Source: Afifellaceae bacterium | Lineage (GTDB): Bacteria; Pseudomonadota; Alphaproteobacteria; Rhizobiales; Afifellaceae | Assembly (NCBI GenBank): GCA_028284625.1 | Contig: JANQRH010000005.1 | Span: forward strand, 124,001-188,000 | Direction: 5' to 3' | Length of the DNA: 64,000 nucleotides | Part shown: positions 1 through 64,000 of the stretch, piece after piece | Layout: each line of letters begins with the position of its first letter | Numbering within the stretch: the stretch's first letter is position 1 | Made by a program: the position numbers and the translations under genes | The notes under the pieces: model-generated | What the model was told of the DNA's origin: nothing | What the model saw: the letters and a program-made list of their open reading frames with translations, nothing else | Databases searched by the model: none

Positions 1-2
1 GT

Positions 3-122
3 GAACAGCGTTACTCAAGTGGCGCGATCTGGAAATTCGCGCAGGGTGTCGGCCCGGCGCGCGACGGTGCCGTGACGCATCCCGGCGGCGCGGCGGAGAC
101 GGTGACTTATGCGGATATTTAG
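3..122 (+). CDS. Possible 3' end of an upstream gene
   Basis: An open frame enters from the left edge and stops at 120-122. Its last 39 codons include the stretch YSSGAIWKFAQGVG. It would overlap the first 14 bases of exoR. I recognise no family and have no upstream sequence, so this could equally be non-coding. Confidence 0.25.
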   Translation, partial: EQRYSSGAIWKFAQGVGPARDGAVTHPGGAAETVTYADI

Positions 123-930
123 GGCCTGCGCTGCTGCTGTCTGCCTGACCGCGTTCGGCGCGGGCGCGGCGCTCGCGCTCGATCCGAACCTTTCGGCAGG
201 CGAAGCGTTCAGCTCCGGCTATCAGGCCTACAAGGCCGGCGACGCCGAAACGGCGATCGAAGCGCTCAACTTCGCAGCCGACCATGGTCATGCGGCGGCG
301 CTGTGGAAGCTTGGCCGGATGTATCAGAACGGCGACCTCGTAAGCGAGGACGCCCACAAGGCGATCGAGCTCTATGCCCGCGTCGCTCGCGACTACGGCG
401 ACGGCAATCCGCGTGGACCCCATGCGCCGTTCGTCGCCGACGCGCTGGTCACGCTCGGCAGCTATTATCTGAACGGGGTTCCCGACGCCGTGGACCCCAA
501 TCCGGAATACGCGCTGCGCTTGTTCCGCCATGCCGCGTCCATCTTCGGAAACGCCGAGGCGCAATATCTCATGGCTCGGATGCTGCACGAGGGTGTCGGC
601 AGCCGTCAGGACACCAGCACGGCGGCGGCCTGGTATCGCCTCGCGGCGAACAAGGGTCATGTCGGCGCGCAGTCTGAGCTCGGCCACATGCTCTTCGAAG
701 GGATCGGCGTCGGGCGCCGACCGGCCGAGGGGCTCAAATGGTTAAGCATTGCTCGGCTCGCCAGCCCCGGCGACCCGGTCATCCAGGCCCGTCACGAGCA
801 AGCCTTCTCAACGGCCAATGAAGAGCTTCGGCGCGCCGCTATGACTGCCGCGGAAACTTGGATGACCAACCGCACCGGTGGCGCGCAGGCGCAGGCCCCT
901 CAGGCAGAGGCAGCCGCACAGGCGCAATAG
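109..930 (+). CDS. exoR: ExoR-type Sel1-repeat periplasmic regulator
   Basis: This 273-residue protein starts with a signal peptide (residues 1 to about 23) and continues with several Sel1-like helical repeats. The repeats include GYQAYKAGDAETAIEAL, AEAQYLMARMLHEGVG and AQSELGHMLFEGIG. Order and wording of the repeats match rhizobial ExoR, and the length is close to its 268 residues. In rhizobia ExoR sits in the periplasm and holds the sensor kinase ExoS inactive, affecting exopolysaccharide and motility. No exoS or chvI is visible here, so target and role are inferred. The C-terminus is Ala/Gln-rich. A GGAG lies about 10 bases upstream of the ATG. Confidence 0.75.
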   Translation: MRIFRACAAAVCLTAFGAGAALALDPNLSAGEAFSSGYQAYKAGDAETAIEALNFAADHGHAAALWKLGRMYQNGDLVSEDAHKAIELYARVARDYGDGNPRGPHAPFVADALVTLGSYYLNGVPDAVDPNPEYALRLFRHAASIFGNAEAQYLMARMLHEGVGSRQDTSTAAAWYRLAANKGHVGAQSELGHMLFEGIGVGRRPAEGLKWLSIARLASPGDPVIQARHEQAFSTANEELRRAAMTAAETWMTNRTGGAQAQAPQAEAAAQAQ

Positions 931-1003
931 CCGACCGTTCACGACACACTACCTCGTTTGTCATTCCGGCTCGGCCGCAAGGCGAAGAGCTGGCACGGCA
1001 CTT

Positions 1004-1151
1004 AACCCTCCCCTTGAGGGAGGGTCGAAAGCGGCGTGCCGCTTTCGGGGAGGGGTGTGCGGTCGAGCCGCAGTGGAACGACGCTTCCCCCCTCCCGAAG
1101 TTTGCCGCGGCTTCGCCTCGCAAACTTCGACCTCCCCTCCAGGGGGAGGTT
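1004..1151. repeat. 148-bp palindromic intergenic repeat, copy 1
   Basis: The element is bounded by near-inverted ends (AACCCTCCCCTT and AGGGGGAGGTT). It contains two inner hairpins: one from CGAAAGCGGC against GCCGCTTTCG, one from GAAGTTTG against CAAACTTC. A second copy of identical length lies at 28778-28925. It has no coding capacity. Just before it, at about 956-990, is a degenerate stretch starting GTCATTCCGGCTCGGCCG, resembling half of the repeat at 57839-57973. Together these fill the space between exoR and the next gene. Confidence 0.85.
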
Positions 1152-1168
1152 AGACCTGCCTGACCGCC

Positions 1169-1459
1169 TCAATGTTCGGCCAGCGGCACAACCGGCAAAG
1201 CAAGAGAGAGCATCCGCTCATCCGGCGCGCGTTGGAGCCGGGCAAACGGGCAGGGCACGTCCAGAAATTTCCAGCTGGTATTGTTGAGGACCTGATCGCA
1301 GCGCGCCAGCTGTGGGCCTTTCGCCGTGTCGAGGCAGACGGTCTGGCCAACAATCGCCTCAACACCGCCCTGCGCCCGGCACGTGCAATCCGCATGTGCC
1401 GGCGACAACATCGCGCCGAGAAGAACCCCCGCGGCGGCGCCGGTGAGGATCAGCCTCAT
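1169..1459 (-). CDS. Small secreted cysteine-containing protein of unknown function
   Basis: The 96-residue product begins with a clear signal peptide ending AHA (residue 23). The mature part has five cysteines, with the patterns CTCRAQGG, GQTVCLDT and ARCDQVLNNTSW. I recall small secreted rhizobial proteins with this cysteine and NNTSW pattern, but no function is known to me. It is convergent with exoR and separated from it by the 148-bp repeat. A periplasmic location and disulfides are inferred. Confidence 0.6.
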   Translation of the reverse strand: MRLILTGAAAGVLLGAMLSPAHADCTCRAQGGVEAIVGQTVCLDTAKGPQLARCDQVLNNTSWKFLDVPCPFARLQRAPDERMLSLALPVVPLAEH

Positions 1460-1509
1460 CCCACCATTTTATCAGAATCGCGACCTAAGTCACGTTCGTC
1501 AGCGTGCCG

Positions 1510-2289
1510 TCAGTTGAGCTCCACCCACACCGGAACGTGGTCGGACGGCTTCTCCCAGGCTCGCGTGTGGCGGTCGATCCCGGCCTCCACGAGGCGGTCG
1601 GCAGCCTCCGGCGAGAGCATCAGATGGTCGATGCGAATACCGTTGTTCTTCTGCCAGGCGCCGGCCTGGTAGTCCCAGAACGTATAGACGTTGCCGCCAT
1701 CGGCGACCGACCGGACCGCGTCGGTCAAACCAAGTGCTGTGAGGCGACGAAAGGCGGAAAGCGAATCCGGCTGGTAGAGCGCATCGCCCGTCCAGTTCTC
1801 CGGGTGCTTCGCGTCGATCGGCTCCGGGATGATGTTGTAGTCGCCCGCTACGATCAGCGGCGTCTCCTCTTCAAGCCGCGCCGCCGTCCAATCCTCAAGC
1901 CGCTGCATCCAGTCGAGCTTGTAGGGGAATTTGTCCGAACCCACCGGGTTGCCGTTCGGCATGTAGCAGCAGGCGACACGTACTGCTCCGTCGTCGGTGG
2001 GAACAAGTCCGGCGATGAAGCGCGCCTGCTCGTCGCCGTCGCCGTCAGGGAGCCCGCGCACCACATCCTCCATCGGACGCTTGGACAGAAGCGCAACACC
2101 GTTGAAGCCCTTCTGCCCATGCACCGCGACATTGTAGCCAAGGTCGCCGATCTCAAGCGCCGGGAATGCCTCATCGACGCTCTTGATCTCCTGCAGGCAC
2201 GCCACGTCCGGCGCGCTCTCCTTCAGCCAATGCAAAAGGTTCTCAAGCCGCGCCTTGACGCCGTTGATGTTCCAGGTGGCGATGCGCAT
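1510..2289 (-). CDS. xthA: Exodeoxyribonuclease III
   Basis: This 259-residue protein is an AP endonuclease/3'-5' exonuclease of the exonuclease III/APE1 family, used in base excision repair. Visible motifs are NINGVKAR near the start, LQEIK (catalytic Glu), GDYNIIPEPID (Asp/Asn), RIDHLMLS and SDHVPV (catalytic Asp-His). I chose the internal ATG at 2289 because the family begins MRIATWNINGVKAR; the frame stays open 17 codons further upstream. erpA lies just upstream on the same strand (20 bases away), so the two are probably co-transcribed. Confidence 0.95.
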   Translation of the reverse strand: MRIATWNINGVKARLENLLHWLKESAPDVACLQEIKSVDEAFPALEIGDLGYNVAVHGQKGFNGVALLSKRPMEDVVRGLPDGDGDEQARFIAGLVPTDDGAVRVACCYMPNGNPVGSDKFPYKLDWMQRLEDWTAARLEEETPLIVAGDYNIIPEPIDAKHPENWTGDALYQPDSLSAFRRLTALGLTDAVRSVADGGNVYTFWDYQAGAWQKNNGIRIDHLMLSPEAADRLVEAGIDRHTRAWEKPSDHVPVWVELN

Positions 2290-2309
2290 CGAAGAGCGAG
2301 CCAGTGTGC

Positions 2310-2645
2310 TCAGATGGAGAAGCTCGTGCCGCAGCCGCACCCGGCCGTGGCGTGCGGGTTCTTGATCTGGAAGGACTGGCCGATCAGGTCGTCGACGAAG
2401 TCGATCTCAGAGCCGCTCATATAGTCGAGCGAAACGCTGTCGATGAGCACGAGCGCGCCGTCGCGCTCCAGCACGATGTCCTCGTCGCCCGGCGTCTCCT
2501 GGACCAGGTCGTAGCGATATTGGAAGCCGGAGCAGCCGCCGCCCTCGACGCTGACGCGCAGCGCTGTCCCGCTCGGCTCAGCACTCAGGATTTTGGCGAT
2601 CCGCCTGGCGGCGGCGTCCGTCAGGATCACGCTCTGCTGGTCCAT
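2310..2645 (-). CDS. erpA: Iron-sulfur cluster insertion protein ErpA (A-type carrier)
   Basis: The 111-residue protein is an HesB/IscA-family A-type carrier that delivers Fe-S clusters to apo-proteins. The three cluster cysteines are present: C38 in EGGGCSGFQY, and C103 and C105 in AGCGCGTSF. The ATG at 2645 gives the usual length; the frame is open further upstream without family similarity. It is divergent from dgt, 78 bases away, an arrangement common in Hyphomicrobiales. Confidence 0.93.
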   Translation of the reverse strand: MDQQSVILTDAAARRIAKILSAEPSGTALRVSVEGGGCSGFQYRYDLVQETPGDEDIVLERDGALVLIDSVSLDYMSGSEIDFVDDLIGQSFQIKNPHATAGCGCGTSFSI

Positions 2646-2723
2646 GGCAATCGTCGGCCCTTTGTTCCGATTGACATAGTAGCTAAGAACGACGGCGCGC
2701 GCAGTCAAATCGGGGGGAGGCCG

Positions 2724-3962
2724 ATGGCGGAGCCACCGCACGATCTCTTGCGCCGCGGTTCACGCTGGCGTGCCCCCTATGCCGCCGATCCGGCGGCATC
2801 CCGCGGCCGCATCCATCCGGAGCCAGATGATCCACTGCGCTCAGCTTTCCAGCGCGACCGCGACCGCATCGTTCATTGCAACACCTTCCGCCGGCTGATG
2901 CACAAGACCCAGGTCTTCATCCAGCACGAAGGCGACCATTTCCGCACCCGGCTGACCCATACGCTGGAAGTCGCCCAGATCGCCCGCTCCATTGCCCGAC
3001 CGTTGGGGCTCGACGAGGATTTGGCGGAGACCCTGGCGCTCGCCCATGATCTCGGCCATCCGCCCTTCGGCCACGCCGGCGAACGGGCGCTGAACGAGGC
3101 GCTCACCGTTCATGAGGGCTTCGACCACAACGCCCAAAGCCTGCGCGTCGTCACCGCCTTGGAGCGGCGTTACACCGCCTTCGATGGGCTCAATCTCACC
3201 TGGGAGACGCACGAGGGTCTGGTGAAGCACAACGGCCCGGTGCTGGACGCCGATGGCCATGCAGCGGGGCCCTATGCCGGCGGCAGCGTCCCGCGCGTCA
3301 TCATCGCGTTTCGGCAGAAACAGGACCTGGCGCTGGCGCGCTTTGCCAGCTTGGAAGCGCAAGTCGCCGCCATTGCCGACGACATCGCCTATGATTGCCA
3401 CGATCTGGAAGACGGCCTCCGCGCCGAACTGATCACGCTCGCTGACCTCGGCGACCTGTCCTTTGTCGGCCCGATGCTCCACGCCATCCGTGCCGAGCAC
3501 CCCGACCTTGAGCCGCCGCGTGCCGTGCATGAGCTGAACCGCCGCATGATCTCCGCCATGATCCACGACGTGCTTGGAGAAACGACCCGCCGAATCGCCG
3601 CATCCGGCGTGCAAGGTTCCGACGATGTGCGTGATGCAGCCGAGCCGCTGGTCGGGTTCTCGCTGGACATGGCGAAGTCGGAGGCAGCGCTGAAGCGCTT
3701 TTTGTTTGATCGGGTCTACCGCGCCGAACCCGTCCTGCTTCCCGCACGTCAGGCCGAAACGCTGGTCACCGAGCTCTTCGCCGCCTATCTCGCCGAGCCG
3801 GACCTGATGCCGGAGGATTGGCGCCGCCGCTTCCACACAACGGAAGAGCCCGCGGCGCGCGCCTATTGCGTGGCCGACTACGTCGCCGGGATGACCGACC
3901 GCTACGCCGACGCGGAGCACGATCGCCTGTTTGGACAAGGCGCCGATCCCGGCGCGCGCTAG
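2724..3962 (+). CDS. dgt: Deoxyguanosinetriphosphate triphosphohydrolase-like protein
   Basis: This 412-residue HD-domain protein resembles dNTP triphosphohydrolases, which cleave dGTP to deoxyguanosine and triphosphate. The metal-binding HD signature is visible in RLTHTLEVAQIAR and ALAHDLGHPPFGHAGE, followed by DDIAYDCHDLEDG. The start at 2724 is set by a strong GGGGGGAGG at 2712-2720 and by the family's N-terminus. It matches the shorter alphaproteobacterial type annotated as dGTPase-like, so substrate specificity is not certain. argS follows 102 bases downstream. Confidence 0.9.
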   Translation: MAEPPHDLLRRGSRWRAPYAADPAASRGRIHPEPDDPLRSAFQRDRDRIVHCNTFRRLMHKTQVFIQHEGDHFRTRLTHTLEVAQIARSIARPLGLDEDLAETLALAHDLGHPPFGHAGERALNEALTVHEGFDHNAQSLRVVTALERRYTAFDGLNLTWETHEGLVKHNGPVLDADGHAAGPYAGGSVPRVIIAFRQKQDLALARFASLEAQVAAIADDIAYDCHDLEDGLRAELITLADLGDLSFVGPMLHAIRAEHPDLEPPRAVHELNRRMISAMIHDVLGETTRRIAASGVQGSDDVRDAAEPLVGFSLDMAKSEAALKRFLFDRVYRAEPVLLPARQAETLVTELFAAYLAEPDLMPEDWRRRFHTTEEPAARAYCVADYVAGMTDRYADAEHDRLFGQGADPGAR

Positions 3963-4064
3963 CGACTGACCGTCACCCTGCGGTTGGAGAAACGCCGTTC
4001 TTGCGATAGGGCTCTGGCCGCACAACGAGGCCCCCCTGCAGCTTTCGATAGCTCTCAGCAGCGC

Positions 4065-5819
4065 ATGAACATTTTTGACGATTTCACCGGCCGCATCCGC
4101 AAAGCCGTCGAAGCCTCCGTCCTGGCTGATCGGGACGCGGCGGAGATCGTTCTTGACCGCATCACGACGGAGCCGCCGCGCGACCCGGCGCACGGCGACA
4201 TCGCCACCAATGCTGCGATGGTGCTGGCCAAGCCGCTTAAGGCCAAACCGCGCGACATTGCCGAGAAGATCGCCGCTGCGCTGGCGGACGACGAGGACGT
4301 TGAATCCGTTGAGATCGCAGGGCCCGGCTTTGTGAACCTCCGCCTGTCGGACCGGTTCTGGGCCGAGCAGCCCCGCGCGATCCTCAAGGCCGGGCGTCGC
4401 TACGGTCACAGCGACAGCGGCGGCGGCGAAGCCATCAACGTGGAATACGTCTCCACCAACCCGACCGGTCCGATCCATGTCGGCCATTGCCGCGGCGCCG
4501 TTGTCGGCGATGCGATCGCTAACCTCCTCGACGCGACCGGGTACGACGTCACCCGCGAATACTACATCAACGACGCCGGTGCGCAGGTCGATCAACTCGC
4601 CCGCTCCGCCTATCTGCGCTACCGGGAGGCGCTCGGCGAAGCGATCGGCGAGATACCGAGCGGTCTTTACCCCGGCGATTATCTGAAGCCGGTCGGTGTG
4701 GCGTTGAAGGACGAGTTCGGCGAAGGCCTGCTCAATCTGCAACCGCCCGAATGGCTGCCCGTGGTGCGTGAGCGCGCCGTCGACGCGATGATGGATATGA
4801 TCCGCGCCGACCTGGAACTGCTCGGCGTCCGGCACGACATCTTTTTTTCCGAACGCTCGCTGCTGTCCGGCACCGATCGGGTGGCCGAAGCAATCGCCAC
4901 GTTGTCGGAGCGCGATCTCATCTATCGTGGCACGCTGCCTCCGCCCAAAGGCCAGATTCCGGATGATTGGGAAGACCGCGAGCAGACGCTCTTTCGCTCA
5001 ACAGCGTTCGGCGACGACATCGACCGGCCGCTTCTGAAGTCCGACGGCAGCTACACCTATTTCGCCTCCGACATCGCCTATCACTACGTCAAGTTCAGCC
5101 GCGGCGCGCGCCGCCTGATCGACGTGCTCGGCGCCGATCATGGCGGCTATCTGAAGCGTATGCGTGCTGCGGTGACGGCAATGAGCGGCAGCGAGGCAAC
5201 GCTGGAGATCATATTCTGCCAATTGGTGAAGCTCTTCCGCGGCGGCGAGCCGGTGGCCATGTCGAAACGCGCCGGCGACTTCGTGACGCTGCGCGAGGTC
5301 GTTGAAGAGGTAGGGCGCGACGCCACCCGCTTCATGATGCTCTACCGCAAGGCCGATGCGCCGCTGGATTTCGACTTTGTCGCCGTCCAGGAGCAATCGA
5401 AGGACAATCCGGTCTTCTATGTCCAGTACGCGCACGCCAGGACCGCCTCCGTGAGGCGCCAAGCGCGGGAAGAGGCGTCCGATATCGCGCTGGAGGCGGA
5501 ATCGCTGGCAGCCGCAAATTTCAGGCTTTTGACCGATTCCGGCGAGCGGACGCTCTTGCGCGCCATGGCCGATTGGCCGCGCATTTTGGAGGCTGCGGCC
5601 CGAAACCGGGAGCCGCACCGCGTCGCTTTCTACCTCCACGACCTGGCAAGCGCTTTCCACGCTCATTGGAATAAAGGCAAGGAACTGCCGCAATTGCGTT
5701 TTATCCGGCCTGACGATATCGACCTGAGCCGCGCCCGGCTCGGGCTCGTCACGGCGCTGCAAAGTGTGCTGAGATGCGGCTTGCAAGTTCTTGGTGTCGA
5801 AGCGCCTGAGGAAATGTAA
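4065..5819 (+). CDS. argS: Arginyl-tRNA synthetase
   Basis: The 584-residue class Ia synthetase charges tRNA-Arg. It has the N-terminal Arg-specific domain (about residues 1-115), a HIGH motif variant in [14 protein letters not shown], a KMSK-type motif in [10 protein letters not shown], and the C-terminal anticodon-binding DALR domain ending near [10 protein letters not shown]. The ATG at 4065 begins [11 protein letters not shown] as in relatives. It precedes the SPOR gene by 65 bases, as in many Hyphomicrobiales, suggesting shared transcription. Confidence 0.96.
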
Positions 5820-5884
5820 TAGGTGGATGAAATACAGGGGAACCCGCGCTAATCTGCGGAGGCTGATGACGGCGGGCCAATCGT

Positions 5885-8239
5885 ATGGCTGGTAACGACC
5901 CTAAGAACGTACGCGACAATCGCGGGTCCTTTGACGCGGATGAAGATCCGCTCGTGGAGCTTGCGCGTATTGTCAGCGAGGATGGCGGCTTCTCCGGCCG
6001 GCTGAGGCCGCGCCCGGACGCGCGGCCCGTCGCTCACGAAGATCTTTCGTCCGACCTGGAAGCGGAACTCCTGCAGGAGCTGGAAACCTCGTTTGCCGGC
6101 CGCGAGGCTACGCCGAGTGCTGCCGCACCGGCCGCCGCAGCGGCTCCGCCGGCCCCGCCTCAGCCTGAGCCGGAATTCGTGCCGGAGCCTGCACCACCTC
6201 CGCCGCCACCACCACCCGTCGAGCCGGAGCCTCCGGCAGCAGTCGAGGAACTTCGGCCGAGCTTGGCGGAGCCCGTCAGCGAATTGCCGCCCCTCAGAGG
6301 CGTCGTCGCCGATGCGCCGCCGGAAGAGGTCGCAGCGCCGCTCTATCCGGCCGAGCCGGCCGTTGAGCCGGAACCGGTCGCCGCGCCCGCGGCCGACGCC
6401 GGCGATCCCGATGACCTGCTGCGCTCGATCGAAGAGCAGCTCAGCCAGTTCGATCAACGCGCCCGCGCTGAGGGATTCGCCGCCGCCGATGACCAGCCTG
6501 TTGCGCAGGAGGAGATCTGGAACAGTGCGCCTGAGCCCGAGCCGGAGCCACGCGCGGCGATTGAGCCGGAACAGCGTGTTGCCGAGCCCGCACCGCCGGC
6601 CGCCCCCGAACCGGAACCGCGCGCAGCCGTTGCACTGGAGCCGGTCGCGCCTATTGAGCCAGAACCGCTAGCGCCTGCAGAGCCGGCGCCGGAGCCCGTC
6701 GCTGAGTGGCATGTGGAGCAGGAGCCCACGGAAGCGGAATATCGGTTCCGCGGTCCCGCCGGAGGAGGCTGGGACAGCCTCGATGACGCACAGCCCGCGG
6801 AGCCTGCTCAGCCACAGCCGGTCGCGCCGCCCGTGGACACGCCGCAAGAACCGGCTGCCGCGGCTGAAGCCGAGGAACCAACCGCGCCGCCGCCGCTTCG
6901 GCTGCGCTTGCCGCCCGATTTTCCCGATGCCGATGCCACTGACGGGCCCGCGGCCGAAGCGCCGCGAACGTCGGAGCTTGCGAACCTTGAAGAGGAGCTG
7001 TCGGCGGAGTTCGATCCTGGGGGAGGGCGCGCGCCCGCGCCCCCGCCTGCAGCGCCTCCGACGCCACCAGCCGCCAACCAGGCGGAAGCGGCGTCTGTAG
7101 AAGAGGTGCCTGTAGAAGATGCGTCCGCGGATATGGCGCATGTCGCTGCTGCCGCCGCAATCGCGCCACAGCACGCCATGCGGGCGCCGCCCGAGCCGGC
7201 GCCGCCGCCGCCCAGGCGCTCGCGCAAGCTTCTGGTCACCGCCGCATCGGTTTTGATCGTCGTGGCGATCGGCGGTGCGGGGGCGATGTATCTGCGCACC
7301 TTCGACGGAACCTCGTCCGGGCCGCCCCCGGTCATCGCCGCGCAGGACGGTCCGGTGAAGATCACTCCGGAGGCGAGCCAAGCTGAAGGCAGTGGCGAGA
7401 CAGTCGGCGAGGCCGTCTACGACCGCGTGGCCGGGCAGGCGCCGGAGACGGCAGAGACCGTCGTTGAGGGAGCCGAGGAGCCGCAGGAGATTGCCCGCAT
7501 CGTGCTGCCGGAGGCGGAAAGCACGACGGCTGAGCAGCCGCCCGCACCGGCGGAGAACACGATCGTCGCTGAGGAGCCCGCCGGGTCCGCGGAGGAGGCG
7601 CAGGCCAGCCTAGAGGATTTCGGGCCGCGCCGGGTTGAGACCTTTGTGGTCCGCCCCGATGGCACAATCGTCACGACCGCGGAGGCGGGCGAGCCCAGCG
7701 AGCCCGATCTGACGGCGCAGGAAATGGCGACTGCGCAGACGGAGGCGATGGATCCCAAGCCGGTAGAGACCGTCACGATCAGCGAACCCCGCACCGCCGG
7801 TGAACCGGCGGCGACACAGGACGCAACGCCGGCGCCGGAGACCGTTGCGGAAGCACCCGCCGAACAGCCGGCGGAGGTCGCGCAGCCGGCCGAAGAGGTC
7901 GCAGCGCCGCCGGCCGCCGAGCCGGTTGAGGAAGTCGAAGTCGCCGTTGCGCCCGAACCCGAACCGGAGCCCGCGACGCCGCCGACGGCCGCTTCCGGCT
8001 TTGTTGTGCAGATCGCGTCTCAGACCAGCCAGGAGGCGGCTGAATCGACCTTTGCATCATTGCAGCGGAGCTACGGTTCCGTGCTCGGAGGTCTTGAGCC
8101 CAATATCCAGCGCGCCGATCTCGGCGCAAAAGGCATCTACTATCGGGTGCGCGTCGGCCCGTGGGCGGAGCGTGCCGATGCAGTGGAAGTCTGTGAAGCG
8201 CTGCAGGCCGCAGGCGGCGACTGCTTCGTGGCGCGCTAG
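5885..8239 (+). CDS. Large SPOR-domain cell-envelope protein
   Basis: This 784-residue protein has one transmembrane segment at about residues 448-467 (LLVTAASVLIVVAIGGAGA) and a C-terminal SPOR domain at about 705-784 (GFVVQIASQTSQEAAESTF ... YYRVRVGPW). SPOR domains bind denuded peptidoglycan at division sites. About 440 residues before the membrane segment and 230 after it are low-complexity Pro/Glu/Ala. The predicted topology is N-in, C-out. It sits between argS and nagZ, where many Hyphomicrobiales have a SPOR gene. A role in septation or cell-wall binding is inferred; the low-complexity parts have no assigned function. Confidence 0.85.
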   Translation: MAGNDPKNVRDNRGSFDADEDPLVELARIVSEDGGFSGRLRPRPDARPVAHEDLSSDLEAELLQELETSFAGREATPSAAAPAAAAAPPAPPQPEPEFVPEPAPPPPPPPPVEPEPPAAVEELRPSLAEPVSELPPLRGVVADAPPEEVAAPLYPAEPAVEPEPVAAPAADAGDPDDLLRSIEEQLSQFDQRARAEGFAAADDQPVAQEEIWNSAPEPEPEPRAAIEPEQRVAEPAPPAAPEPEPRAAVALEPVAPIEPEPLAPAEPAPEPVAEWHVEQEPTEAEYRFRGPAGGGWDSLDDAQPAEPAQPQPVAPPVDTPQEPAAAAEAEEPTAPPPLRLRLPPDFPDADATDGPAAEAPRTSELANLEEELSAEFDPGGGRAPAPPPAAPPTPPAANQAEAASVEEVPVEDASADMAHVAAAAAIAPQHAMRAPPEPAPPPPRRSRKLLVTAASVLIVVAIGGAGAMYLRTFDGTSSGPPPVIAAQDGPVKITPEASQAEGSGETVGEAVYDRVAGQAPETAETVVEGAEEPQEIARIVLPEAESTTAEQPPAPAENTIVAEEPAGSAEEAQASLEDFGPRRVETFVVRPDGTIVTTAEAGEPSEPDLTAQEMATAQTEAMDPKPVETVTISEPRTAGEPAATQDATPAPETVAEAPAEQPAEVAQPAEEVAAPPAAEPVEEVEVAVAPEPEPEPATPPTAASGFVVQIASQTSQEAAESTFASLQRSYGSVLGGLEPNIQRADLGAKGIYYRVRVGPWAERADAVEVCEALQAAGGDCFVAR

Positions 8240-8262
8240 AACGTGGGCACCGAAGGCCAAGC

Positions 8263-9291
8263 GTGACGCCGCGCGCCTTTATCAGCGGATTGGCAGGAAC
8301 CGAGCTTTCGGACGAGGAAGCTGCCTTCCTGCGTGAGGCACGCCCTTGGGGCGTGATCCTCTTTGCCCGCAACATGAACGATCCCGATCAAGTGCGCCGG
8401 CTTTGCCGCGCCGCACGCGGAGCGCTGGAACGAGAGGACGCGCCGGTTCTCGTCGACCAGGAAGGCGGCCGCGTTCAGCGCTTCGGGCCGCCACACCTCC
8501 GCGCCTATCCGCCAGGCGCACGCTACGGCGAGATCTATCTGCACAACTCGCTCGCCGGCGTCGAAGCTGCTTATCTCGGCGCACGTCTGATCGCGCTCGA
8601 CCTCCATGCCTTGGGCATCACCATCAATTGCGTGCCGGTTCTCGACATTCCGGTGGAGGGCGTGACGGCGGCGATCGGCGACCGCGCGCTCGGCCTGACC
8701 GTCGATGCGGTCGCCACGCTCGGCGGCGCGCAGATCGACGGCCTGCTGTCAGGTGGCGTTCTTCCGGTGATCAAGCACATGCCCGGACACGGCCGCGCCC
8801 TCGTCGACAGTCATCACGAACTGCCGCAGGCCGATGCCACCATGGCCGAGCTGGAAGCCCAGGATTTCACGCCGTTCCGGCTCCTGGCCAAGCGATCACC
8901 CTTCGGCATCACCGCGCATGTGGTATTTTTGGACGTGGATGACGCTGCGCCGGCTACGCATTCGCCTTTGGTAATCGTTAACGTTATTCGAGAGCGAATC
9001 GGCTTTGATGGCGTTTTGATGACCGACGATATCAGTATGGAAGCACTTTCCGGCACACCGCGTGAACGCGCAGAGCGGGCGATCGCCGCCGGCTGTGACC
9101 TGGTGCTTCATTGCAATGGCGAAATGGAAGAAATGCGCGGCATCGCTGAAGGCGTGCCGGAGCTGTCGGAGGCCATGCTTGAACGCGCGGCGGCAGCCCT
9201 TGCCCTGCGCCGCGAACCCGAGGAAGTCGACCGCGCCGCATTGGAGCGCCGCTTCGATTACCTGCTGACCCAGGTTCAGGAACCGGCATGA
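8263..9291 (+). CDS. nagZ: Beta-N-acetylhexosaminidase NagZ
   Basis: The 342-residue glycoside hydrolase family 3 enzyme removes GlcNAc from anhydro-muropeptides during cytoplasmic peptidoglycan recycling. Visible motifs are LVDQEGGRVQRF, the KHMPGHG substrate loop with the catalytic Asp-His pair in DSHHELP, and the nucleophile Asp in LMTDDISMEAL. It starts with GTG at 8263, 23 bases after the SPOR gene, and overlaps scpA by four bases (ATGA), which implies translational coupling. Its products can influence AmpR-type beta-lactamase induction elsewhere; no such genes are visible here. Confidence 0.94.
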   Translation: MTPRAFISGLAGTELSDEEAAFLREARPWGVILFARNMNDPDQVRRLCRAARGALEREDAPVLVDQEGGRVQRFGPPHLRAYPPGARYGEIYLHNSLAGVEAAYLGARLIALDLHALGITINCVPVLDIPVEGVTAAIGDRALGLTVDAVATLGGAQIDGLLSGGVLPVIKHMPGHGRALVDSHHELPQADATMAELEAQDFTPFRLLAKRSPFGITAHVVFLDVDDAAPATHSPLVIVNVIRERIGFDGVLMTDDISMEALSGTPRERAERAIAAGCDLVLHCNGEMEEMRGIAEGVPELSEAMLERAAAALALRREPEEVDRAALERRFDYLLTQVQEPA

Positions 9292-10142
9292 GCGAGCCTG
9301 CGACCGCAACCGCGGAGGCCTTGCCGGAAGGGGAGCCGCCGGAAACAGAGGCGGAGTTCGAAGACGCGCCCGTGCGTCCCGACGACTGCCTGATGGTCGA
9401 CGTTGCCGGATTTGAGGGCCCGCTCGATCTGCTTCTCAATCTCGCGCGCGAGCAAAAGGTCGATCTTTCCAAGATCTCTATCCTGGCGCTGGCTGAGCAA
9501 TATCTGGCCTTCATCGAAGCCGCACGCCGGCTTCGGATCGAGATCGCCGCCGATTATCTCGTGATGGCGGCATGGCTCGCTTATCTGAAGTCACGGCTGC
9601 TTCTGCCGGCGGAAGAGGAAGATGGCGGCCCGAGCGGCGAGGAGCTTGCCGCGGTGCTGGCACGGCGCCTCAAGCATCTGGAGGCGATCCGCGAGGCGGG
9701 TCGCCGGCTGATGTCGTCCTCGCGAGTTGGCATCGATGTCTTCCAGCGCGGCATGCCGGAGCCGCTCTCCGTCAACACCAGCACGGTCTGGGGAACGAAG
9801 CTTTACGATCTCCTTTCCGCTTACGGCGCGCTGCGGCTTCGCTCCGTTGCGGCGCATGTGAAGGTCGGCGGCCGGCGCGTCATCACCTTGCAGGAGGCTC
9901 GTGAGCGGCTATTGCGGATGATCGGCGCGGCAACCCAATGGGAGTCGCTCGATTCCTACCTCATCGAATATCTGGTGCATCCGGACCTGCAGCGCTCCGC
10001 GCGTGCCAGCGCGCTGTCCGCCAGCCTGGAGCTGGTGCGTGAAGGCGAGGTGGAGCTGAAGCAGGACGAGCACTTCACGCCGCTCTTCGTTCGCCGCCGG
10101 CTGCGCGAGAACACGGAGCTTGCAGAGGTCGCCAATGGCTGA
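9288..10142 (+). CDS. scpA: Segregation and condensation protein A
   Basis: The 284-residue kleisin subunit bridges SMC heads in the SMC-ScpAB condensin. The family opening is seen in VDVAGFEGPLDLLLNLAREQKVDLSKI, with the ISILALAEQYLAFI helix after it. The C-terminal winged helix (FTPLFVRRRLRENTELAEVANG) is intact. It overlaps nagZ and scpB, so the three are one translationally coupled block. An acidic N-terminal extension of about 35 residues precedes the conserved part. Confidence 0.94.
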   Translation: MSEPATATAEALPEGEPPETEAEFEDAPVRPDDCLMVDVAGFEGPLDLLLNLAREQKVDLSKISILALAEQYLAFIEAARRLRIEIAADYLVMAAWLAYLKSRLLLPAEEEDGGPSGEELAAVLARRLKHLEAIREAGRRLMSSSRVGIDVFQRGMPEPLSVNTSTVWGTKLYDLLSAYGALRLRSVAAHVKVGGRRVITLQEARERLLRMIGAATQWESLDSYLIEYLVHPDLQRSARASALSASLELVREGEVELKQDEHFTPLFVRRRLRENTELAEVANG

Positions 10143-10881
10143 AGCCGCGCAGGTCTGGGAAGGCACAAACGTCCAAAGCTTGTCGATGGAAACTGAGGAT
10201 CACCGCAGGCATCTGCGGATGCTTGAGGCGCTGTTGTTTGCCGCCCGCGAGCCGTTATCGACCAAACAAATCGCCGAGCGCATGCCTGAGGGCATCGAGC
10301 TCGACGCGTTGCTGAGCGAACTGCAAACCGCCTATGCGGGGCGCGGCGTGGTCTTGCGCCGCACCGACGATTCCTGGGCCTTCCGCACGGCCGAGGACCT
10401 GGCGTTCATCTTCAAGCGCGACGTCGTTGAAGAGCGGCGGCTATCGCGCGCCGCCGTGGAGACGCTGGCGGTCATTGCCTATCACCAGCCGGTCACGCGC
10501 GCCGAGATTGAGGAGGTCCGCGGTGTCTCGCTCTCGCGCGGCACGCTCGATGTGCTGCTGGCGGCGGGCTGGATTCGGCTTCGCGGCCGCCGGCGTACGC
10601 CTGGCCGCCCGGTAACCTTTGGCACGACACCGGCCTTTCTTGACCATTTCGGACTGGAATCGATCGGCGACCTCCCGGGCCTGGCAGACTTGAAGGCCGC
10701 CGGTCTCTTGGAGGCGATCGTGGAGGCTGATGCCGAGCTCCAGCCGCGTGACGACGAAGAGCTGGCTGAGGACGAGGACCCGCTCGACCTCGACTTCGCC
10801 GACCTGGAAGCCGACGCCGATCTGGCGGCGGAGGAAGAGGAAACCGGCGTAGACGCCGAGACTCCGCACCGCGACACGTAA
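10135..10881 (+). CDS. scpB: Segregation and condensation protein B
   Basis: This 248-residue partner of ScpA carries two winged-helix domains. Typical stretches are LRMLEALLFAAREPLS at the start and LAVIAYHQPVTRAEIEEVRGV in the second domain. The tail from about residue 205 is strongly acidic (LAEDEDPLDLDFADLEADAD). The ATG at 10135 lies inside the end of scpA (8-base overlap). An in-frame start 15 bases upstream is possible. Confidence 0.93.
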   Translation: MAEAAQVWEGTNVQSLSMETEDHRRHLRMLEALLFAAREPLSTKQIAERMPEGIELDALLSELQTAYAGRGVVLRRTDDSWAFRTAEDLAFIFKRDVVEERRLSRAAVETLAVIAYHQPVTRAEIEEVRGVSLSRGTLDVLLAAGWIRLRGRRRTPGRPVTFGTTPAFLDHFGLESIGDLPGLADLKAAGLLEAIVEADAELQPRDDEELAEDEDPLDLDFADLEADADLAAEEEETGVDAETPHRDT

Positions 10882-10939
10882 ACCGCGACCACAGCAAACG
10901 CCTTGCCGCCGCGCATGCGGACCGTCATAAGCCCGGTCC

Positions 10940-12049
10940 ATGGCCTTGATTGCGCAGGGATTGCGCCGCCGCGCCGCGGCAACCATCGCGTCCCGGCTCA
11001 CCTTGGAGAAGGTGTGCCGGACTTTTGGCGACGTCACGGCGCTCCAAGACATCGATCTGAACGCCAGTCCCGGTGAGATCGTCTCGCTGCTGGGGCATTC
11101 CGGCTGCGGTAAGAGCACGCTTCTGCGCGTCGCCGCCGGTGTCGATGCGCCGACGTCGGGCCGCGTGCTCCTCGACGATGTTGAAGTGGCGTCCGGCACG
11201 GTTTTTGTGCCGCCCGAGAAGCGCTCCGTGGGGCTCATGTTCCAGGATTACGCGCTCTTCCCGCACCTGACCGCGGCGAAGAACGTCATGTTCGGGCTGA
11301 CCGCCTTGGACCGGCAGGAGCGCAGCAAGGAGGCCCTGGCGGCGCTCGGCCGCGTCGGCCTGGCGCATCTGGCGGACGCCTATCCGCACGAAATGTCCGG
11401 CGGCGAGCAGCAGCGCGTGGCGCTTGCCCGCGCCATCGTGCCGCGGCCGGGCATCATCCTGATGGATGAACCGTTCTCTGGCCTAGATAGCCGGCTTAGA
11501 GATAGTGTTCGCGCCGATACGCTCTCAGTCCTGCGCGAAACCGGCGCCACCGCGGTCATCGTCACGCACGACCCGGAGGAAGCTATGCGCGTCAGCGATC
11601 GCATCATGCTGATGCGACGTGGTCGCATTGTGCAGCAAGGCAGCGCCGCAGACCTATACGACCAGCCCGCGAACCTCTTCGTTGCGCGCTATTTCAGCCA
11701 TCTCAACGAGCTGAGCGGCACGGTCCGGTCCGGGCGCGCGGTGACCACAATCGGTGATTTCGGCGCGCCGGGATATGGCGAGGGCGATGCCGTCACAGTG
11801 GCGATACGCCCGCAGGGCATAAGGCTGGCAACCGCGAAAAACGCGCAAAAAGGGACCCCTGGACGCATCGTAACGCGGCATTTCCTCGGCGAAATCGACC
11901 TCTTCGACGTAGCGGTGAACGGCGGCGACACCTATCTTCTGGCCAGATCGCGCGGCGAAGAGGGGATGGTCCCGGGCGCCGACGTAACGGTGAGCTTTGA
12001 GGCGCGGGATGTCCTCGTGTTCCCCAGGGCCGAGGATCGGCAGCATTGA
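10940..12049 (+). CDS. ABC transporter ATP-binding protein, FbpC/PotA-like, without partner genes
   Basis: The 369-residue ATPase has Walker A (LGHSGCGKST), Q-loop (MFQDYALFPHLT), signature MSGGEQQRVALARA, Walker B (GIILMDEPFSGLDSR) and the H-loop (VIVTHDPEEA). A C-terminal TOBE-like region from about residue 240 is typical of importers of iron, spermidine or molybdate type. No permease or binding-protein gene is adjacent. It lies between scpB and tatA, which are usually direct neighbours in relatives, so it looks like an insertion into the housekeeping run. Substrate unknown; FbpC-like iron uptake is only the closest guess. Confidence 0.85.
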   Translation: MALIAQGLRRRAAATIASRLTLEKVCRTFGDVTALQDIDLNASPGEIVSLLGHSGCGKSTLLRVAAGVDAPTSGRVLLDDVEVASGTVFVPPEKRSVGLMFQDYALFPHLTAAKNVMFGLTALDRQERSKEALAALGRVGLAHLADAYPHEMSGGEQQRVALARAIVPRPGIILMDEPFSGLDSRLRDSVRADTLSVLRETGATAVIVTHDPEEAMRVSDRIMLMRRGRIVQQGSAADLYDQPANLFVARYFSHLNELSGTVRSGRAVTTIGDFGAPGYGEGDAVTVAIRPQGIRLATAKNAQKGTPGRIVTRHFLGEIDLFDVAVNGGDTYLLARSRGEEGMVPGADVTVSFEARDVLVFPRAEDRQH

Positions 12050-12126
12050 TTGCCAGTTTATTGATGGCGTCTGGGCGATTTGCGATAGTCACTAACGATC
12101 CCGTCCGGGGATGAAAGGTTGAGCGA

Positions 12127-12357
12127 ATGTCTATCGGTATTTGGCAAATTCTGCTGGTCGTGGCGCTTGTTGTGCTGCTTTTCGGGCGCAACAAGATCTC
12201 CGACCTGATGGGCGACGTGGCGAAGGGCATCAAGAGTTTCAAGAAGGGCATGGCCGAGGACGAGACCGACGAGCACCCGACCATCGACCACAATGCCGCT
12301 GAGCCCATGACGGCCAAAAGCACTGAGGAAGAGAAGTCCAAGGCCAAAGCAGGCTAG
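12127..12357 (+). CDS. tatA: Sec-independent translocase subunit TatA
   Basis: The 76-residue protein has the TatA layout: a short periplasmic start, one membrane helix ([16 protein letters not shown]), the [12 protein letters not shown] hinge and an amphipathic helix ([12 protein letters not shown]), then an acidic/basic tail. TatA polymerises to form the pore for folded twin-arginine substrates. tatB follows 46 bases later. The AAGG before the ATG is the likely ribosome binding site. Confidence 0.95.
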
Positions 12358-12403
12358 GCCGCCCGCGGCTTGAGAGCCTCGCAAGGCGGCGCGTGAGTCT
12401 GTG

Positions 12404-12847
12404 ATGTTTGACATCGGCTGGACAGAGATTCTCGTCATCGCGACGATCGCCATCGTCGTCGTGGGGCCGAAGGATTTGCCGCGCATGTTGCGCGCCTTCG
12501 GTAAGACGATGGGGCAGGTGCGCCGCATGTCGAACGAGTTCCGCCGGCAATTCGACGACGCACTGCGCGAGGCGGAGCGCTCCGCCGGCCTGGAGGAGAC
12601 CCGCAAGGACCTCCAGTCGATCGCCAAGGCCAATCCGCTGAAGGACATGCAGGACGACCTCAACAAGACGATGGCCAGCGCCGACAAACCCGAGCCGAAA
12701 CCGGCGGAGAAGACCGAGCCGACAAAGAAGACAGAGCCTACGGCCGTCGAGGCGCCGGCGCCCAAGCCGGATACCGACAAGCGACTGCACGAAGCCGAGC
12801 CGCTTAAAGCCGGCGCGACCTCCAAGCAGGGGAGCAGCGCCGCGTGA
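12404..12847 (+). CDS. tatB: Sec-independent translocase subunit TatB
   Basis: The 147-residue protein begins MFDIGWTEILVIATIAIVVVGP, the TatB pattern with the conserved Glu in the membrane helix, followed by KDLPRMLRAFGKTMGQVRRM and a long charged Lys/Glu/Pro-rich tail. TatB forms the substrate receptor with TatC. A GTG lies directly before the ATG; I chose the ATG because it gives the family N-terminus. It overlaps tatC by four bases (GTGA). Confidence 0.94.
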   Translation: MFDIGWTEILVIATIAIVVVGPKDLPRMLRAFGKTMGQVRRMSNEFRRQFDDALREAERSAGLEETRKDLQSIAKANPLKDMQDDLNKTMASADKPEPKPAEKTEPTKKTEPTAVEAPAPKPDTDKRLHEAEPLKAGATSKQGSSAA

Positions 12848-13647
12848 CGCATGACGATATCGAGGCATCGAAGGCGCCGCTGATCGAGCACCTGATTGAG
12901 CTGCGTCAGCGGCTGATGCGCGCGCTCATCGCGATCTTCATTGCCTTCATCGTCTGTTTCTACTTCGCCACCGACATCTACAATCTGCTCATCGTTCCTT
13001 ACGAGCGGGCAGCCGGCGCGGAGCGCGAGATCAAGCTGATCTACACCGCGCCGCAGGAATACTTCTTCACGCAGATGAAGCTGGCGCTCTTCGGAGCGCT
13101 GTTCATCGCGTTTCCGATCATCGCCAACCAGATCTACAAGTTCGTCGCGCCCGGCCTATATCGGAACGAGCGGAGCGCCTTCCTGCCGTTCCTGGTGGCG
13201 ACGCCGATCCTCTTCGCGCTCGGCGCAATGCTCGTCTACTTCGTTGTCATGCCGCTGGCGCTGACCTTCTTCCTCTCCATGGAACAGGCGGCCGGCGAGG
13301 GCCGCGCGGCAATCGAGCTTCTGCCCAAGGTGAACGAATATCTCGGGCTGATCATGACGCTGATCTTCGCGTTCGGCCTGGTGTTCCAATTGCCGGTCGT
13401 GATGACGCTACTCGGCCGCGCCGGGCTCGTGTCGTCCGATACGCTGAAGACCAAGCGCAAATACGCCATCGTCATCGCCTTCGTCGTCGCCGCCGTGCTG
13501 ACCCCGCCCGATCCGGTGAGCCAGCTCGGTCTGGCTTTGCCGACGCTGCTTCTTTATGAGATCTCCATCCAGGCCGTCCGCCTGATTGAGCGCGCCCGCG
13601 CCACCGCCGAGGCGGAGGAGGCTGCGGCCGACGCCGCCGCGGAGTGA
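12844..13647 (+). CDS. tatC: Sec-independent translocase subunit TatC
   Basis: The 267-residue inner-membrane protein has six predicted transmembrane helices and the conserved N-terminal IEHLIELRQRLMRALI, which recognises twin-arginine signals with TatB. Other family landmarks are TAPQEYFFTQMKLALF, FVAPGLYRNER and LTPPDPVSQ. It starts with GTG inside the tatB stop. The C-terminus is Ala/Glu-rich. The 206 bases after it, up to serS, hold no gene that I can support. Confidence 0.95.
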   Translation: MTHDDIEASKAPLIEHLIELRQRLMRALIAIFIAFIVCFYFATDIYNLLIVPYERAAGAEREIKLIYTAPQEYFFTQMKLALFGALFIAFPIIANQIYKFVAPGLYRNERSAFLPFLVATPILFALGAMLVYFVVMPLALTFFLSMEQAAGEGRAAIELLPKVNEYLGLIMTLIFAFGLVFQLPVVMTLLGRAGLVSSDTLKTKRKYAIVIAFVVAAVLTPPDPVSQLGLALPTLLLYEISIQAVRLIERARATAEAEEAAADAAAE

Positions 13648-13853
13648 CTGAGATGGCGAATGTCAGCTTTGACGACACATTGCTGCGCCTGAGCACGCCG
13701 GGCTCGTCCGCCTGAGCGGCGGATACAGGCTTTTCTCATATCCACGTCGTATTGCCGCGCTCCCCGATAGCGGGATGACGCCGGCAGTCGGTTCCGTTAC
13801 CCAACACCCGCGCCTCAAGTCCGGTGAATCGGCTTGGGCCAAGGAAGAAGACG

Positions 13854-15368
13854 ATGCTCGATATTCGCTGGATACGCGAGAATCCCGACGCGCTCGACCG
13901 CGCGCTCGCCAGCCGCGGCGCTGAGCCGGCGGCGGAGCGGTTGATCGCGCTCGATGAGGCGCGCCGCGCCGCCGTGCAGGCGCTGCAGGACATGCAGACG
14001 CGCAGGAACGCCGCGTCCAAGGGGATCGGCCAGGCCAAGGCGGCCAAGGACGAGGCGAAGGCGCAGGCCCTGATGGACGAGGTCGCCGGGCTGAAGGAGT
14101 CCATGCAGGCCGCGCAGGAGGAGGAGCGCATCGCCGGCAAGGCGCTTGCCGATGCGCTTGCCGAAATCCCCAACCCGCCGCTCGACGACGTTCCGGTCGG
14201 GGAGGACGAAAGCGCCAACCGAGAGGAGCGCACATGGGGCGAGCCGAAGCGCACCAATTCCGCCAAGGAGCATTTTGAGCTCGGCGAGGAACTCGGGCTC
14301 ATGGATTTCGAGACCGCGGCGAAGCTCTCCGGCTCGCGCTTCGTGGTGTTGAAGGGAAAGCTCGCGCGGATGGAGCGCGCGCTCGGTCAGTTCATGCTCG
14401 ACCTGCACACGCAACCGGAAAAAGGCGGGTTGGGTGGATACACCGAGGTGCAGCCGCCGCTTCTGGTCCGCGACGATGCGGCGTTTGGAACCGGGCAACT
14501 GCCGAAGTTCAGAGACGACCTCTTCTACACGGCAGCCCCTGTAGATGTGCCCGAGATTGAGCAAAAAATGATGGCTCTCAAGGAGGCGATAGCCAAAAAG
14601 CGATCGATGCAAAACGAGCTACAAAACAAACTGGATGCCAAGTCTCCAGGCGAGAACCCGAGTGTTGTCAAACGGAACCTATTTTATGCGAAAATGGACG
14701 CCGATCGCCTTGAGGCCGAACGTGAGGCCTTGCTACGAGGCGCCGAATACTGGCTCATCCCCACCGCCGAAGTCCCGCTCACAAACCTCGTCCGTGAATC
14801 CATCCTCGACGAAAAGGACCTGCCGCGGCGCTTCACGGCACTGACGCCGTGCTTCCGCTCCGAGGCGGGCTCCGCGGGCAAGGACACGCGCGGCATGCTG
14901 CGCCAGCATCAGTTCGACAAGGTGGAACTCGTCTCCATCACCACGCCGGAGAAGAGCCGCGAAGAGCATGAGCGCATGACCATGTGCGCGGAAGAGGTGC
15001 TGAAGCAGCTCGACCTCGCCTACCGCGTCGTAACGCTCTCCACTGGCGACATGGGCTTTGGCGCGCAGAAGACTTATGACATTGAGGTCTGGCTGCCCGG
15101 CCAGAAGGCGTATCGCGAGATTTCGTCATGCTCCGTGTGCGGCGACTTCCAGGCGCGGCGCATGGAGGCGCGCTATCGCCCTTCGACAGGCTCAGGACAG
15201 GGCGGCAAGGCGCCGTGGCCGTTCGTGCATACGTTGAACGGGTCGGGCGTTGCGGTCGGCCGCGCGCTCATCGCCGTCATGGAGACGTATCAGAATCAGG
15301 ATGGAACGATCACCGTTCCCGATGTGCTGCGCCCCTATATGGGCGGATTGGAGAAGGTTGAAGGATGA
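13854..15368 (+). CDS. serS: Seryl-tRNA synthetase with two in-frame insertions
   Basis: This class II synthetase charges tRNA-Ser. The N-terminal tRNA-binding coiled coil (about residues 1-110), motif 1 ([11 protein letters not shown]), motif 2 ([15 protein letters not shown]) and motif 3 ([18 protein letters not shown]) are all present. At 504 residues it is about 75 longer than usual. The extra sequence is mainly residues 226-297, between DDLFYT and YWLIPTAEV. That stretch is Lys/Glu/Gln-rich, probably helical, and near 50% GC. A second, short addition ([12 protein letters not shown]) lies near residue 445. The frame is intact throughout, so the enzyme is probably functional. The start at 13854 has an AAGGAAG upstream. 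It overlaps surE by four bases. Confidence 0.92.
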
Positions 15369-16123
15369 AAATCCTCGTCACCAACGATGACGGCGTGCAT
15401 GCGACGGGCCTCAACGTCGCGGAGCGGATCGCCAAAAAACTCTCCTCCGATGTGTGGGTGATCGCACCGGAGACGGACCAGTCCGGCTCCGCGCACTCGC
15501 TGACGCTCGCCGATCCGATCCGCATCCGGCAGGTCGACAAGAGGCGTTTCGCCGTGCGCGGCACGCCGACCGATTGCGTCATCATGGGCCTGAAGGTGGT
15601 GATCGGCGAAAAGCCGGACCTCGTCATCTCCGGCGTCAATCGCGGCCAGAACATCGCCGATGACGTGACCTATTCCGGCACAGTCGCCGGCGCCATGGAA
15701 GGCACGCTCCTCGGCATTCCCTCCATCGCCCTGTCGCAGGGCTTCGGCGCCGACACGCGCGAAAACCCGCATTGGCAGACGGCGGAAACGCATGCCCCGG
15801 CGATCGTCACCAAGCTCATCGAGATCGGCTTTGAGAACGGCACGCTGTTCAACGTCAATTTCCCCAATTGCGCGCCCGACGTTGTGAAGGGTGTGACGCT
15901 GACGCGGCAAGGCCGGCGCGTACCGGACTGGCTGAACATTGAAAGCCGGCGCGACGCGCGCGGCTTTCCCTATTACTGGATCGGCTTCCGCCGCTCCAAG
16001 ATGGAGCCGGAGGAGGGGACCGACCTCGCCGCCATGGAGGACAATCGCATCTCCATCACGCCGCTGTCGCTCGACCTCACCCATGAAAGCGCCCACAAGG
16101 CGCTTGCCAAGGCGTTCTCCTAG
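15365..16123 (+). CDS. surE: 5'-nucleotidase SurE
   Basis: The 252-residue enzyme is a survival protein SurE-family nucleoside 5'-monophosphate phosphatase. It shows the metal-binding start [14 protein letters not shown], the [14 protein letters not shown] loop, GTPTDCV and [26 protein letters not shown]. It is coupled to serS by an ATGA overlap and followed by pcm and nlpD, the same surE-pcm-nlpD order known from enterobacteria. Confidence 0.95.
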
Positions 16124-16152
16124 CCGAAGCCCAATCTTAACCATCCGCGTCC

Positions 16153-16842
16153 ATGCTGCGCCGTATGGGCGCGGAAGCAGCATTTGCGGTTGAGGAGGAC
16201 GAGGAAGCCCACGTCCACTCCGCCTCCATCATCCTCAAGCTGCGCGGCATGGGGATAGCGGATCGCGCCGTGCTCAAGGCGATCGAGACCGTGCCACGCG
16301 CGCTCTTCGTGCCGGAGAAGTGGCGCCACCACGCCTATTCCGATCACGAACTTCCCATCGATTGCGGGCAGATGATGAGCGCTCCCACCATCGTGGGGCT
16401 GATGACCGTGTCCCTCGACGTCTCGGATCGCCACAGCGTTTTGGAGATCGGCACCGGCTCCGGCTACCAGAGCGCCATCCTGTCGCGGCTGGCGCGGCGC
16501 GTTACGACGATCGATCGCTTCCGCAAGCTGGTGAAGGCGGCGGAGCTCCGCTGGCAACATCTCGGCATCCGCAACATCACGGCGATTGTCGGCGACGGCG
16601 CCCAGGGATGGGCGCGTCAGGCGCCGTTCGACCGTGTCTTGGTTAACGCTGGCTGCGAGACGCCTCCGGTGAATTTGATCGCTCAACTCAGCGATCAGGG
16701 CATTCTGATTGCCCCCACGGGCGACGGGCGCGGGGGGCAGCGCCTCACGCTTTTTCAGCGCATTGGCCGCAATGTCGACACGCGCGACCTCGGCCCCTCG
16801 CGCTTTCTGCCGCTCGTTTCCGGGGTCGCGCAGAGCCTATAG
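16153..16842 (+). CDS. pcm: Protein-L-isoaspartate O-methyltransferase
   Basis: The 229-residue SAM-dependent methyltransferase initiates repair of isoaspartyl residues in damaged proteins. It has the family's RALFVPEKWRHHAYSDHELPI region, the SAM motif VLEIGTGSGYQSAIL, and FDRVLVNAGCETPP before the final strands. The gap from surE is 29 bases. Long-lived-cell protein repair together with SurE is the usual inference. Confidence 0.92.
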   Translation: MLRRMGAEAAFAVEEDEEAHVHSASIILKLRGMGIADRAVLKAIETVPRALFVPEKWRHHAYSDHELPIDCGQMMSAPTIVGLMTVSLDVSDRHSVLEIGTGSGYQSAILSRLARRVTTIDRFRKLVKAAELRWQHLGIRNITAIVGDGAQGWARQAPFDRVLVNAGCETPPVNLIAQLSDQGILIAPTGDGRGGQRLTLFQRIGRNVDTRDLGPSRFLPLVSGVAQSL

Positions 16843-16920
16843 CCGCTGCCTTTTAACCCGATATCAACCCTGACGTTTCATTGTGCGGCATCGAATTCCC
16901 CCGGGGTGCTGAGTAAAACG

Positions 16921-18108
16921 ATGCGTATCCAATCCTCTGAATCCGCTTCTTCTTCGACCGCGATCACTCTGACCAGCCGGCTCAGCCTTGCGGCGCTGCT
17001 GGTCAGCGTTGGCGCCTGCGCCAATATGGGCGGCCTGCGGTCGCCGGTCTTTACCGGGTCCACCAATCAGCAGCAGATCATCGCCGCGCAGGGGACGACG
17101 CCGCTCGGCAACACCTATGTCGGCACGCGGCCCGGTGCGGTGCAGGCCGCTGAGCTGCCGCCGCCCCCAGGGACGCCCGGCACGCCGACTTACGTCACGC
17201 AGCCGGCCCCGACCATGAGCCCGCAGCCCTATACGCCGCCGGCGACCCAGATCGCCGCCGCGCCGGCGCAGCCGCGGACACTGGGCGCACCGCCCACCAC
17301 GCTGAACGAGCAGGCCACCCGCATCCGCACCGCGAATGTCGCGCCGCAGCCGATCGGCGGCTCCTCCGTCCACATCGTCCAATCCGGCGATACGGCTTGG
17401 AACATCTCGCGCCGCTATGGCATCACCGTCGATCAGCTCGCAGCCGCCAATGGCGGCTCCACCACGGTGAAGCTCGGCTCGCGCATCCGCATTCCGGGCG
17501 CCGGTGCGCCGCAGCCCGTCACCGCACCGCCGGTTCAGGTAGCAAGCCTTGACCCGCAGGCCGTGGCTCCTGCGCCAGCGGCACCGGCAGCACCCGCCGT
17601 GCCGCAGGAGGTGGCCCAGGCTCCGGCTTCACCCATTGCCGAGGCGCGTGCACAGCAGGTGGCGGTTGCACCGCAGACAGGCGAAGCCGGTGCGCAGGCC
17701 GCAACCGCGCCACAGGCCGCCGCGGCACCTTCCGGTTTCCGCTGGCCCGTGCGCGGGCGTGTGATCTCCGGCTTCGGCAAAAAGCCGAACGGCGAGCGCA
17801 ATGACGGCATCAACCTCGCCGTGCCGGAAGGTACGGCTGTGAAGGCTGCCGAGGACGGCACGGTCATCTATGCCGGCAACGAGCTGAAGAGCTATGGCAA
17901 TCTGGTTCTTGTGCGCCACACCGGCGGCTGGGTCTCAGCCTATGCGCATAACAGCGACCTCAAGGTGCGGCGCGGCGACAGCGTGCGGCGTGGGCAAGTC
18001 ATTGCGCTTTCCGGCATGTCCGGTGGCGTCACCACACCGCAGGTGCACTTCGAGCTACGCAAGGACGCCGCACCCGTCGATCCGCTCAAGCACCTGACGG
18101 AAACTTAA
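16921..18108 (+). CDS. nlpD: NlpD-type lipoprotein: LysM plus degenerate M23/LytM domain
   Basis: The protein (395 residues from the ATG; a GTG 15 bases upstream is possible) has a lipobox ending GAC, a LysM module (HIVQSGDTAWNISRRYG), Pro/Ala-rich linkers and a C-terminal M23 domain. The zinc ligands of active LytM peptidases are mostly lost: the H-x-G-x-D site reads NDGIN and the last HxH reads QVH. That matches NlpD/EnvC activators, which switch on septal amidases instead of cutting peptidoglycan. Its place after surE-pcm supports NlpD. Confidence 0.85.
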   Translation: MRIQSSESASSSTAITLTSRLSLAALLVSVGACANMGGLRSPVFTGSTNQQQIIAAQGTTPLGNTYVGTRPGAVQAAELPPPPGTPGTPTYVTQPAPTMSPQPYTPPATQIAAAPAQPRTLGAPPTTLNEQATRIRTANVAPQPIGGSSVHIVQSGDTAWNISRRYGITVDQLAAANGGSTTVKLGSRIRIPGAGAPQPVTAPPVQVASLDPQAVAPAPAAPAAPAVPQEVAQAPASPIAEARAQQVAVAPQTGEAGAQAATAPQAAAAPSGFRWPVRGRVISGFGKKPNGERNDGINLAVPEGTAVKAAEDGTVIYAGNELKSYGNLVLVRHTGGWVSAYAHNSDLKVRRGDSVRRGQVIALSGMSGGVTTPQVHFELRKDAAPVDPLKHLTET

Positions 18109-18125
18109 GCGCGGTTCAACTTCGT

Positions 18126-18212
18126 CGTCATTGCCGGGCTTGACCCGGCAATCCACTCGGCCAGCTCCAAGGCTCAGGTTATGGATGCCCGGATCAAAGT
18201 CCGGGCATGACG
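18126..18212. repeat. Short palindromic intergenic repeat (CCGGGC type)
   Basis: The stretch begins GTCATTGCCGGGCTTGACCC and ends with the inverse-like GTCCGGGCATGACG, about 85 bases later. Repeats of this wording are common between genes in alphaproteobacteria. It fills the space between the convergent nlpD and ATPase genes and may act as a bidirectional transcription stop. Confidence 0.7.
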
Positions 18213-18233
18213 ACAGAGAGTAATCGGCGGGCG

Positions 18234-19106
18234 TCAGCCCAACCTGACGCCCTTTCGCCCGGCGAGATCCTGAACGAACTGCCACGCCACGCGGCCTGAG
18301 CGGCTGCCACGCGTCGTTGCCCATTCCAAAGCTTCAGGACGCCACTCCGCTTCCGCGGCGGGGACCTGGTAATGCGCCACATAGCCAGCGACCATCTCCA
18401 GATATTGGTCCTGGCTGCAATTGTGGAAACCGAGCCACAGCCCGAAGCGGTCCGACAGCGACACCTTCTCCTGCACCGCCTCCGACGGATTGATAGCGGT
18501 GGAGCGCTCGTTCTCAATCATGTCCCGCGGCAGAAGATGCCGGCGATTGGAGGTCGCATAGAAAGCGACGTTCTCCGGCCGGCCCTCGACGCCGCCCTCC
18601 AGCGCCGCCTTCAGGGACTTGTAGGACGTGTCCCCGGCGTCGAAGGAGAGATCGTCGCAGAAGAGCAGAAACCGCTCCGGCCGGTCGCGCAGCAGCCCCA
18701 TCAGCTCCGGCAGCGTCTCAATGTCCTCGCGGTGGATCTCAATCAGCTTGAGCGGCGCGGCGTCAGCAGGCAACTCGGCGGCAATTGCGGCGTGTACGGC
18801 CTTCACCAGCGAGCTTTTGCCCATGCCGCGCGCGCCCCAAAGAAGCGCATTGTTGGCCGGCAGGCCGTCGGCGAAGCGCCGCGTGTTCTCCATCAGCGTG
18901 TCGCGTGAGCGGTCGATCCCCTTCAAAAGCGGTAGCGCCACGCGGTTGATGCGCGGCACCGGCTGGAGATGCGCCGGCCTGGCGTGCCAGATGAAGGCGT
19001 CCGCCCCGGCAAAGTCGACCGGCGCGGCCGTGGACGGCGCCAGGCGCTCTAGCGCGTCGGCGATCCGTTCAAGCAGGTCGCGCGTGGGATCGAGGTTTTT
19101 CTGCAC
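18234..19106 (-). CDS. DUF815-family AAA+ ATPase
   Basis: The product resembles the DUF815 ATPases found in this position in Hyphomicrobiales. Walker A is LLWGARGMGKSSLVKAVH and Walker B FLLFCDDLSFD. The LEGRPENVAFYATSNRRHLLP-like region (here with GGVEGRP before it) and SDRFGLWLGFHNC are family landmarks. I chose GTG at 19106 because GGAGGG lies just upstream and conserved sequence begins there (290 residues); the frame stays open 22 codons further upstream. Its cellular role is not established. Confidence 0.8.
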   Translation of the reverse strand: MQKNLDPTRDLLERIADALERLAPSTAAPVDFAGADAFIWHARPAHLQPVPRINRVALPLLKGIDRSRDTLMENTRRFADGLPANNALLWGARGMGKSSLVKAVHAAIAAELPADAAPLKLIEIHREDIETLPELMGLLRDRPERFLLFCDDLSFDAGDTSYKSLKAALEGGVEGRPENVAFYATSNRRHLLPRDMIENERSTAINPSEAVQEKVSLSDRFGLWLGFHNCSQDQYLEMVAGYVAHYQVPAAEAEWRPEALEWATTRGSRSGRVAWQFVQDLAGRKGVRLG

Positions 19107-19277
19107 GAGCCCTCCGAGGACACGACATCCTTGCCCCCGCGGCGCGATTATCACGCCCAGAAGCTGCGGCAAAGGGCCCGACTTGGCTGCCCCGGCGCGG
19201 TTGCAAAGCCCCGTCCCGTGGCTATAGTCCGCGCCACCTAAGGGCTGCGGCCCGATTCAAAGGGAATTGCAGCCTTT

Positions 19278-19610
19278 ATGTGGGTCACTCCGGCCTTTGC
19301 GCAAACAGGCGGTGGCGGCGCCGGCTTGGGGCTTATTCAGCTTGCGCCGTTTCTGCTGATCTTCGTCATCATGTGGTTCTTGATCATCCGGCCGCAACGC
19401 CAGCAGGCGAAGCAGCGCCAGGAGATGCTCAAGGCGATCCGCCGCGGCGACACCGTCGTCACCAATGGCGGCATTGTCGGAAAAGTGACCAAGGTCGTCG
19501 ACGACAACGAGTTGGAGCTGCAGATCGCCGATGGCGTGAAGGTTCGAGCCATGCGCAATCTCGTCGCAGACGTGCGCGCCAAGGCGGAGCCCGTTGCCGG
19601 AAACACCTAG
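19278..19610 (+). CDS. yajC: Preprotein translocase accessory subunit YajC
   Basis: The 110-residue single-pass protein has a membrane helix (LAPFLLIFVIMWFLIIRPQ) followed by the YajC hallmark RPQRQQAKQRQEML and TVVTNGGIVGKV. YajC associates with SecDF. Its TAG stop codon lies inside the terminal CTAG of the palindrome that follows. secD begins 184 bases downstream, with two palindromes in between. Confidence 0.95.
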   Translation: MWVTPAFAQTGGGGAGLGLIQLAPFLLIFVIMWFLIIRPQRQQAKQRQEMLKAIRRGDTVVTNGGIVGKVTKVVDDNELELQIADGVKVRAMRNLVADVRAKAEPVAGNT

Positions 19611-19685
19611 TGGAGCGAATTTGACATTTGAGTCCCGCTTGCGGCGAGGCTCTTGCTCAAATGTCAAATTCAGAAGCTCCACTAG
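19607..19685. repeat. Palindromic repeat bounded by CTAG (AATTTGACATTTGA arms)
   Basis: The left arm CTAGTGGAGC plus AATTTGACATTTGAG pairs with CTCAAATGTCAAATT plus GCTCCACTAG on the right, leaving a loop of about 24 bases. The first CTAG supplies the stop codon of yajC. This looks like a non-coding mobile palindrome. Confidence 0.8.
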
Positions 19686-19703
19686 AGACAATAGACTGAC
19701 GAA

Positions 19704-19776
19704 TGGTCCTTATGATTCCGACATTTGCTCGGGCGGGGGCTGAGAAGGGTAGCAAATGTCGGAATCGGACCACTAG
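19704..19776. repeat. Second palindromic repeat (GATTCCGACATTTGCT arms)
   Basis: The arms TGGTCC...GATTCCGACATTTGCT and AGCAAATGTCGGAATC...GGACCA surround a G-rich loop and end in CTAG. It is arranged in tandem with the preceding palindrome, shares ACATTTG in its arms, and leaves 18 bases before secD. Confidence 0.8.
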
Positions 19777-19794
19777 GCCGGCCTAGAGAAGCCC

Positions 19795-21399
19795 ATGCTG
19801 TATTTCCCACGTTGGAGCATTGTGCTGATCCTGCTGACGGTGCTTGGCGGCGTGGTTGCCTGCATCCCCAATCTGTTCTCCGCCCAGACGGTCGCATCGT
19901 GGCCGACCTGGCTGCCACGCGAGCAAATCGCGCTTGGCCTCGATTTGCGGGGCGGCGCGCATCTCCTTCTTGAAGTGAATCGCGAGAGCCTGGTGAAGGA
20001 CCGAGTGGAGACGCTGACCGGCGACGTCCGCCAGATCCTGCGCGATGAGCGCATCGGCTATCGCGGGTTGGGCGAGCGGGGCGAGGCGGCCTCCTTCACG
20101 CTGCGGGACCCGGAAGACGCCGACCGCGCTATGACCGCGCTTGAACCGCTGGCCGCACCGATCCAATCGGGGCTTTTCGGCCAAGGCACGATCAGCGAGG
20201 TGGAGCTGTCGGAGAACAACGGCCGCATCACCGCAAGCCTCACTGAGCAGGGGCTCAACACGCGCCTGCGCGCCGCCGTCACCCAGAGCCTCGATGTCCT
20301 GAACCGGCGTCTCAATGCGCTCGGCACCACCGAGCCGTCCATCCAGGCAGAGGGCAGCCAGCGCATCCTCGTTCAGGTGCCGGGGCTGGAGGATACCGCA
20401 CAGCTCAAGGACATCCTCGGGCGCACGGCGCGCATGACGTTCCACATGGAATGCACCGAGGGCAACATCACCGAAGCGCTGCAGCTCGGCCCGCCTCCGG
20501 GCTGTGAGTTGTTTGAATCGACGGAAGAGGACGAACCGCCGGTGCTGGCGGAGACCCGCGCCTTGCTCTCCGGCGACGATCTGGCCGACGCGCAACCGGC
20601 CTTTGACCAGCAGACCAATCAGCCGGTGGTCACCTTCCGCTTCAACGCGCGTGGCGGCCGTCTGTTCGCCGATGCCACGCAGCAGAATGTCGGCCGCCGC
20701 TTCGCTGTTGTGCTCGACGACAAATACATCACCGCCCCAGTCATCCGCTCCGCGATCCTCGGCGGCTCGGGGCAGATTGAAGGCAATTTCACCGTTGAGA
20801 GCGCGCAGAACCTCGCCGTCCTCCTGCGCGCCGGCGCGCTGCCGGCCGACCTTGAGATCGTCGAAGAGCGCACGGTCGGCCCGAGTCTTGGCCGTGATTC
20901 CATCGAAGCCGGCAGGATAGCTGCGGTGATCGGCATAATCGGCGTCGTCATATTCATGGTGGCGGCCTACGGGCTGATGGGTGTGTTCTCCATCGCGGCG
21001 CTCTTCGCCAACATGGCGCTGGTCTTCGGCATCATCACGGTGATCCCAGCAACGCTGACGCTGCCCGGCATCGCCGGCATCGTTCTGACGGTTGGCATGG
21101 CGGTCGATTCCAACGTGCTGATCTTTGAGCGAATACGCGAGGAGGCGCGCCTCGGCCGATCGGCGATCAACGCCATCGAAGCCGGGTTCAGCCGCGCGCT
21201 CGGCACGATCGTCGACGCCAACGTCACCACGCTGATTGCCGCCTCTGCGCTGTTCGCGCTCGGCTCCGGTCCGATCCGCGGCTTCGCTGTGACGCTCGCC
21301 ATCGGCATCATGACGACGATGTTCACCGCCTTCCTGCTGACGCGGCTGATCGTGGCCACGTGGGTGCGCCAACGGCGACCTAAAGCCGTGCCGCTTTGA
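19795..21399 (+). CDS. secD: Protein translocase subunit SecD
   Basis: This 534-residue RND-type membrane protein uses the proton-motive force to help secreted proteins off the Sec channel. Motifs are LGLDLRGGAHLLLEV near residue 50, the large periplasmic domain, and the six-helix C-terminal half with VGMAVDSNVLIFERIREE. It precedes secF by 15 bases, forming a secDF pair with yajC upstream. Confidence 0.96.
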   Translation: MLYFPRWSIVLILLTVLGGVVACIPNLFSAQTVASWPTWLPREQIALGLDLRGGAHLLLEVNRESLVKDRVETLTGDVRQILRDERIGYRGLGERGEAASFTLRDPEDADRAMTALEPLAAPIQSGLFGQGTISEVELSENNGRITASLTEQGLNTRLRAAVTQSLDVLNRRLNALGTTEPSIQAEGSQRILVQVPGLEDTAQLKDILGRTARMTFHMECTEGNITEALQLGPPPGCELFESTEEDEPPVLAETRALLSGDDLADAQPAFDQQTNQPVVTFRFNARGGRLFADATQQNVGRRFAVVLDDKYITAPVIRSAILGGSGQIEGNFTVESAQNLAVLLRAGALPADLEIVEERTVGPSLGRDSIEAGRIAAVIGIIGVVIFMVAAYGLMGVFSIAALFANMALVFGIITVIPATLTLPGIAGIVLTVGMAVDSNVLIFERIREEARLGRSAINAIEAGFSRALGTIVDANVTTLIAASALFALGSGPIRGFAVTLAIGIMTTMFTAFLLTRLIVATWVRQRRPKAVPL

Positions 21400-21414
21400 C
21401 CGGACGCTGACGCC

Positions 21415-22344
21415 ATGCCGTTTCGCCTCGTTCCCGACGACACGCACATCCCATTCATGCGGATGGCGCGGATCGGTTTTCCGGTCTCCATCGGCCTGAT
21501 GATCATCTCCGTGGCGCTCGCCTTCGTGATCGGCCTGAACCTCGGCATCGACTTCAAGGGCGGCACGCTGATTGAGGTGCGCAGCAAGACGGAGGTCGCC
21601 GATCTCGGCGCCATCCGCTCCACGCTCGATGCGCTCGACCTCGGCGATGTCGAAGTTCAGGGCTTCGGCTCGCCCAACGACGTTCTGATCCGCATCGCCA
21701 CACAGCCGGGCGGCGACGCGGCCCAGCAGGTTGCTGTGCAAAGGGCGCAAGCCGCACTCGGCTCCGACGATTACACCTACAGGCGCGTGGAGGTCGTCGG
21801 CCCGCGCGTCTCCGGGGAACTGGCGTGGACCGGGACGATCTCGGTGATCGTCACCATGATCGGCGTGCTGCTCTACATCTGGTTTCGATTTGAATGGCAG
21901 TTCGGCATCGGGGCGATCGCCACGCTCGTCCACGACGTGGCTTTGACGATTGGCTTCTTCGCCATAACGAAGCTGGACTTCAATTTGTCGAGCATCGCGG
22001 CGATCCTGACCATCGTCGGCTATTCGTTGAACGACACGGTCGTCGTCTTCGACCGCATCCGCGAGGTGCTGCGGCGCTACAAGCAGAAACCCGTCATCGA
22101 CATCATCGACTTGGCGATCAATCAGACGCTGGCGCGTACCTTGATGACCTCCGTCACCACGCTGATTGCGCTGTTCGCCTTGTTCTTCTTTGGCGGCGCG
22201 GTGATCCGATCCTTCACCGCTGCCATGATCTTCGGCGTGTTTGTAGGCACCTATTCCTCAATCTTCATCGGCGGCCCGATCCTGATCTACCTGCGCATCC
22301 GCGCGCAAAGCGAAGCGTCCTCCACCGACGCCGCAAAGGCTTGA
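21415..22344 (+). CDS. secF: Protein translocase subunit SecF
   Basis: The 309-residue partner of SecD has LGIDFKGGTLIEV at the start and the conserved membrane region VGYSLNDTVVVFDRIRE. Six transmembrane helices are visible. Its TGA stop falls within the first bases of the RIME-like repeat that follows, so the native C-terminus may have been altered by repeat insertion. Confidence 0.96.
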   Translation: MPFRLVPDDTHIPFMRMARIGFPVSIGLMIISVALAFVIGLNLGIDFKGGTLIEVRSKTEVADLGAIRSTLDALDLGDVEVQGFGSPNDVLIRIATQPGGDAAQQVAVQRAQAALGSDDYTYRRVEVVGPRVSGELAWTGTISVIVTMIGVLLYIWFRFEWQFGIGAIATLVHDVALTIGFFAITKLDFNLSSIAAILTIVGYSLNDTVVVFDRIREVLRRYKQKPVIDIIDLAINQTLARTLMTSVTTLIALFALFFFGGAVIRSFTAAMIFGVFVGTYSSIFIGGPILIYLRIRAQSEASSTDAAKA

Positions 22345-22445
22345 GCATGATCCCGAAAAGTGGGGACCGGTTTTCGGATAAGATCATGCTCCCGCAAACA
22401 GAAAGAGCCTCCATTCTGATGCGTTCAGAATGGAAGGGCCTCTAG
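22343..22445. repeat. RIME-like double palindrome, copy A
   Basis: The element has two hairpins. The first pairs GAGCATGATC with GATCATGCTC around CCGAAAAGTGG and CCGGTTTTCGG. The second pairs AGAGCCTCCATTCTGA with TCAGAATGG...CCTCT and ends in CTAG. Size and two-palindrome layout resemble RIME elements of rhizobia. Other copies are at 22861-22965 and 48715-48822, in the same orientation. Confidence 0.88.
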
Positions 22446-22455
22446 GAACCACGGC

Positions 22456-22863
22456 ATGTCGGAAAGTGGCGGCGGCTTTCTCATGGAGCCGGCGCGCTTT
22501 CCGGGCCGCGCACCCATCGAAGCCTACGGCAATGGCGGCTTCCGCTTCGCCGACATGTCGCATCGCGGCTCAATCCTCGTTCTGCCGAGCGGCATTGAGG
22601 CCTGGCCCGTCAGCCGCGTCGATGAGATCAATCCGGACAACCTCTCGCGACTGATCGCCGAGGCCAAAGCCATCGATATCCTCTTGGTCGGCACGGGCGA
22701 TACGATGGTGCCGATGTCGCCGGATGTCGCCGCTGCGCTTGAGGCGGCCGGGCTCTATGCCGACCCCATGTCCACGGGCGCGGCCGTGCGCACCTACAAT
22801 GTGCTCTTGTCGGAAGAGCGACAGGTCGCCGCCGCGCTGGTCGCCGTAGAGAGCATCCGCTAG
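22456..22863 (+). CDS. Mth938/NDUFAF3-like domain protein
   Basis: The 135-residue protein belongs to the Mth938/DUF498 family, related to the mitochondrial complex I assembly factor NDUFAF3. Core features are GGFRFADMSHRGSILVLPSG, a central ILLVGTGDTM loop and MSTGAAVRTYNVLLSEERQVAAAL. A later start at 22483 (MEPARFP) is possible. It lies between secF and a phytoene-synthase-like gene, flanked by RIME-like repeats on both sides. Its TAG stop is the start of copy B. A role in respiratory complex I assembly is inferred from homology only. Confidence 0.82.
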   Translation: MSESGGGFLMEPARFPGRAPIEAYGNGGFRFADMSHRGSILVLPSGIEAWPVSRVDEINPDNLSRLIAEAKAIDILLVGTGDTMVPMSPDVAAALEAAGLYADPMSTGAAVRTYNVLLSEERQVAAALVAVESIR

Positions 22864-22965
22864 AGCATGATCCCGAAAAGTGGATACCGGTTTTCGGATA
22901 AGATCATGCTCCAACAAAGACATAGAGCCTCCATTCTGATGCAATCAGAATGGATAGGGCTCTAG
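22861..22965. repeat. RIME-like double palindrome, copy B
   Basis: Nearly identical to copy A, with both hairpins and the final CTAG. Its first bases TAGAGCATGATC provide the stop codon of the preceding gene, and its end lies nine bases before the next start codon. Confidence 0.88.
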
Positions 22966-22974
22966 ACGCGGGGG

Positions 22975-23826
22975 ATGGCCGAGCCTGCGGACCACCACCG
23001 GGATGACATTGCCTATCTGACGGCGCTCATCAGGGCGCACGATCGACCGCGCTACTACGCCACGCTCTTTGCGCCCGCCGACAAGCGCGACGACCTTTGC
23101 ACCATCTTCGGCTTCGCCGCGGAGGTCGGCCGTATTCCCAACGCCGTCAGCGAGCCGCAGCTTGGCGAGATCCGTTTGAGATGGTGGCAGGACGCGCTCA
23201 CGACGGGCGAGGGAGGCGATGCGCCGGCCATCCGGGCGCTGGCGCGCACTTTGGAGCGCCATGTGCTGCCTGTGAAGGCGTTGGAGGCGCTGGCTGAGGC
23301 AACCGCCTTTGACCTTTACGCCGACCCGCCGGCGACGATCGGCGATCTTGAGGGCCGGCTCGGCGAAACGCAGTCGGCGCTCTTTCAGATGGCGGCGATC
23401 GTCTTGGGAGCCGAGCCGCAAAAAGCCGCCGATGCGGCCGGGCATGCCGGCGTGGCCTATGGCCTCGCGACGCGCCTGGCCGCTCTGGCGACCGACCGCG
23501 CCCATGGGCGCATCATCCTCCCCGCCGACATGCTTGCAGCGGAGGAGGTTGTGCCGGCGGACATCTTTGCGTTCCCGCCGCCGGAGGGGCTGCACAAGGT
23601 GGTCAACGCCGCAGTGCAGCTGGCGCGCCGGCACCTCGACAATGCCCGCCGCCATATCGCTGCGCTTCCGCCTGCGACGCGATCGGCGTTCCTGCCGCTT
23701 GCCATCGTCGCACCGCTTCTGAAGCGGGTGGAGCGCACCGGCTCCGACATTGTGGTCAGGCCGCAGGCTCTGTCGGATATCGGCATGCTTGCCCGCATCG
23801 CGCGCGCTGGCTGGTTTGGGATGTGA
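22975..23826 (+). CDS. Squalene/phytoene synthase-fold protein, NDUFAF6-like
   Basis: The 283-residue protein has the trans-isoprenyl synthase fold by similarity: RPRYYATLFAPADKRDDLCTIFGFAAEVGRI, RWWQDAL, and GVAYGLATRLAAL with ILPADML. The Asp-rich DxxxD motifs needed for prenyl diphosphate chemistry are not apparent. That is the pattern of NDUFAF6, a mitochondrial complex I assembly factor, and of its alphaproteobacterial relatives found next to secF. Enzymatic activity is therefore doubtful. The RIME repeat immediately upstream leaves little room for a promoter, so it may be read through from secF. Confidence 0.8.
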   Translation: MAEPADHHRDDIAYLTALIRAHDRPRYYATLFAPADKRDDLCTIFGFAAEVGRIPNAVSEPQLGEIRLRWWQDALTTGEGGDAPAIRALARTLERHVLPVKALEALAEATAFDLYADPPATIGDLEGRLGETQSALFQMAAIVLGAEPQKAADAAGHAGVAYGLATRLAALATDRAHGRIILPADMLAAEEVVPADIFAFPPPEGLHKVVNAAVQLARRHLDNARRHIAALPPATRSAFLPLAIVAPLLKRVERTGSDIVVRPQALSDIGMLARIARAGWFGM

Positions 23827-23835
23827 GGGTGGCGC

Positions 23836-25239
23836 CTACGCCGCCATCAGTTTCGTTTCGCCGAGCCAGGCTTCGAAATCGCGCCGCGCCCGCCGCGACA
23901 GAGCGCGCTTGCGCTCCCGTGTTTTCTCTTTGCCACGCAAGCGGTTACCTTCGGCATCTTTGAGCGGTTGTTCAATCGGCGGAAAGAGTCCGAAATTCAC
24001 GTTCATGGGCTGGAAGTCGCGCGCCTCGCCCGAGAGCCTGTGCCGGCCGGTCACGTGCGCCAGAAGCGCCCCGTGCGCCGTAGTCGGCGGGGGAACACTT
24101 TGCTCGACACCCAGGATGTCGGCGGTCGCGAACCTTGCGGCCAACAGGCCCATGGCGGCGGACTCCACATAGCCCTCGCAGCCCGTGATCTGTCCGGCAA
24201 ATCGTATGTGCGGCGAAACCTTTAGCCGCAGCGTCTCGTCCAGGAGCTGAGGCGAGTTCAGGAACGTGTTTCGATGCACGCCACCAAGCCGCGCGAACTC
24301 TGCTCCCTCTAACCCCGGGATGGAGCGGAAGAGCCTAACCTGCTCTCCGTATTTCATTTTTGTCTGAAACCCGACCATGTTGAAGAGCGTGCCGAGCGCA
24401 TTGTCCTGACGCAGCTGCACGACCGCGTAGGGCTTCTCCTCCGGCTTATGGCGGTTGGTCAGCCCCATCGGCTTCATCGGCCCATGCCGCAGCGTCTCCG
24501 CGCCGCGCTCCGCCATCACCTCAATCGGCAGGCAGCCGTCGAAATAGGGGGTATCCTTCTCCCAATCGCGGAAGGCGGCCTTCTCCGCGGCCACCAGGCC
24601 CTCCACGAAGGCATAGTACTGATCGCGGTCGAGCGGGCAGTTGATGTAATCCGCGCCGCTCCCGCCCGGACCGGCCTTGTCGTAGCGCGACTGGAACCAG
24701 GCGACGTTCATGTCGATCGTCTCGCGATAGACGATGGGCGCGATCGCATCGAAGAACGCCAGCCGCTCCGTCCCGGTCGTCTCCTGGATGGAATGCGCCA
24801 ACGCCGAGGAAGTGAGGGGACCGGTCGCCACGATCGCCAGCCCGGCATCGGCCGGCGGCAGGGCCTCGACCTCGCCCGTCTCGATCCGGATCAACGGATG
24901 GGCGCGGAGCGCTTCGCTCACGCCGTCGGAAAAGCCATCCCGATCCACCGCCAGCGCGCCGCCGGCCGGAAGCTTGTGCGCGTCCCCCATCCGCATGATC
25001 AGCGAGTCGGCGAGGCGCATTTCCGCGTGGAGCAAGCCAACGGCATTGGCCTCCGCATCGTCGGAGCGGAACGAGTTGGAGCAGACAAGCTCGGCGAAGC
25101 CGCCGGTATGGTGTGCTGGCGTGGTCACCGCCGGGCGCATCTCATGCACGAGCACGGAGACGCCCGCTTCTGCCAGTTGCCAGGCCGCTTCAGAGCCTGC
25201 GAGGCCCCCGCCGATGATGGTCACGGTCTGCTCCGACAT
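23836..25239 (-). CDS. trmFO: FADH2/folate-dependent tRNA U54 methyltransferase TrmFO
   Basis: The 467-residue flavoprotein makes 5-methyluridine-54 in the T-loop of tRNA using methylene-tetrahydrofolate. The FAD-binding start [19 protein letters not shown] and [23 protein letters not shown] are diagnostic. Later landmarks are [22 protein letters not shown] and [19 protein letters not shown]. It is convergent with the NDUFAF6-like gene, nine bases apart. Confidence 0.95.
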
Positions 25240-25447
25240 GCCGCTGTATGGGCCACTGGAGGTGCCGCGGGCAAGGGCCAGCGGAGGAGCAGGGCACCCA
25301 TGCCTCTAAAGGCAGCCCGCTGTGCCCTCCAAACACTTCCGCAACCAAATGCGCTCAGGGTAGAGCGAATCGTGCAATTCGCCGTGATCGCTGCCGTCAG
25401 GACGCACTCCGGCTTGCCGTATCCTCAGTGCTTGATAGGTTTCTGAC

Positions 25448-26059
25448 ATGCGGAAATCCCTCCTTATGAGTCTGAGCCTCGGCCTCGCCGGCTTGTTTGC
25501 CGCGGACGCGGCCTTGGCGATCAACTGGTTCTCCAGGGGGTATGGGCGTGCGCCCGAGAGCGACCGCGTGCATGTCTGCCATGGCTATTCGTGCCGCATC
25601 GTCACGCCGGTGCGCCTAAGCGCGGCTGATATCGCCAAGATTGCCGGCGACCTTCGCGGTGGAACGTCCGGCGCGGAAGCGGAGTTGAAAGCGATTTCGC
25701 GCGCAGTGCAGACGTTTGAGAAGATTGTCGGTCCGCGGATCGGCACCGGCAACGATCTGCCGGGCATGCAATTCGGTCAGGCCAAGCCGGATCAGATGGA
25801 TTGCATCGACGAAGCCACCAACACGACCAGCCTGCTGATGCTCCTCTCAGAGCACGGCTACATCCAGCATCATGTGGTTAGAGAGCCTGCCTCACGCGGC
25901 TTCTTCCTCGACGGCCGCTACCCGCACGCCACTGCGGTGCTATCGGTCAAGGGCAGCAAGGAGAAGTGGGCGGTCGATTCGTGGCCGCGGGCCAACGGCG
26001 AGCCGCCTGTCGTACAGCCGCTGCCGGTATGGCGTCGCTCGCGCAACAACGGCTCTTAG
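25448..26059 (+). CDS. Secreted protein with a possible Cys-His-Asp hydrolase triad
   Basis: The 203-residue product has a signal peptide (about residues 1-24). I cannot name a family with certainty. Its core reads MDCIDEATNTTSLLMLL (Cys119), then PHATAVL (His160), then WAVDSW (Asp177). That spacing resembles bacterial transglutaminase-like cysteine peptidases, which start GDCEDYA. A Cys44/Cys49 pair in HVCHGYSCR may form a disulfide. It stands alone between trmFO and a strong terminator. A transglutaminase or protease activity is inference. Confidence 0.65.
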   Translation: MRKSLLMSLSLGLAGLFAADAALAINWFSRGYGRAPESDRVHVCHGYSCRIVTPVRLSAADIAKIAGDLRGGTSGAEAELKAISRAVQTFEKIVGPRIGTGNDLPGMQFGQAKPDQMDCIDEATNTTSLLMLLSEHGYIQHHVVREPASRGFFLDGRYPHATAVLSVKGSKEKWAVDSWPRANGEPPVVQPLPVWRRSRNNGS

Positions 26060-26081
26060 GCGAACCGCCGTATCATAAAGC

Positions 26082-26117
26082 AAAGGCCGGTGGGCGCCGT
26101 GCGCCCCCGGCCTTTTT
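26082..26117 (+). terminator. Rho-independent terminator
   Basis: AAAGGCCGGTGGGCGC pairs with GCGCCCCCGGCCTTTTT around a short loop, 22 bases after the stop of the secreted-protein gene. The A-rich left arm also makes it plausible in the other direction, for the facing DUF1127 gene. Confidence 0.85.
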
Positions 26118-26145
26118 GGCAAGGGCATCGAAGTGCCTGACCTGG

Positions 26146-26307
26146 TCAAAGCCGAGCCGCTTCGCGGGCCAGGCGGTCGATGTCGCCCGGGCGAATGCCG
26201 AGATCGTCCAGCTCACGCACCGAGAGGTTCCGCAGCTCGCGGACAGTGTCCCGGTAACGCCGCCAACGGCGGAAACGCCCGGTAAGGGTGTTTGTGTTGT
26301 GTGCCAT
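26146..26307 (-). CDS. Small DUF1127 protein
   Basis: The 53-residue basic protein has the DUF1127 core RRWRRYRDTVRELRNLSVRELDDLGIRPGDIDRLAREAA. AAGGAAG precedes the ATG at 26307, which decides the start. In other alphaproteobacteria small DUF1127 proteins bind RNA and affect phosphate or carbon metabolism and growth-phase behaviour; that is family knowledge, not visible here. The roughly 200 bases upstream, to the channel gene, include an AT-rich stretch near 26440-26470 that may hold its promoter. Confidence 0.85.
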   Translation of the reverse strand: MAHNTNTLTGRFRRWRRYRDTVRELRNLSVRELDDLGIRPGDIDRLAREAARL

Positions 26308-26524
26308 AGTTTTCTTCCTTCCTCGCGCCCCGCACCATGCAGGACGGGTCACTCATCAGGTGACGCGGCGCATATAGTCCCAGTCTTCGCCTTTGTGCAC
26401 TGCAACAAATGCATACCTGCCCTGCCGTAACTTGCTGGGTAGCCGAAACAATTTTGTCACTTTTTGTTAACCAGTGCCGCTGGCGGTGAGTCTTTGCGGC
26501 AGCACCGAGGCAGCCGAAAAAGGC

Positions 26525-27322
26525 TCAGTAACGGCCCTCGTCGGGAATCCTGAGCAGCCCGCCGCATGCCTTGCAGTGGACCGCGTCCGGCTCATGGCGG
26601 AAAAGCCCGCAATCGGGGCACGAGAACCGGACCTTGCGCGGCCTGAGAAGCACCTGCACCAGCCGCAGGAAAAGCGTGACGCCGAAAATCATGATGAGCA
26701 CGGCGACCAGCCGGCCGGCCGTGCCGCTCAGCGTGATGTCGCCGAAGCCCGTCGTCGTCAGCGCCGTGATAGTGAAGTAAAGCGCGTCGACATAGTTATC
26801 GATCGCCGGATTCCGCCAGTGCTGCGTCTCGTAGACGATCCCCGTCATCACGAACACAAAGACCCCGAGATTGACGATCGCCGTGAAGGCTTCCTCATTG
26901 CGGCGGAAGAAATCGCTGTCCTGTCGAAGCCGGGCCATCATCTGATAGGTCCGCAGGAGCCTGAGCGTGCGCAGCACCCGCAGGAACCCGGCGCCCTCGC
27001 CGATGATCGGCAGCAGGAACGAGATGATGGCGACGATGTCGGCCCAGGTCGCCGGATGCATCAAGTCGCGCGTGCGGTTGCGGCTGATCAGCATGCGGGC
27101 TGAGAAATCCGCCAGAATGACCACGCCGAGAACGGCATCGATCCATTCCTCAGGCGCCACGCGCGGCGCGAACGACGTGCCGATGATGAACAGGATCGTG
27201 AACGAATCGAAGACCAGCAGGGCGTAGCGAAAGCGATGGGCGCGGGGAGAATCGCCCTCGTAAAGCCCAATCAGCGTCTGACGAAGCCGCTGGAGGCGTC
27301 CCGTCTCAGCCGCGTTGTTCAT
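26525..27322 (-). CDS. Voltage-gated-type potassium channel with C-terminal zinc ribbon
   Basis: The 265-residue protein has six predicted membrane segments. The S4-like helix FLRVLRTLRLLRTYQ carries Arg at every third position (115, 118, 121, 124). The pore loop ALTTTGFGDIT has the potassium filter TTGFGD at about 190-195. After the last helix comes a CPDCGL...HCKACGG four-cysteine motif (residues 235, 238, 250, 253), likely a zinc ribbon. GGAGAAA precedes the start. The zinc module may gate or assemble the channel; that is inference. No operon partner is evident. Confidence 0.85.
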   Translation of the reverse strand: MNNAAETGRLQRLRQTLIGLYEGDSPRAHRFRYALLVFDSFTILFIIGTSFAPRVAPEEWIDAVLGVVILADFSARMLISRNRTRDLMHPATWADIVAIISFLLPIIGEGAGFLRVLRTLRLLRTYQMMARLRQDSDFFRRNEEAFTAIVNLGVFVFVMTGIVYETQHWRNPAIDNYVDALYFTITALTTTGFGDITLSGTAGRLVAVLIMIFGVTLFLRLVQVLLRPRKVRFSCPDCGLFRHEPDAVHCKACGGLLRIPDEGRY

Positions 27323-27499
27323 TCGTTTCTCCGCCGACAGGCCGAATCAGCATCCTGGCGGCGTGAGCTTCTCAGATTTCGGTTGTGCGGGCATCCGGGT
27401 AGGTGCGGATGAGTGCAAGTTCGACAGCGGCCAGCCCCTTCAATCGCGCCGCATGGCGGAGTAGGTTCGCGCCAGCCAAACCGGGGACCCGCGCGAGCA

Positions 27500-28732
27500 A
27501 TGGCCAATGCTGAAGTGAAACAAGAGGCGAGGGCGCCTGCCCAAGGTGGCACCGGCCGCCCGTTTCAGTGGGACGATCCCTTCCTCATTGACGAGCAGCT
27601 CAGCGACGAAGAGCGCATGATCCGCGATACGGCGCGGGCCTATGCGCAGGAGCAGCTCCTGCCGCGCGTGCTTGAGGCCTATCGGGACGAAAAGACCGAC
27701 CCGGAGATCTTCCGCGAGATGGGCTCGCTCGGACTGCTCGGTCTGACGCTTCCGGAGGAGTACGGCTGCGCCAACGCCGGCTACGTGTCCTACGGCCTTG
27801 TGGCGCGCGAGATCGAGCGCGTGGATTCCGGCTATCGCTCGATGATGAGTGTTCAATCCTCGCTCGTCATGCATCCGATCTTCGCCTACGGCGACGAAAG
27901 CCAGCGGCAGAAATATCTGCCGAAACTGGCGACCGGCGAATGGATCGGCTGCTTCGGACTGACGGAGCCGGATGCCGGCTCCGACCCCGGCGGCATGCGC
28001 ACGCGCGCGGCGAAGATCGACGGCGGCTATCGGCTCACCGGCACCAAGACGTGGATCTCCAACGCACCGCTCGCCGACGTGTTCGTCGTGTGGGCGAAGT
28101 CTGAAGCGCATGATGGCGCCATCCGCGGCTTCGTGCTGGACAAAGGGACCGATGGCCTCTCAGCACCGAAGATCGGCGGCAAGCTCAGCCTGCGCGCCTC
28201 CATCACCGGCGAGATCGTCATGGACGGCGTGGAAGTCAGTGAAGCGGCGCTACTTCCTAATGCATCCGGCCTGAAGGGCCCCTTCGGCTGCCTCAACCGC
28301 GCGCGCTACGGCATCGCCTGGGGTGTCATGGGTGCTGCGGAAGATTGTTGGCACCGCGCGCGAAGCTACACGTTGGAGCGCCAGCAATTCGGCCGACCGC
28401 TGGCTGCCACGCAGCTTGTGCAGAAGAAGCTCGCCGACATGCAGACGGAGATCGCCATCGGGCTGCAAGCGGCGCTGCGCGTGGGGCGCATGTTCGACGC
28501 GGGCGAGGCTGCGCCGGAAGCCATCTCACTGATCAAGCGGAACAATTGCGGCAAGGCGCTCGATATCGCCCGCACGGCCCGTGACATGCACGGCGGCAAC
28601 GGTATCCAGGAAGAGTACCATGTCATGCGCCATGCACTGAACCTGGAGACCGTCAACACCTATGAGGGCACGCACGACGTCCACGCGCTGATCCTCGGAC
28701 GCGCGCAAACCGGTATCCAGGCGTTTTCCTGA
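27500..28732 (+). CDS. gcdH: Glutaryl-CoA dehydrogenase
   Basis: The 410-residue FAD acyl-CoA dehydrogenase oxidises and decarboxylates glutaryl-CoA to crotonyl-CoA in lysine/tryptophan breakdown. Family landmarks are [23 protein letters not shown], the [16 protein letters not shown] region and the C-terminal [19 protein letters not shown] with the catalytic Glu. I chose the ATG at 27500 because conserved sequence begins soon after; the frame is open 29 codons further upstream. No other genes of the pathway are adjacent. Confidence 0.9.
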
Positions 28733-28777
28733 CGCCTGCCGGGCGTGTCACGCACACATGAGGCTAGCATGGCGCTC

Positions 28778-28925
28778 AACCCTCCCCTTGAGAAGGGTCG
28801 AAAGCGGCAATGCCGCTTTCGGGGAGGGGTGAGCGGTAGAGCCGCTGCGAGAAGAGGCTCGCCCCCTCCCGAAGTTTGTCGCGGCTTCGCCTTACAAACT
28901 TCGACCTCCCCTCAAGGGGGAGGTT
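28778..28925. repeat. 148-bp palindromic intergenic repeat, copy 2
   Basis: It has the same length, ends (AACCCTCCCCTT and AAGGGGGAGGTT) and internal hairpins as the copy at 1004-1151, with scattered substitutions. It lies between gcdH and the convergent fixJ. Confidence 0.85.
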
Positions 28926-28940
28926 GCCGGCCGCAGCGCG

Positions 28941-28972
28941 TAGCCCGGATGAAGCGAAGCATAATCCGGGGA
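28941..28972. repeat. Short repeat TAGCCCGGATGAAGCG type
   Basis: The text TAGCCCGGATGAAGCGAAGC followed by ATAATCCGGGG is a widespread small bacterial hairpin (CCCGGAT against ATCCGGG). It abuts the stop codon of fixJ and may act as its transcription end. Confidence 0.65.
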
Positions 28973-29590
28973 CTAGTTAGAGAAGCCCTCCGCCAGAAGC
29001 GCCATGCGCACCAGCTCCGACAGGCTTCCCGCCCGCATCTTCGCCATCAGATTGGCCCGATAGACCTCCACCGTGCGCGGGCTGATGCCGAGATCATTCG
29101 CGATCACCTTGTTCGGGCTGCCGGCGACGAGCCCTTCCAGCACCTGCCGCTCGCGCGCCGACAACGTCGCCATACGCTCCGACGCGGCAGTGCGTTCCCG
29201 GCCGACCTCCTCAGCCGCCGCATGCCGCGCCATCGCCTCGCGCACGGCTTCAATCAGCGCCTCGTCGGCGAACGGCTTCTCGATGAAGTCGGCGGCGCCA
29301 AGCTTCATGGCCTCGACGGCCAAAGGCACTTCGCCATGCCCGGTGATCACGATAACCGGAACATCATGCTTGTCGGCACGGAGCTTTCGAAGAAGCTCAA
29401 TCCCGCTCATGTCCGGCATGCGGATGTCGGTCACCACGCAGGCGGGTTCGGAGAGCGGAAGCGCGTCAAGAAACGGCAGCGCCGACGCATAGGCGCAGCT
29501 CTTCAGCCCAGCGGTTTCCAGGAGGAAGGTCAGCGATTGACGCATCGCCTCATCGTCGTCGATGACGTGAACGACCGCATCAATCGCCAT
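28973..29590 (-). CDS. fixJ: Response regulator FixJ
   Basis: The 205-residue regulator has a receiver domain ([12 protein letters not shown], phosphoacceptor Asp55 in [12 protein letters not shown], Lys in IEKPF) and a LuxR-type helix-turn-helix ([33 protein letters not shown]). It is phosphorylated by FixL at low oxygen and activates genes such as fixK. The ATG at 29590 overlaps the end of fixL by 11 bases and gives FixJ's normal length. Confidence 0.93.
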
Positions 29591-31103
29591 CTTCTGTCTC
29601 TCCTCTCGCTGCCGGCAGCGTAAAGCGGAATCGCGCGCCCCCGCCTGGATTGGCCTCCGCCCATAGCACACCGCCGTGCGCTTCGATGATCGTGCGCGAG
29701 ATGGAGAGGCCGATCCCCATGCCCTGCGGCTTCGTTGTGACGAAGGGCTGGAACAGTTGCGACTTCATTTCCGGCGCAACGCCCGGCCCGGTGTCGGACA
29801 CGCTGGTTTCCACCATGCCGTTGTCGGCGAGCATCGTCGTGATCGACAGCTCCCGATGCGCGGAGTGGCCGTCCGACATGGCGTCTGTGGCATTGCGCAT
29901 GAGGTTGACCAACACCTGCTGCACCTGCACGCGGTCGGCGACGACGGCATCCGCACGCGGATCCAGGTTGAAGCGCACCTTCACGCCATGCTGCTTGGCC
30001 CCGACCAGCGCCAGCGCGCTCGCTTCCTCCACCAAGGTGCTGATCTTCTCTTTCTGCATCTCGGTTTCACCGCGCCGAACGAAATCGCGTAGCCGCCGGA
30101 TGACTTCCCCGGCACGCAATGTCTGTTCGGCGGCGTTGTCGAGCGCGTCACGCAAACGCTCCGCCTCCGGATCGTCTCGCGTTTCCAGAAGGCGGCGCGA
30201 CCCCTTCACGTAATTGCCGATCGCGGCGAGCGGCTGGTTGATCTCATGCGCCAGCGCCGACGCCATTTCCCCCATCGCCGTGAGGCGCGAGATGTGCACG
30301 AGCTCCGCCTGCAGGTCCTGCAATCGTGTCTCGGTCCGCTGCTGCTCCGTGAGGTCGCGGATGAAGCCCGTGAAGTAACGCCGATCGGCGGAGTGCATCT
30401 CTCCGACCGCCAGCTCCATCGGAAATGTCGTCCCGTCCCGGCGCTGACCCACCACGGCGCGGCCTTTGCCGATGATGCGTCGCTCTCCGGTCTTAAGGTA
30501 ACGGCTGATATATTGGTCGTGCTGCTCGCGGTAGGGCGAGGGCATGAGCATGCTGACATTGCGGCCGACCGCTTCCTCGGCGGAGAAACCAAACAACCGC
30601 TCAGCCGCGCTGGAGAACGACTGCACGACGCCCTGTTCGTCGATGACGATCATCGCGTTGGGGACGGTGTCGAGAATGGACCGCAAATGCGCTTCGCCAG
30701 CGTGCGCCTCGGCGGTCGCGAGTGCGACCTCGCGCCGGGCGCGATAAAGCCATTCGCCGAGCCCAGCCGTACCAATCCCGATCGACACGAAGGCGGCCAG
30801 GCTGGCGATCTCGCCGACCGTGAACTCCGAGATGAACAGAAGGACAAGCGACGCGCTCAGCGCTGTAGCGAGCAAGCCCGGCCCAAGGCCGCCGACCGCT
30901 CCGGCGATCAATATGGCCACCAAGAAGAAGAGAAACGCCGCGTGACCGGCAAGCGACGGCCCCAGGAGAAAGCTTAAGATGAGTGCCGCCAGGACGACAG
31001 AGATGCTCAAGCCGTACTCGAAAAGCACCGACTGCCCGGCAGGCAGGCGAATCAGATGCCCCTCCGACCTCCTTGCAGAGATTGTGCGGTCTTCAGCTGT
31101 CAC
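29580..31103 (-). CDS. fixL: Oxygen-sensing heme histidine kinase FixL
   Basis: The 507-residue kinase has an N-terminal membrane part (about residues 30-117, roughly four helices), a PAS heme domain and a kinase core. The heme ligand is His195 in [11 protein letters not shown], with GKGR nearby and MELAVGEM matching FixL. The phosphorylated His is 286 in [16 protein letters not shown]; the ATP-binding [18 protein letters not shown] is intact. Oxygen binding to the heme switches off the kinase. It is the first gene of a fixLJ operon, divergent from fixK. Confidence 0.94.
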
Positions 31104-31187
31104 GCGCCCAGCCGCAACGCCGCCGCGGAGGCCGTCTGCCGCGCCCCCAGGATTCCCGAGATTTCCGCAGGATTCGCCTCCGTAAAA

Positions 31188-31195
31188 CTACGTTA
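31188..31195 (-). promoter_or_regulatory. Possible FixJ half-site upstream of fixK
   Basis: CTACGTTA (read TAACGTAG on the other strand) matches six of eight positions of the GTAMGTAG element described for FixJ. It is 73 bases before the fixK start in the 164-base fixL-fixK gap. Weak evidence: a single short match. Confidence 0.25.
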
Positions 31196-31267
31196 GTGGA
31201 CATACCGAATTCCGCTCAGCCGCTGGTCTTTCTATCTCATGTAGAGGCGACGTAGGAGGGGATTCCG

Positions 31268-31972
31268 ATGCTACATTGGCAAGGTGCACCGGCGACAGCC
31301 GAGGTGGTTCCCCTGCGAGCCAAGACCAAGGGGACCAAGAAAACCCATCCGACGGTCAGCGATATGCTCTCCACGATGGGCGTGCGCATGCGTTATCCGC
31401 GAAACAGCGAAATCTACGGCGAAGACGAGCCAGCGGAGTTTGTCTACAAAGTCCTGAACGGCGCCGTTCGGCTTTCCAAGCTGATGAGCGACGGCCGCCG
31501 TCAGATCAGCGCTTTCTACTTGCCGGGCGACGTGTTCGGCTTGGAGACCGACGACACGCATCTCTTCTCCGCAGAGGCTGTCGGCGACACGGAGGTGCTG
31601 ATCGTCAAGCGTGGCGCTTTCCTGGCGGAGGTGACCCGCCATCCTGAGTTGGTCCGCCAGCTCTGGGCACAGACGATGGATCATCTGAGGCGCGCGCAGC
31701 ATCACATGTTGCTGCTCGGCCGCAAGAATGCGCAGGAACGCATAGCCGCCTTCTTGCTGGAGCTAGCTGAACGCCTGGGCTGCAACGGCAAGATCAGGCT
31801 GCCCATGTCGCGCCAGGACATCGCCGACTATCTGGGCCTGACGATTGAGACCGTATCGCGGACGCTCACGCAGCTGGAGCGGGACGGGCTGATCTCCATC
31901 CCCGTCTCGCGGCAAATCGTGCTACGCGACCGCACCGCGCTCGGGATCATGCACGGCAGCCTGGCTGCTTAA
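31268..31972 (+). CDS. fixK: Crp/Fnr-family regulator, FixK type
   Basis: The 234-residue protein has a cyclic-nucleotide-type effector domain (SEIYGEDEPAEFVYKVLNGAVR; SAFYLPGDVFGLE) and a Crp/Fnr helix-turn-helix (MSRQDIADYLGLTIETVSRTLTQLERDG). There is no N-terminal cysteine cluster, so it is not an oxygen-sensing FNR; oxygen input would come through FixLJ. AGGAGGGG precedes the ATG. Divergent placement from fixLJ fits direct activation by FixJ. Targets are outside the window. Confidence 0.88.
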   Translation: MLHWQGAPATAEVVPLRAKTKGTKKTHPTVSDMLSTMGVRMRYPRNSEIYGEDEPAEFVYKVLNGAVRLSKLMSDGRRQISAFYLPGDVFGLETDDTHLFSAEAVGDTEVLIVKRGAFLAEVTRHPELVRQLWAQTMDHLRRAQHHMLLLGRKNAQERIAAFLLELAERLGCNGKIRLPMSRQDIADYLGLTIETVSRTLTQLERDGLISIPVSRQIVLRDRTALGIMHGSLAA

Positions 31973-31974
31973 GG

Positions 31975-32400
31975 CTAGTCCGGACGCTCAGGGTCGCCTT
32001 CATGATCGGGTAGGGCAGCGTCGAAGCCCTTCGCCGCGACGATCCGTTCTGCCGCCCAGATATTGTCGAGCACGACAATCTCGTCGGGCGCGTCGAGCGT
32101 GCCGATCGACACGTCGATGCTCGGCTCGTCCTCATAGTCCATATAGATCTGCGCCCCGCACGAGCCGCAGAACGCGCGGCGCGCCTTGTCCGACACGCGG
32201 CGGATGATCGGTCGTCCCTTCGTCACCGCGAAGGCCTCGCGCGGCATCAGAACCCAGGTCATGAAGGCCGCGCCCGAGCTGCGGCGACACGTTCCGCAAT
32301 GGCAATGCACGGCGTGCATGTAGGGCTTGGCCGAACGATAGCGGATCGCTCCGCAATGACACCCGCCGGTGTGTGCCGGTTGGCCGTGGTCATCCGTCAT
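31975..32400 (-). CDS. GFA-domain zinc protein
   Basis: The 141-residue protein has the glutathione-dependent formaldehyde-activating (GFA/Mss4-like) zinc fold. Ligand cysteines appear in GGCHCGAIRY, HCHCGTCRRSSGAAF and FCGSCGAQIY. Proteins of this fold are often annotated as formaldehyde-activating, but true activity has been shown for few. The start at 32400 gives the usual short lead before GGCHCG. It is convergent with fixK (two bases apart) and downstream of the carbonic-anhydrase-like gene. Confidence 0.85.
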   Translation of the reverse strand: MTDDHGQPAHTGGCHCGAIRYRSAKPYMHAVHCHCGTCRRSSGAAFMTWVLMPREAFAVTKGRPIIRRVSDKARRAFCGSCGAQIYMDYEDEPSIDVSIGTLDAPDEIVVLDNIWAAERIVAAKGFDAALPDHEGDPERPD

Positions 32401-32422
32401 GGCGCTTCGCGACGCTGATCCG

Positions 32423-33526
32423 CTATGCGGACCCGCGTTGGGCGGCGTCGAATGCCCGCGCATATCCCATATAGAGCGGCGGCGTCATGAGGATGACCTT
32501 GCGCTTGACCTGATCGAGCGGCGCGATCTTCACGGCCGGACGCTTGCCCCAGAGCCAGCCGCCTTCCAGCACCTGGCCCTCGGTCGTCTCGGCGCCGGCG
32601 GCAAGGAAGGTCTCATCTTCCGCGATCGTGCCGTTGGCGACAATGCTGCCAATGCCGATCAGCGACCGTGCGCCGATCGTGCAATCGCCGAGCGTCACGT
32701 TGTGCCCAATGGTGACGTCGGCGCCGATGACGGCGCGCTCGCCCGGCCGACAGCGGATCAGCGTGTTGTCCTGGATATTGGAGTTTGCCCCGATCTCAAT
32801 CACGCCATCTGAGGAATCGAACTCGCAGCCGAACCAGATGCTGGAATTCTCCGCCGCGATGATGTTGCCACGCAGCCGTGCGGTGGCCGCGACAAACACA
32901 CTCTCATGGATGTTGCCATCGGTGAGCGCCCGCGCCGCCCCAGGCGTGGTTCCGACCCGTTCGCGCAGCAGTGCTGCACGTTCGGCCACCTCGCCGGGCC
33001 GTAGGTCACGCTGGGGTTTTGCGGGAATGCCCGCATAGAGCTTGCCGCTCTCAAGCTTGGAGCGCGGAAAGACGACAGCGCGCGCCTCCAGCACGACATT
33101 GTCCGGCACGACCGACGCATCGAGCACCAGCACGCCGTCTTCCAATACGACGTCGTTGTGCACCGTGCAGGCATGGATGACTGCGTTTTCGCCAACGGTG
33201 ACACGATCGCCGATCTCCGTCGGCAGCAGATCGTGCTCGATATGGACCGTGGAGCGATCGCCGAGCGTGAAGTCGTCGCCCGCCTTGATGACGTGGCCGT
33301 CGGCGCGAATGACGCTCGACGTGCCGAGCCGGGCATTCCTGCCGATCGTGGCGCGACCAAGCACGGCAGCGTCGGCGCCGCAGCGCTCCAGTGGCGTCGC
33401 AAGGCTCGGCGAAACGCCCTCATAAGCAAGCTGATAGGCAACACCGCCGCGCGCCGGTTCCACATCCGGCAAGTCGACGGACGGCGCGGCGTTCTTCTCT
33501 TTGGTCTGCGTCACAACCCGACCCAC
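32423..33526 (-). CDS. Fused tandem gamma-carbonic-anhydrase-like (left-handed beta-helix) protein
   Basis: The 367-residue protein contains two left-handed beta-helix domains with hexapeptide repeats, at about residues 50-155 and 205-340. Usual gamma-carbonic anhydrases have one domain of about 170 residues. Compared with the Cam zinc ligands (His81, His117, His122), the first half keeps positions 1 and 3 (His95 in STVHIEH, His118 in AVIHAC) and has Glu113 at position 2. The second half keeps only position 2 (His275 in TIGHNVTLG). In true enzymes ligands 1 and 3 come from one subunit and 2 from its neighbour. The start is GTG at 33526, with another GTG 12 bases in. Carbonic anhydrase activity is possible but unproven. 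Confidence 0.8.
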   Translation of the reverse strand: MGRVVTQTKEKNAAPSVDLPDVEPARGGVAYQLAYEGVSPSLATPLERCGADAAVLGRATIGRNARLGTSSVIRADGHVIKAGDDFTLGDRSTVHIEHDLLPTEIGDRVTVGENAVIHACTVHNDVVLEDGVLVLDASVVPDNVVLEARAVVFPRSKLESGKLYAGIPAKPQRDLRPGEVAERAALLRERVGTTPGAARALTDGNIHESVFVAATARLRGNIIAAENSSIWFGCEFDSSDGVIEIGANSNIQDNTLIRCRPGERAVIGADVTIGHNVTLGDCTIGARSLIGIGSIVANGTIAEDETFLAAGAETTEGQVLEGGWLWGKRPAVKIAPLDQVKRKVILMTPPLYMGYARAFDAAQRGSA

Positions 33527-33642
33527 TCACAAACGAATAGTGGATTCAAACCAGCGCAGCCCGCTATGTCCAGTGGTTTGACCACGCGCATCTCACCGAA
33601 CCTTGACTTCCGCGTGTAGTCGCCAGGGCCCTAGAATTAGCT

Positions 33643-34677
33643 ATGAGCACGACCAAGCGACTGAGCGCCCCCGTCGCCGCGCTTTTGTTGGTCTGCGGAA
33701 CGGCTCTGGCCGCCCAGACCCCGCCGCGCGGTTGGACGGTGGAGTGGCCCGACACCGATTTTGAGAAGACGGCCGTCACCTTCAGCGAGATCCGCTCCGG
33801 CGGACCGCCCAAGGACGGCATTCCGGCCATCGACGACCCGCAATTCGTGAAGATGGAGAACGGCGCTGCGACCGGCTGGGCAGAGCAGCTTGAGCCTAAC
33901 GAAGCGGTGGTGGCCGTTGAGGTGAACGGCGCGGCGCGCGCGTACCCGATCCGCATCCTCATGTGGCACGAGATCGTCAACGACACGCTCGGTGGCGTTC
34001 CGGTCAGCGTGACCTATTGCCCGCTCTGCAACTCAGCCATCGTTTTCGACCGAAGGCTCGACGAGCGCGTGCTCGATTTCGGGACGACGGGCAAGCTACG
34101 CAACTCCGATCTCGTCATGTATGACCGTCAGACAGAAAGCTGGTGGCAGCAATTCACCGGCGAAGCGATCATCGGCGAGATGACCGGCACCACACTGCGC
34201 TTTCTTCCCTCGCTGCTGACGTCGCTGCAGGACTTTGCCGACGCCTATCCTGACGGTGAGATCCTGATCCCCACCAACATGACGATGCGGCCCTATGGGC
34301 GGAACCCTTACGTCAATTACGATGCTGTGGGCCGCAAACCGTTCCTCTATTCCGGCGCCATGCCGGAGAATGTCGCGGCCATGGAGCGTGTGGTCGCCAT
34401 CGATGCCGGCGAAGGCGAGCATGAGGCTTGGTCCTTGGCGCTGGTGCGCGACGAGAAGGAAATCCGCCATGGCGACCTGGTGCTGCGCTGGCGACCGGGG
34501 AAGGCGTCTGCCCTTGATGCGGCGACCGTGGCCGGTGGTCGCGATGTTGGCACGGTGACCGTGCATCGCGAGACCGCCAACGGCGAGGAGCCGGTCGTCT
34601 TCGATACGCCGTTTGCCTTTGCCTTCCACGCCTTCCGCCCGGAGGCCCCGATCCACTCCGAAATGCCGGCCGAATAG
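33643..34677 (+). CDS. DUF3179 secreted/periplasmic protein
   Basis: The 344-residue product has a signal peptide (residues 1 to about 23) and the DUF3179 core: RAYPIRILMWHEIVNDTLGG, VTYCPLCNSAIVF with a CxxC, LDFGTTGKLRNSDLVMYDRQT and ESWWQQFTGEAIIGEMTG. The family has no established biochemical function; the CxxC and conserved His hint at metal or thiol chemistry. It is divergent from the carbonic-anhydrase-like gene and not in an obvious operon. Confidence 0.85.
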   Translation: MSTTKRLSAPVAALLLVCGTALAAQTPPRGWTVEWPDTDFEKTAVTFSEIRSGGPPKDGIPAIDDPQFVKMENGAATGWAEQLEPNEAVVAVEVNGAARAYPIRILMWHEIVNDTLGGVPVSVTYCPLCNSAIVFDRRLDERVLDFGTTGKLRNSDLVMYDRQTESWWQQFTGEAIIGEMTGTTLRFLPSLLTSLQDFADAYPDGEILIPTNMTMRPYGRNPYVNYDAVGRKPFLYSGAMPENVAAMERVVAIDAGEGEHEAWSLALVRDEKEIRHGDLVLRWRPGKASALDAATVAGGRDVGTVTVHRETANGEEPVVFDTPFAFAFHAFRPEAPIHSEMPAE

Positions 34678-34687
34678 AAGTCGGCGG

Positions 34688-34861
34688 TTATTCGACCAGC
34701 GAAACCATCTTTCGGTTGAACGCCTGGCTGACCGCCGTCGCCCCAAGGTGCACCTTGAACAGCGCCTCGCTCGCCTGCCTTTCCGTCATCGGCACGCCGG
34801 CAAAGCCGGACGTGTAGAAAAGCCCCAGGAGCAGAGACCCGCGGAGCAAGACCTTAGACAT
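34688..34861 (-). CDS. Small protein with an N-terminal signal or membrane segment
   Basis: The 57-residue product starts MSKVLLRGSLLLGLFYTSG, a likely signal peptide, and continues with a short polar part. A GGAG lies close before the ATG at 34861. I recognise no family. It is convergent with the DUF3179 gene, 10 bases apart. Coding status is likely but not certain. Confidence 0.45.
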   Translation of the reverse strand: MSKVLLRGSLLLGLFYTSGFAGVPMTERQASEALFKVHLGATAVSQAFNRKMVSLVE

Positions 34862-35300
34862 CGCTCCATCTCCGTTCGCCAATTCCGATCGATTTCAGTC
34901 TGCTTCATTTTCTCCGACGGGGTTCTGAAAAACTGATCGATTGTTTTACCCGCCGTGGAGCTCGGCTGAAAAAATCGTCGCAAAATCAAAGCGCATTTCG
35001 CTAAAAAGCCGGGCCGAATGCTGATTTGCCCGTCAATGTTCTTTGTCCGCCTGATACGCTGAACTGCTGCCCCCAAGCAGATGGGCTTGGATTCGTGCGC
35101 CGACAGGACTCTGAACGAAGCGAGCGACGATCCCACCGGCCTGTGGCGCAGCCGCAGACGGCGCTTTAAAACAGCACGGAAAGCGCGCCTCAACTCCCGC
35201 CAATGCTGGTCGATAGGGATGAGGGGGCGTCGCGTGGCAAATGCGCAGGACAAAGTGTCGGCGAACTCAACGATCACAGTGCCCGATGGCTAACTCGGCA
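34862..35300. other. Intergenic region without a supported gene
   Basis: About 440 bases, lower in GC near 34920-35040 than the surroundings. Open frames here lack a convincing start site or recognisable sequence. It probably holds the promoter of the small gene to the left. Nothing else stands out. Confidence 0.5.
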
Positions 35301-35330
35301 GCCACCGGGCATCATTCGGCCGCCGGTGGC
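35301..35330 (-). terminator. Stem-loop after the small secreted-protein gene
   Basis: GCCACCGG pairs with CCGGTGGC around a 14-base loop, about 38 bases past the stop of the minus-strand gene. There is no T-run, so intrinsic termination is uncertain. Confidence 0.35.
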
Positions 35331-35368
35331 GGCACTAGATTAGCAACAACAATCAAGAATGGTGTCGA

Positions 35369-35674
35369 TTACCAGTCGTCGCGTCCATCGATTCTCCACC
35401 GGAGGATTATCGGTGCAGGAACATCATCGCCACCCGTCCAATCATAGCGGAAACGCGGCGGCACAATTGGATAGTCGTTGATACGGATATTGCCAATCAT
35501 CCCCGCATCCGGCGGAGAGCCGGTTTGGGCGCTGGGTTGGGATCCAGACGAGGAACCAGGCTGGACGCTATCTCCGTCTGCGTGTGCCGGTGTTGCGGCC
35601 GTAAGCAACGGGGCTGAAACGAAGGCAGCGGACGCAAGGGTGAGTGCAGAAACGATTTTGCGATGTGAGCTCAT
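35369..35674 (-). CDS. Small secreted Ser/Gln/Pro-rich protein
   Basis: The 101-residue product has a signal peptide ending AHA (about residue 32). Then comes a Ser/Gln/Gly linker and a tail with aromatic, charged residues (PPRFRYDWTGGDDVP, ILRWRIDGRDDW). A strong GGGGGAG precedes the ATG at 35674, and the upstream DNA is AT-rich, which supports a real, well-expressed gene. No family recognised. Confidence 0.6.
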   Translation of the reverse strand: MSSHRKIVSALTLASAAFVSAPLLTAATPAHADGDSVQPGSSSGSQPSAQTGSPPDAGMIGNIRINDYPIVPPRFRYDWTGGDDVPAPIILRWRIDGRDDW

Positions 35675-35982
35675 AGTCTCCCCCTGTTTATTTCAACTGG
35701 GTCAATTCAGCTCTATTTGGCCGATCTAAATTCTGTGAAGATCGGCTGGTTCCTTATATAGCATTTTGCTAGAATCAACAAATCGGCACAACCTGTCGGA
35801 GTGGCCGTTGCTAAGAGTTAGATCGGCACCGCCGGCCGATTTTCGGGTTCACCAGGCCCACGCTGCCCAGCCGTCTGGGCTTTCGCTGCGATCGGCACGG
35901 TAGCCGCGACACTAAAGGCATCTTGTCTCCCTTCCGTAGCGCGCGCCGAGCAACTAAGGCCTGTCCGGCCACTTGGGAGGTC
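35675..35982. other. Intergenic region, AT-rich promoter-like stretch
   Basis: About 308 bases. The part at 35690-35800 is AT-rich (for example TTATATAGCATTTTGCT) and probably drives the small secreted gene on the minus strand. The right part is GC-rich; the frame of the next gene stays open back to about 35923, so that gene could start earlier. No RNA gene was recognised. Confidence 0.5.
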
Positions 35983-36576
35983 ATGCGGACACCGCGCCGC
36001 TACAGCGCGGTTGAAGCCGTACGCGACCCCAACGCCGAGCCAAAGGCCCGCGAGACGATGAAAGCGCTCTACGAAGCCCTGAGGGATTTCGACGGGAAGG
36101 CGATGACTATCCTATCAGAGGCCCGCGCGACTCTCGGTGGGCGGCCGTCCTTCCTGTCGGACCTTGTGCGACTGGCAGCACACGACGAGGCGAATGTCTC
36201 TGCCGGTGCGACGTGGCTCATCAAAGACCATCTTGAGACCGGCGGCCACCTTACACGGGCACAGACCAAAGCGCTGATCGGTGGCCTTGACGCGATGTCG
36301 TTCTGGCAATCGCAGCTCCATGTCTGCCAATCGGTGCAATATCTCAAACCGTCGGCTGAAGAGGCACGCGCCTGCGCGGACTGGCTGACGCCGCTCCTGC
36401 AAAGCGAAAGGCCCTTTCTGCGCGCCTGGTCGATGGATGCGCTTCAACATCTTGCGCTGCGAAACGCCGGCCTGGCCGCTCGTGCTGAGGCCGCTTTGAA
36501 CGAAGCGGACGCCGATCCCGCGGCTTCGGTGCGCGCCCGCGCGCGAAATCTGCGGAAGCGATCAGCGCATCGCTGA
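35983..36576 (+). CDS. HEAT-like helical repeat protein of unknown function
   Basis: The 197-residue soluble protein is almost wholly helical. Pairs of amphipathic helices such as PSFLSDLVRLAAHDEANVSAGATWLI and RPFLRAWSMDALQHLALRNAGLAARAEAAL suggest HEAT repeats. Several starts are possible: GGGAGG precedes the ATG at 35983 but is very close, and another ATG lies at 36058. No catalytic motif is visible. The membrane-protein gene follows 56 bases later. Confidence 0.6.
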   Translation: MRTPRRYSAVEAVRDPNAEPKARETMKALYEALRDFDGKAMTILSEARATLGGRPSFLSDLVRLAAHDEANVSAGATWLIKDHLETGGHLTRAQTKALIGGLDAMSFWQSQLHVCQSVQYLKPSAEEARACADWLTPLLQSERPFLRAWSMDALQHLALRNAGLAARAEAALNEADADPAASVRARARNLRKRSAHR

Positions 36577-36632
36577 ACACGCATTCGTGGGACGGATGGA
36601 CCGGCGGGTGTTTCCCCAGCTAGAATTGTCCA

Positions 36633-37199
36633 ATGCGCCGCCTGCCAAAAGCCCTGAAGTTCCTGCACACGCTCGCCGCCTGCGGCATCATTGGCGGCGT
36701 CGGCTGCCACATGATCCTGCTGATCTTTGCCCCGCAGGACACGCCAGCGGCCTATGCGGACATGCGGCAATCGATCTCTGCAATCAGCAACTATGTGCTC
36801 GTGCCGTCCTTGGCGATCGTGCTCATCTCCGGCCTGCTTTCAATGGCCGTGCACCCGCCGTTCCTCGACAAAGGGTGGGCCTGGCTGAAGGCCGGCATGG
36901 GCTTCTTCATGTTCAAGGCCGTGCTGACCATCGTCGGCGTCACGGCCAACCAAGCCGCCGACATCGCCCGGAGGATAGAGGGGGGTGAGCCCGCCGAAGC
37001 GCTGCTTGAACAGGCGATCTTCAACGAATGGGCGTTTCTCGTCTTCGTCATGGTTATGTCGGTCGCCAACGTCGTCTTAGGCGTCTGGCGACCAAGGTTT
37101 TCACGGCAACCGAAGCCCGTCGCGCGGCGCACGCCGGAACTGGTGGCCGGAACCGAGGTCGCGCCGGCCAACGACGAGCGCGCGCGACCGGCGGCTTGA
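36633..37199 (+). CDS. Four-helix membrane protein, possibly DUF2269-like
   Basis: The 188-residue protein has four predicted transmembrane helices: residues 8-33, about 48-72, 86-108 and 130-152. The start KALKFLHTLAACGIIGGVGCHMILL resembles DUF2269 integral membrane proteins. Function is unknown. The C-terminal 35 residues are polar. Its stop overlaps a possible TTG start of the kinase gene. Confidence 0.65.
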   Translation: MRRLPKALKFLHTLAACGIIGGVGCHMILLIFAPQDTPAAYADMRQSISAISNYVLVPSLAIVLISGLLSMAVHPPFLDKGWAWLKAGMGFFMFKAVLTIVGVTANQAADIARRIEGGEPAEALLEQAIFNEWAFLVFVMVMSVANVVLGVWRPRFSRQPKPVARRTPELVAGTEVAPANDERARPAA

Positions 37200-37828
37200 G
37201 GGCTGGTCGCGAAGCAGGCGTCCCTGACGGCAAAAAGTTGAACTCAGCAGCGGAAAAGAGTGTCGCAGCGCTTGCCGAAGCGCTTGCACCCCGTCTCGAC
37301 CGTGCGGATGGCCCGTTCTTGATCGCTATCGATGGTCGAAGCGGCACGGGGAAATCGACTTTGGCGGAGGCGTTGGCCAATCGGTTGGATGCCGCGCTCA
37401 TTCCGGGCGACGATTTCTACGCCGGTGGAACCGAGATCCATCGCAGCACGCCTGAGGCACTCGCCGACATCTGCATCGACCGTGCCCGGCTGCATTCGGT
37501 GCTGCAGACGCTCAAGTCTGGCAAGCCCGCGCGCTATGCCGCTTTTGACTGGGAGGCCTTCGACGGAACGTTGGCCGCGCAGCAAACAACGATCGAACCG
37601 CGCCAGGTGCTGATCGTCGAAGGCGTCTATGCCACGCATCTCGATCTCAGGGACGTCGTCGATTTCACGATTCTGCTGCAGACGTCAGACGCCGAGCGCG
37701 AAAGACGGCTCCTTGAGCGCGAGGGCACGCTCACCGAATGGGAGCGCCAATGGCACCGCGCCGAAGATTGGTATTTTGACACCCTCGCGCGCCCGGAGAG
37801 GTTCGACGCGGTGATCGAGAATGGATGA
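37196..37828 (+). CDS. Uridine-kinase-like P-loop NTPase
   Basis: The protein has a Walker A IAIDGRSGTGKSTLAEALANRL, a substrate-type DDFY motif (IPGDDFYAGG) and LIVEGVYATHLDL, as in uridine kinase/phosphoribulokinase relatives. Length is 210 residues from TTG at 37196, which overlaps the previous stop (TTGA). No ATG is available near the conserved part; TTG at 37238 is an alternative. A nucleoside or small-molecule kinase role is likely, exact substrate unknown. Confidence 0.7.
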   Translation: MRAGREAGVPDGKKLNSAAEKSVAALAEALAPRLDRADGPFLIAIDGRSGTGKSTLAEALANRLDAALIPGDDFYAGGTEIHRSTPEALADICIDRARLHSVLQTLKSGKPARYAAFDWEAFDGTLAAQQTTIEPRQVLIVEGVYATHLDLRDVVDFTILLQTSDAERERRLLEREGTLTEWERQWHRAEDWYFDTLARPERFDAVIENG

Positions 37829-37910
37829 GGGGTGCCTTGGCGCGGCAGCCGGACATGGAGGCATGAGGCGCTGGGTCCGTTCAACGCCACGCTACGATTG
37901 GTCACGTGGT

Positions 37911-38141
37911 TCAGGTGTTCCAGTCCATCCCCATGTAGCCGTGGCCTTGCCGCAATTCGTCTAGCATCTTGGATAGGCGGCGCTGTTTGGTGGAATCCTG
38001 CTTTGCATCATTGATCCACCAAAGATAGTCATTGCGCTGATAGGGCGGACGGTCGTTGTAAGCGCCTTCCAAACCATGCGTTTTGAGCGCTTCGCTGACG
38101 AAGCCGGGCATTGGCTGCTTCGGGCGCTTCAGATTTCCCAT
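37911..38141 (-). CDS. YdeI/OmpD-associated family small protein
   Basis: The 76-residue product reads KRPKQPMPGFVSEALKTHG, YNDRPPYQRNDYLWWINDAK, RRLSKMLDELRQG and YMGMDW. That matches the C-terminal YdeI/OmpD-associated domain proteins found as short single-domain genes. The frame is open back through the tRNA upstream, so the ATG at 38141 must be taken. Function unknown. Confidence 0.75.
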   Translation of the reverse strand: MGNLKRPKQPMPGFVSEALKTHGLEGAYNDRPPYQRNDYLWWINDAKQDSTKQRRLSKMLDELRQGHGYMGMDWNT

Positions 38142-38201
38142 TCTTCGGTTTCCGCAACCGGTGCTCGGATCAGGGCTTTCGCGCTTCGCTTCGGCGACTT
38201 C

Positions 38202-38291
38202 TGGCGGATGGGGTGGGATTCGAACCCACGAGACGGTCGCCCGCCTGCCGGTTTTCAAGACCGGTGCCTTCAACCACTCGGCCACCCATCC
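38202..38291 (-). tRNA. tRNA-Ser (anticodon TGA)
   Basis: The minus strand folds as a class II tRNA. The acceptor stem is GGATGGG with CCCATCC, discriminator G and encoded CCA. The anticodon loop CTTGAAA (anticodon at 38255-38257) reads UCA and other UCN codons. The T-arm is GTGGG TTCGAAT CCCAC, and a long variable arm is present, as expected for serine. Length is 90 bases including CCA. Confidence 0.97.
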
Positions 38292-38674
38292 GTCGCGCCC
38301 TTAATGTGGCCATTCGCATAGAACTGGCAAGCCGGCTGTTTGCGGCCGCAAGCGAGGGAGCATAGGCGCCCTTGCAGGCCCCACTTTTGCCGTTCCGTGA
38401 AACGGCTACGCGAAGTTCTCGCGAACCAATCGCCATTTGAGGAAACAGATGAGGCACTTGGCCCAGGAGGCGCTGCATCCTCACTGCAACATGCTCCCCC
38501 GCTAACGTTAGCGCCGGATTCCGCACCATATCCGGCCATCTGCCATGTTTTCGCCTTGATTCGACAGCCCTCTAGCCATGGCGTTTAGAGAGTCGTAACC
38601 ATAAGCCCTCAGCCGGCTTATGAACGGCTGGGGTAGACGGGATTTTCGGGTGGGCGCGCCAAACGGCGTGGCGA
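38292..38674. other. Intergenic region with a perfect 14-base palindrome
   Basis: About 380 bases between tRNA-Ser and rlpA. No gene is supported. It contains CGCTAACGTTAGCG at 38500-38513, a perfect palindrome with an AACGTT centre of the kind bound by LacI-family repressors. The tRNA promoter must also lie at its left end. Confidence 0.5.
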
Positions 38675-39619
38675 ATGGCCCGGCATGAAGGGGGTGCTTT
38701 GAGGTCAGCGCGTCGGTTCGTGCGTGCCTGTTTGCCATCGGGGCGCATTGTCGTAGCGACCGGCTTCTGCGCGGTCCTGGCGGCCTGTTCCTTCGGGCCG
38801 GGGCCGGGAACGGCCGTTGACATTGCTGCTGAACCTGCCGAACGCGCCAAAGCGCCGACTCAGACGATCACCGTCCAACAAGTGCGGCTGCCGCTCGCCG
38901 AACCGAAAGCGGCTGTTGCATCCGGTTTCCAGGTTGTGGAGCAGGCGGACCCGACGGTTGCCGCCGTTCCGGATCCGAAAGTGCTGGAGCGCTTCGCCCA
39001 TGTCATCCATGGCGGCGGGCGTTACTGGGTCGGCAAGCCTTACGAGATCGCCGGCGAGCTCTACGAGCCCCGGGAAGAGCCGAACTACAACCGTGAAGGC
39101 AAGGCATCGTGGTATGGCGCCGCCTTCCACGGCAAGCTGACGGCCAACGGCGAGATCTTCGACCGCGCCGCGATTACCGCCGCGCACCCGACCTTGCCGC
39201 TGCCGAGCTATGTGCGCGTCACCAATCTCGACAATGACCGCTCCATCATGGTGCGGGTCAACGACCGCGGGCCGTTTAAATATGGCCGCCTCATCGATGT
39301 CTCGGAGCAGGCCGCCTCGCTTCTCGGCTTCCACAAGCGCGGATTGGCGCGGGTGCGCGTGGAATATGTCTCCAAGGCGCCACTTGCCGGCAACGACAAG
39401 GATTGGCTGCTGGCGTCCTTTACCGGACCGACCGAGGCTGCACCGAGCACGGTGCTTGCATCGGAGGAGGCGAGGCCGATCCTGGCGCGCGCCTTCGCCT
39501 TCGCGCCTGAAGCGGAACCGCGGCCGGCCGAAATGGCCATTCGCCGGCTGAGCCAGTCCATGCCGACGGCCGAGCGCATCAAATTGGCGTTCCAGGCCGC
39601 CGCGGAAGCCGAAGAATAG
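38675..39619 (+). CDS. rlpA: RlpA-type septal lytic transglycosylase lipoprotein
   Basis: The 314-residue protein has a lipobox ending LAAC near residue 38 and a double-psi beta-barrel RlpA domain (GKASWYGAAFHGKLTANGEIFDRAAITAAHPTLPLPS; VRVNDRGPFKYGRLIDVSEQAA). RlpA cleaves denuded glycan strands at septa. Unlike enterobacterial RlpA it has no C-terminal SPOR domain. The start may instead be TTG at 38699, preceded by GAAGGGGG. The D,D-carboxypeptidase gene follows 87 bases later. Confidence 0.85.
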   Translation: MARHEGGALRSARRFVRACLPSGRIVVATGFCAVLAACSFGPGPGTAVDIAAEPAERAKAPTQTITVQQVRLPLAEPKAAVASGFQVVEQADPTVAAVPDPKVLERFAHVIHGGGRYWVGKPYEIAGELYEPREEPNYNREGKASWYGAAFHGKLTANGEIFDRAAITAAHPTLPLPSYVRVTNLDNDRSIMVRVNDRGPFKYGRLIDVSEQAASLLGFHKRGLARVRVEYVSKAPLAGNDKDWLLASFTGPTEAAPSTVLASEEARPILARAFAFAPEAEPRPAEMAIRRLSQSMPTAERIKLAFQAAAEAEE

Positions 39620-39706
39620 GCGACTTGAGAAGCGACATCGTCGCTGCTTGATTCCACCGCCCGCGCGTCGTTTCATGACGCGAAGTATCAACCCATCAGG
39701 TGAGTC

Positions 39707-40870
39707 GTGACGCTCCTCGCAAGATCGGCGCTTCTCCTGGCGCTTGTCCTGATGCCGGCGCTTCTCGCCGGCGGGGCGGCGCGCGCGCAATTGTTCGACA
39801 CCAAGGCGCCGTACGCCATCCTGATGGATTACGACAGCGAGACGGTGCTGTTTGAAAAGGCCGCCGACGAGCGGTTCCCGCCGGCCTCGATGGCCAAGCT
39901 GGGAACGGCGGAATATCTGTTCAACGAACTCAAGGAAGGCCGCCTCTCAGAAGGCAGCACCTTCATCATCTCGGAGAACGCCTGGCGCAAGGGCGGTGCG
40001 CCTTCCGGCGGATCGGCCATGTTTGCCGAAATCAACTCGCGCGTGGCAGTCCGCGACATCCTGCGCGGCCTTATCGTGCAATCCGGCAATGACGCGGCCA
40101 TTGCCGTCGCCGAGGGGATTGCCGGCTCCGAGGCCGCCTTTGCCGATCGGCTGACCAACCGTGCCGTCAGGCTCGGGATGCGGAACTCACGCTGGCAAAA
40201 CGCCAGCGGCTTGAACGATCCCGACCAGTACATGACGGCGCGCGACCTGGCGATCCTCGCCCGGCACATCATCAGTACCTACCCGGAATACTATTCGATC
40301 TTCTCCGAACCGGAATTCACCTGGAACGACATCAAGCAGCGCAACCGCAATCCGCTGCTTGACGACGGCATTGGCGTGGACGGGCTGAAGACCGGCTACA
40401 TCAAGGAATCCGGCTACGGCATTGTCGTGTCGGCCAAGCGCAACGACCAGCGGCTCATCCTGGTTGTTGGCGGCCTCGATTCTGAGCGCAATCGCATCAC
40501 CGAAGCGACCAAGCTTCTCGACTGGGGCTTCCGAGCCTTCCTGCATGTCACCGCTTTTGAGGCTGACGAAATCGTTGCCCAAGCCTCCGTCTACGGCGGC
40601 GAGGTTGGCGATGTTCCGCTGAAGGCCGACGGCGCGATCCGCATCCTTGTGCCGCGCGACGCCGGCGAGCGGCTGCGCGCGCGCGTCGTCTATGAAGGTC
40701 CGCTGGTGGCGCCGGTGGAGGAGGGGCGTCGCGTCGGCGCCTTCAAGGTGTGGGCCGGCGACCGGCTCATCCAGGAAGTGCCGCTTTACACGGCGGGCAC
40801 GGTTGAGAGGGGGCCGCTTCACTCGCGCGCGCTCGACGCGCTGGGTGAGCTACTTTTCGGCTGGCTGTGA
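39707..40870 (+). CDS. dacC: D-alanyl-D-alanine carboxypeptidase (S11, PBP5 type)
   Basis: The 387-residue enzyme trims terminal D-Ala from peptidoglycan stem peptides in the periplasm. It has a signal peptide (about 1-27), the active-site Ser61-x-x-Lys64 in PPASMAKLG, the SGN motif in VQSGNDAA, the KTG motif in DGLKTGYIKESG, and a C-terminal PBP5-like beta domain. The start is GTG at 39707. Symbol dacC is by similarity; dacA would be equally apt. It overlaps tmk by four bases. Confidence 0.9.
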   Translation: MTLLARSALLLALVLMPALLAGGAARAQLFDTKAPYAILMDYDSETVLFEKAADERFPPASMAKLGTAEYLFNELKEGRLSEGSTFIISENAWRKGGAPSGGSAMFAEINSRVAVRDILRGLIVQSGNDAAIAVAEGIAGSEAAFADRLTNRAVRLGMRNSRWQNASGLNDPDQYMTARDLAILARHIISTYPEYYSIFSEPEFTWNDIKQRNRNPLLDDGIGVDGLKTGYIKESGYGIVVSAKRNDQRLILVVGGLDSERNRITEATKLLDWGFRAFLHVTAFEADEIVAQASVYGGEVGDVPLKADGAIRILVPRDAGERLRARVVYEGPLVAPVEEGRRVGAFKVWAGDRLIQEVPLYTAGTVERGPLHSRALDALGELLFGWL

Positions 40871-41514
40871 GCGAACGCGGGCGCTTCATCACGCTTGAGG
40901 GCGGTGAGGGCGCGGGGAAGTCCACGCAGGCCGCACGCCTCGCCGATTGGCTCAAGTCGCAAGGAATTACCGTGCTTCTGACGCGCGAGCCGGGCGGCAG
41001 CCCCAAGGCTGAGACGCTGCGGGCGCTGCTCCTAGGTGGGCAAGTCGCTCCCTTTGGCGCAGATGCCGAGGCGCTCGTCTTTGCGCTTGCCCGCGCCGAC
41101 CACATGGCTGAGACGATCCGCCCGGCGCTCGCTGCCGGGACCTGGGTGATCTCCGATCGCTTCTTCGATTCCACCCGGGCCTATCAGGGGGCGGCCGGTG
41201 TGTCTCCGGAGCGGCTCACTGAGCTTGAGGAAATCGCCGTTGGCAACGATCGCCCCGACCTGACGTTGATCCTCGACCTGCCTGCCGCCGCCGGACTTGA
41301 GCGTATCGATGGACGCGATGCCGGGCCGGACCGCTTTGAGCGCGACGGTGGCGATGAGCAGGAGGCGCGCCGCCTGGCGTTTCTGAAGATCGCCGAGAAG
41401 GAACCGAAACGCTGCGTCGTGATCGACGCGCGCGCCGGCGAAGACCACGTCGCCGAAGCTATCCGCGCCGTCGTCGGCGAGCGGCTGCGTCCTGCGGCCG
41501 CCTCTACGCCGTGA
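40867..41514 (+). CDS. tmk: Thymidylate kinase
   Basis: The 215-residue kinase phosphorylates dTMP to dTDP. The P-loop is LEGGEGAGKSTQAARL, followed by LLTREPGGSPKAE (DRX-type region) and the lid SDRFFDSTRAYQGAA. It starts with GTG inside the carboxypeptidase stop and is followed after six bases by holB, a common pairing. Confidence 0.95.
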   Translation: MSERGRFITLEGGEGAGKSTQAARLADWLKSQGITVLLTREPGGSPKAETLRALLLGGQVAPFGADAEALVFALARADHMAETIRPALAAGTWVISDRFFDSTRAYQGAAGVSPERLTELEEIAVGNDRPDLTLILDLPAAAGLERIDGRDAGPDRFERDGGDEQEARRLAFLKIAEKEPKRCVVIDARAGEDHVAEAIRAVVGERLRPAAASTP

Positions 41515-41520
41515 TCAGCA

Positions 41521-42612
41521 ATGGCACGCGCGCCCAAGCCTGAAACGGAACGCCCGCCGCATGACGCCCTGGAAGGCGTCGCGCTGCCGCGTCAGGCAAC
41601 GACGCTCATTGGCCATCGCGAAGCGGAAGACGCGTTGCTGCAAGCCTACCGGTCAGGGCGCATGCATCACGGCTGGATCCTCTCCGGCGAGCGCGGCATC
41701 GGCAAGGCGACGCTCGCTTTTCGGCTTGCCCGCTTCGTCTTCGCCCATCCCGACCCGACCGCACAGGAGGTCGCGGACGCAACCGATCTTTCCGTTCCCG
41801 CCGACCACCGTGATGCCCATTGGCTGGCGATCGGCGCACACCCTAACCTCCTGCATCTGCAGCGCGACTGGGACGATAGGAACAACCGATACCGTACAGC
41901 GCTTTCCGTCGATTCCGTCCGCAGGATCACGCCGTTCCTCGGCACGACTGCGGGCGAGGGGGGCTGGCGCGTGGTCATCGTCGATCCCGCCGATGACATG
42001 ACGACGAGCGCGGCCAACGCCATCCTGAAAAACCTGGAGGAGCCGCCCAAGCAAACGCTTTTCCTCCTGATCACCAAAAGCCGCGGTGCGCTTCTGCCGA
42101 CAATCCTGTCGCGCTGTCGCGCCATCCACCTGAAACCGCTGAGCGCTGCGGAGACGCGAAGCGTCGCGAGCGCAGCGGCGCCGGAGCTGGCGGAAACCGA
42201 TGACGCAGATGTGGCAGCGGCGCTCGCCGGCGGCAGTGTGCGACGCTTTATCGAACTGCAGCGCCAGGACGGCGTCGCGCTCTATCGGCTCATGCGGCAG
42301 GCGATTGAGGACGGCAGCAAGGAGGCGCAGCTTGCGCTTTCCGCCCGCGCCTCCACCGCCGCTATGACCGAGCAGCTCATGGACCTCTTCAAAGGCTATC
42401 TCAGCCGCCGTGTGCGCGGCGAGGCGGAGCCCACCGGCCAGCAACAGCCGCCCGCCGTCGCGCTTGTCAGGTGGGCGGAGCTATGGGAAAAGGCGACGCT
42501 TTCCGGGCGGGAAGTCGAGACTTACAATCTTGACCGGCGGCAGTTCGTCCTCGACCTGCTCGAGACATCGGCCGCCACACTTCGTCAGCCCGGGATCCCA
42601 GAACGCGTGTAA
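41521..42612 (+). CDS. holB: DNA polymerase III subunit delta'
   Basis: The 363-residue clamp-loader subunit has an AAA+ core. The P-loop is [19 protein letters not shown], the sensor-type region is [23 protein letters not shown], followed by [16 protein letters not shown]. It works with DnaX and HolA to load the beta clamp. metG begins 16 bases after its stop. Confidence 0.92.
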
Positions 42613-42628
42613 CCCAGGCGACGCCGCA

Positions 42629-44197
42629 ATGGCCGAGAAGCCCAGATTCTACATCACGACGGCGATTTCCTACCCGAACGGCGCGCCCCATATTGGGCAT
42701 GCCTACGAGATCATCGCCACAGATGCCATCGCCCGCTTCCAGCGGCTCGACGGCTACGATGTGTATTTCCTCACCGGCACCGACGAGCACGGCCTGAAGA
42801 TGCTGCAGACGGCGCGGAACGAGGGCCTGGATGTGCGTGCCTTCGCCGACCGCAACGCGGCGCGCTTTGAGGAGATGGCCGCGGCGCTGAATTGCTCCAA
42901 CGACGGCTTCATCCGCACCACCGAAGAGCGCCACCATCACGCCAGCCAGGAGATCTGGCGGCGCATGGCCGCCAATGGCGACATCTACAAGGACCGCTAC
43001 AACGGCTGGTACTCTGTGGTCGACGAAGCCTACTACGCGGAGGGCGAGACCACGCTCCGCGACGACGGCACGCGCGTCGGCCCGCAGGGCACGGCCGTGG
43101 AATGGGTGGAGGAGGAGAGCTACTTCTTCCGCCTGTCGGCCTATCAGGATCGGCTTCTGGCGCATTACGAGGCCAATCCGGACTTCATCGGACCGCGCGA
43201 GCGCCGCAACGAGGTGGTCAACTTCGTCAAGTCGGGGCTGAACGACCTGTCGATCTCGCGCACGACTTTCGATTGGGGCGTCAAGGTGCCCGACGATCCG
43301 GAGCACGTGATGTATGTGTGGGTCGACGCGCTCACCAATTACATCACCGGCATCGGCTACCCGGACGCCGACGCGCCGCTATGGCGCTATTGGCCAGCCG
43401 ATATCCACGTCATCGGCAAGGACATCGTGCGCTTCCACACGGTCTACTGGCCGGCGTTTCTGATGTCGGCCGGCGTGGAGCTGCCGCGCCGCGTCTTCGG
43501 ACACGGCTTCCTGTTCAATCGCGGTGAGAAGATGTCGAAATCGGTCGGCAATGTCGTCGATCCGTTCGCCGTTAGCGCGCATTACGGCGTCGACCAGGTG
43601 CGCTACTTCTTCCTCCGCGAGGTCTCATTCGGGCAGGACGGTTCCTACAGCCACGACGCCATCGTCAACCGGATCAATGCCGATCTCGCCAACGATCTCG
43701 GCAATTTGGCGCAGCGTTCGCTGTCCATGATCGGCCGTTATGCCGATGGCGTGGTCCCGCAGCCCGGGGAACTCACCGGCGATGACCTCGCATTGCTGGC
43801 GGCCGCTGACGGGCTTGTCGATCGCTGCCGCGCGGAGATGAGCGGCCTGGCGCTGCATCTTGTGCTGACGGCGATCTGGCAAGTCGTAGCGGAGGCGAAC
43901 CGCTATTTCGCGGCGCAGGAGCCGTGGTCGTTGCGCAAGACCGACCCGGGCCGCATGGCGACGGTGCTCTACGTGACGGCCGAGGTGGTGCGGCAAGTGT
44001 CGATCCTGGTGCAGCCCGTCATGCCGACCGCGGGCGCAGAACTGCTCGACCTCGTCGCCGCGCCCGAAGAGGCACGCGACTTCGCCGCACTCGGTGAGGC
44101 AGGGCGACTGAAGCCCGGCACCAAGCTGCCGGCGGCCGAGCCGGTCTTCCCGCGCTACGTGGAGAAAGAAGCCAAGAAGGAGGGAGGCGGCGGCTGA
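42629..44197 (+). CDS. metG: Methionyl-tRNA synthetase
   Basis: The 522-residue class Ia synthetase has HIGH in [12 protein letters not shown] (residues 21-24) and KMSKS in [13 protein letters not shown] (about 302). [12 protein letters not shown] and [14 protein letters not shown]-like sequence (here [16 protein letters not shown]) are also present. It is the shorter type without the zinc knuckle cysteines and without a C-terminal tRNA-binding domain. The ATG at 42629 gives the family N-terminus. Its stop overlaps the tatD start (TGATG). Confidence 0.95.
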
Positions 44198-44976
44198 TGC
44201 TCGTCGACAGCCACTGCCACCTCGACTTTCCCGACTTCGCCGCCGAGCTCGACGCGGTCGTGGCGCGCGCTGCAGCGGCCGGCGTCAAGACGATGGTGAC
44301 GATCTCGACGCGCGTGCGTCAATTCAATCAGGTGCTGGCGATCGCGGAGCGCTACGAGAACATCTATTGCTCAGTCGGCACGCACCCGCACAACGCGCAC
44401 GAGGAGCTTGACGCGACCGCCGACGAGTTGGCGCGGTTGGCGGAGCATCCCAAGGTCGTGGCGATCGGCGAGGCGGGGCTCGACTATCACTACAACAATT
44501 CACCGCGCGACGCGCAGGCCGCCGGACTGCGCACCCATATCGCCGCGGCACGGGCGACCGGTCTGCCGCTGGTCATTCATGCGCGCGAGGCCGATCACGA
44601 CCTTGCGGCGATCCTGGAAGAAGAAGCGGAGAAGGGCGCCTTTCCTGCCGTTCTGCACTGCTTTTCGTCCGGCCGCGCTTTGGCCAAAGCCGGTCTGGCG
44701 ATCGGCGCCTATGTCTCGTTTTCCGGCATCCTGACGTTCAAAAATGCCAACGAAATCCGAGCGATAGCGGAAGACATTCCAGCTGACCGCATCCTTGTTG
44801 AGACCGATGCGCCATATCTGGCGCCGACGCCACATCGCGGCAAACGGAACGAGCCGGCATTTGTCGCCAAGACGGCCGCAATGCTCGCCGAAACCCGCGG
44901 CGTCAGCTTTCCCGAGATCGCTGAGCAAACCACGGCGAACTTCCACCGGCTCTTCGCCAAAGTCCCGAGCGACTGA
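44197..44976 (+). CDS. tatD: TatD-family metal-dependent DNase/hydrolase
   Basis: The 259-residue amidohydrolase-fold enzyme begins [14 protein letters not shown] with the first HxH metal site. AIGEAGLDYHYNNSPRDAQ, LPLVIHAREAD, VLHCFSSGRALA and VETDAPYLAP complete the TatD pattern. It is adjacent to metG and a beta-lactamase-fold gene, the usual metG-tatD-MBL order of this group. It is not involved in Tat export despite the name. Confidence 0.93.
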   Translation: MLVDSHCHLDFPDFAAELDAVVARAAAAGVKTMVTISTRVRQFNQVLAIAERYENIYCSVGTHPHNAHEELDATADELARLAEHPKVVAIGEAGLDYHYNNSPRDAQAAGLRTHIAAARATGLPLVIHAREADHDLAAILEEEAEKGAFPAVLHCFSSGRALAKAGLAIGAYVSFSGILTFKNANEIRAIAEDIPADRILVETDAPYLAPTPHRGKRNEPAFVAKTAAMLAETRGVSFPEIAEQTTANFHRLFAKVPSD

Positions 44977-44984
44977 GGCCCGGT

Positions 44985-45791
44985 TTGGCGGATCGTCTGC
45001 GTTTCACCATTCTCGGATGCGGCTCGTCGCCAGGCGTGCCGCGCATCGGTAATTATTGGGGTGACTGCGACCCCAACAATCCGCGCAATCGCCGCCGGCG
45101 GTGCTCCTTGCTGGTTCAGCGCATATCCGATGGCGGCGTCACCAATGTCATTGTCGACACAAGCCCCGATCTTCGCGAGCAGGCCCTGAGCGCCGACATC
45201 GCGGAGCTTCATGGCGTGCTCTATACGCACGACCATGCCGACCACATCCACGGCATCGACGATCTCCGCGGCTTTGTCATCAACACGAAGCGCCGCGTCG
45301 ACGTCTATGCCGAGGCGCGCATGCTGGCGCGACTGAAGGAGCGGTTTGGCTATTGCTTTGAGACGCCGCCGGGAAGCGAGTATCCACCGATCGCTGAGGC
45401 AAAGGCGTTCAGCGTCGGTGATATTGTCTCGATAGAAGGTCCCGGCGGCGCAATTGCCGCCATGCCGATCACGCAACGCCACGGCCGCATCACGTCATTG
45501 GCGTTTCGCTTCGGCGGCCTAGCATATTCGCCGGACGTCAACGGGCTGGACGACGACGCCATCAATCAGCTCCGCGACCTCGATGTTTGGATCGTCGATG
45601 CTTTGCGCCGAACGCCGCATCCAAGTCATTTTTCGCTCGGCGAAGCGCTCGAGTGGATCGACCGCATCAAGCCTGGACGCGCTGTGCTGACGCATATGCA
45701 TGTCGATCTTGATTACGAGACCCTGCGTCGTGAACTGCCCAGGCATATCGAGCCGGCGTTCGACGGGATGACGATCGATTTGCCGGCCTGA
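44985..45791 (+). CDS. PhnP-like metallo-beta-lactamase-fold hydrolase
   Basis: The 268-residue protein starts FTILGCGSSPGVPRIGNYWGDCD and has the metal site YTHDHADHIHGIDDLR with further ligands in ITQRHGRITSLAFRFGGLAYSPDV and VLTHMHVDLDYETL. That matches PhnP/RNase Z-type phosphodiesterases. The start is TTG at 44985 with GAGG upstream. A cyclic phosphodiester substrate is likely, exact role unknown. Confidence 0.87.
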   Translation: MADRLRFTILGCGSSPGVPRIGNYWGDCDPNNPRNRRRRCSLLVQRISDGGVTNVIVDTSPDLREQALSADIAELHGVLYTHDHADHIHGIDDLRGFVINTKRRVDVYAEARMLARLKERFGYCFETPPGSEYPPIAEAKAFSVGDIVSIEGPGGAIAAMPITQRHGRITSLAFRFGGLAYSPDVNGLDDDAINQLRDLDVWIVDALRRTPHPSHFSLGEALEWIDRIKPGRAVLTHMHVDLDYETLRRELPRHIEPAFDGMTIDLPA

Positions 45792-45864
45792 TGGGTTCCT
45801 GACGCGATCCTCGGCAAGATAGGCGGCGCTACCGGCGGTTGGCGCCTCTTTGCCGTATATCGTT

Positions 45865-45892
45865 TAGTTCCATAATATATCTTATGCGACTT
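45865..45892 (-). other. Candidate dif site (XerCD recombination, chromosome terminus)
   Basis: On the minus strand the 28 bases read as two 11-base arms around a six-base centre: AAGTCGCATAA, GATATA, TTATGGAACTA. The inner CATAA-N6-TTATG matches the core of known dif sites, and the left arm shares CGCATAA with the XerC arm. It lies alone in the otherwise empty 45792-46092 gap. Gene orientation changes from mostly plus to mostly minus about 1 kb to the right. The XerD arm match beyond TTATG is weak. Confidence 0.55.
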
Positions 45893-46092
45893 ATGGATAT
45901 CGCATCGCCTTGGACAAACAGGCCTTCTCTTCGCCGCGTTTGCACATTTCCCTCCAATCTCAAGCTGCGTGCGCCATCTGCAGTGCCGATGTGACTTGAC
46001 ACCGCCGCAGGCGCTGCCAACGTGGGGTTGCGGGTGTTCATCGGCTGTCGGCAACGATTCGTCGTTGCTCCAACATAAGAAAAAGGTGCGGC

Positions 46093-46929
46093 ATGAAACC
46101 CAGCAAGAATATTGCAGACCTTCTCGCGATCATGGCGCGCCTGCGGACGCCTGGCATCGGCTGTCCGTGGGATCTGACGCAGGATTTTGAGTCCATAGCC
46201 CCTTACACGATCGAGGAAGCCTATGAGGTTGCCGACGCCATTGCCCGCGGCGACTTCGACGACCTGAAGGACGAACTCGGTGATCTCCTCTTGCAGGTCG
46301 TCTTCCACGCTCAGATGGCCAAAGAGGCCGACGCGTTTGCGTTTGAGGACGTCGTAGAAGCGATCACCGCGAAGATGATTCGCCGCCACCCGCATGTCTT
46401 CGGCGACCTTGATGCGCAAGACCCGGCCGAGGTGAAGGCGCACTGGAATACCATCAAGTCGGCAGAGAAAGCCGAGCGCGCCGCCCGCCGTTCCAAGAAC
46501 GGTTTTGCCGAAGAAGAAGTAGCGAGCATCCTTGAGGGCATCCCGATGGCCCTCCCCGCCTTAAGCCGCGCGGTGCGCCTGCAGAAGCGCGCCGGGAGTG
46601 TCGGCTTTGATTGGGGCAACATCCTAGCGGTGCTGGCGAAGATCCGAGAGGAAGTCACCGAGTTCGAGCAGGAATTGATGCGTCCGGACCGCGACGAGGA
46701 GCGGCTGGAGAACGAATTCGGCGACATCCTCTTCGCGGTGGCGAATCTCGGCCGCCACCTCGACATTGACCCGGAGATGGCGCTCAGGCGCGCCAACGGC
46801 AAGTTCGTCGAGCGCTTCCGTCACATCGAGAGCGAGCTCAGCAATCGCGGTCGCGACCCGAAGGACGCCTCGCTTGAGGAAATGGAAGCGCTCTGGACGG
46901 AAGCCAAGGAACGCGGGATCGGCTCCTAG
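46093..46929 (+). CDS. mazG: Nucleoside triphosphate pyrophosphohydrolase MazG
   Basis: The 278-residue enzyme hydrolyses nucleoside triphosphates to monophosphates and pyrophosphate. It contains two MazG domains. The first has LRTPGIGCPWDLTQDFESIAPYTIEEAYEVADAI and ELGDLLLQVVFHAQMA; the second has EVTEFEQELM and ENEFGDILFAVANLGRHL, keeping the metal-binding Glu/Asp. It is convergent with hflX, 16 bases apart. Confidence 0.94.
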   Translation: MKPSKNIADLLAIMARLRTPGIGCPWDLTQDFESIAPYTIEEAYEVADAIARGDFDDLKDELGDLLLQVVFHAQMAKEADAFAFEDVVEAITAKMIRRHPHVFGDLDAQDPAEVKAHWNTIKSAEKAERAARRSKNGFAEEEVASILEGIPMALPALSRAVRLQKRAGSVGFDWGNILAVLAKIREEVTEFEQELMRPDRDEERLENEFGDILFAVANLGRHLDIDPEMALRRANGKFVERFRHIESELSNRGRDPKDASLEEMEALWTEAKERGIGS

Positions 46930-46945
46930 GTTCTAAGCGCCCACA

Positions 46946-48358
46946 CTATGCCGCGGCGACGGCGACATGCTCGCGCTCGGCCCAGGCACGAAACGGCGCA
47001 AGGCGCTTCTCCGCCAGCCGCACCTTGAGCCGCGCACCCCCGGTCTCCGGGTCATCGCTGCGCTCAAGGACCTCGGTGTTGGCGTAGAGCCACGGCGCCG
47101 CACCTAGCTGCTCCACGCCAAGCTCCACCATGACGGTTGGCCGCCCACCCATCAGCGCCTGCTCGATGGTGGCAAGAAGGTCGGATAGACCCTCGCCGCT
47201 GACCGCCGAGACCAGAACCGCCGGCGGCTGAAGCGTTGTTGCCTTTGCCGCCAGCGCGTCACGCTGTGACGGCTCGAGCCGATCGATCTTGTTCCACACC
47301 TCTACGATCCGACGGCCATCGCCGGGATGAATCCCGAGCTCGGCCAGAACCTCGGCGACATCGTCCGCCTGCTCCGCGGTTTCCGGCGAAGCGATGTCGC
47401 GGACATGAACGATGACGTCCGCCTCGCGGACCTCCTCAAGCGTGGCTCGGAACGCCGCCACCAGCATCGTCGGAAGCTCGGAGATGAAGCCGACCGTGTC
47501 GGACAGGATCACCTCCTCGCCATGCGGCAGGCGCACGCGCCGCAGCGTTGGATCGAGTGTGGCAAAGAGCATGTCCTCAGCGCGGATGTCCGCGCCGGTG
47601 AGCTGGTTGAACAATGTCGACTTGCCGGCATTGGTGTAGCCGACAAGCGCCACGATCGGCCGCGGCACGCGCTTGCGTTCCGCGCGATGCACGGAGCGCA
47701 TGTTGCGCACGCGGCCGAGCTCCGCCTCAATCTTACTGATGCGCCCTTGGATCTGCCGGCGGTCGGCCTCAATCTGAGTCTCGCCCGGGCCACCAAGGAA
47801 GCCAAAGCCGCCGCGCTGCCGCTCAAGGTGCGTCCATGAACGCACAAGCCGGCTCTTCTGATAATTGAGGTGCGCCAGCTCTACCTGCAGACTGCCCTCT
47901 TTGGTCTGCGCCCGCTCTCCGAATATTTCCAGGATGAGCCCCGTCCGGTCGAGCACCTTGGCTGACCACGCCTTCTCCAGATTGTGCTGTTGCACCGGGC
48001 TTAGCGCGTGATTGACGATAACCAGCTCCGCCTCGTGCACGCGAACGAGCGCGGCAATCTCCTCAACCTTGCCCGCGCCGATGAGCGTGGCGGGCGCCGG
48101 CTTGCGCATGGCGACGATGTGCGCTGCCGCAACGTCGAGCGCAATCGCCTCCGTCAGGCTGACGGCTTCGGCAAGCCGCGCTTCGGCCGCGCGCGCCGGA
48201 CCGGCACTCCGTCCCGCAGCGGCGCCGTGCCCTGCCCGGCGGTCGTCCGGCAGGATGACGAGCGCACGCGTCCGCCGGTCAGCGCCACCCTTGTGGCCGC
48301 CGCTATCCTTTGAGGCGCCGCTGATTTGCTCCTTGGCGCGCTTGTCTCTTGGCTTCAA
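46946..48358 (-). CDS. hflX: GTPase HflX
   Basis: The 470-residue protein is a ribosome-associated GTPase. It has the N-terminal glycine-rich linker region ([39 protein letters not shown]) and the G domain with G1 [17 protein letters not shown]3 DTVGF and G4 NKID. It overlaps the hfq stop by four bases (ATGA). The hfq-hflX pair is conserved across proteobacteria. Confidence 0.94.
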
Positions 48359-48609
48359 TCAGAACTCGCTTGCTCTTCGCCTTCGGGCTCGAAAAGCTGC
48401 ACAGGTTGTGACGGCATCACCGTTGAAATGGCGTGCTTGTAAACAAGCTGCGAGTGCCCGTCGCGGCGCAGAAGCAGACAGAAATTGTCGAACCAGGTCA
48501 CCACACCCTGAAGTTTGACCCCATTGACCAGGAAAATCGTCAGCGGAATCTTAGCTTTACGGACATGATTGAGGAACGTGTCCTGTAGATTGTGACTCTT
48601 GTCAGCCAT
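48355..48609 (-). CDS. hfq: RNA chaperone Hfq
   Basis: The 84-residue Sm-like protein has Sm1 and Sm2 motifs: [39 protein letters not shown] and [14 protein letters not shown]. It pairs small RNAs with target mRNAs and also influences nitrogen-fixation genes in related bacteria. The ATG at 48609 gives the standard N-terminus. A RIME-like repeat lies 106 bases upstream and may limit its promoter region. Confidence 0.97.
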
Positions 48610-48714
48610 TGTTCTTTTGCCCGGCCGTTTGAAAAATCGACGACCAGATTGCCCTTTTCGCCGTGCACTGTCACCCCCTCGACCCTGGAAGAGCGGGAAC
48701 ACCCACAACCGAGC

Positions 48715-48822
48715 CTAGAGCGTGATCCCGAAAGGTGAACACCATCTTTTCGGATAAGATCATGCTCCAGCAAAGAGATAGGGCCTCCATCTGATTCAGC
48801 CAGAATGGAGAAGAGGCACTAG
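48715..48822. repeat. RIME-like double palindrome, copy C
   Basis: Same two-hairpin unit as copies A and B with more substitutions (for example GAGCGTGATCCCGAAAGG). It begins and ends with CTAG. Its right end supplies the stop codon of the aminotransferase gene on the minus strand. Confidence 0.82.
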
Positions 48823-49679
48823 TAGCTCTTCTCAGCGACTTCGTGGAAAGCGGCGCGTAGCTGGGTCGCAATCGGCCCCGGTTTGCCGCCGCCCACCTCC
48901 GCGCCGTCAATGCGAACAATCGGCATTACGATGGTGCTGGCCGCCGTCATGAAGGCCTCCCGCGCTGCCTTGGCCTCCGCCACTTTGAACTTCCGTTCCT
49001 CAATCGACAGCCCGGCGCGCCGCGCCACTTCTGAGGCCGTGATTCGCGTAATGCCCGGCAGGATGTCCGTGCCGTTGGGGCGTGTTACCAGAACGCCTTC
49101 GCCGGTCACGATCCATGCCGTCGTGGCCGCCCCTTCCGTCACATAGCCCTCGCCATCGACGAACCAGGCCTCGCGCGCGCCAACCTCCTTGGCTTCCTGG
49201 CGCGCAATCGCGTTCGGCAAGAGGCTCACCGACTTGATGTCGACCCGCTCCCAACGATTGTCCGGCCGCGTGATGACGGCGACGCCTTCTGCGGCGAGCC
49301 GCTCTCCGGTCTCGCGCGGCACGTTTCGCGCTGTGAGCACCAAAGCAGGCGGCGTCGGCTTGGTGGGGAAAGCATGATCGCGTGGCGCCACACCGCGCGT
49401 CACTTGCATATAGACCAGCCCGTCCTTGACGCGGTTGCGCCGGACGATCTCGCGGATCACGACCTTGAGCGCATCACGCGGCATCGGCGTGGCGATCGCC
49501 AGCTCGCGAAGCGACCGTTCCAGGCGATCAAGGTGCCGCCTTTCATCGACGATGCGATGGTTCCAGATCTCGCAGACCTCGTACACGCCGTCGGCGAACT
49601 GATAGCCGCGATCTTCAACATGGACGCCCGCGTCGCGATGCACGACGTAGCGGCCATTCACATAGGCGACACGCGACAT
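48819..49679 (-). CDS. dat: D-amino-acid aminotransferase (class IV PLP)
   Basis: The 286-residue class IV aminotransferase shows VNGRYVVHRDAGVHVEDRGYQFADGVYEV and the PLP lysine in RVDIKSVSLLPN, with TEGAATTAWIV and PGITR later. D-alanine:2-oxoglutarate transaminase is the usual call; branched-chain activity cannot be excluded. It starts directly after the ntrX stop (no gap), so it is probably the last gene of the ntr operon. Its last codon meets a RIME-like repeat. Confidence 0.88.
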   Translation of the reverse strand: MSRVAYVNGRYVVHRDAGVHVEDRGYQFADGVYEVCEIWNHRIVDERRHLDRLERSLRELAIATPMPRDALKVVIREIVRRNRVKDGLVYMQVTRGVAPRDHAFPTKPTPPALVLTARNVPRETGERLAAEGVAVITRPDNRWERVDIKSVSLLPNAIARQEAKEVGAREAWFVDGEGYVTEGAATTAWIVTGEGVLVTRPNGTDILPGITRITASEVARRAGLSIEERKFKVAEAKAAREAFMTAASTIVMPIVRIDGAEVGGGKPGPIATQLRAAFHEVAEKSY

Positions 49680-51041
49680 CTAGACGCCGAGGCTCTTCAG
49701 CTTGCGATGAAGCGCAGAGCGCTCCATCCCGACGAACTCCGCGGTCCGCGAGATGTTGCCGCTGAAGCGATTGATCTGTGCGGTCAGATATTCGCGTTCG
49801 AACACTTCCCGCGCCTCCCTGAGCGGCAGCGACATGATGTGCGTACTGCCCTCCGACGGCGTGGACGGAAGGATCTCGCCGACCTCCTTGGGCAGCATGT
49901 CGGCCGTGATGACGGCCTCGGAATCGCCGCGCGTCAGGATCATCAGCCGCTCCACATTGTTGCGGAGCTGCCGGAGGTTCCCCGGCCAGTCATGCGCCTG
50001 CAGAACGGCCATCGCGTCGTCGCCGATCTGCCGAGGGTTAAGTCCTGTGGAGCCGGTGACCTGATCCATGAAATGCGCCACCAGCTCCGGAATGTCCTCG
50101 CGCCGCTCCGCCAGCGACGGCACCCTGAGCGGCACGACGCTCAGACGGTGGAACAGGTCCTCGCGAAACTGCCCCTCCTGGATCGCCATCTCAAGGTCGC
50201 GCGCGGTGGAGGACAAGATGCGGACATCGACCTTCACCTTGGTTGAGCCGCCGACCCGTTCAAACGTCTGGTCGACGAGCACGCGCAGGATTTTTCCCTG
50301 CGTCTCGCGCGGCATCTCCGCGATCTCATCGAGATAAAGCGTTCCGCCATGCGCCTCTTCCAGCGCGCCGACACGACGCGACGCGCCGTTGGCCGGTTCG
50401 GTGCCGAAGAGTTCCACTTCCATGCTGTCAGGCGTGATGCCGGCCGCGTTGAGCACGATGAACGGTCCGCTGGCGCGCTGCGAACGCTGGTGAATGGCGC
50501 GCGCCGCCTGCTCCTTGCCGGCGCCCGACGGACCGAAAACCATGACGCGACTGTTGGTGGGCGCCACACGGTCAATGGTCTGTCGTAGATGGTTCATCAC
50601 CGCAGACGAGCCGACGAGGTCATCGGACTCGCCGGAGCGCTGTTTGAGCGCCGCCACTTCGCGCCTCAGCCGCGATGCTTCCAGCGCCCGCGTCGCAACC
50701 AGCACCAGGCGATCCGCCTTGAAGGGCTTCTCAATGTAATCATAGGCGCCGCGCTTGATGGCGGAGACCGCGGTCTCGATGTTGCCGTGACCGGAGATGA
50801 TCACGACCGGAAGGTCGGGGTGCTGCTCGTGGATCTCATCGAGTAGGGAAAGACCGTCGAGCCGGCTGCCTTGCAGCCAGATGTCCAGGAAGAGGAGGCT
50901 CGGCCGCCGCTCGGCGATAGCTGAAAGCGCTCCGTCGCTGTCGCTCGCCGTTCGTGTGCCGTGCCCTTCATCCTCCAGGATGCCGGCGACGATCTCTCGA
51001 ATGTCCGCCTCGTCGTCGACAACAAGTATGTCCGCGGCCAT
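49680..51041 (-). CDS. ntrX: Nitrogen response regulator NtrX
   Basis: The 453-residue regulator has a receiver domain (LVVDDEADIREIVAGIL, Asp in LLFLDIW, KPF lysine), an AAA+ domain (FGPSGAGKEQAARAIH) and a Fis-type helix-turn-helix. The sigma-54 contact motif GAFTGA is replaced by a sequence ending ASRRVGALEEA. That is typical of alphaproteobacterial NtrX, which may therefore not act as a classic sigma-54 activator. It follows ntrY by 34 bases with GGAGAG upstream. Confidence 0.93.
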   Translation of the reverse strand: MAADILVVDDEADIREIVAGILEDEGHGTRTASDSDGALSAIAERRPSLLFLDIWLQGSRLDGLSLLDEIHEQHPDLPVVIISGHGNIETAVSAIKRGAYDYIEKPFKADRLVLVATRALEASRLRREVAALKQRSGESDDLVGSSAVMNHLRQTIDRVAPTNSRVMVFGPSGAGKEQAARAIHQRSQRASGPFIVLNAAGITPDSMEVELFGTEPANGASRRVGALEEAHGGTLYLDEIAEMPRETQGKILRVLVDQTFERVGGSTKVKVDVRILSSTARDLEMAIQEGQFREDLFHRLSVVPLRVPSLAERREDIPELVAHFMDQVTGSTGLNPRQIGDDAMAVLQAHDWPGNLRQLRNNVERLMILTRGDSEAVITADMLPKEVGEILPSTPSEGSTHIMSLPLREAREVFEREYLTAQINRFSGNISRTAEFVGMERSALHRKLKSLGV

Positions 51042-51075
51042 GGTTGCTCTCCGTGGTCCTTTGTCCTGGGTACGA

Positions 51076-53346
51076 TTACTGCGCGGCGACGGGATCGGCC
51101 GGCGCGGCCTCTGAATTTACGACCAGCGGAAAGGTCAGCCTGACACAGGCCCCTCGCCCACCTTCCGCCACGGCGCGCGCGTCGAGAAGCGTGATGGAGC
51201 CGCTGTGCTCTTCCATGATCTTGCGAACAATGGCGAGGCCAAGGCCAGTGCCCTTCTCACGTGTCGTCATATAGGGCTCAAGCAGCTTTTCGCGGTCCTC
51301 CCGCGGCAAGCCCTTGCCGTTGTCCTCCACGTCGATGATGGCGTTGTCGCCGTCGACCGAAATCGACACAATGATCAGTCCCGGCTCGTTTTCGCCGAGC
51401 CGTACCGCCTCGATCGATTCCGTGGCGTTCTTCACGATATTGGTCAGCGCCTGGGTGAGCAGCCGATGATCGACCTGCGCGACAACCGGATGCTCAGGCA
51501 GCTGCAGGTCGAAGCGGATGTTGGGTTGGCTGACTTCCTGCAGGAACACGGCTTCGCGCACGATCTCGGTGAGATCACGATCCGCCATCACTGGCCGCGG
51601 CATGCGCGCGAAGCCGGAGAACTCGTCGACCATGCGGCGGATGTCTCCAACCTGCCGCACGATCGTTTCCGTGCACTGGTCGAAGACGGCGCGGTCGCCC
51701 TCTTCGACCCGCTCTCCGAAGCGGCGCTTCAGTCGCTCGGCGGACAACTGGATCGGCGTCAGCGGATTCTTGATCTCATGCGCAATGCGCCGCGCCACGT
51801 CCGCCCACGCGGAGCGGCGTTCCGCCGCTGTTAGATCAGTGATGTCGTCGAGCGTGACGACCAGGCCATCACCTTGTGCGCCCACGCCCTCCTGCGTGAC
51901 CTGGACGTTGAAGGTCCGCGGTTCGCCGTCACGGACGATCTGCACCTGGTCACGCACCGGTCCACGTCCGCGCTGCCGGGCGACGTCGAGCACATTGCGC
52001 AGCGCCGGGATGACGTCGCCGAGCAGGTGCCCGACAAGATCGCCATCCTCCAGGCCCAGCGCCTCGAGCGCAGAACGGTTCACCAGCGTCACCTGCCCCT
52101 CGCCGTCCATTCCGATGACGCCGGCGGAGACGCCGGAAAGCACGGCCTCAGTGAAACGCCGCCGCTGGTCCATCTGGACGTTCGCGGCAACCAGCTCGTC
52201 GCGCTGCGACTTCACCTGGCCTACCATCGTGTTGAACGTATCGGCGAGCACGCTGATATCGCCGGTGGAGCTGCGCACCGGCACCCTGACATTGAGATTG
52301 CCGCCGGCGATTTCCTGCGAGGCGTTGATCAGCCTGCGGATGGGCGAGACCAGCGAGCCCGCAAAGCCCAGGCCGATCCAGATAGCCGACAGCAACACCA
52401 CAAGCGCCACGCCGGCAAAGACGACACCAAACGCCAGCTGAACGCCGAACTGGTTTGCCTCAAGCACCGCGTATTCCGCAGCGTTTTCTTCCGTCAGGCG
52501 CAGATTGCGCGTGACACGCGGGTCAAGCGGCCGCGACAGGTAGAGATAGACATCGTCGAAATTCGCGAGCTTCAAGACGCCGCCGACGAGGTTCGTCGTG
52601 CCTGGCGCAAGGACTGCGGGCTGCCCTGAATCGAGGTCCGCGAAGATACTCTCCGGCGCTCGCGGCACCGGCTCTTCGCTCCCGGTCTCCCCTTCCAGGA
52701 TCAGGCTTCGGTCGCGCCGAATGAGCTGGATCGACGATAGGCCCCGCAGCCTGCCCTGATTGGTCAGATAGCCCTGAATAGCCCGCGCGTTGGCGTCGAT
52801 ATCCGGGGTGACCCGATTGAACTCCGCAGAGATGGCGAGAAGATCGAGCGCCAGCTGACGGCTGTGCTCCTCCACATAAGCCTGCGCCACCGCACGCGAC
52901 GTGTCGATGATGGCCGGCACGCGGCCGCCGAACCATCTGTCGAGACCTTTGTTGAGGGTTACGCTGGCTATGACCAGCATGAGGATCGCCGGCGTGGCGG
53001 CAATCAGCGAGAAGAGCAGCACGATACGGACATGGAGCCGCGCGGCCGCCCGCCCTCGCCGCCGCGCGATCCACAGCCCAGCCGCCTCGTAGGCAACGAT
53101 CCCGATCAAGAGGACCGCAATCAGCCCGTTGGCGATGCCGGCGCTGCGCACAACCAGAGGCGTCGGCTCAATCGGCGTCTGTCCGGTCAGAACCAGAAAC
53201 GAAGTGACCGACGTGACGACCGCACAAATGACGATCGCCAAGCCGATCCAGCGCGGAAGCCGTCGGCGTTCGCCTGGCGAATCAGCGGTGTGAGTGCTCG
53301 CCGCAGCAATCATAAGGCCCGGATCCCCCGCAGGCTGAGCATGCAA
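51076..53346 (-). CDS. ntrY: Membrane sensor histidine kinase NtrY
   Basis: The 756-residue kinase has about three N-terminal membrane helices (about residues 33-125), a periplasmic domain, another helix near 310-335, then HAMP, PAS and kinase domains. The H-box is [21 protein letters not shown], and GTGLGLAIVRKIMEEHSG marks the ATP lid. The ATG at 53346 or one 33 bases further in could be the start. It is the cognate kinase of NtrX; the signal is not well defined in the family (nitrogen, oxygen/redox). Confidence 0.93.
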   Translation of the reverse strand: MHAQPAGDPGLMIAAASTHTADSPGERRRLPRWIGLAIVICAVVTSVTSFLVLTGQTPIEPTPLVVRSAGIANGLIAVLLIGIVAYEAAGLWIARRRGRAAARLHVRIVLLFSLIAATPAILMLVIASVTLNKGLDRWFGGRVPAIIDTSRAVAQAYVEEHSRQLALDLLAISAEFNRVTPDIDANARAIQGYLTNQGRLRGLSSIQLIRRDRSLILEGETGSEEPVPRAPESIFADLDSGQPAVLAPGTTNLVGGVLKLANFDDVYLYLSRPLDPRVTRNLRLTEENAAEYAVLEANQFGVQLAFGVVFAGVALVVLLSAIWIGLGFAGSLVSPIRRLINASQEIAGGNLNVRVPVRSSTGDISVLADTFNTMVGQVKSQRDELVAANVQMDQRRRFTEAVLSGVSAGVIGMDGEGQVTLVNRSALEALGLEDGDLVGHLLGDVIPALRNVLDVARQRGRGPVRDQVQIVRDGEPRTFNVQVTQEGVGAQGDGLVVTLDDITDLTAAERRSAWADVARRIAHEIKNPLTPIQLSAERLKRRFGERVEEGDRAVFDQCTETIVRQVGDIRRMVDEFSGFARMPRPVMADRDLTEIVREAVFLQEVSQPNIRFDLQLPEHPVVAQVDHRLLTQALTNIVKNATESIEAVRLGENEPGLIIVSISVDGDNAIIDVEDNGKGLPREDREKLLEPYMTTREKGTGLGLAIVRKIMEEHSGSITLLDARAVAEGGRGACVRLTFPLVVNSEAAPADPVAAQ

Positions 53347-53408
53347 AGATGCGCCTGAGCAACAGGCGTGACCAATATGTCACTATTAAGACCGGGCGGG
53401 GGATTCCG

Positions 53409-54851
53409 TCAAACGCTGCCGCGCCGCATCACATGGATGTCAAGCTCACGGATCTTCTTGCGCAGCGTATTGCGGTTGAGGCCGAGCAGTTCGGCGGCCT
53501 TGATCTGATTGCCGCGCGTTGCACCCAGCGCGGCGCTGATGAGCGGGACTTCGACCTCGCGCAGCACCCGTTGATAGAGCCCCGGAGGCGGCAGCTCACC
53601 GCTGAACTCATCGAAATAGCGTGAAAGATGCTGCTCCAGCGCACCACTGATGGTGTCGGCTTCGTGGTTCGTCCCCGTCTCAATCTCGGATACGGGACCG
53701 ATCTCGTTCTCCACGATCGGCGTTGTGATCGTCTCCTGCGGGTAGAGCGCGGTCAGTCGGCGGATGAGGTTCTCCAGCTCGCGGATGTTACCCGGCCAGC
53801 GGTAGCGCTGCATGGCCTCTACCGCACCCGGCTCGATCGTCTTGGCTGCAAGCCCCTCCCGCTCCGCTTGGCTCAGGAAATGGCGCACGAGATCGGGGAT
53901 GTCGTCGGCGCGTTCGCGAAGCGGCGGCAGGCGGATCGGCACGACGTTCAGCCGGAAGAAGAGGTCCTCGCGAAAGAGGCCCTGCCGGATGAGCTGGCGC
54001 AGGTCCTTGTTGGTGGCCGCAATGATGCGGACATCGGTGCGGATCGGTGTGCGGCCGCCGACGGTCGTGTATTCGCCTTGTTGCAAGACCCTGAGAAGCC
54101 GCGTCTGCGCGTCCATCGGCATGTCGCCGATTTCGTCGAGGAAAAGGGTGCCGCCCTCCGCCTGCTCAAAGCGTCCCGCGGAGCGCGCCTGCGCGCCGGT
54201 GAAGGCGCCGCGCTCATGACCGAAAAGCTCTGACTCAATCAGGTCACGCGGGATAGCCGCCACGTTGACGGCAACGAACGGACCCTTGCGCCGCTTGCCG
54301 TAATCGTGGAGCGCGCGCGCCACCAATTCCTTGCCGGTGCCTGACTCTCCGGAGATCATGACCGTGAGGTCCGTCTGCATCAGCCGCGCCAGCATGCGGT
54401 AGATGTCCTGCATTGCCGGCGAGCGCCCGACGAGCGGGATCGCCTCGCCGCCCTCCTCGTCCAGATCGGCGCGCTGCGGGCCCCGTGGTTCCGCCAAGGC
54501 CCGTCCGACAATGGCCGTGAGCTCCTTCAGATCGAACGGCTTCGGCAGGTACTCATAGGCGCCCTTCTCCGAGGCGCGGATCGCCGTCATGAAAGTGTTC
54601 TGCGCGCTCATAACGACGACTGGAAGGTCCGGGCGCGTGCGCTTGATCCGCGGGATCAGATCGAACGCATTGCCGTCCGGCATCACGACGTCGGTGACGA
54701 CCACGTCGCCCTCCCCCTCCGCCACCCAGCGCCAAAGCGTGGCGGCGTTGGAGGTGAGCCGCACGGTGTAGCCGGCACGCGACAGCGCCTGATTGAGGAC
54801 GGTGCGTATGGCCGCATCGTCGTCGGCGACCAGCACGGTGTCGCCGGTCAT
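53409..54851 (-). CDS. ntrC: Nitrogen regulator NtrC (NR I)
   Basis: The 480-residue sigma-54 activator has a receiver domain ([18 protein letters not shown], Asp54 in [14 protein letters not shown]), an AAA+ domain with [15 protein letters not shown], the sigma-54 contact GAFTGA in [15 protein letters not shown], and a Fis-type helix-turn-helix ([21 protein letters not shown]). It overlaps ntrB by four bases. Controlled by NtrB and PII proteins. Confidence 0.96.
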
Positions 54852-55987
54852 GTCGCTTGCTCCGCGTCGCCATCGCCGCCTGCCTCGGCATGCGCCGGCA
54901 TGAGAATGCGGAAGGCGGTTCGCCGGGGTTGCGACTTACACTCAATGACGCCGCCATGATCGCCGATGATCTTGGCGACCAGCGCCAAACCCAGGCCGCT
55001 GCCATTGGCCTTTGATGTGACGAAGGGGTCAAAGAGATAGGGCAGCAGATCGTCGGGCACGCCGGGGCCGTTATCGATCACGGAGAACTCCAACGGCAGG
55101 CTGACGCGGCTGCGGCTGCCGGGCATGGAGAGGCGTATGCCGGGGCGAAACGCCGTGCGGAGAACGATTTCCGGGTCCTTGGTTCCCTGAAGTGCCTCCG
55201 CGGCATTCTTCGCCAGGTTCATGAACACCTGGATGAGCTGGTCGCGATTGCCGTGAACCGGAGGCAGCGATGGATCGTAATCCTCAACAATGCGCACGCT
55301 CTGTGCAAAGCCGCTGCGGGCGACCGCCTTCACGCGCTCCAAGATGGCATGGATGTTGATGGCCTCACGCTCCAGCGGACGCTCATCGCCGAACGTCTCC
55401 ATCCGATCGACGAGGCCGACGATTCGGTCAGCCTCGTCGCGGATGAGGCGCGTAAGCGCGCGGCCGTTCTCGTCGGTGTCGGCTTCCAGAAGCTGCGCCG
55501 CTCCCCTGATGCCGGAGAGCGGGTTCTTGATCTCATGCGCCAACATGGAGGCAAGCCCCGTCACCGTCCGCGCCGCACCGCGATGCGTGAGCTGGCGGTC
55601 GATCTTCTCCGTCATGGAGCGCGGCAGAAGCATGATCGCCACATAGCCAACGCGCTCCGCGACAGGCGCTGCGTAGATGTCCACCACCCGATCCGGCCCC
55701 AGCCGCGGCGAACCGATGTCCACGCGATATTCGGTAACGGGCGTGCCGCTCCCGCGTACCTGCTCCAGCAAGCTGAACAGCGGGCTGCCGAACGGCACGA
55801 AATGCGCCAGCTCATGGCGGGCGAGTACCGAGCTGGAATTTTGGAAGAAGACCTCCGCCGCCTGGTTGGCGCTGGAGACACGACCGTCGGGCGCGATCGT
55901 CACGACCGGATGCGGGAGCGCATTCAAGACGGCCCCGGCGCCGTCACCGAACGGCTCGGCCGCAGCACCCAAACTGCCTGACGTCAT
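54848..55987 (-). CDS. ntrB: Nitrogen sensor kinase NtrB (NR II)
   Basis: The soluble 379-residue kinase has a PAS domain ([25 protein letters not shown]), the H-box [21 protein letters not shown] and the ATP-binding [19 protein letters not shown]. It phosphorylates or dephosphorylates NtrC according to PII/glutamine status. I chose ATG 55987; an upstream TTG at 56044 is possible. In many relatives dusB precedes ntrB, but here the divergent ispDF gene lies directly upstream, so the operon begins at ntrB. Confidence 0.93.
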
Positions 55988-56109
55988 CGCTTTGCCCGAT
56001 GCCCAATAATTATGCAGATCAACAATTGCCCTAAGAATAGACAACTATCGAAAGCGCGCAAGAGGGCGACGGCGCTGGAGCGCTTGTGTTATGAGCGCCC
56101 CGGAAAGCC

Positions 56110-57303
56110 ATGGAAACCTCCCAAAACTCTTCCAAAGCGGACGTCGCCGCGCTGATTGTCGCCGCCGGACGCGGCGTCCGCGCCGGCCATGACCTGCCTA
56201 AGCAATATGTGAGGCTCGGCGACAGAACGGTGTTGCAGCGCACCATCGAGGCGCTTCTGTCCCACCCGGCTGTCAGCCTCATTCAGGTAGTGATCGCCGA
56301 GGGCGACGCGGAGCTCTACCGCAGCGCTGTTGGGGATACGTCAAAACTCCTCCCCCCGATTGCCGGCGGCGCGACGCGCCAGGAATCGGTGAAGAACGGG
56401 CTGGAAGCGCTGGCGGAGCACGCACCGCGTCTGGTGCTCGTCCACGATGCCGCTCGCCCGTTCGTGACCGCGGACGTGGTGGAGAACGTGATTGTCGGAT
56501 GCGATGCCGACCACGGCGCCATTCCCGTGCTTCCCGTGACGGAGACGGTGAAGCGGATCGAGGACAGTGTGATCACCGCGACGGTTCCGCGTGACGCGCT
56601 TGGCACGGCGCAAACGCCGCAGGGTTTCCCCTTCGCCGCTCTCCTCAAGGCGCATCGCGACGCCTGGGATTCCGGCCGCACGGAGCTGACCGACGACGCC
56701 GCCGTCTTCGCCCTCGCCGGGCTCACTGTGCGCGCTGTCGAAGGCGACCGCCGCAACATCAAGCTCACCAACCCAGCGGACTTTGCCGCCGCAGAACGGA
56801 TGCTGACCATGGCCATAGAAACCCGCACCGGTCAGGGCTTCGACGTACACACCTTTGGCGATGGCAGTGCGGTCTGGCTGTGCGGCGTGGAGATCCCGCA
56901 TGACCGGGCGCTCGTCGGACACTCGGACGCCGATGTGGGATTGCACGCTTTGACCGACGCGCTGCTCGGCACGATCGGCGACGGCGATATCGGCGAGCAC
57001 TTCCCGCCATCTGACCCGAAATGGAAGGGCGCCTCGTCGGACCAGTTCCTCGTCGATGCCGTCCGCCGCGTCCATGACAAAGGCGGGCGCATCGTCAATG
57101 TCGACGTGACCCTGGTCTGTGAAGCGCCGCGCATCGGCCCGCATCGCGAGGCCATGCAGGAACGGATCGCCGAACTCGCCGGCATCGGTGCGACCCGTGT
57201 CGGCGTGAAGGCGACGACCAACGAGAAGATGGGCTTTATCGGCCGCGGCGAAGGTATCGTGGCGCTCGCGATCGCCACGGTCGCACTGCCGGCAGAGTCA
57301 TGA
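56110..57303 (+). CDS. ispDF: Bifunctional IspD/IspF enzyme of the MEP pathway
   Basis: The 397-residue fusion joins MEP cytidylyltransferase (about residues 1-232: AALIVAAGRGVRAGHDLPKQY, VHDAARPFVT) to MECDP synthase (about 236-397: TGQGFDVHTFGDG, GHSDADVGLHALTDALLG, TTNEKMGFIGRGEGI). It makes 2C-methyl-erythritol cyclodiphosphate for isoprenoids. Fusion is normal in alphaproteobacteria. It overlaps cinA by four bases. Confidence 0.96.
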   Translation: METSQNSSKADVAALIVAAGRGVRAGHDLPKQYVRLGDRTVLQRTIEALLSHPAVSLIQVVIAEGDAELYRSAVGDTSKLLPPIAGGATRQESVKNGLEALAEHAPRLVLVHDAARPFVTADVVENVIVGCDADHGAIPVLPVTETVKRIEDSVITATVPRDALGTAQTPQGFPFAALLKAHRDAWDSGRTELTDDAAVFALAGLTVRAVEGDRRNIKLTNPADFAAAERMLTMAIETRTGQGFDVHTFGDGSAVWLCGVEIPHDRALVGHSDADVGLHALTDALLGTIGDGDIGEHFPPSDPKWKGASSDQFLVDAVRRVHDKGGRIVNVDVTLVCEAPRIGPHREAMQERIAELAGIGATRVGVKATTNEKMGFIGRGEGIVALAIATVALPAES

Positions 57304-57818
57304 GCGCTTCGGCCGACGCTCCCTCCTTCGCCGCACTTATCAGCGAAGCCGCGGCGCTGATCGATGCGTGCCGTGAAGAGTTCCTGAAGATCGCCACAGC
57401 GGAATCCTGCACCGGCGGATTGGTTGCGGCGATCCTGACGGAAGTGCCCGGTTCCTCCGATGTGTTCGAGCGCGGCTTCGTCACTTATTCCAACGACGCC
57501 AAGACGGAGACACTCGGCGTGCCGGCCGACCTCATCGAAGCGCACGGCGCCGTCAGCAAAGAGGTAGCGGAAGCCATGGCCGCTGGCGCGTTGGCGAAGT
57601 CACTCGCCGACATCGCGGTGTCCATCACAGGCGTGGCCGGACCAGGCGGCAGCACGGAAAACAAACCGGTCGGTTTGGTGCATTTGACTGCTACGGATCG
57701 CGCCGGCCGCCTGCACCACCGCGAGCTGCGCACCGGCGACATCGGCCGCAGCGCGATCCGCCGCGTGTCGGTCGCGGAGGCATTCAAGTTGCTTCGCGAC
57801 CTAGCCGCCCAGTCCTGA
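57300..57818 (+). CDS. cinA: CinA-family nicotinamide-nucleotide amidohydrolase (PncC)
   Basis: The 172-residue protein is the CinA C-terminal domain alone: TAESCTGGLVAAILTEVPGSSDVFERGFVTYSNDAK, GALAKSLADIAVSITGVAGPGGSTENKPVGLVHLT. This domain deamidates NMN to nicotinate mononucleotide in pyridine recycling. The competence-related N-terminal domain is absent, so pncC would be a fitting symbol too. Coupled to ispDF by ATGA. Confidence 0.9.
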   Translation: MSASADAPSFAALISEAAALIDACREEFLKIATAESCTGGLVAAILTEVPGSSDVFERGFVTYSNDAKTETLGVPADLIEAHGAVSKEVAEAMAAGALAKSLADIAVSITGVAGPGGSTENKPVGLVHLTATDRAGRLHHRELRTGDIGRSAIRRVSVAEAFKLLRDLAAQS

Positions 57819-57838
57819 CCTGCCCCATCGTTCCGTTT

Positions 57839-57973
57839 GTCATCCCGGTTCGGCCGAAGGCCGAGACCGGGACCCATGAACATCGTCGGGTCGGGTCATA
57901 CGGCCGTTTCGTCCGCTTGCTACGATGGTTATGGGTCCCACACAGCGTCGCTTCGCTCCGCATGCGGGATGAC
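57839..57973. repeat. Palindromic intergenic repeat (GTCATCCCGG type)
   Basis: Starts GTCATCCCGGTTCGGCCGAA and ends with GCATGCGGGATGAC, the inverse of its beginning, with ACCCAT and ATGGGT inner arms. It lies between convergent cinA and the RatA-type gene. A degenerate piece of the same kind is at about 956-990. Confidence 0.7.
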
Positions 57974-58016
57974 CACGGGAAGGGTGTACGGGTGAGGCCC
58001 CGCTCTGCTCGCCCGC

Positions 58017-58463
58017 CTACCCGTAAACCTCGTCAGCGCGTGTCTCAAAGGCATGCACGAACATGCGGAAGGCGCGGTCGAAGACGGCCCCCATCAGCAC
58101 GGCCAGTGCGCGGCTGCGGAACTCATAGGCGATACGAAAACTGATTTCGCAGCTCCCGTCCGGGAGTGCGCGGAACGCCCAGCGGTTCTCCATGTTATGG
58201 AACGGCCCATCCAGATAATCGGCGTCGATGCGCAGCGCCTGGCGGTCGAAGATGACCTTCGACGTGAACGTCTCGCGCACCAGCTTGTAGCCGATCGTCA
58301 TGTCGGCGACTGCGATGTCCTTGCCGTTCTCCGTGCCACGCCTGCGCACCGTAAGACGCTCGCAGAACGGCACGAATTGCGGATAGCGCTCCACGTCCGC
58401 AACAAGATCGAACATCTTTTCAGGGGAATGCGCGACGCGTCGTGTCGTGCGAAATTCCGGCAT
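58017..58463 (-). CDS. RatA/Coq10-like START-domain protein
   Basis: The 148-residue protein of the polyketide cyclase/START fold reads FRTTRRVAHSPEKMFDLVADVERYPQFVPFCERL, WAFRALPDGSCEISFRIAYEF and RMFVHAFETRADEVYG. Homologues are Coq10 (ubiquinone-binding, respiration) and RatA. In this group it usually sits after lipA, as here (13 bases apart). A ubiquinone-related role is more plausible than a toxin role; this is inference. Confidence 0.87.
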   Translation of the reverse strand: MPEFRTTRRVAHSPEKMFDLVADVERYPQFVPFCERLTVRRRGTENGKDIAVADMTIGYKLVRETFTSKVIFDRQALRIDADYLDGPFHNMENRWAFRALPDGSCEISFRIAYEFRSRALAVLMGAVFDRAFRMFVHAFETRADEVYG

Positions 58464-58476
58464 CGTCGCCGGAAGA

Positions 58477-59442
58477 TTAGTGACGCGCTGCGCGGGCCGC
58501 CTTCAGCCGCGCGAAATCCTCGCCCGCATGATGCGACGACCGGGTCAGCGGGCTGGCGGACACCAGGTGGAAGCCCTTCGCATAAGCGATCGTCTCGTAG
58601 GAGCGGAACGCCTCCGGCGTGACGAATTCCTCCACCGGATGATGCTTGCGCGTTGGCTGCAGATATTGGCCGATCGTCAGGAAGTCGACGTCGGCAGCGC
58701 GCAGGTCATCCATCACCTGCAGCACTTCGTTACGGGTCTCGCCGAGCCCGACCATCATCCCCGACTTGGTAAAGATCTGCGGATCCAGCTCCTTCGCGTG
58801 CTGCAGGAGCCGGATGGAATGGAAATAGCGCGCGCCCGGGCGGACCGTCAGATAGAGCGACGGAACCGTCTCCAGATTGTGGTTGAAGACGTCCGGGCGC
58901 GCCTCCACGACAACCTCCAGCGCACCATCCTTGCGCAGGAAGTCCGGCGTGAGCACTTCGATTGTCGTGCCGGGAGACCCGTCGCGAATGGCGCGGATGA
59001 CGTCGGCGAAATGGCCGGCGCCACCGTCGGCTAGGTCATCGCGGTCAACGGACGTCACCACGACATGGTTCAGCCCCATCTTGGCGACCGCATTCGCAAC
59101 GCGCTCAGGCTCTTCGGGATCGACGGCGCCGGGAATGCCGGTCTTCACGTTGCAGAACGCACAGGCGCGCGTGCACGTGTCGCCAAGGATCATGAAAGAG
59201 GCGTGCTTCTTCGACCAGCACTCCCCGACATTCGGGCAGCTCGCCTCCTCGCACACGGTGACGAGCTTGTTCTCCCGCACGATGTCGCGCGTCTCCGCCC
59301 ACACGGGCGAGCCCGGCGCGCGCACGCGAATCCAGTCCGGCTTGCGCTGCACCGGACTGTCCGGCCGATGCGCTTTCTCCGGATGGCGCGGGCGGGCGTC
59401 ATTGCCCGCCGGGCGTTCAAGCGTGTTGATGAGGTTGACCAA
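58477..59442 (-). CDS. lipA: Lipoyl synthase
   Basis: The 321-residue radical SAM enzyme inserts two sulfurs into octanoyl groups of lipoyl domains. It has the auxiliary-cluster motif [13 protein letters not shown], the radical SAM motif [10 protein letters not shown], and the C-terminal [10 protein letters not shown] with its conserved Arg-Ser-Ser. The frame begins with TTG at 59442; conserved [24 protein letters not shown] follows. It probably forms an operon with the Coq10-like gene. Confidence 0.95.
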
Positions 59443-59465
59443 GATCGGCTTTCGCTAAACGCGCC

Positions 59466-59720
59466 TCACCTGCGGCTGCGGATCATACGCCAGCCATAGA
59501 TCAGGACGCAGGCGCCGATGATCGCGACGACGAGCTGACCGATGAAGCCGCCCAGCGTGGACCCGAGCAACCCGATCAGAATGGCGTTCAAGATGACGGC
59601 GCCGGCGATGCCCAGCAGGATGTTGGTGACCAGCCCGTGATCGGCCTTCATCACCTTCTCCGCGATCCAACCGGCGAGCCCGCCGATGACGATCGTCATG
59701 ATCCAACCAAATCCTGCCAT
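59466..59720 (-). CDS. GlsB/YeaQ/YmgE-family small membrane protein
   Basis: The 84-residue protein has three hydrophobic segments, IMTIVIGGLAGWIAEKVM, LVTNILLGIAGAVILNAILIGLLG and GGFIGQLVVAIIGACVLIYGW, with the Gly-rich transglycosylase-associated pattern. AGGAGG precedes the ATG at 59720. Function is unclear (stress-related in other species). Such a gene is commonly found between lpdA and lipA in this order. Confidence 0.87.
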   Translation of the reverse strand: MAGFGWIMTIVIGGLAGWIAEKVMKADHGLVTNILLGIAGAVILNAILIGLLGSTLGGFIGQLVVAIIGACVLIYGWRMIRSRR

Positions 59721-59812
59721 CTCTACCTCCTGGCTGAGCCTTGCTGTCCGCTCCCAGTTCACCTGCCGGCGAAACGTGGATGACACCGCCCTGAGCGTCA
59801 AGCGCACGGCTA

Positions 59813-60790
59813 CTACCGAACGGATCGAAGTAACTCCAACACCGCGCGGTTTACAGCAGTCACACCCTCGGCACGACCCAGATATTCGCCCTTTTGGCCT
59901 ACGATGGGTATCGCGCCAAGGTTGTTCTCTTCCATGATAGAAATTGCGTCGCCAATTGTTTCACTTTTTGCAAGGGCCACATCAGCAAGTTCGCACTTGT
60001 GCTCGCCGTCGTTCTTGTCTCTTAAGAGTTGTATTGTTTCGTAACGCGAGTTCATTTTCTCAAAAACAACTTCGTCGGTCTGGCAGTTTATAATAAAAGG
60101 ATGGCACGCGAAGAATGCAGAGGATCTACATGCCCCGACAAATGAATCATCAGAGTCTACGAAAACAACATCATTCCCAGAAGGATGATCCTCACTGCCC
60201 TTTTGTAGCTCTGAGACAATAATTCCAAAATAAAATTTCTCTTTATCGTCTGAATAAACGTCACCACTGCCAATTCGGACGACCAAATCTCTTCCAGAGA
60301 CCAATTCTCTAATTCTATTTAACTCTTTATCATTTTGAAATTTATTGTATTCTTTGGGATCAAACCACGATCCCGACATAACGTAGGTGGTCCAACCATG
60401 TAAAACGCCATATTCGGTAACAGAAGTCTTTTCATCTAATTTTCCTTCATTCAGTTGTTCTGACTTTTCTTTATATAAGTCAAACAATGTGCTATCTTTG
60501 ATACCTGATATTATATCCGAGGCGAATACAATGTTTCTTTTTTCTAATATCTTTTCGACTGATAAGTTGCTTGCTTCTATGACGGCAGTTTCAAATCTTT
60601 CGTATTCGAAGCCTATTGCTGATAACGTCAATTTCGCAACTGTTCCACTTGATACAGCTATGATCAAGGCAGGAATCGTGGCGATTGCGGCATCCTTTAA
60701 TCTTACCTCGTAGTTCCCCGAAGTCTTGTAGCGAACAAACGTAAGCAAAGAAAATCCAAAAACGAAAAGTATACAGGCAAACACTACCAT
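59813..60790 (-). CDS. AT-rich membrane protein with a C-terminal CBS-type domain
   Basis: The 325-residue protein has two N-terminal hydrophobic segments (about residues 2-19 and 34-57), a soluble middle part I cannot assign (about 60-265), and one CBS-like motif at the end (VALAKSETIGDAISIMEENNLGAIPIVGQKGEYLG). Base composition is near 40% GC and codon use differs strongly from its neighbours, which points to recent transfer. It interrupts the lpdA-glsB-lipA order. No clear ribosome binding site. Function unknown; ligand sensing is only a guess from the CBS motif. Confidence 0.65.
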   Translation of the reverse strand: MVVFACILFVFGFSLLTFVRYKTSGNYEVRLKDAAIATIPALIIAVSSGTVAKLTLSAIGFEYERFETAVIEASNLSVEKILEKRNIVFASDIISGIKDSTLFDLYKEKSEQLNEGKLDEKTSVTEYGVLHGWTTYVMSGSWFDPKEYNKFQNDKELNRIRELVSGRDLVVRIGSGDVYSDDKEKFYFGIIVSELQKGSEDHPSGNDVVFVDSDDSFVGACRSSAFFACHPFIINCQTDEVVFEKMNSRYETIQLLRDKNDGEHKCELADVALAKSETIGDAISIMEENNLGAIPIVGQKGEYLGRAEGVTAVNRAVLELLRSVR

Positions 60791-60834
60791 TTTATGCCCG
60801 CTAAGTAACCATTCTGCTGCCGCGCAAGTTGCGC

Positions 60835-62250
60835 CTAAGTGTGTATAACCCGACCATAGGCGTCAAGCACGCTCTCATGCATGGTTTCGGAGATAGTCGG
60901 GTGCGGGAAGACGCTGTCGATCAGCTCCTGCTCCGTGGTTTCCAGGTTCATGGCGACCACAAAGCCCTGGATAAGCTCCGTCACCTCCGCGCCGACCATA
61001 TGGGCGCCGAGAAGCTGGCCGGTCTTGGCGTCGAAGACCGTCTTCACCAGCCCGTCCGCTTCGCCGAGCGCCACCGCCTTGCCGTTCCCCATAAACGGGA
61101 AACGCCCGACCTTTAGGTCGTGACCGGCCTCCTTGGCCTTGGCTTCCGTCAGCCCAACGGAGGCGATCTGCGGATTGCAATAGGTGCAGCCGGGGATTTT
61201 CAGCTTGTCCATGGCGTGCGGGTTGTTGCCGGCGATCGCCTCTACGCAGACCACGCCCTCATGCTCTGCCTTGTGGGCAAGCATCGGCGGCCCGGCGACA
61301 TCGCCAATGGCGTAGATTCCGTCGACGTTTGTGCGGCCCAATCCGTCGGCGACCACGATGCCGCGATCGGTCTTCACGCCGAGCGCCTCCAGGCCGAGCC
61401 CTTCGATATTGCCGACCACGCCGACAGCGGAGATGACGCGATCGACTTTCAGCGTTTCCGTCTTGCCGCCCTTCAGTTCGAGCGTCGCCGTGACGTCGTC
61501 CGTGCCCTTGTCGAGCTTGGTGACCTTCGCCTCGGTGTGGATCTTGATGCCCGCCTTCTCGAAGCGCTTGCGCGCATGCGCGGCGATCTCCGGGTCCTCC
61601 ACCGGCAGGATCTGCGGCAGGATTTCCACGACCGTCACGTCAGCGCCGAGCGTGGCAAAGAAGGACGCGAACTCCACGCCGATCGCGCCGGAGCCCACGA
61701 CGAGCAGCGATTTCGGCATGGTGGGCGGGACCATGGCTTCGAAATAGGTCCAGATGAGCTTGCCATCCGGCTCCAGACCCGGAAGCTCCCGCGGCCGTGC
61801 GCCGGTGGCGATGATGATGTGCTTGGCGGAATACTCGCCGGCGCCGAGCGTTCCTTTCGGCGGATTGTCTGCCTCCTCGACGAACACCTTGCCCTTGCCG
61901 GCAAGTTTCGCTGCCCCCCAGATCACGTCGACCTTGTTCTTCTTTAGAAGGAAGCCAACGCCCTGACTCATCCGCCCGGCAATGCCGCGCGAACGCTTCA
62001 CCACCGCGCCGATGTCGAAGCCGACATTCTCCGCCGACAGGCCGTATTCCTTGGCGTTCTGCATGGCGTGAAAGATATCCGCGGAACGCAGAAGCGCCTT
62101 AGTCGGGATGCAGCCCCAGTTCGGGCAAACGCCGCCGATATAGGAACGCTCCACAACAGCCGCCTTCAGGCCAAGCTGCGCTGCACGGATCGCCGCCACG
62201 TAGCCGCCCGGCCCCGATCCAATGATGATCACGTCGTAGCTGGTCGCCAT
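60835..62250 (-). CDS. lpdA: Dihydrolipoyl dehydrogenase
   Basis: The 471-residue FAD-dependent E3 component reoxidises lipoamide in 2-oxoacid dehydrogenases. FAD motif: IIIGSGPGGYVAAIRAAQLG; redox disulfide: GGVCPNWGCIPTKALL; NAD-binding GSGAIGVEFASFF; catalytic His-Glu in FPHPTISETMHE at the C-terminus. The ATG at 62250 has GGGAG upstream. The CPNWGC form is typical of the pyruvate dehydrogenase E3 in alphaproteobacteria. Genes for E1 and E2 are not beside it here. Confidence 0.95.
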   Translation of the reverse strand: MATSYDVIIIGSGPGGYVAAIRAAQLGLKAAVVERSYIGGVCPNWGCIPTKALLRSADIFHAMQNAKEYGLSAENVGFDIGAVVKRSRGIAGRMSQGVGFLLKKNKVDVIWGAAKLAGKGKVFVEEADNPPKGTLGAGEYSAKHIIIATGARPRELPGLEPDGKLIWTYFEAMVPPTMPKSLLVVGSGAIGVEFASFFATLGADVTVVEILPQILPVEDPEIAAHARKRFEKAGIKIHTEAKVTKLDKGTDDVTATLELKGGKTETLKVDRVISAVGVVGNIEGLGLEALGVKTDRGIVVADGLGRTNVDGIYAIGDVAGPPMLAHKAEHEGVVCVEAIAGNNPHAMDKLKIPGCTYCNPQIASVGLTEAKAKEAGHDLKVGRFPFMGNGKAVALGEADGLVKTVFDAKTGQLLGAHMVGAEVTELIQGFVVAMNLETTEQELIDSVFPHPTISETMHESVLDAYGRVIHT

Positions 62251-62374
62251 GCTCGCTCCCTGAGGAGATGCCGCCGTTTCCGGCTCGTCTGCCCCCACAT
62301 AGCGGCTCAGACCCGGCAACGCCACCGCCGCCGCCGGGGGTCAGTCATGCAACATCGGATTGCGTCGCATAGGG

Positions 62375-62394
62375 GCGGCGGCCGTAGCCGCCGC
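62375..62394 (-). terminator. GC-rich stem-loop downstream of metY
   Basis: GCGGCGGC pairs with GCCGCCGC around CGTA, about 27 bases past the metY stop. There is no T-run, so termination is unproven. Confidence 0.3.
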
Positions 62395-62420
62395 TCGATG
62401 ATCCTCGCCGCAGCGGCGGA

Positions 62421-63704
62421 TCAGGCTTTCAGCGCCTGGTCGAGATCGGCGATGATGTCTTCCACATCCTCCAGGCCAACAGAGAGCCGCACCACGTCTG
62501 GGCCGGCACCGGAGGCCACCTTGGCGTCATCGGTCAGCTGGCTGTGCGTGGTGGATGACGGGTGGATGATGAGCGAGCGCGTGTCGCCGATATTGGCCAG
62601 ATGCGAGAAGAGCTCCACGCTCTCCACGATCTTGACGCCGGCTTCGTGGCCGCCGCGCACGCCAAACGTGAGCACCGCACCTGCCCCCTTCGGCGAATAG
62701 CGCTTGGCCAGATTGTGATAGCGGTCACCCGGCAGGCCGGCATAGCTGACCCACGTCACCTCATCGTGCTGCGTCAGCCATTCCGCCACCGCCAACGCAT
62801 TGTCTGAATGGCGCTGCATTCTGAGCGGCAGCGTCTCAATGCCCGTGAGGAACAGGAACGCATTGAACGGCGCCATGGCCGGGCCGAGGTCGCGCAGCCC
62901 GAGGACTCGGCAGGCAATGGCGAACGCGAAATTGCCGAACGTCTCGTGCAGCTTGATGCCGTGATATTCCGGCCGCGGCTCTGAGAGGAGCGGAAAGCGT
63001 CCCTCCGCCGACCAATTGAACGTGCCGCCGTCAACGATGATCCCGCCGATCGAATTGCCGTGGCCGCCCAAGAACTTGGTGAGCGAATGCACAACGACGT
63101 CGGCGCCATGCTCGAAGGGCTTGCAGAGATAGGGCGTCGCGAGCGTGTTGTCGACGATGAGCGGCACGCCCGCTTTCTTCGCGATCTCCGAGATCCCGCT
63201 GATGTCGGTGACGATGCCGCCCGGATTGGCGATCGATTCTATGAAGATCGCCTTCGTGCGCGGCGAAACAGCCGCTTCGAACGTGGAGAGGTCGTCGGTG
63301 TCGGCCCACACCACGTTCCAGCCAAAGCTCTTGAACGAGTGCCCCATCTGATTGATGGAGCCGCCATAGAGCTTCTTGGCAGCGATGATCTCATCGCCCG
63401 GCTGGCAGAGCGTGTGGAAGACGATCGCCTGCGCGGCGTGGCCTGACGCGACAGCAAGCGCTGCGGTTCCCCCTTCAAGGGCGGCGACGCGCTCCTCCAG
63501 CACCGCCTGCGTGGGGTTCATGATGCGCGTGTAGATGTTGCCGAAGGCCTGCAATCCGAAGAGCGAGGCCGCGTGCTCAACGTTGTCGAAGACATAGGAT
63601 GTCGTCTGATAGATCGGCGTGGCACGCGCGCCGGTCGCCGGATCCGGCTTGGCGCCGGCATGGATGGCAAGCGTATTGAAGCCAGGTGTGCGCTCTTCGG
63701 CCAT
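62421..63704 (-). CDS. metY: O-acetylhomoserine sulfhydrylase (aminocarboxypropyltransferase)
   Basis: The 427-residue Cys/Met-metabolism PLP enzyme makes homocysteine from O-acetylhomoserine and sulfide. Landmarks are TLAIHAGAKPDPATGARATPIYQTTSYVF, the PLP lysine in VHSLTKFLGGHGNSIGG, and SLIIHPSSTTHSQL near the end. GGGAGGG precedes the ATG at 63704. No SAM-II riboswitch pattern is seen upstream. The CoA-binding protein gene lies upstream on the same strand, 99 bases away. Confidence 0.93.
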   Translation of the reverse strand: MAEERTPGFNTLAIHAGAKPDPATGARATPIYQTTSYVFDNVEHAASLFGLQAFGNIYTRIMNPTQAVLEERVAALEGGTAALAVASGHAAQAIVFHTLCQPGDEIIAAKKLYGGSINQMGHSFKSFGWNVVWADTDDLSTFEAAVSPRTKAIFIESIANPGGIVTDISGISEIAKKAGVPLIVDNTLATPYLCKPFEHGADVVVHSLTKFLGGHGNSIGGIIVDGGTFNWSAEGRFPLLSEPRPEYHGIKLHETFGNFAFAIACRVLGLRDLGPAMAPFNAFLFLTGIETLPLRMQRHSDNALAVAEWLTQHDEVTWVSYAGLPGDRYHNLAKRYSPKGAGAVLTFGVRGGHEAGVKIVESVELFSHLANIGDTRSLIIHPSSTTHSQLTDDAKVASGAGPDVVRLSVGLEDVEDIIADLDQALKA

Positions 63705-63803
63705 ACTAGTCCCTCCCGTCCCGATGGCAGTCGGCTAGGGCTTAGCCCATCCCCAGCCCGTCGCAAAGGTATGGCGTTGCCGGCATCGGCCCGCTGAGAG
63801 AAC

Positions 63804-64000
63804 CTACGTGCCAGGCAAGCCGCGATGCTGGAAGCCGGGCCGCAGTACCGGCTTCTTCGACGACAACACGCGGGAGTTGACGCCACTCCAGCTGATTTCG
63901 CCGGAGAGCCGGCCGTACTCGATCTTGGGACAGCGGTTCATGACGACCGTCAGGCCGGCCGCCTCCGCCTTTGCCGCGGCTTCGTCGTTGCGGATACCAA
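63804..64000 (-). CDS. CoA-binding domain protein, C-terminal part
   Basis: The frame runs in from the right edge and ends at 63804. The visible 65 residues include GIRNDEAAAKAEAAGLTVV followed by MNRCPKIEYGRLSGEISW and GVNSRVLSSKKP. This is the C-terminal part of YccU-type CoA-binding (Rossmann) proteins, with the conserved Cys-Pro-Lys. The N-terminal part lies outside the window. Adjacent to metY, an arrangement seen in related bacteria. Function unknown. Confidence 0.8.
   Translation of the reverse strand, partial: GIRNDEAAAKAEAAGLTVVMNRCPKIEYGRLSGEISWSGVNSRVLSSKKPVLRPGFQHRGLPGT

Follow-up and report, generated by a model that had tools for sequence, protein, structure and literature searches.

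Gamma-class carbonic anhydrases (gamma-CAs) are held to be trimeric, with the metal always located between subunits, and those characterised are trimers. The window analysed here, a stretch of 64,000 nucleotides from an Afifellaceae genome, contains a gene which joins two such domains in a single chain, and raises the question of how a metal site shared by two subunits, and an assembly of three, are accommodated in it. The gene is located at 32423..33526 on the minus strand (the earlier note gave no strand), encodes 367 amino acids from a GTG startcodon, and is recognised as a fused double gamma-CA-like gene from its translation and from full-length homologues. Pfam reports only hexapeptide repeats in the protein, the NCBIfam equivalog model for gamma carbonic anhydrase (NF050158) matches it in two stretches totalling 144 bits, below the curated cut-off of 250, and in phmmer searches of the PDB both halves matched gamma-CAs, with half 1 matching 3r1w at an E-value of 1.4e-20. 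The GC fraction at third codon positions is 0.79, similar to that of adjacent genes, and comparison with the copy in a sister species (95% conserved, dN/dS 0.053) shows that the gene is under strong purifying selection.

Division of the active-site residues between two domains

Half 1 (residues 30-175, 33002..33439, minus strand) and half 2 (residues 205-337, 32516..32914, minus strand) are both predicted left-handed beta-helices, the former from alignments, the score test described below, secondary structure and pLDDT, and the latter from alignments, structure matches and the same score test. Half 1 keeps the A face of the gamma-CA subunit, the donor of His81 and His122 in Cam numbering, and half 2 keeps the B face, the donor of His117. 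They are separated by a connector (residues 176-204, 32915..33001, minus strand) with a short helix at residues 179-190, delimited by secondary structure and pLDDT, and are followed by a C-terminal helix with a conserved Tyr352 (residues 339-366, 32429..32512, minus strand; secondary structure, pLDDT and homologue alignment), a helix which ordinary gamma-CAs place on the B side of their interface (interface table, PMC8000050).

The earlier note had described two gamma-CA-like halves with the metal-binding histidines divided between them. All codons concerned were read. The register was taken from HMM alignments of half 1 to the solved gamma-CA 3r1w and of half 2 to 3ixc, and from a joint alignment with 43 single-domain gamma-CAs; these all agree and place every residue named in that note at the position it had given. 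Half 1 residues 74, 76, 89, 90, 95, 113 and 118 align with half 2 residues 237, 239, 252, 253, 258, 275 and 280, where the single-domain proteins have R, D/E, Q, D/E, H and H in 43/43 and the final H in 42/43, and so hold the full set within one domain with one exception at His122. On the minus strand, half 1 of the fused protein has Arg74 and Asp76 (33299..33307; Cam Arg59 and Asp61), which are equivalent to the Asp-Arg part of an inter-subunit Asp-Arg-Asp* triad (PMC8000050), and the predicted metal ligands His95 (33242..33244; Cam His81) and His118 (33173..33175; Cam His122), with Glu113 (33188..33190) at the lost His117 position. Half 2, on the same strand, has Asn250, Gln252 and Asp253 (32768..32779; Cam Asn73, Gln75 and Asp76) and the predicted ligand His275 (32702..32704; Cam His117), with Arg258 (32753..32755) and Gly280 (32687..32689) at the lost His81 and His122 positions.

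This split was counted in 48 fused homologue sequences, about three quarters of which are from one genus and for which the lowest pairwise identity is 39%. The equivalents of Arg59, Asp61, His81 and His122 are kept by half 1 in 48/48, and those of Asn73, Gln75, Asp76 and His117 by half 2, likewise each in 48/48. Conversely, half 1 has Gly at the Gln75 position in 48/48 and Arg (41/48), Glu, Ser, Pro, Thr, Asn or Ala at the His117 position, with His in 0/48, while half 2 has no Arg at the Arg59 position and has a His at position 81 in 1/48 and at position 122 in 1/48, both in the same protein (L044). The three histidine ligands are complete only when half 1 and half 2 are combined, and in neither half alone except for L044 half 2, while Arg59, Asp61, Gln75 and Asp76 are complete in the combined set and divided between the halves in 48/48. 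Chance is excluded as the origin of the split by this invariance, and the three histidines hold to the predicted division throughout, as do the other catalytic residues. L044 (L044:1492-2565, from genome G082) has all three histidines in half 2 besides two in half 1, and is perhaps an early or reverted state.

The proton-shuttle residues Glu62 and Glu84 of Cam are missing, with an invariant Gly77 and with His98 in their place, as in short-loop CamH-type enzymes. The CamH-type gamma-CAs (YrdA, 3r1w, 3ixc and 1v3w, Cap) have the same fold, the same register and, once the fused halves are combined, all the same short-loop catalytic residues, and they too have no acidic proton-shuttle loop. The fused protein differs from them in having two domains per chain and one site per two domains, in that neither half can make a site with a copy of itself, and in its eroded third-subunit faces.

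Two AlphaFold runs on single chains, using different alignments of 17 and 43 sequences (the latter without four plasmid-record sequences), gave a pTM of 0.87 in both cases and pLDDT values of 89.9 and 88.9, with both halves folded and the C-terminal helix ordered, and three to four of the five models per run were far poorer (pLDDT 62-77). Half 2 superposes on solved gamma-CAs with Z of about 28 and rmsd of 1.1-2.0. The placement of the halves relative to each other was judged solely from the pTM and from PDB entry 3c8v, which both models match over 297 and 294 residues covering both halves (Z 26.9 and 26.6, rmsd 3.3), while matches to other solved chains span about one domain. Going by these models, a solved chain exists with two such domains similarly placed. 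This chain, a 'putative acetyltransferase' (YP_390128.1) of Desulfovibrio desulfuricans G20, matches the fused protein in fold over both halves; it is just 18% identical and is not in the best 60 sequence matches of either half. No description of 3c8v was found in the literature searched, where the sole paper naming it concerns peptide design. A PDB search with the connector only gave chance matches, and a viral structure library gave generic hexapeptide folds only.

Distribution and gene neighbourhood of the fused family

Full-length fused homologues are present in 15/397 genomes and 7/141 genera of the order Hyphomicrobiales and also in named MAGs of Rhizobiales, and plasmid-borne copies were found in Xanthobacter autotrophicus Py2 (Xaut_5022), Methylibium petroleiphilum PM1 (MPE_RS22160), Agrobacterium deltaense and Methylobacterium bullatum. 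The gene is core in Methylobacterium (97/99 genomes, the genus having been assigned by a 98% match to M. bullatum) and patchy elsewhere in the order: it is rare in four other families (1/69, 1/28, 1/4 and 1/30 genomes), and its full-length form is found in 2/11 genomes of the window's own family. No member was detected outside the order among 385 genomes sampled from the class and 398 from the phylum, but one is present on the plasmid of the betaproteobacterium Methylibium. The NCBI entries WP_011831868.1 (M. petroleiphilum PM1) and Xaut_5022, named 'gamma carbonic anhydrase family protein', belong to the fused family, and such record names omit the duplication and the split site.

A maximum-likelihood tree built from 61 domains groups the first halves into a single clade (100/100) and the second halves into a separate one (100/99), with a long stem leading to each. 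Because each set of halves is monophyletic, the family would be most simply explained by a single old fusion with complementary loss afterwards. Two Methylobacterium genomes additionally have weak gamma-CA-like matches with one internal TAG (G341:C29:46004-46369 and G179:C3:103501-103860), which are possible pseudogenes.

In the window, the genes flanking the fused gene are a GFA-type (formaldehyde-activating family) gene, one for a regulator of the Crp/FixK type and a DUF3179 gene. None of these generally accompanies the fused gene across its hosts, and no neighbour common to all these hosts was found. The GFA-type gene (31975-32463, minus strand) is directly downstream, where its first ATG gives a 41-base overlap with the fused gene and 32400 is an alternative start; it is not beside the fused gene in the sister species. 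The adjoining region at 28973-31972 contains FixJ-like, FixL-like (PAS histidine kinase) and Crp/FixK-like genes, an oxygen-type regulatory set in which the FixJ-like and FixL-like calls come from translations only. A tRNA-Ser gene (anticodon TGA) is located at 38202-38291 on the minus strand.

A different setting was found on the plasmids of Xanthobacter Py2, Methylibium PM1 and A. deltaense, where genes for a GntR regulator, a B12-binding subunit, a PaaK-like CoA ligase, MeaB and a methylmalonyl-CoA-mutase-like large subunit precede the fused gene and a cobalamin adenosyltransferase gene comes after it, with some additional genes intervening in PM1. The same gene set is partly present at G082, L012 and, some distance off, G231. 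A cluster of hcl, hcmAB, meaH and a GntR gene has been described as the 2-hydroxyisobutyryl-CoA mutase cluster of A. tertiaricarbonis and M. petroleiphilum PM1 (PMC7176365), and hcmA, hcmB, meaH and hcl adjoin the fused homologues in Py2, PM1, A. deltaense and G082. A search of PMC7176365 for carbonic anhydrase gave no mention, and the literature searched contained no described role of the fused gene in 2-hydroxyisobutyrate (fuel-ether) degradation clusters. The hcmA/hcmB/meaH/hcl cluster was found neither in the window nor in its genome, where the best HcmA match, at 43%, is an ordinary mutase, and a role in mutase clusters is therefore not the general function of the family.

In the mutase clusters, the fused gene is also preceded by a conserved and apparently helical module (GDxxAAxxLLxHSVAxGHxRLAxRRYFxARxLGA), about 85-100 residues long. 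This module is a separate frame in Methylibium PM1, in L012 and, unannotated, in Xanthobacter Py2, and is joined in frame to the fused gene in A. deltaense, G082 and G231. It has no family match in Pfam, and its sites are L099:6331-6585, L012:4651-4977, L100 at about 8690-8986, the N-terminus of L101:7686-9068, and the L044 and L048 frames.

The complete set of catalytic residues would make CO2 hydration the default expectation for the family, to which a PaaY-like hydrolase is a serious alternative in view of the thioester setting. The same composite metal site would then hydrolyse CoA thioesters, in the manner of the housekeeping thioesterase PaaY. The fused gene is located between a B12-dependent acyl-CoA mutase and the cobalamin adenosyltransferase, with an acyl-CoA ligase in the cluster (Py2, PM1, A. 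deltaense, L012 and G082), surroundings in which CoA thioesters are handled and no carboxylation step is evident, and PaaY is a gamma-CA relative with thioesterase activity which has been described as bifunctional with CA activity in A. baumannii (PMC467105). The PaaY/CaiE subfamily (TIGR02287, NF010150) has a related hexapeptide-repeat domain and a link with CoA-thioester metabolism, but its members are single-domain, and the fused protein scores far below both curated cut-offs (77.8 of 319.6 bits for PaaY, 62.4 of 305 bits for CaiE); moreover, the window genome and Methylobacterium do not have the mutase cluster at the fused gene. We regard thioester hydrolysis as a real possibility, at clearly less than even odds, and CO2 hydration by the composite site as the default.

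Partition of the subunit interface and fate of the third-subunit faces

The trimer interface table for four gamma-CAs has R45, D47, H66 and H89 on one face and Q60, D61 and H84 on the opposite face, with an inter-subunit bridge of Arg45-Asp61* (PMC8000050). These residues correspond to Cam 59, 61, 81 and 122, and to Cam 75, 76 and 117, and the split in the fused family coincides with these two opposite faces of one subunit interface. To avoid picking residues by eye, all 120 columns (positions 20 to 141) were scored in each half for likeness to the 43 single-domain gamma-CAs. Columns of the A face are gamma-CA-like in half 1 only (mean difference +3.69, n=16) and those of the B face in half 2 only (-4.15, n=9), while the remaining 95 columns favour neither half (-0.32). 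The partition was significant in a permutation test (p = 5e-6), also after exclusion of the histidines (p = 1.4e-4) or of every active-site residue (p = 0.0024), which argues that the whole interface, beyond the ligands, is kept once per chain as the A face of half 1 against the B face of half 2. Together with the invariant 48/48 split, this supports from sequence the earlier proposal that the two halves form a joint site.

The two faces which would meet a third subunit have fared differently. At non-catalytic positions of the half 1 B face, the hydrophobic fraction falls from 0.71 in ordinary enzymes to 0.00 in the fused family and the charged fraction rises from 0.01 to 0.37; for the half 2 A face the corresponding changes are from 0.70 to 0.36 and from 0.01 to 0.27, whereas the two kept faces show no gain of charge. 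Since the unused faces have become polar and charged and 8/15 host genomes contain no other gamma-CA, the trimer is probably not formed and no third domain would be bound in the old way, i.e. the usual trimer has probably been dismantled in this family. The earlier note had cautioned that two domains do not divide evenly into a trimer; this is answered in part by the eroded faces and by the hosts with no other gamma-CA, the oligomer itself being what we infer from them. One difficulty is geometric: in an ordinary trimer, half 1 would end and half 2 would begin on the side where the third subunit is now absent, and the connector has to pass along that side.

The same observations bear on the other assemblies that can be envisaged. 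The composite site could be part of a pseudo-trimer in which either a half from a second chain or an independent gamma-CA takes the third position, as characterised gamma-CAs are trimeric and the heterotrimer of plant complex I has one complete site only (PMC7447434). This is unlikely, as the faces for a third member have lost hydrophobic residues and gained charges, over half of the genomes could supply no separate gamma-CA, and two domains per chain close a three-fold ring only by an asymmetric arrangement. The plant heterotrimer (CA1, CA2 and CAL2) is a close parallel in how paralogous domains have undergone complementary losses, with only one interface keeping three histidines and zinc (PMC7447434), but it is a true heterotrimer of separately encoded proteins bound to complex I, and the fused protein is one bacterial chain. 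A non-catalytic scaffold or assembly factor with a merely structural metal site would be in line with the plant complex I gamma-CAs, which have no measured activity (PMC7447434), and with several gamma-CA-like proteins which are inactive (PMC7199487); we consider it improbable, as the catalytic Gln75, Asn73 and Arg/Asp residues are invariant in addition to the ligands and the gene is core in Methylobacterium with no partner gene common to other hosts. Separate stacked homotrimers of each half (NNN and CCC), with the histidines conserved for other reasons, would preserve the three-fold symmetry of the fold, but would need both faces in each half where just one is kept, and could not hold three histidine ligands in either trimer nor account for eight split residues invariant in 48/48, so that this arrangement is highly implausible.

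A probable gamma-class site within one chain

We conclude, with a probability of about 0.78, that this is a duplicated and fused gamma-CA in which complementary losses have left one canonical interface and one metal site per chain, most likely in a monomer or a domain-swapped dimer. A gamma-CA gene would have been duplicated and fused once, after which each copy lost the half of the active site and of the subunit interface that the other retained, such that half 1 would contribute the A side alone (Arg59/Asp61, His81 and His122) and half 2 the B side alone (Asn73, Gln75, Asp76 and His117). The canonical interface would then occur once per chain, with half 1 packed against half 2, a single metal ion bound via His95, His118 and His275, Gln252 positioning the substrate, and Asp76-Arg74-Asp253 locking the halves together. 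With the third-subunit faces eroded, a trimer would be less likely than a monomer or a domain-swapped dimer, either of which would yield the same site. The most likely chemistry would be that of the gamma class, in which a metal-bound hydroxide attacks CO2 or a related carbonyl, with the replacement of the Cam proton-shuttle Glu62, and the lack of carbonic anhydrase activity in many gamma-CA-like proteins, being points against such activity here. More tentatively, and at just short of even odds, the family may represent a gamma-class enzyme freed from the obligatory trimer as a single-chain, two-domain, one-site monomer or domain-swapped dimer, which in some lineages was recruited into B12-dependent acyl-CoA mutase clusters to act on a new substrate.

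The fused family is real and conserved, and apparently not previously described: literature searches for fused or tandem gamma-CAs found none, in keeping with the earlier note, which knew of no such enzyme. While the fold is not new, the complete partition of site and interface, the distribution, the association with mutase clusters and the probable loss of the trimer are. With exactly one gamma-type interface kept in a single chain, the residues of its two sides can be told apart, and whether a trimer is needed can be asked directly. The family also illustrates cleanly how complementary degeneration converts a homo-oligomer into an obligatory pair, in parallel with plant complex I, and it is both core in Methylobacterium and repeatedly found in 2-hydroxyisobutyrate (fuel-ether) degradation clusters.
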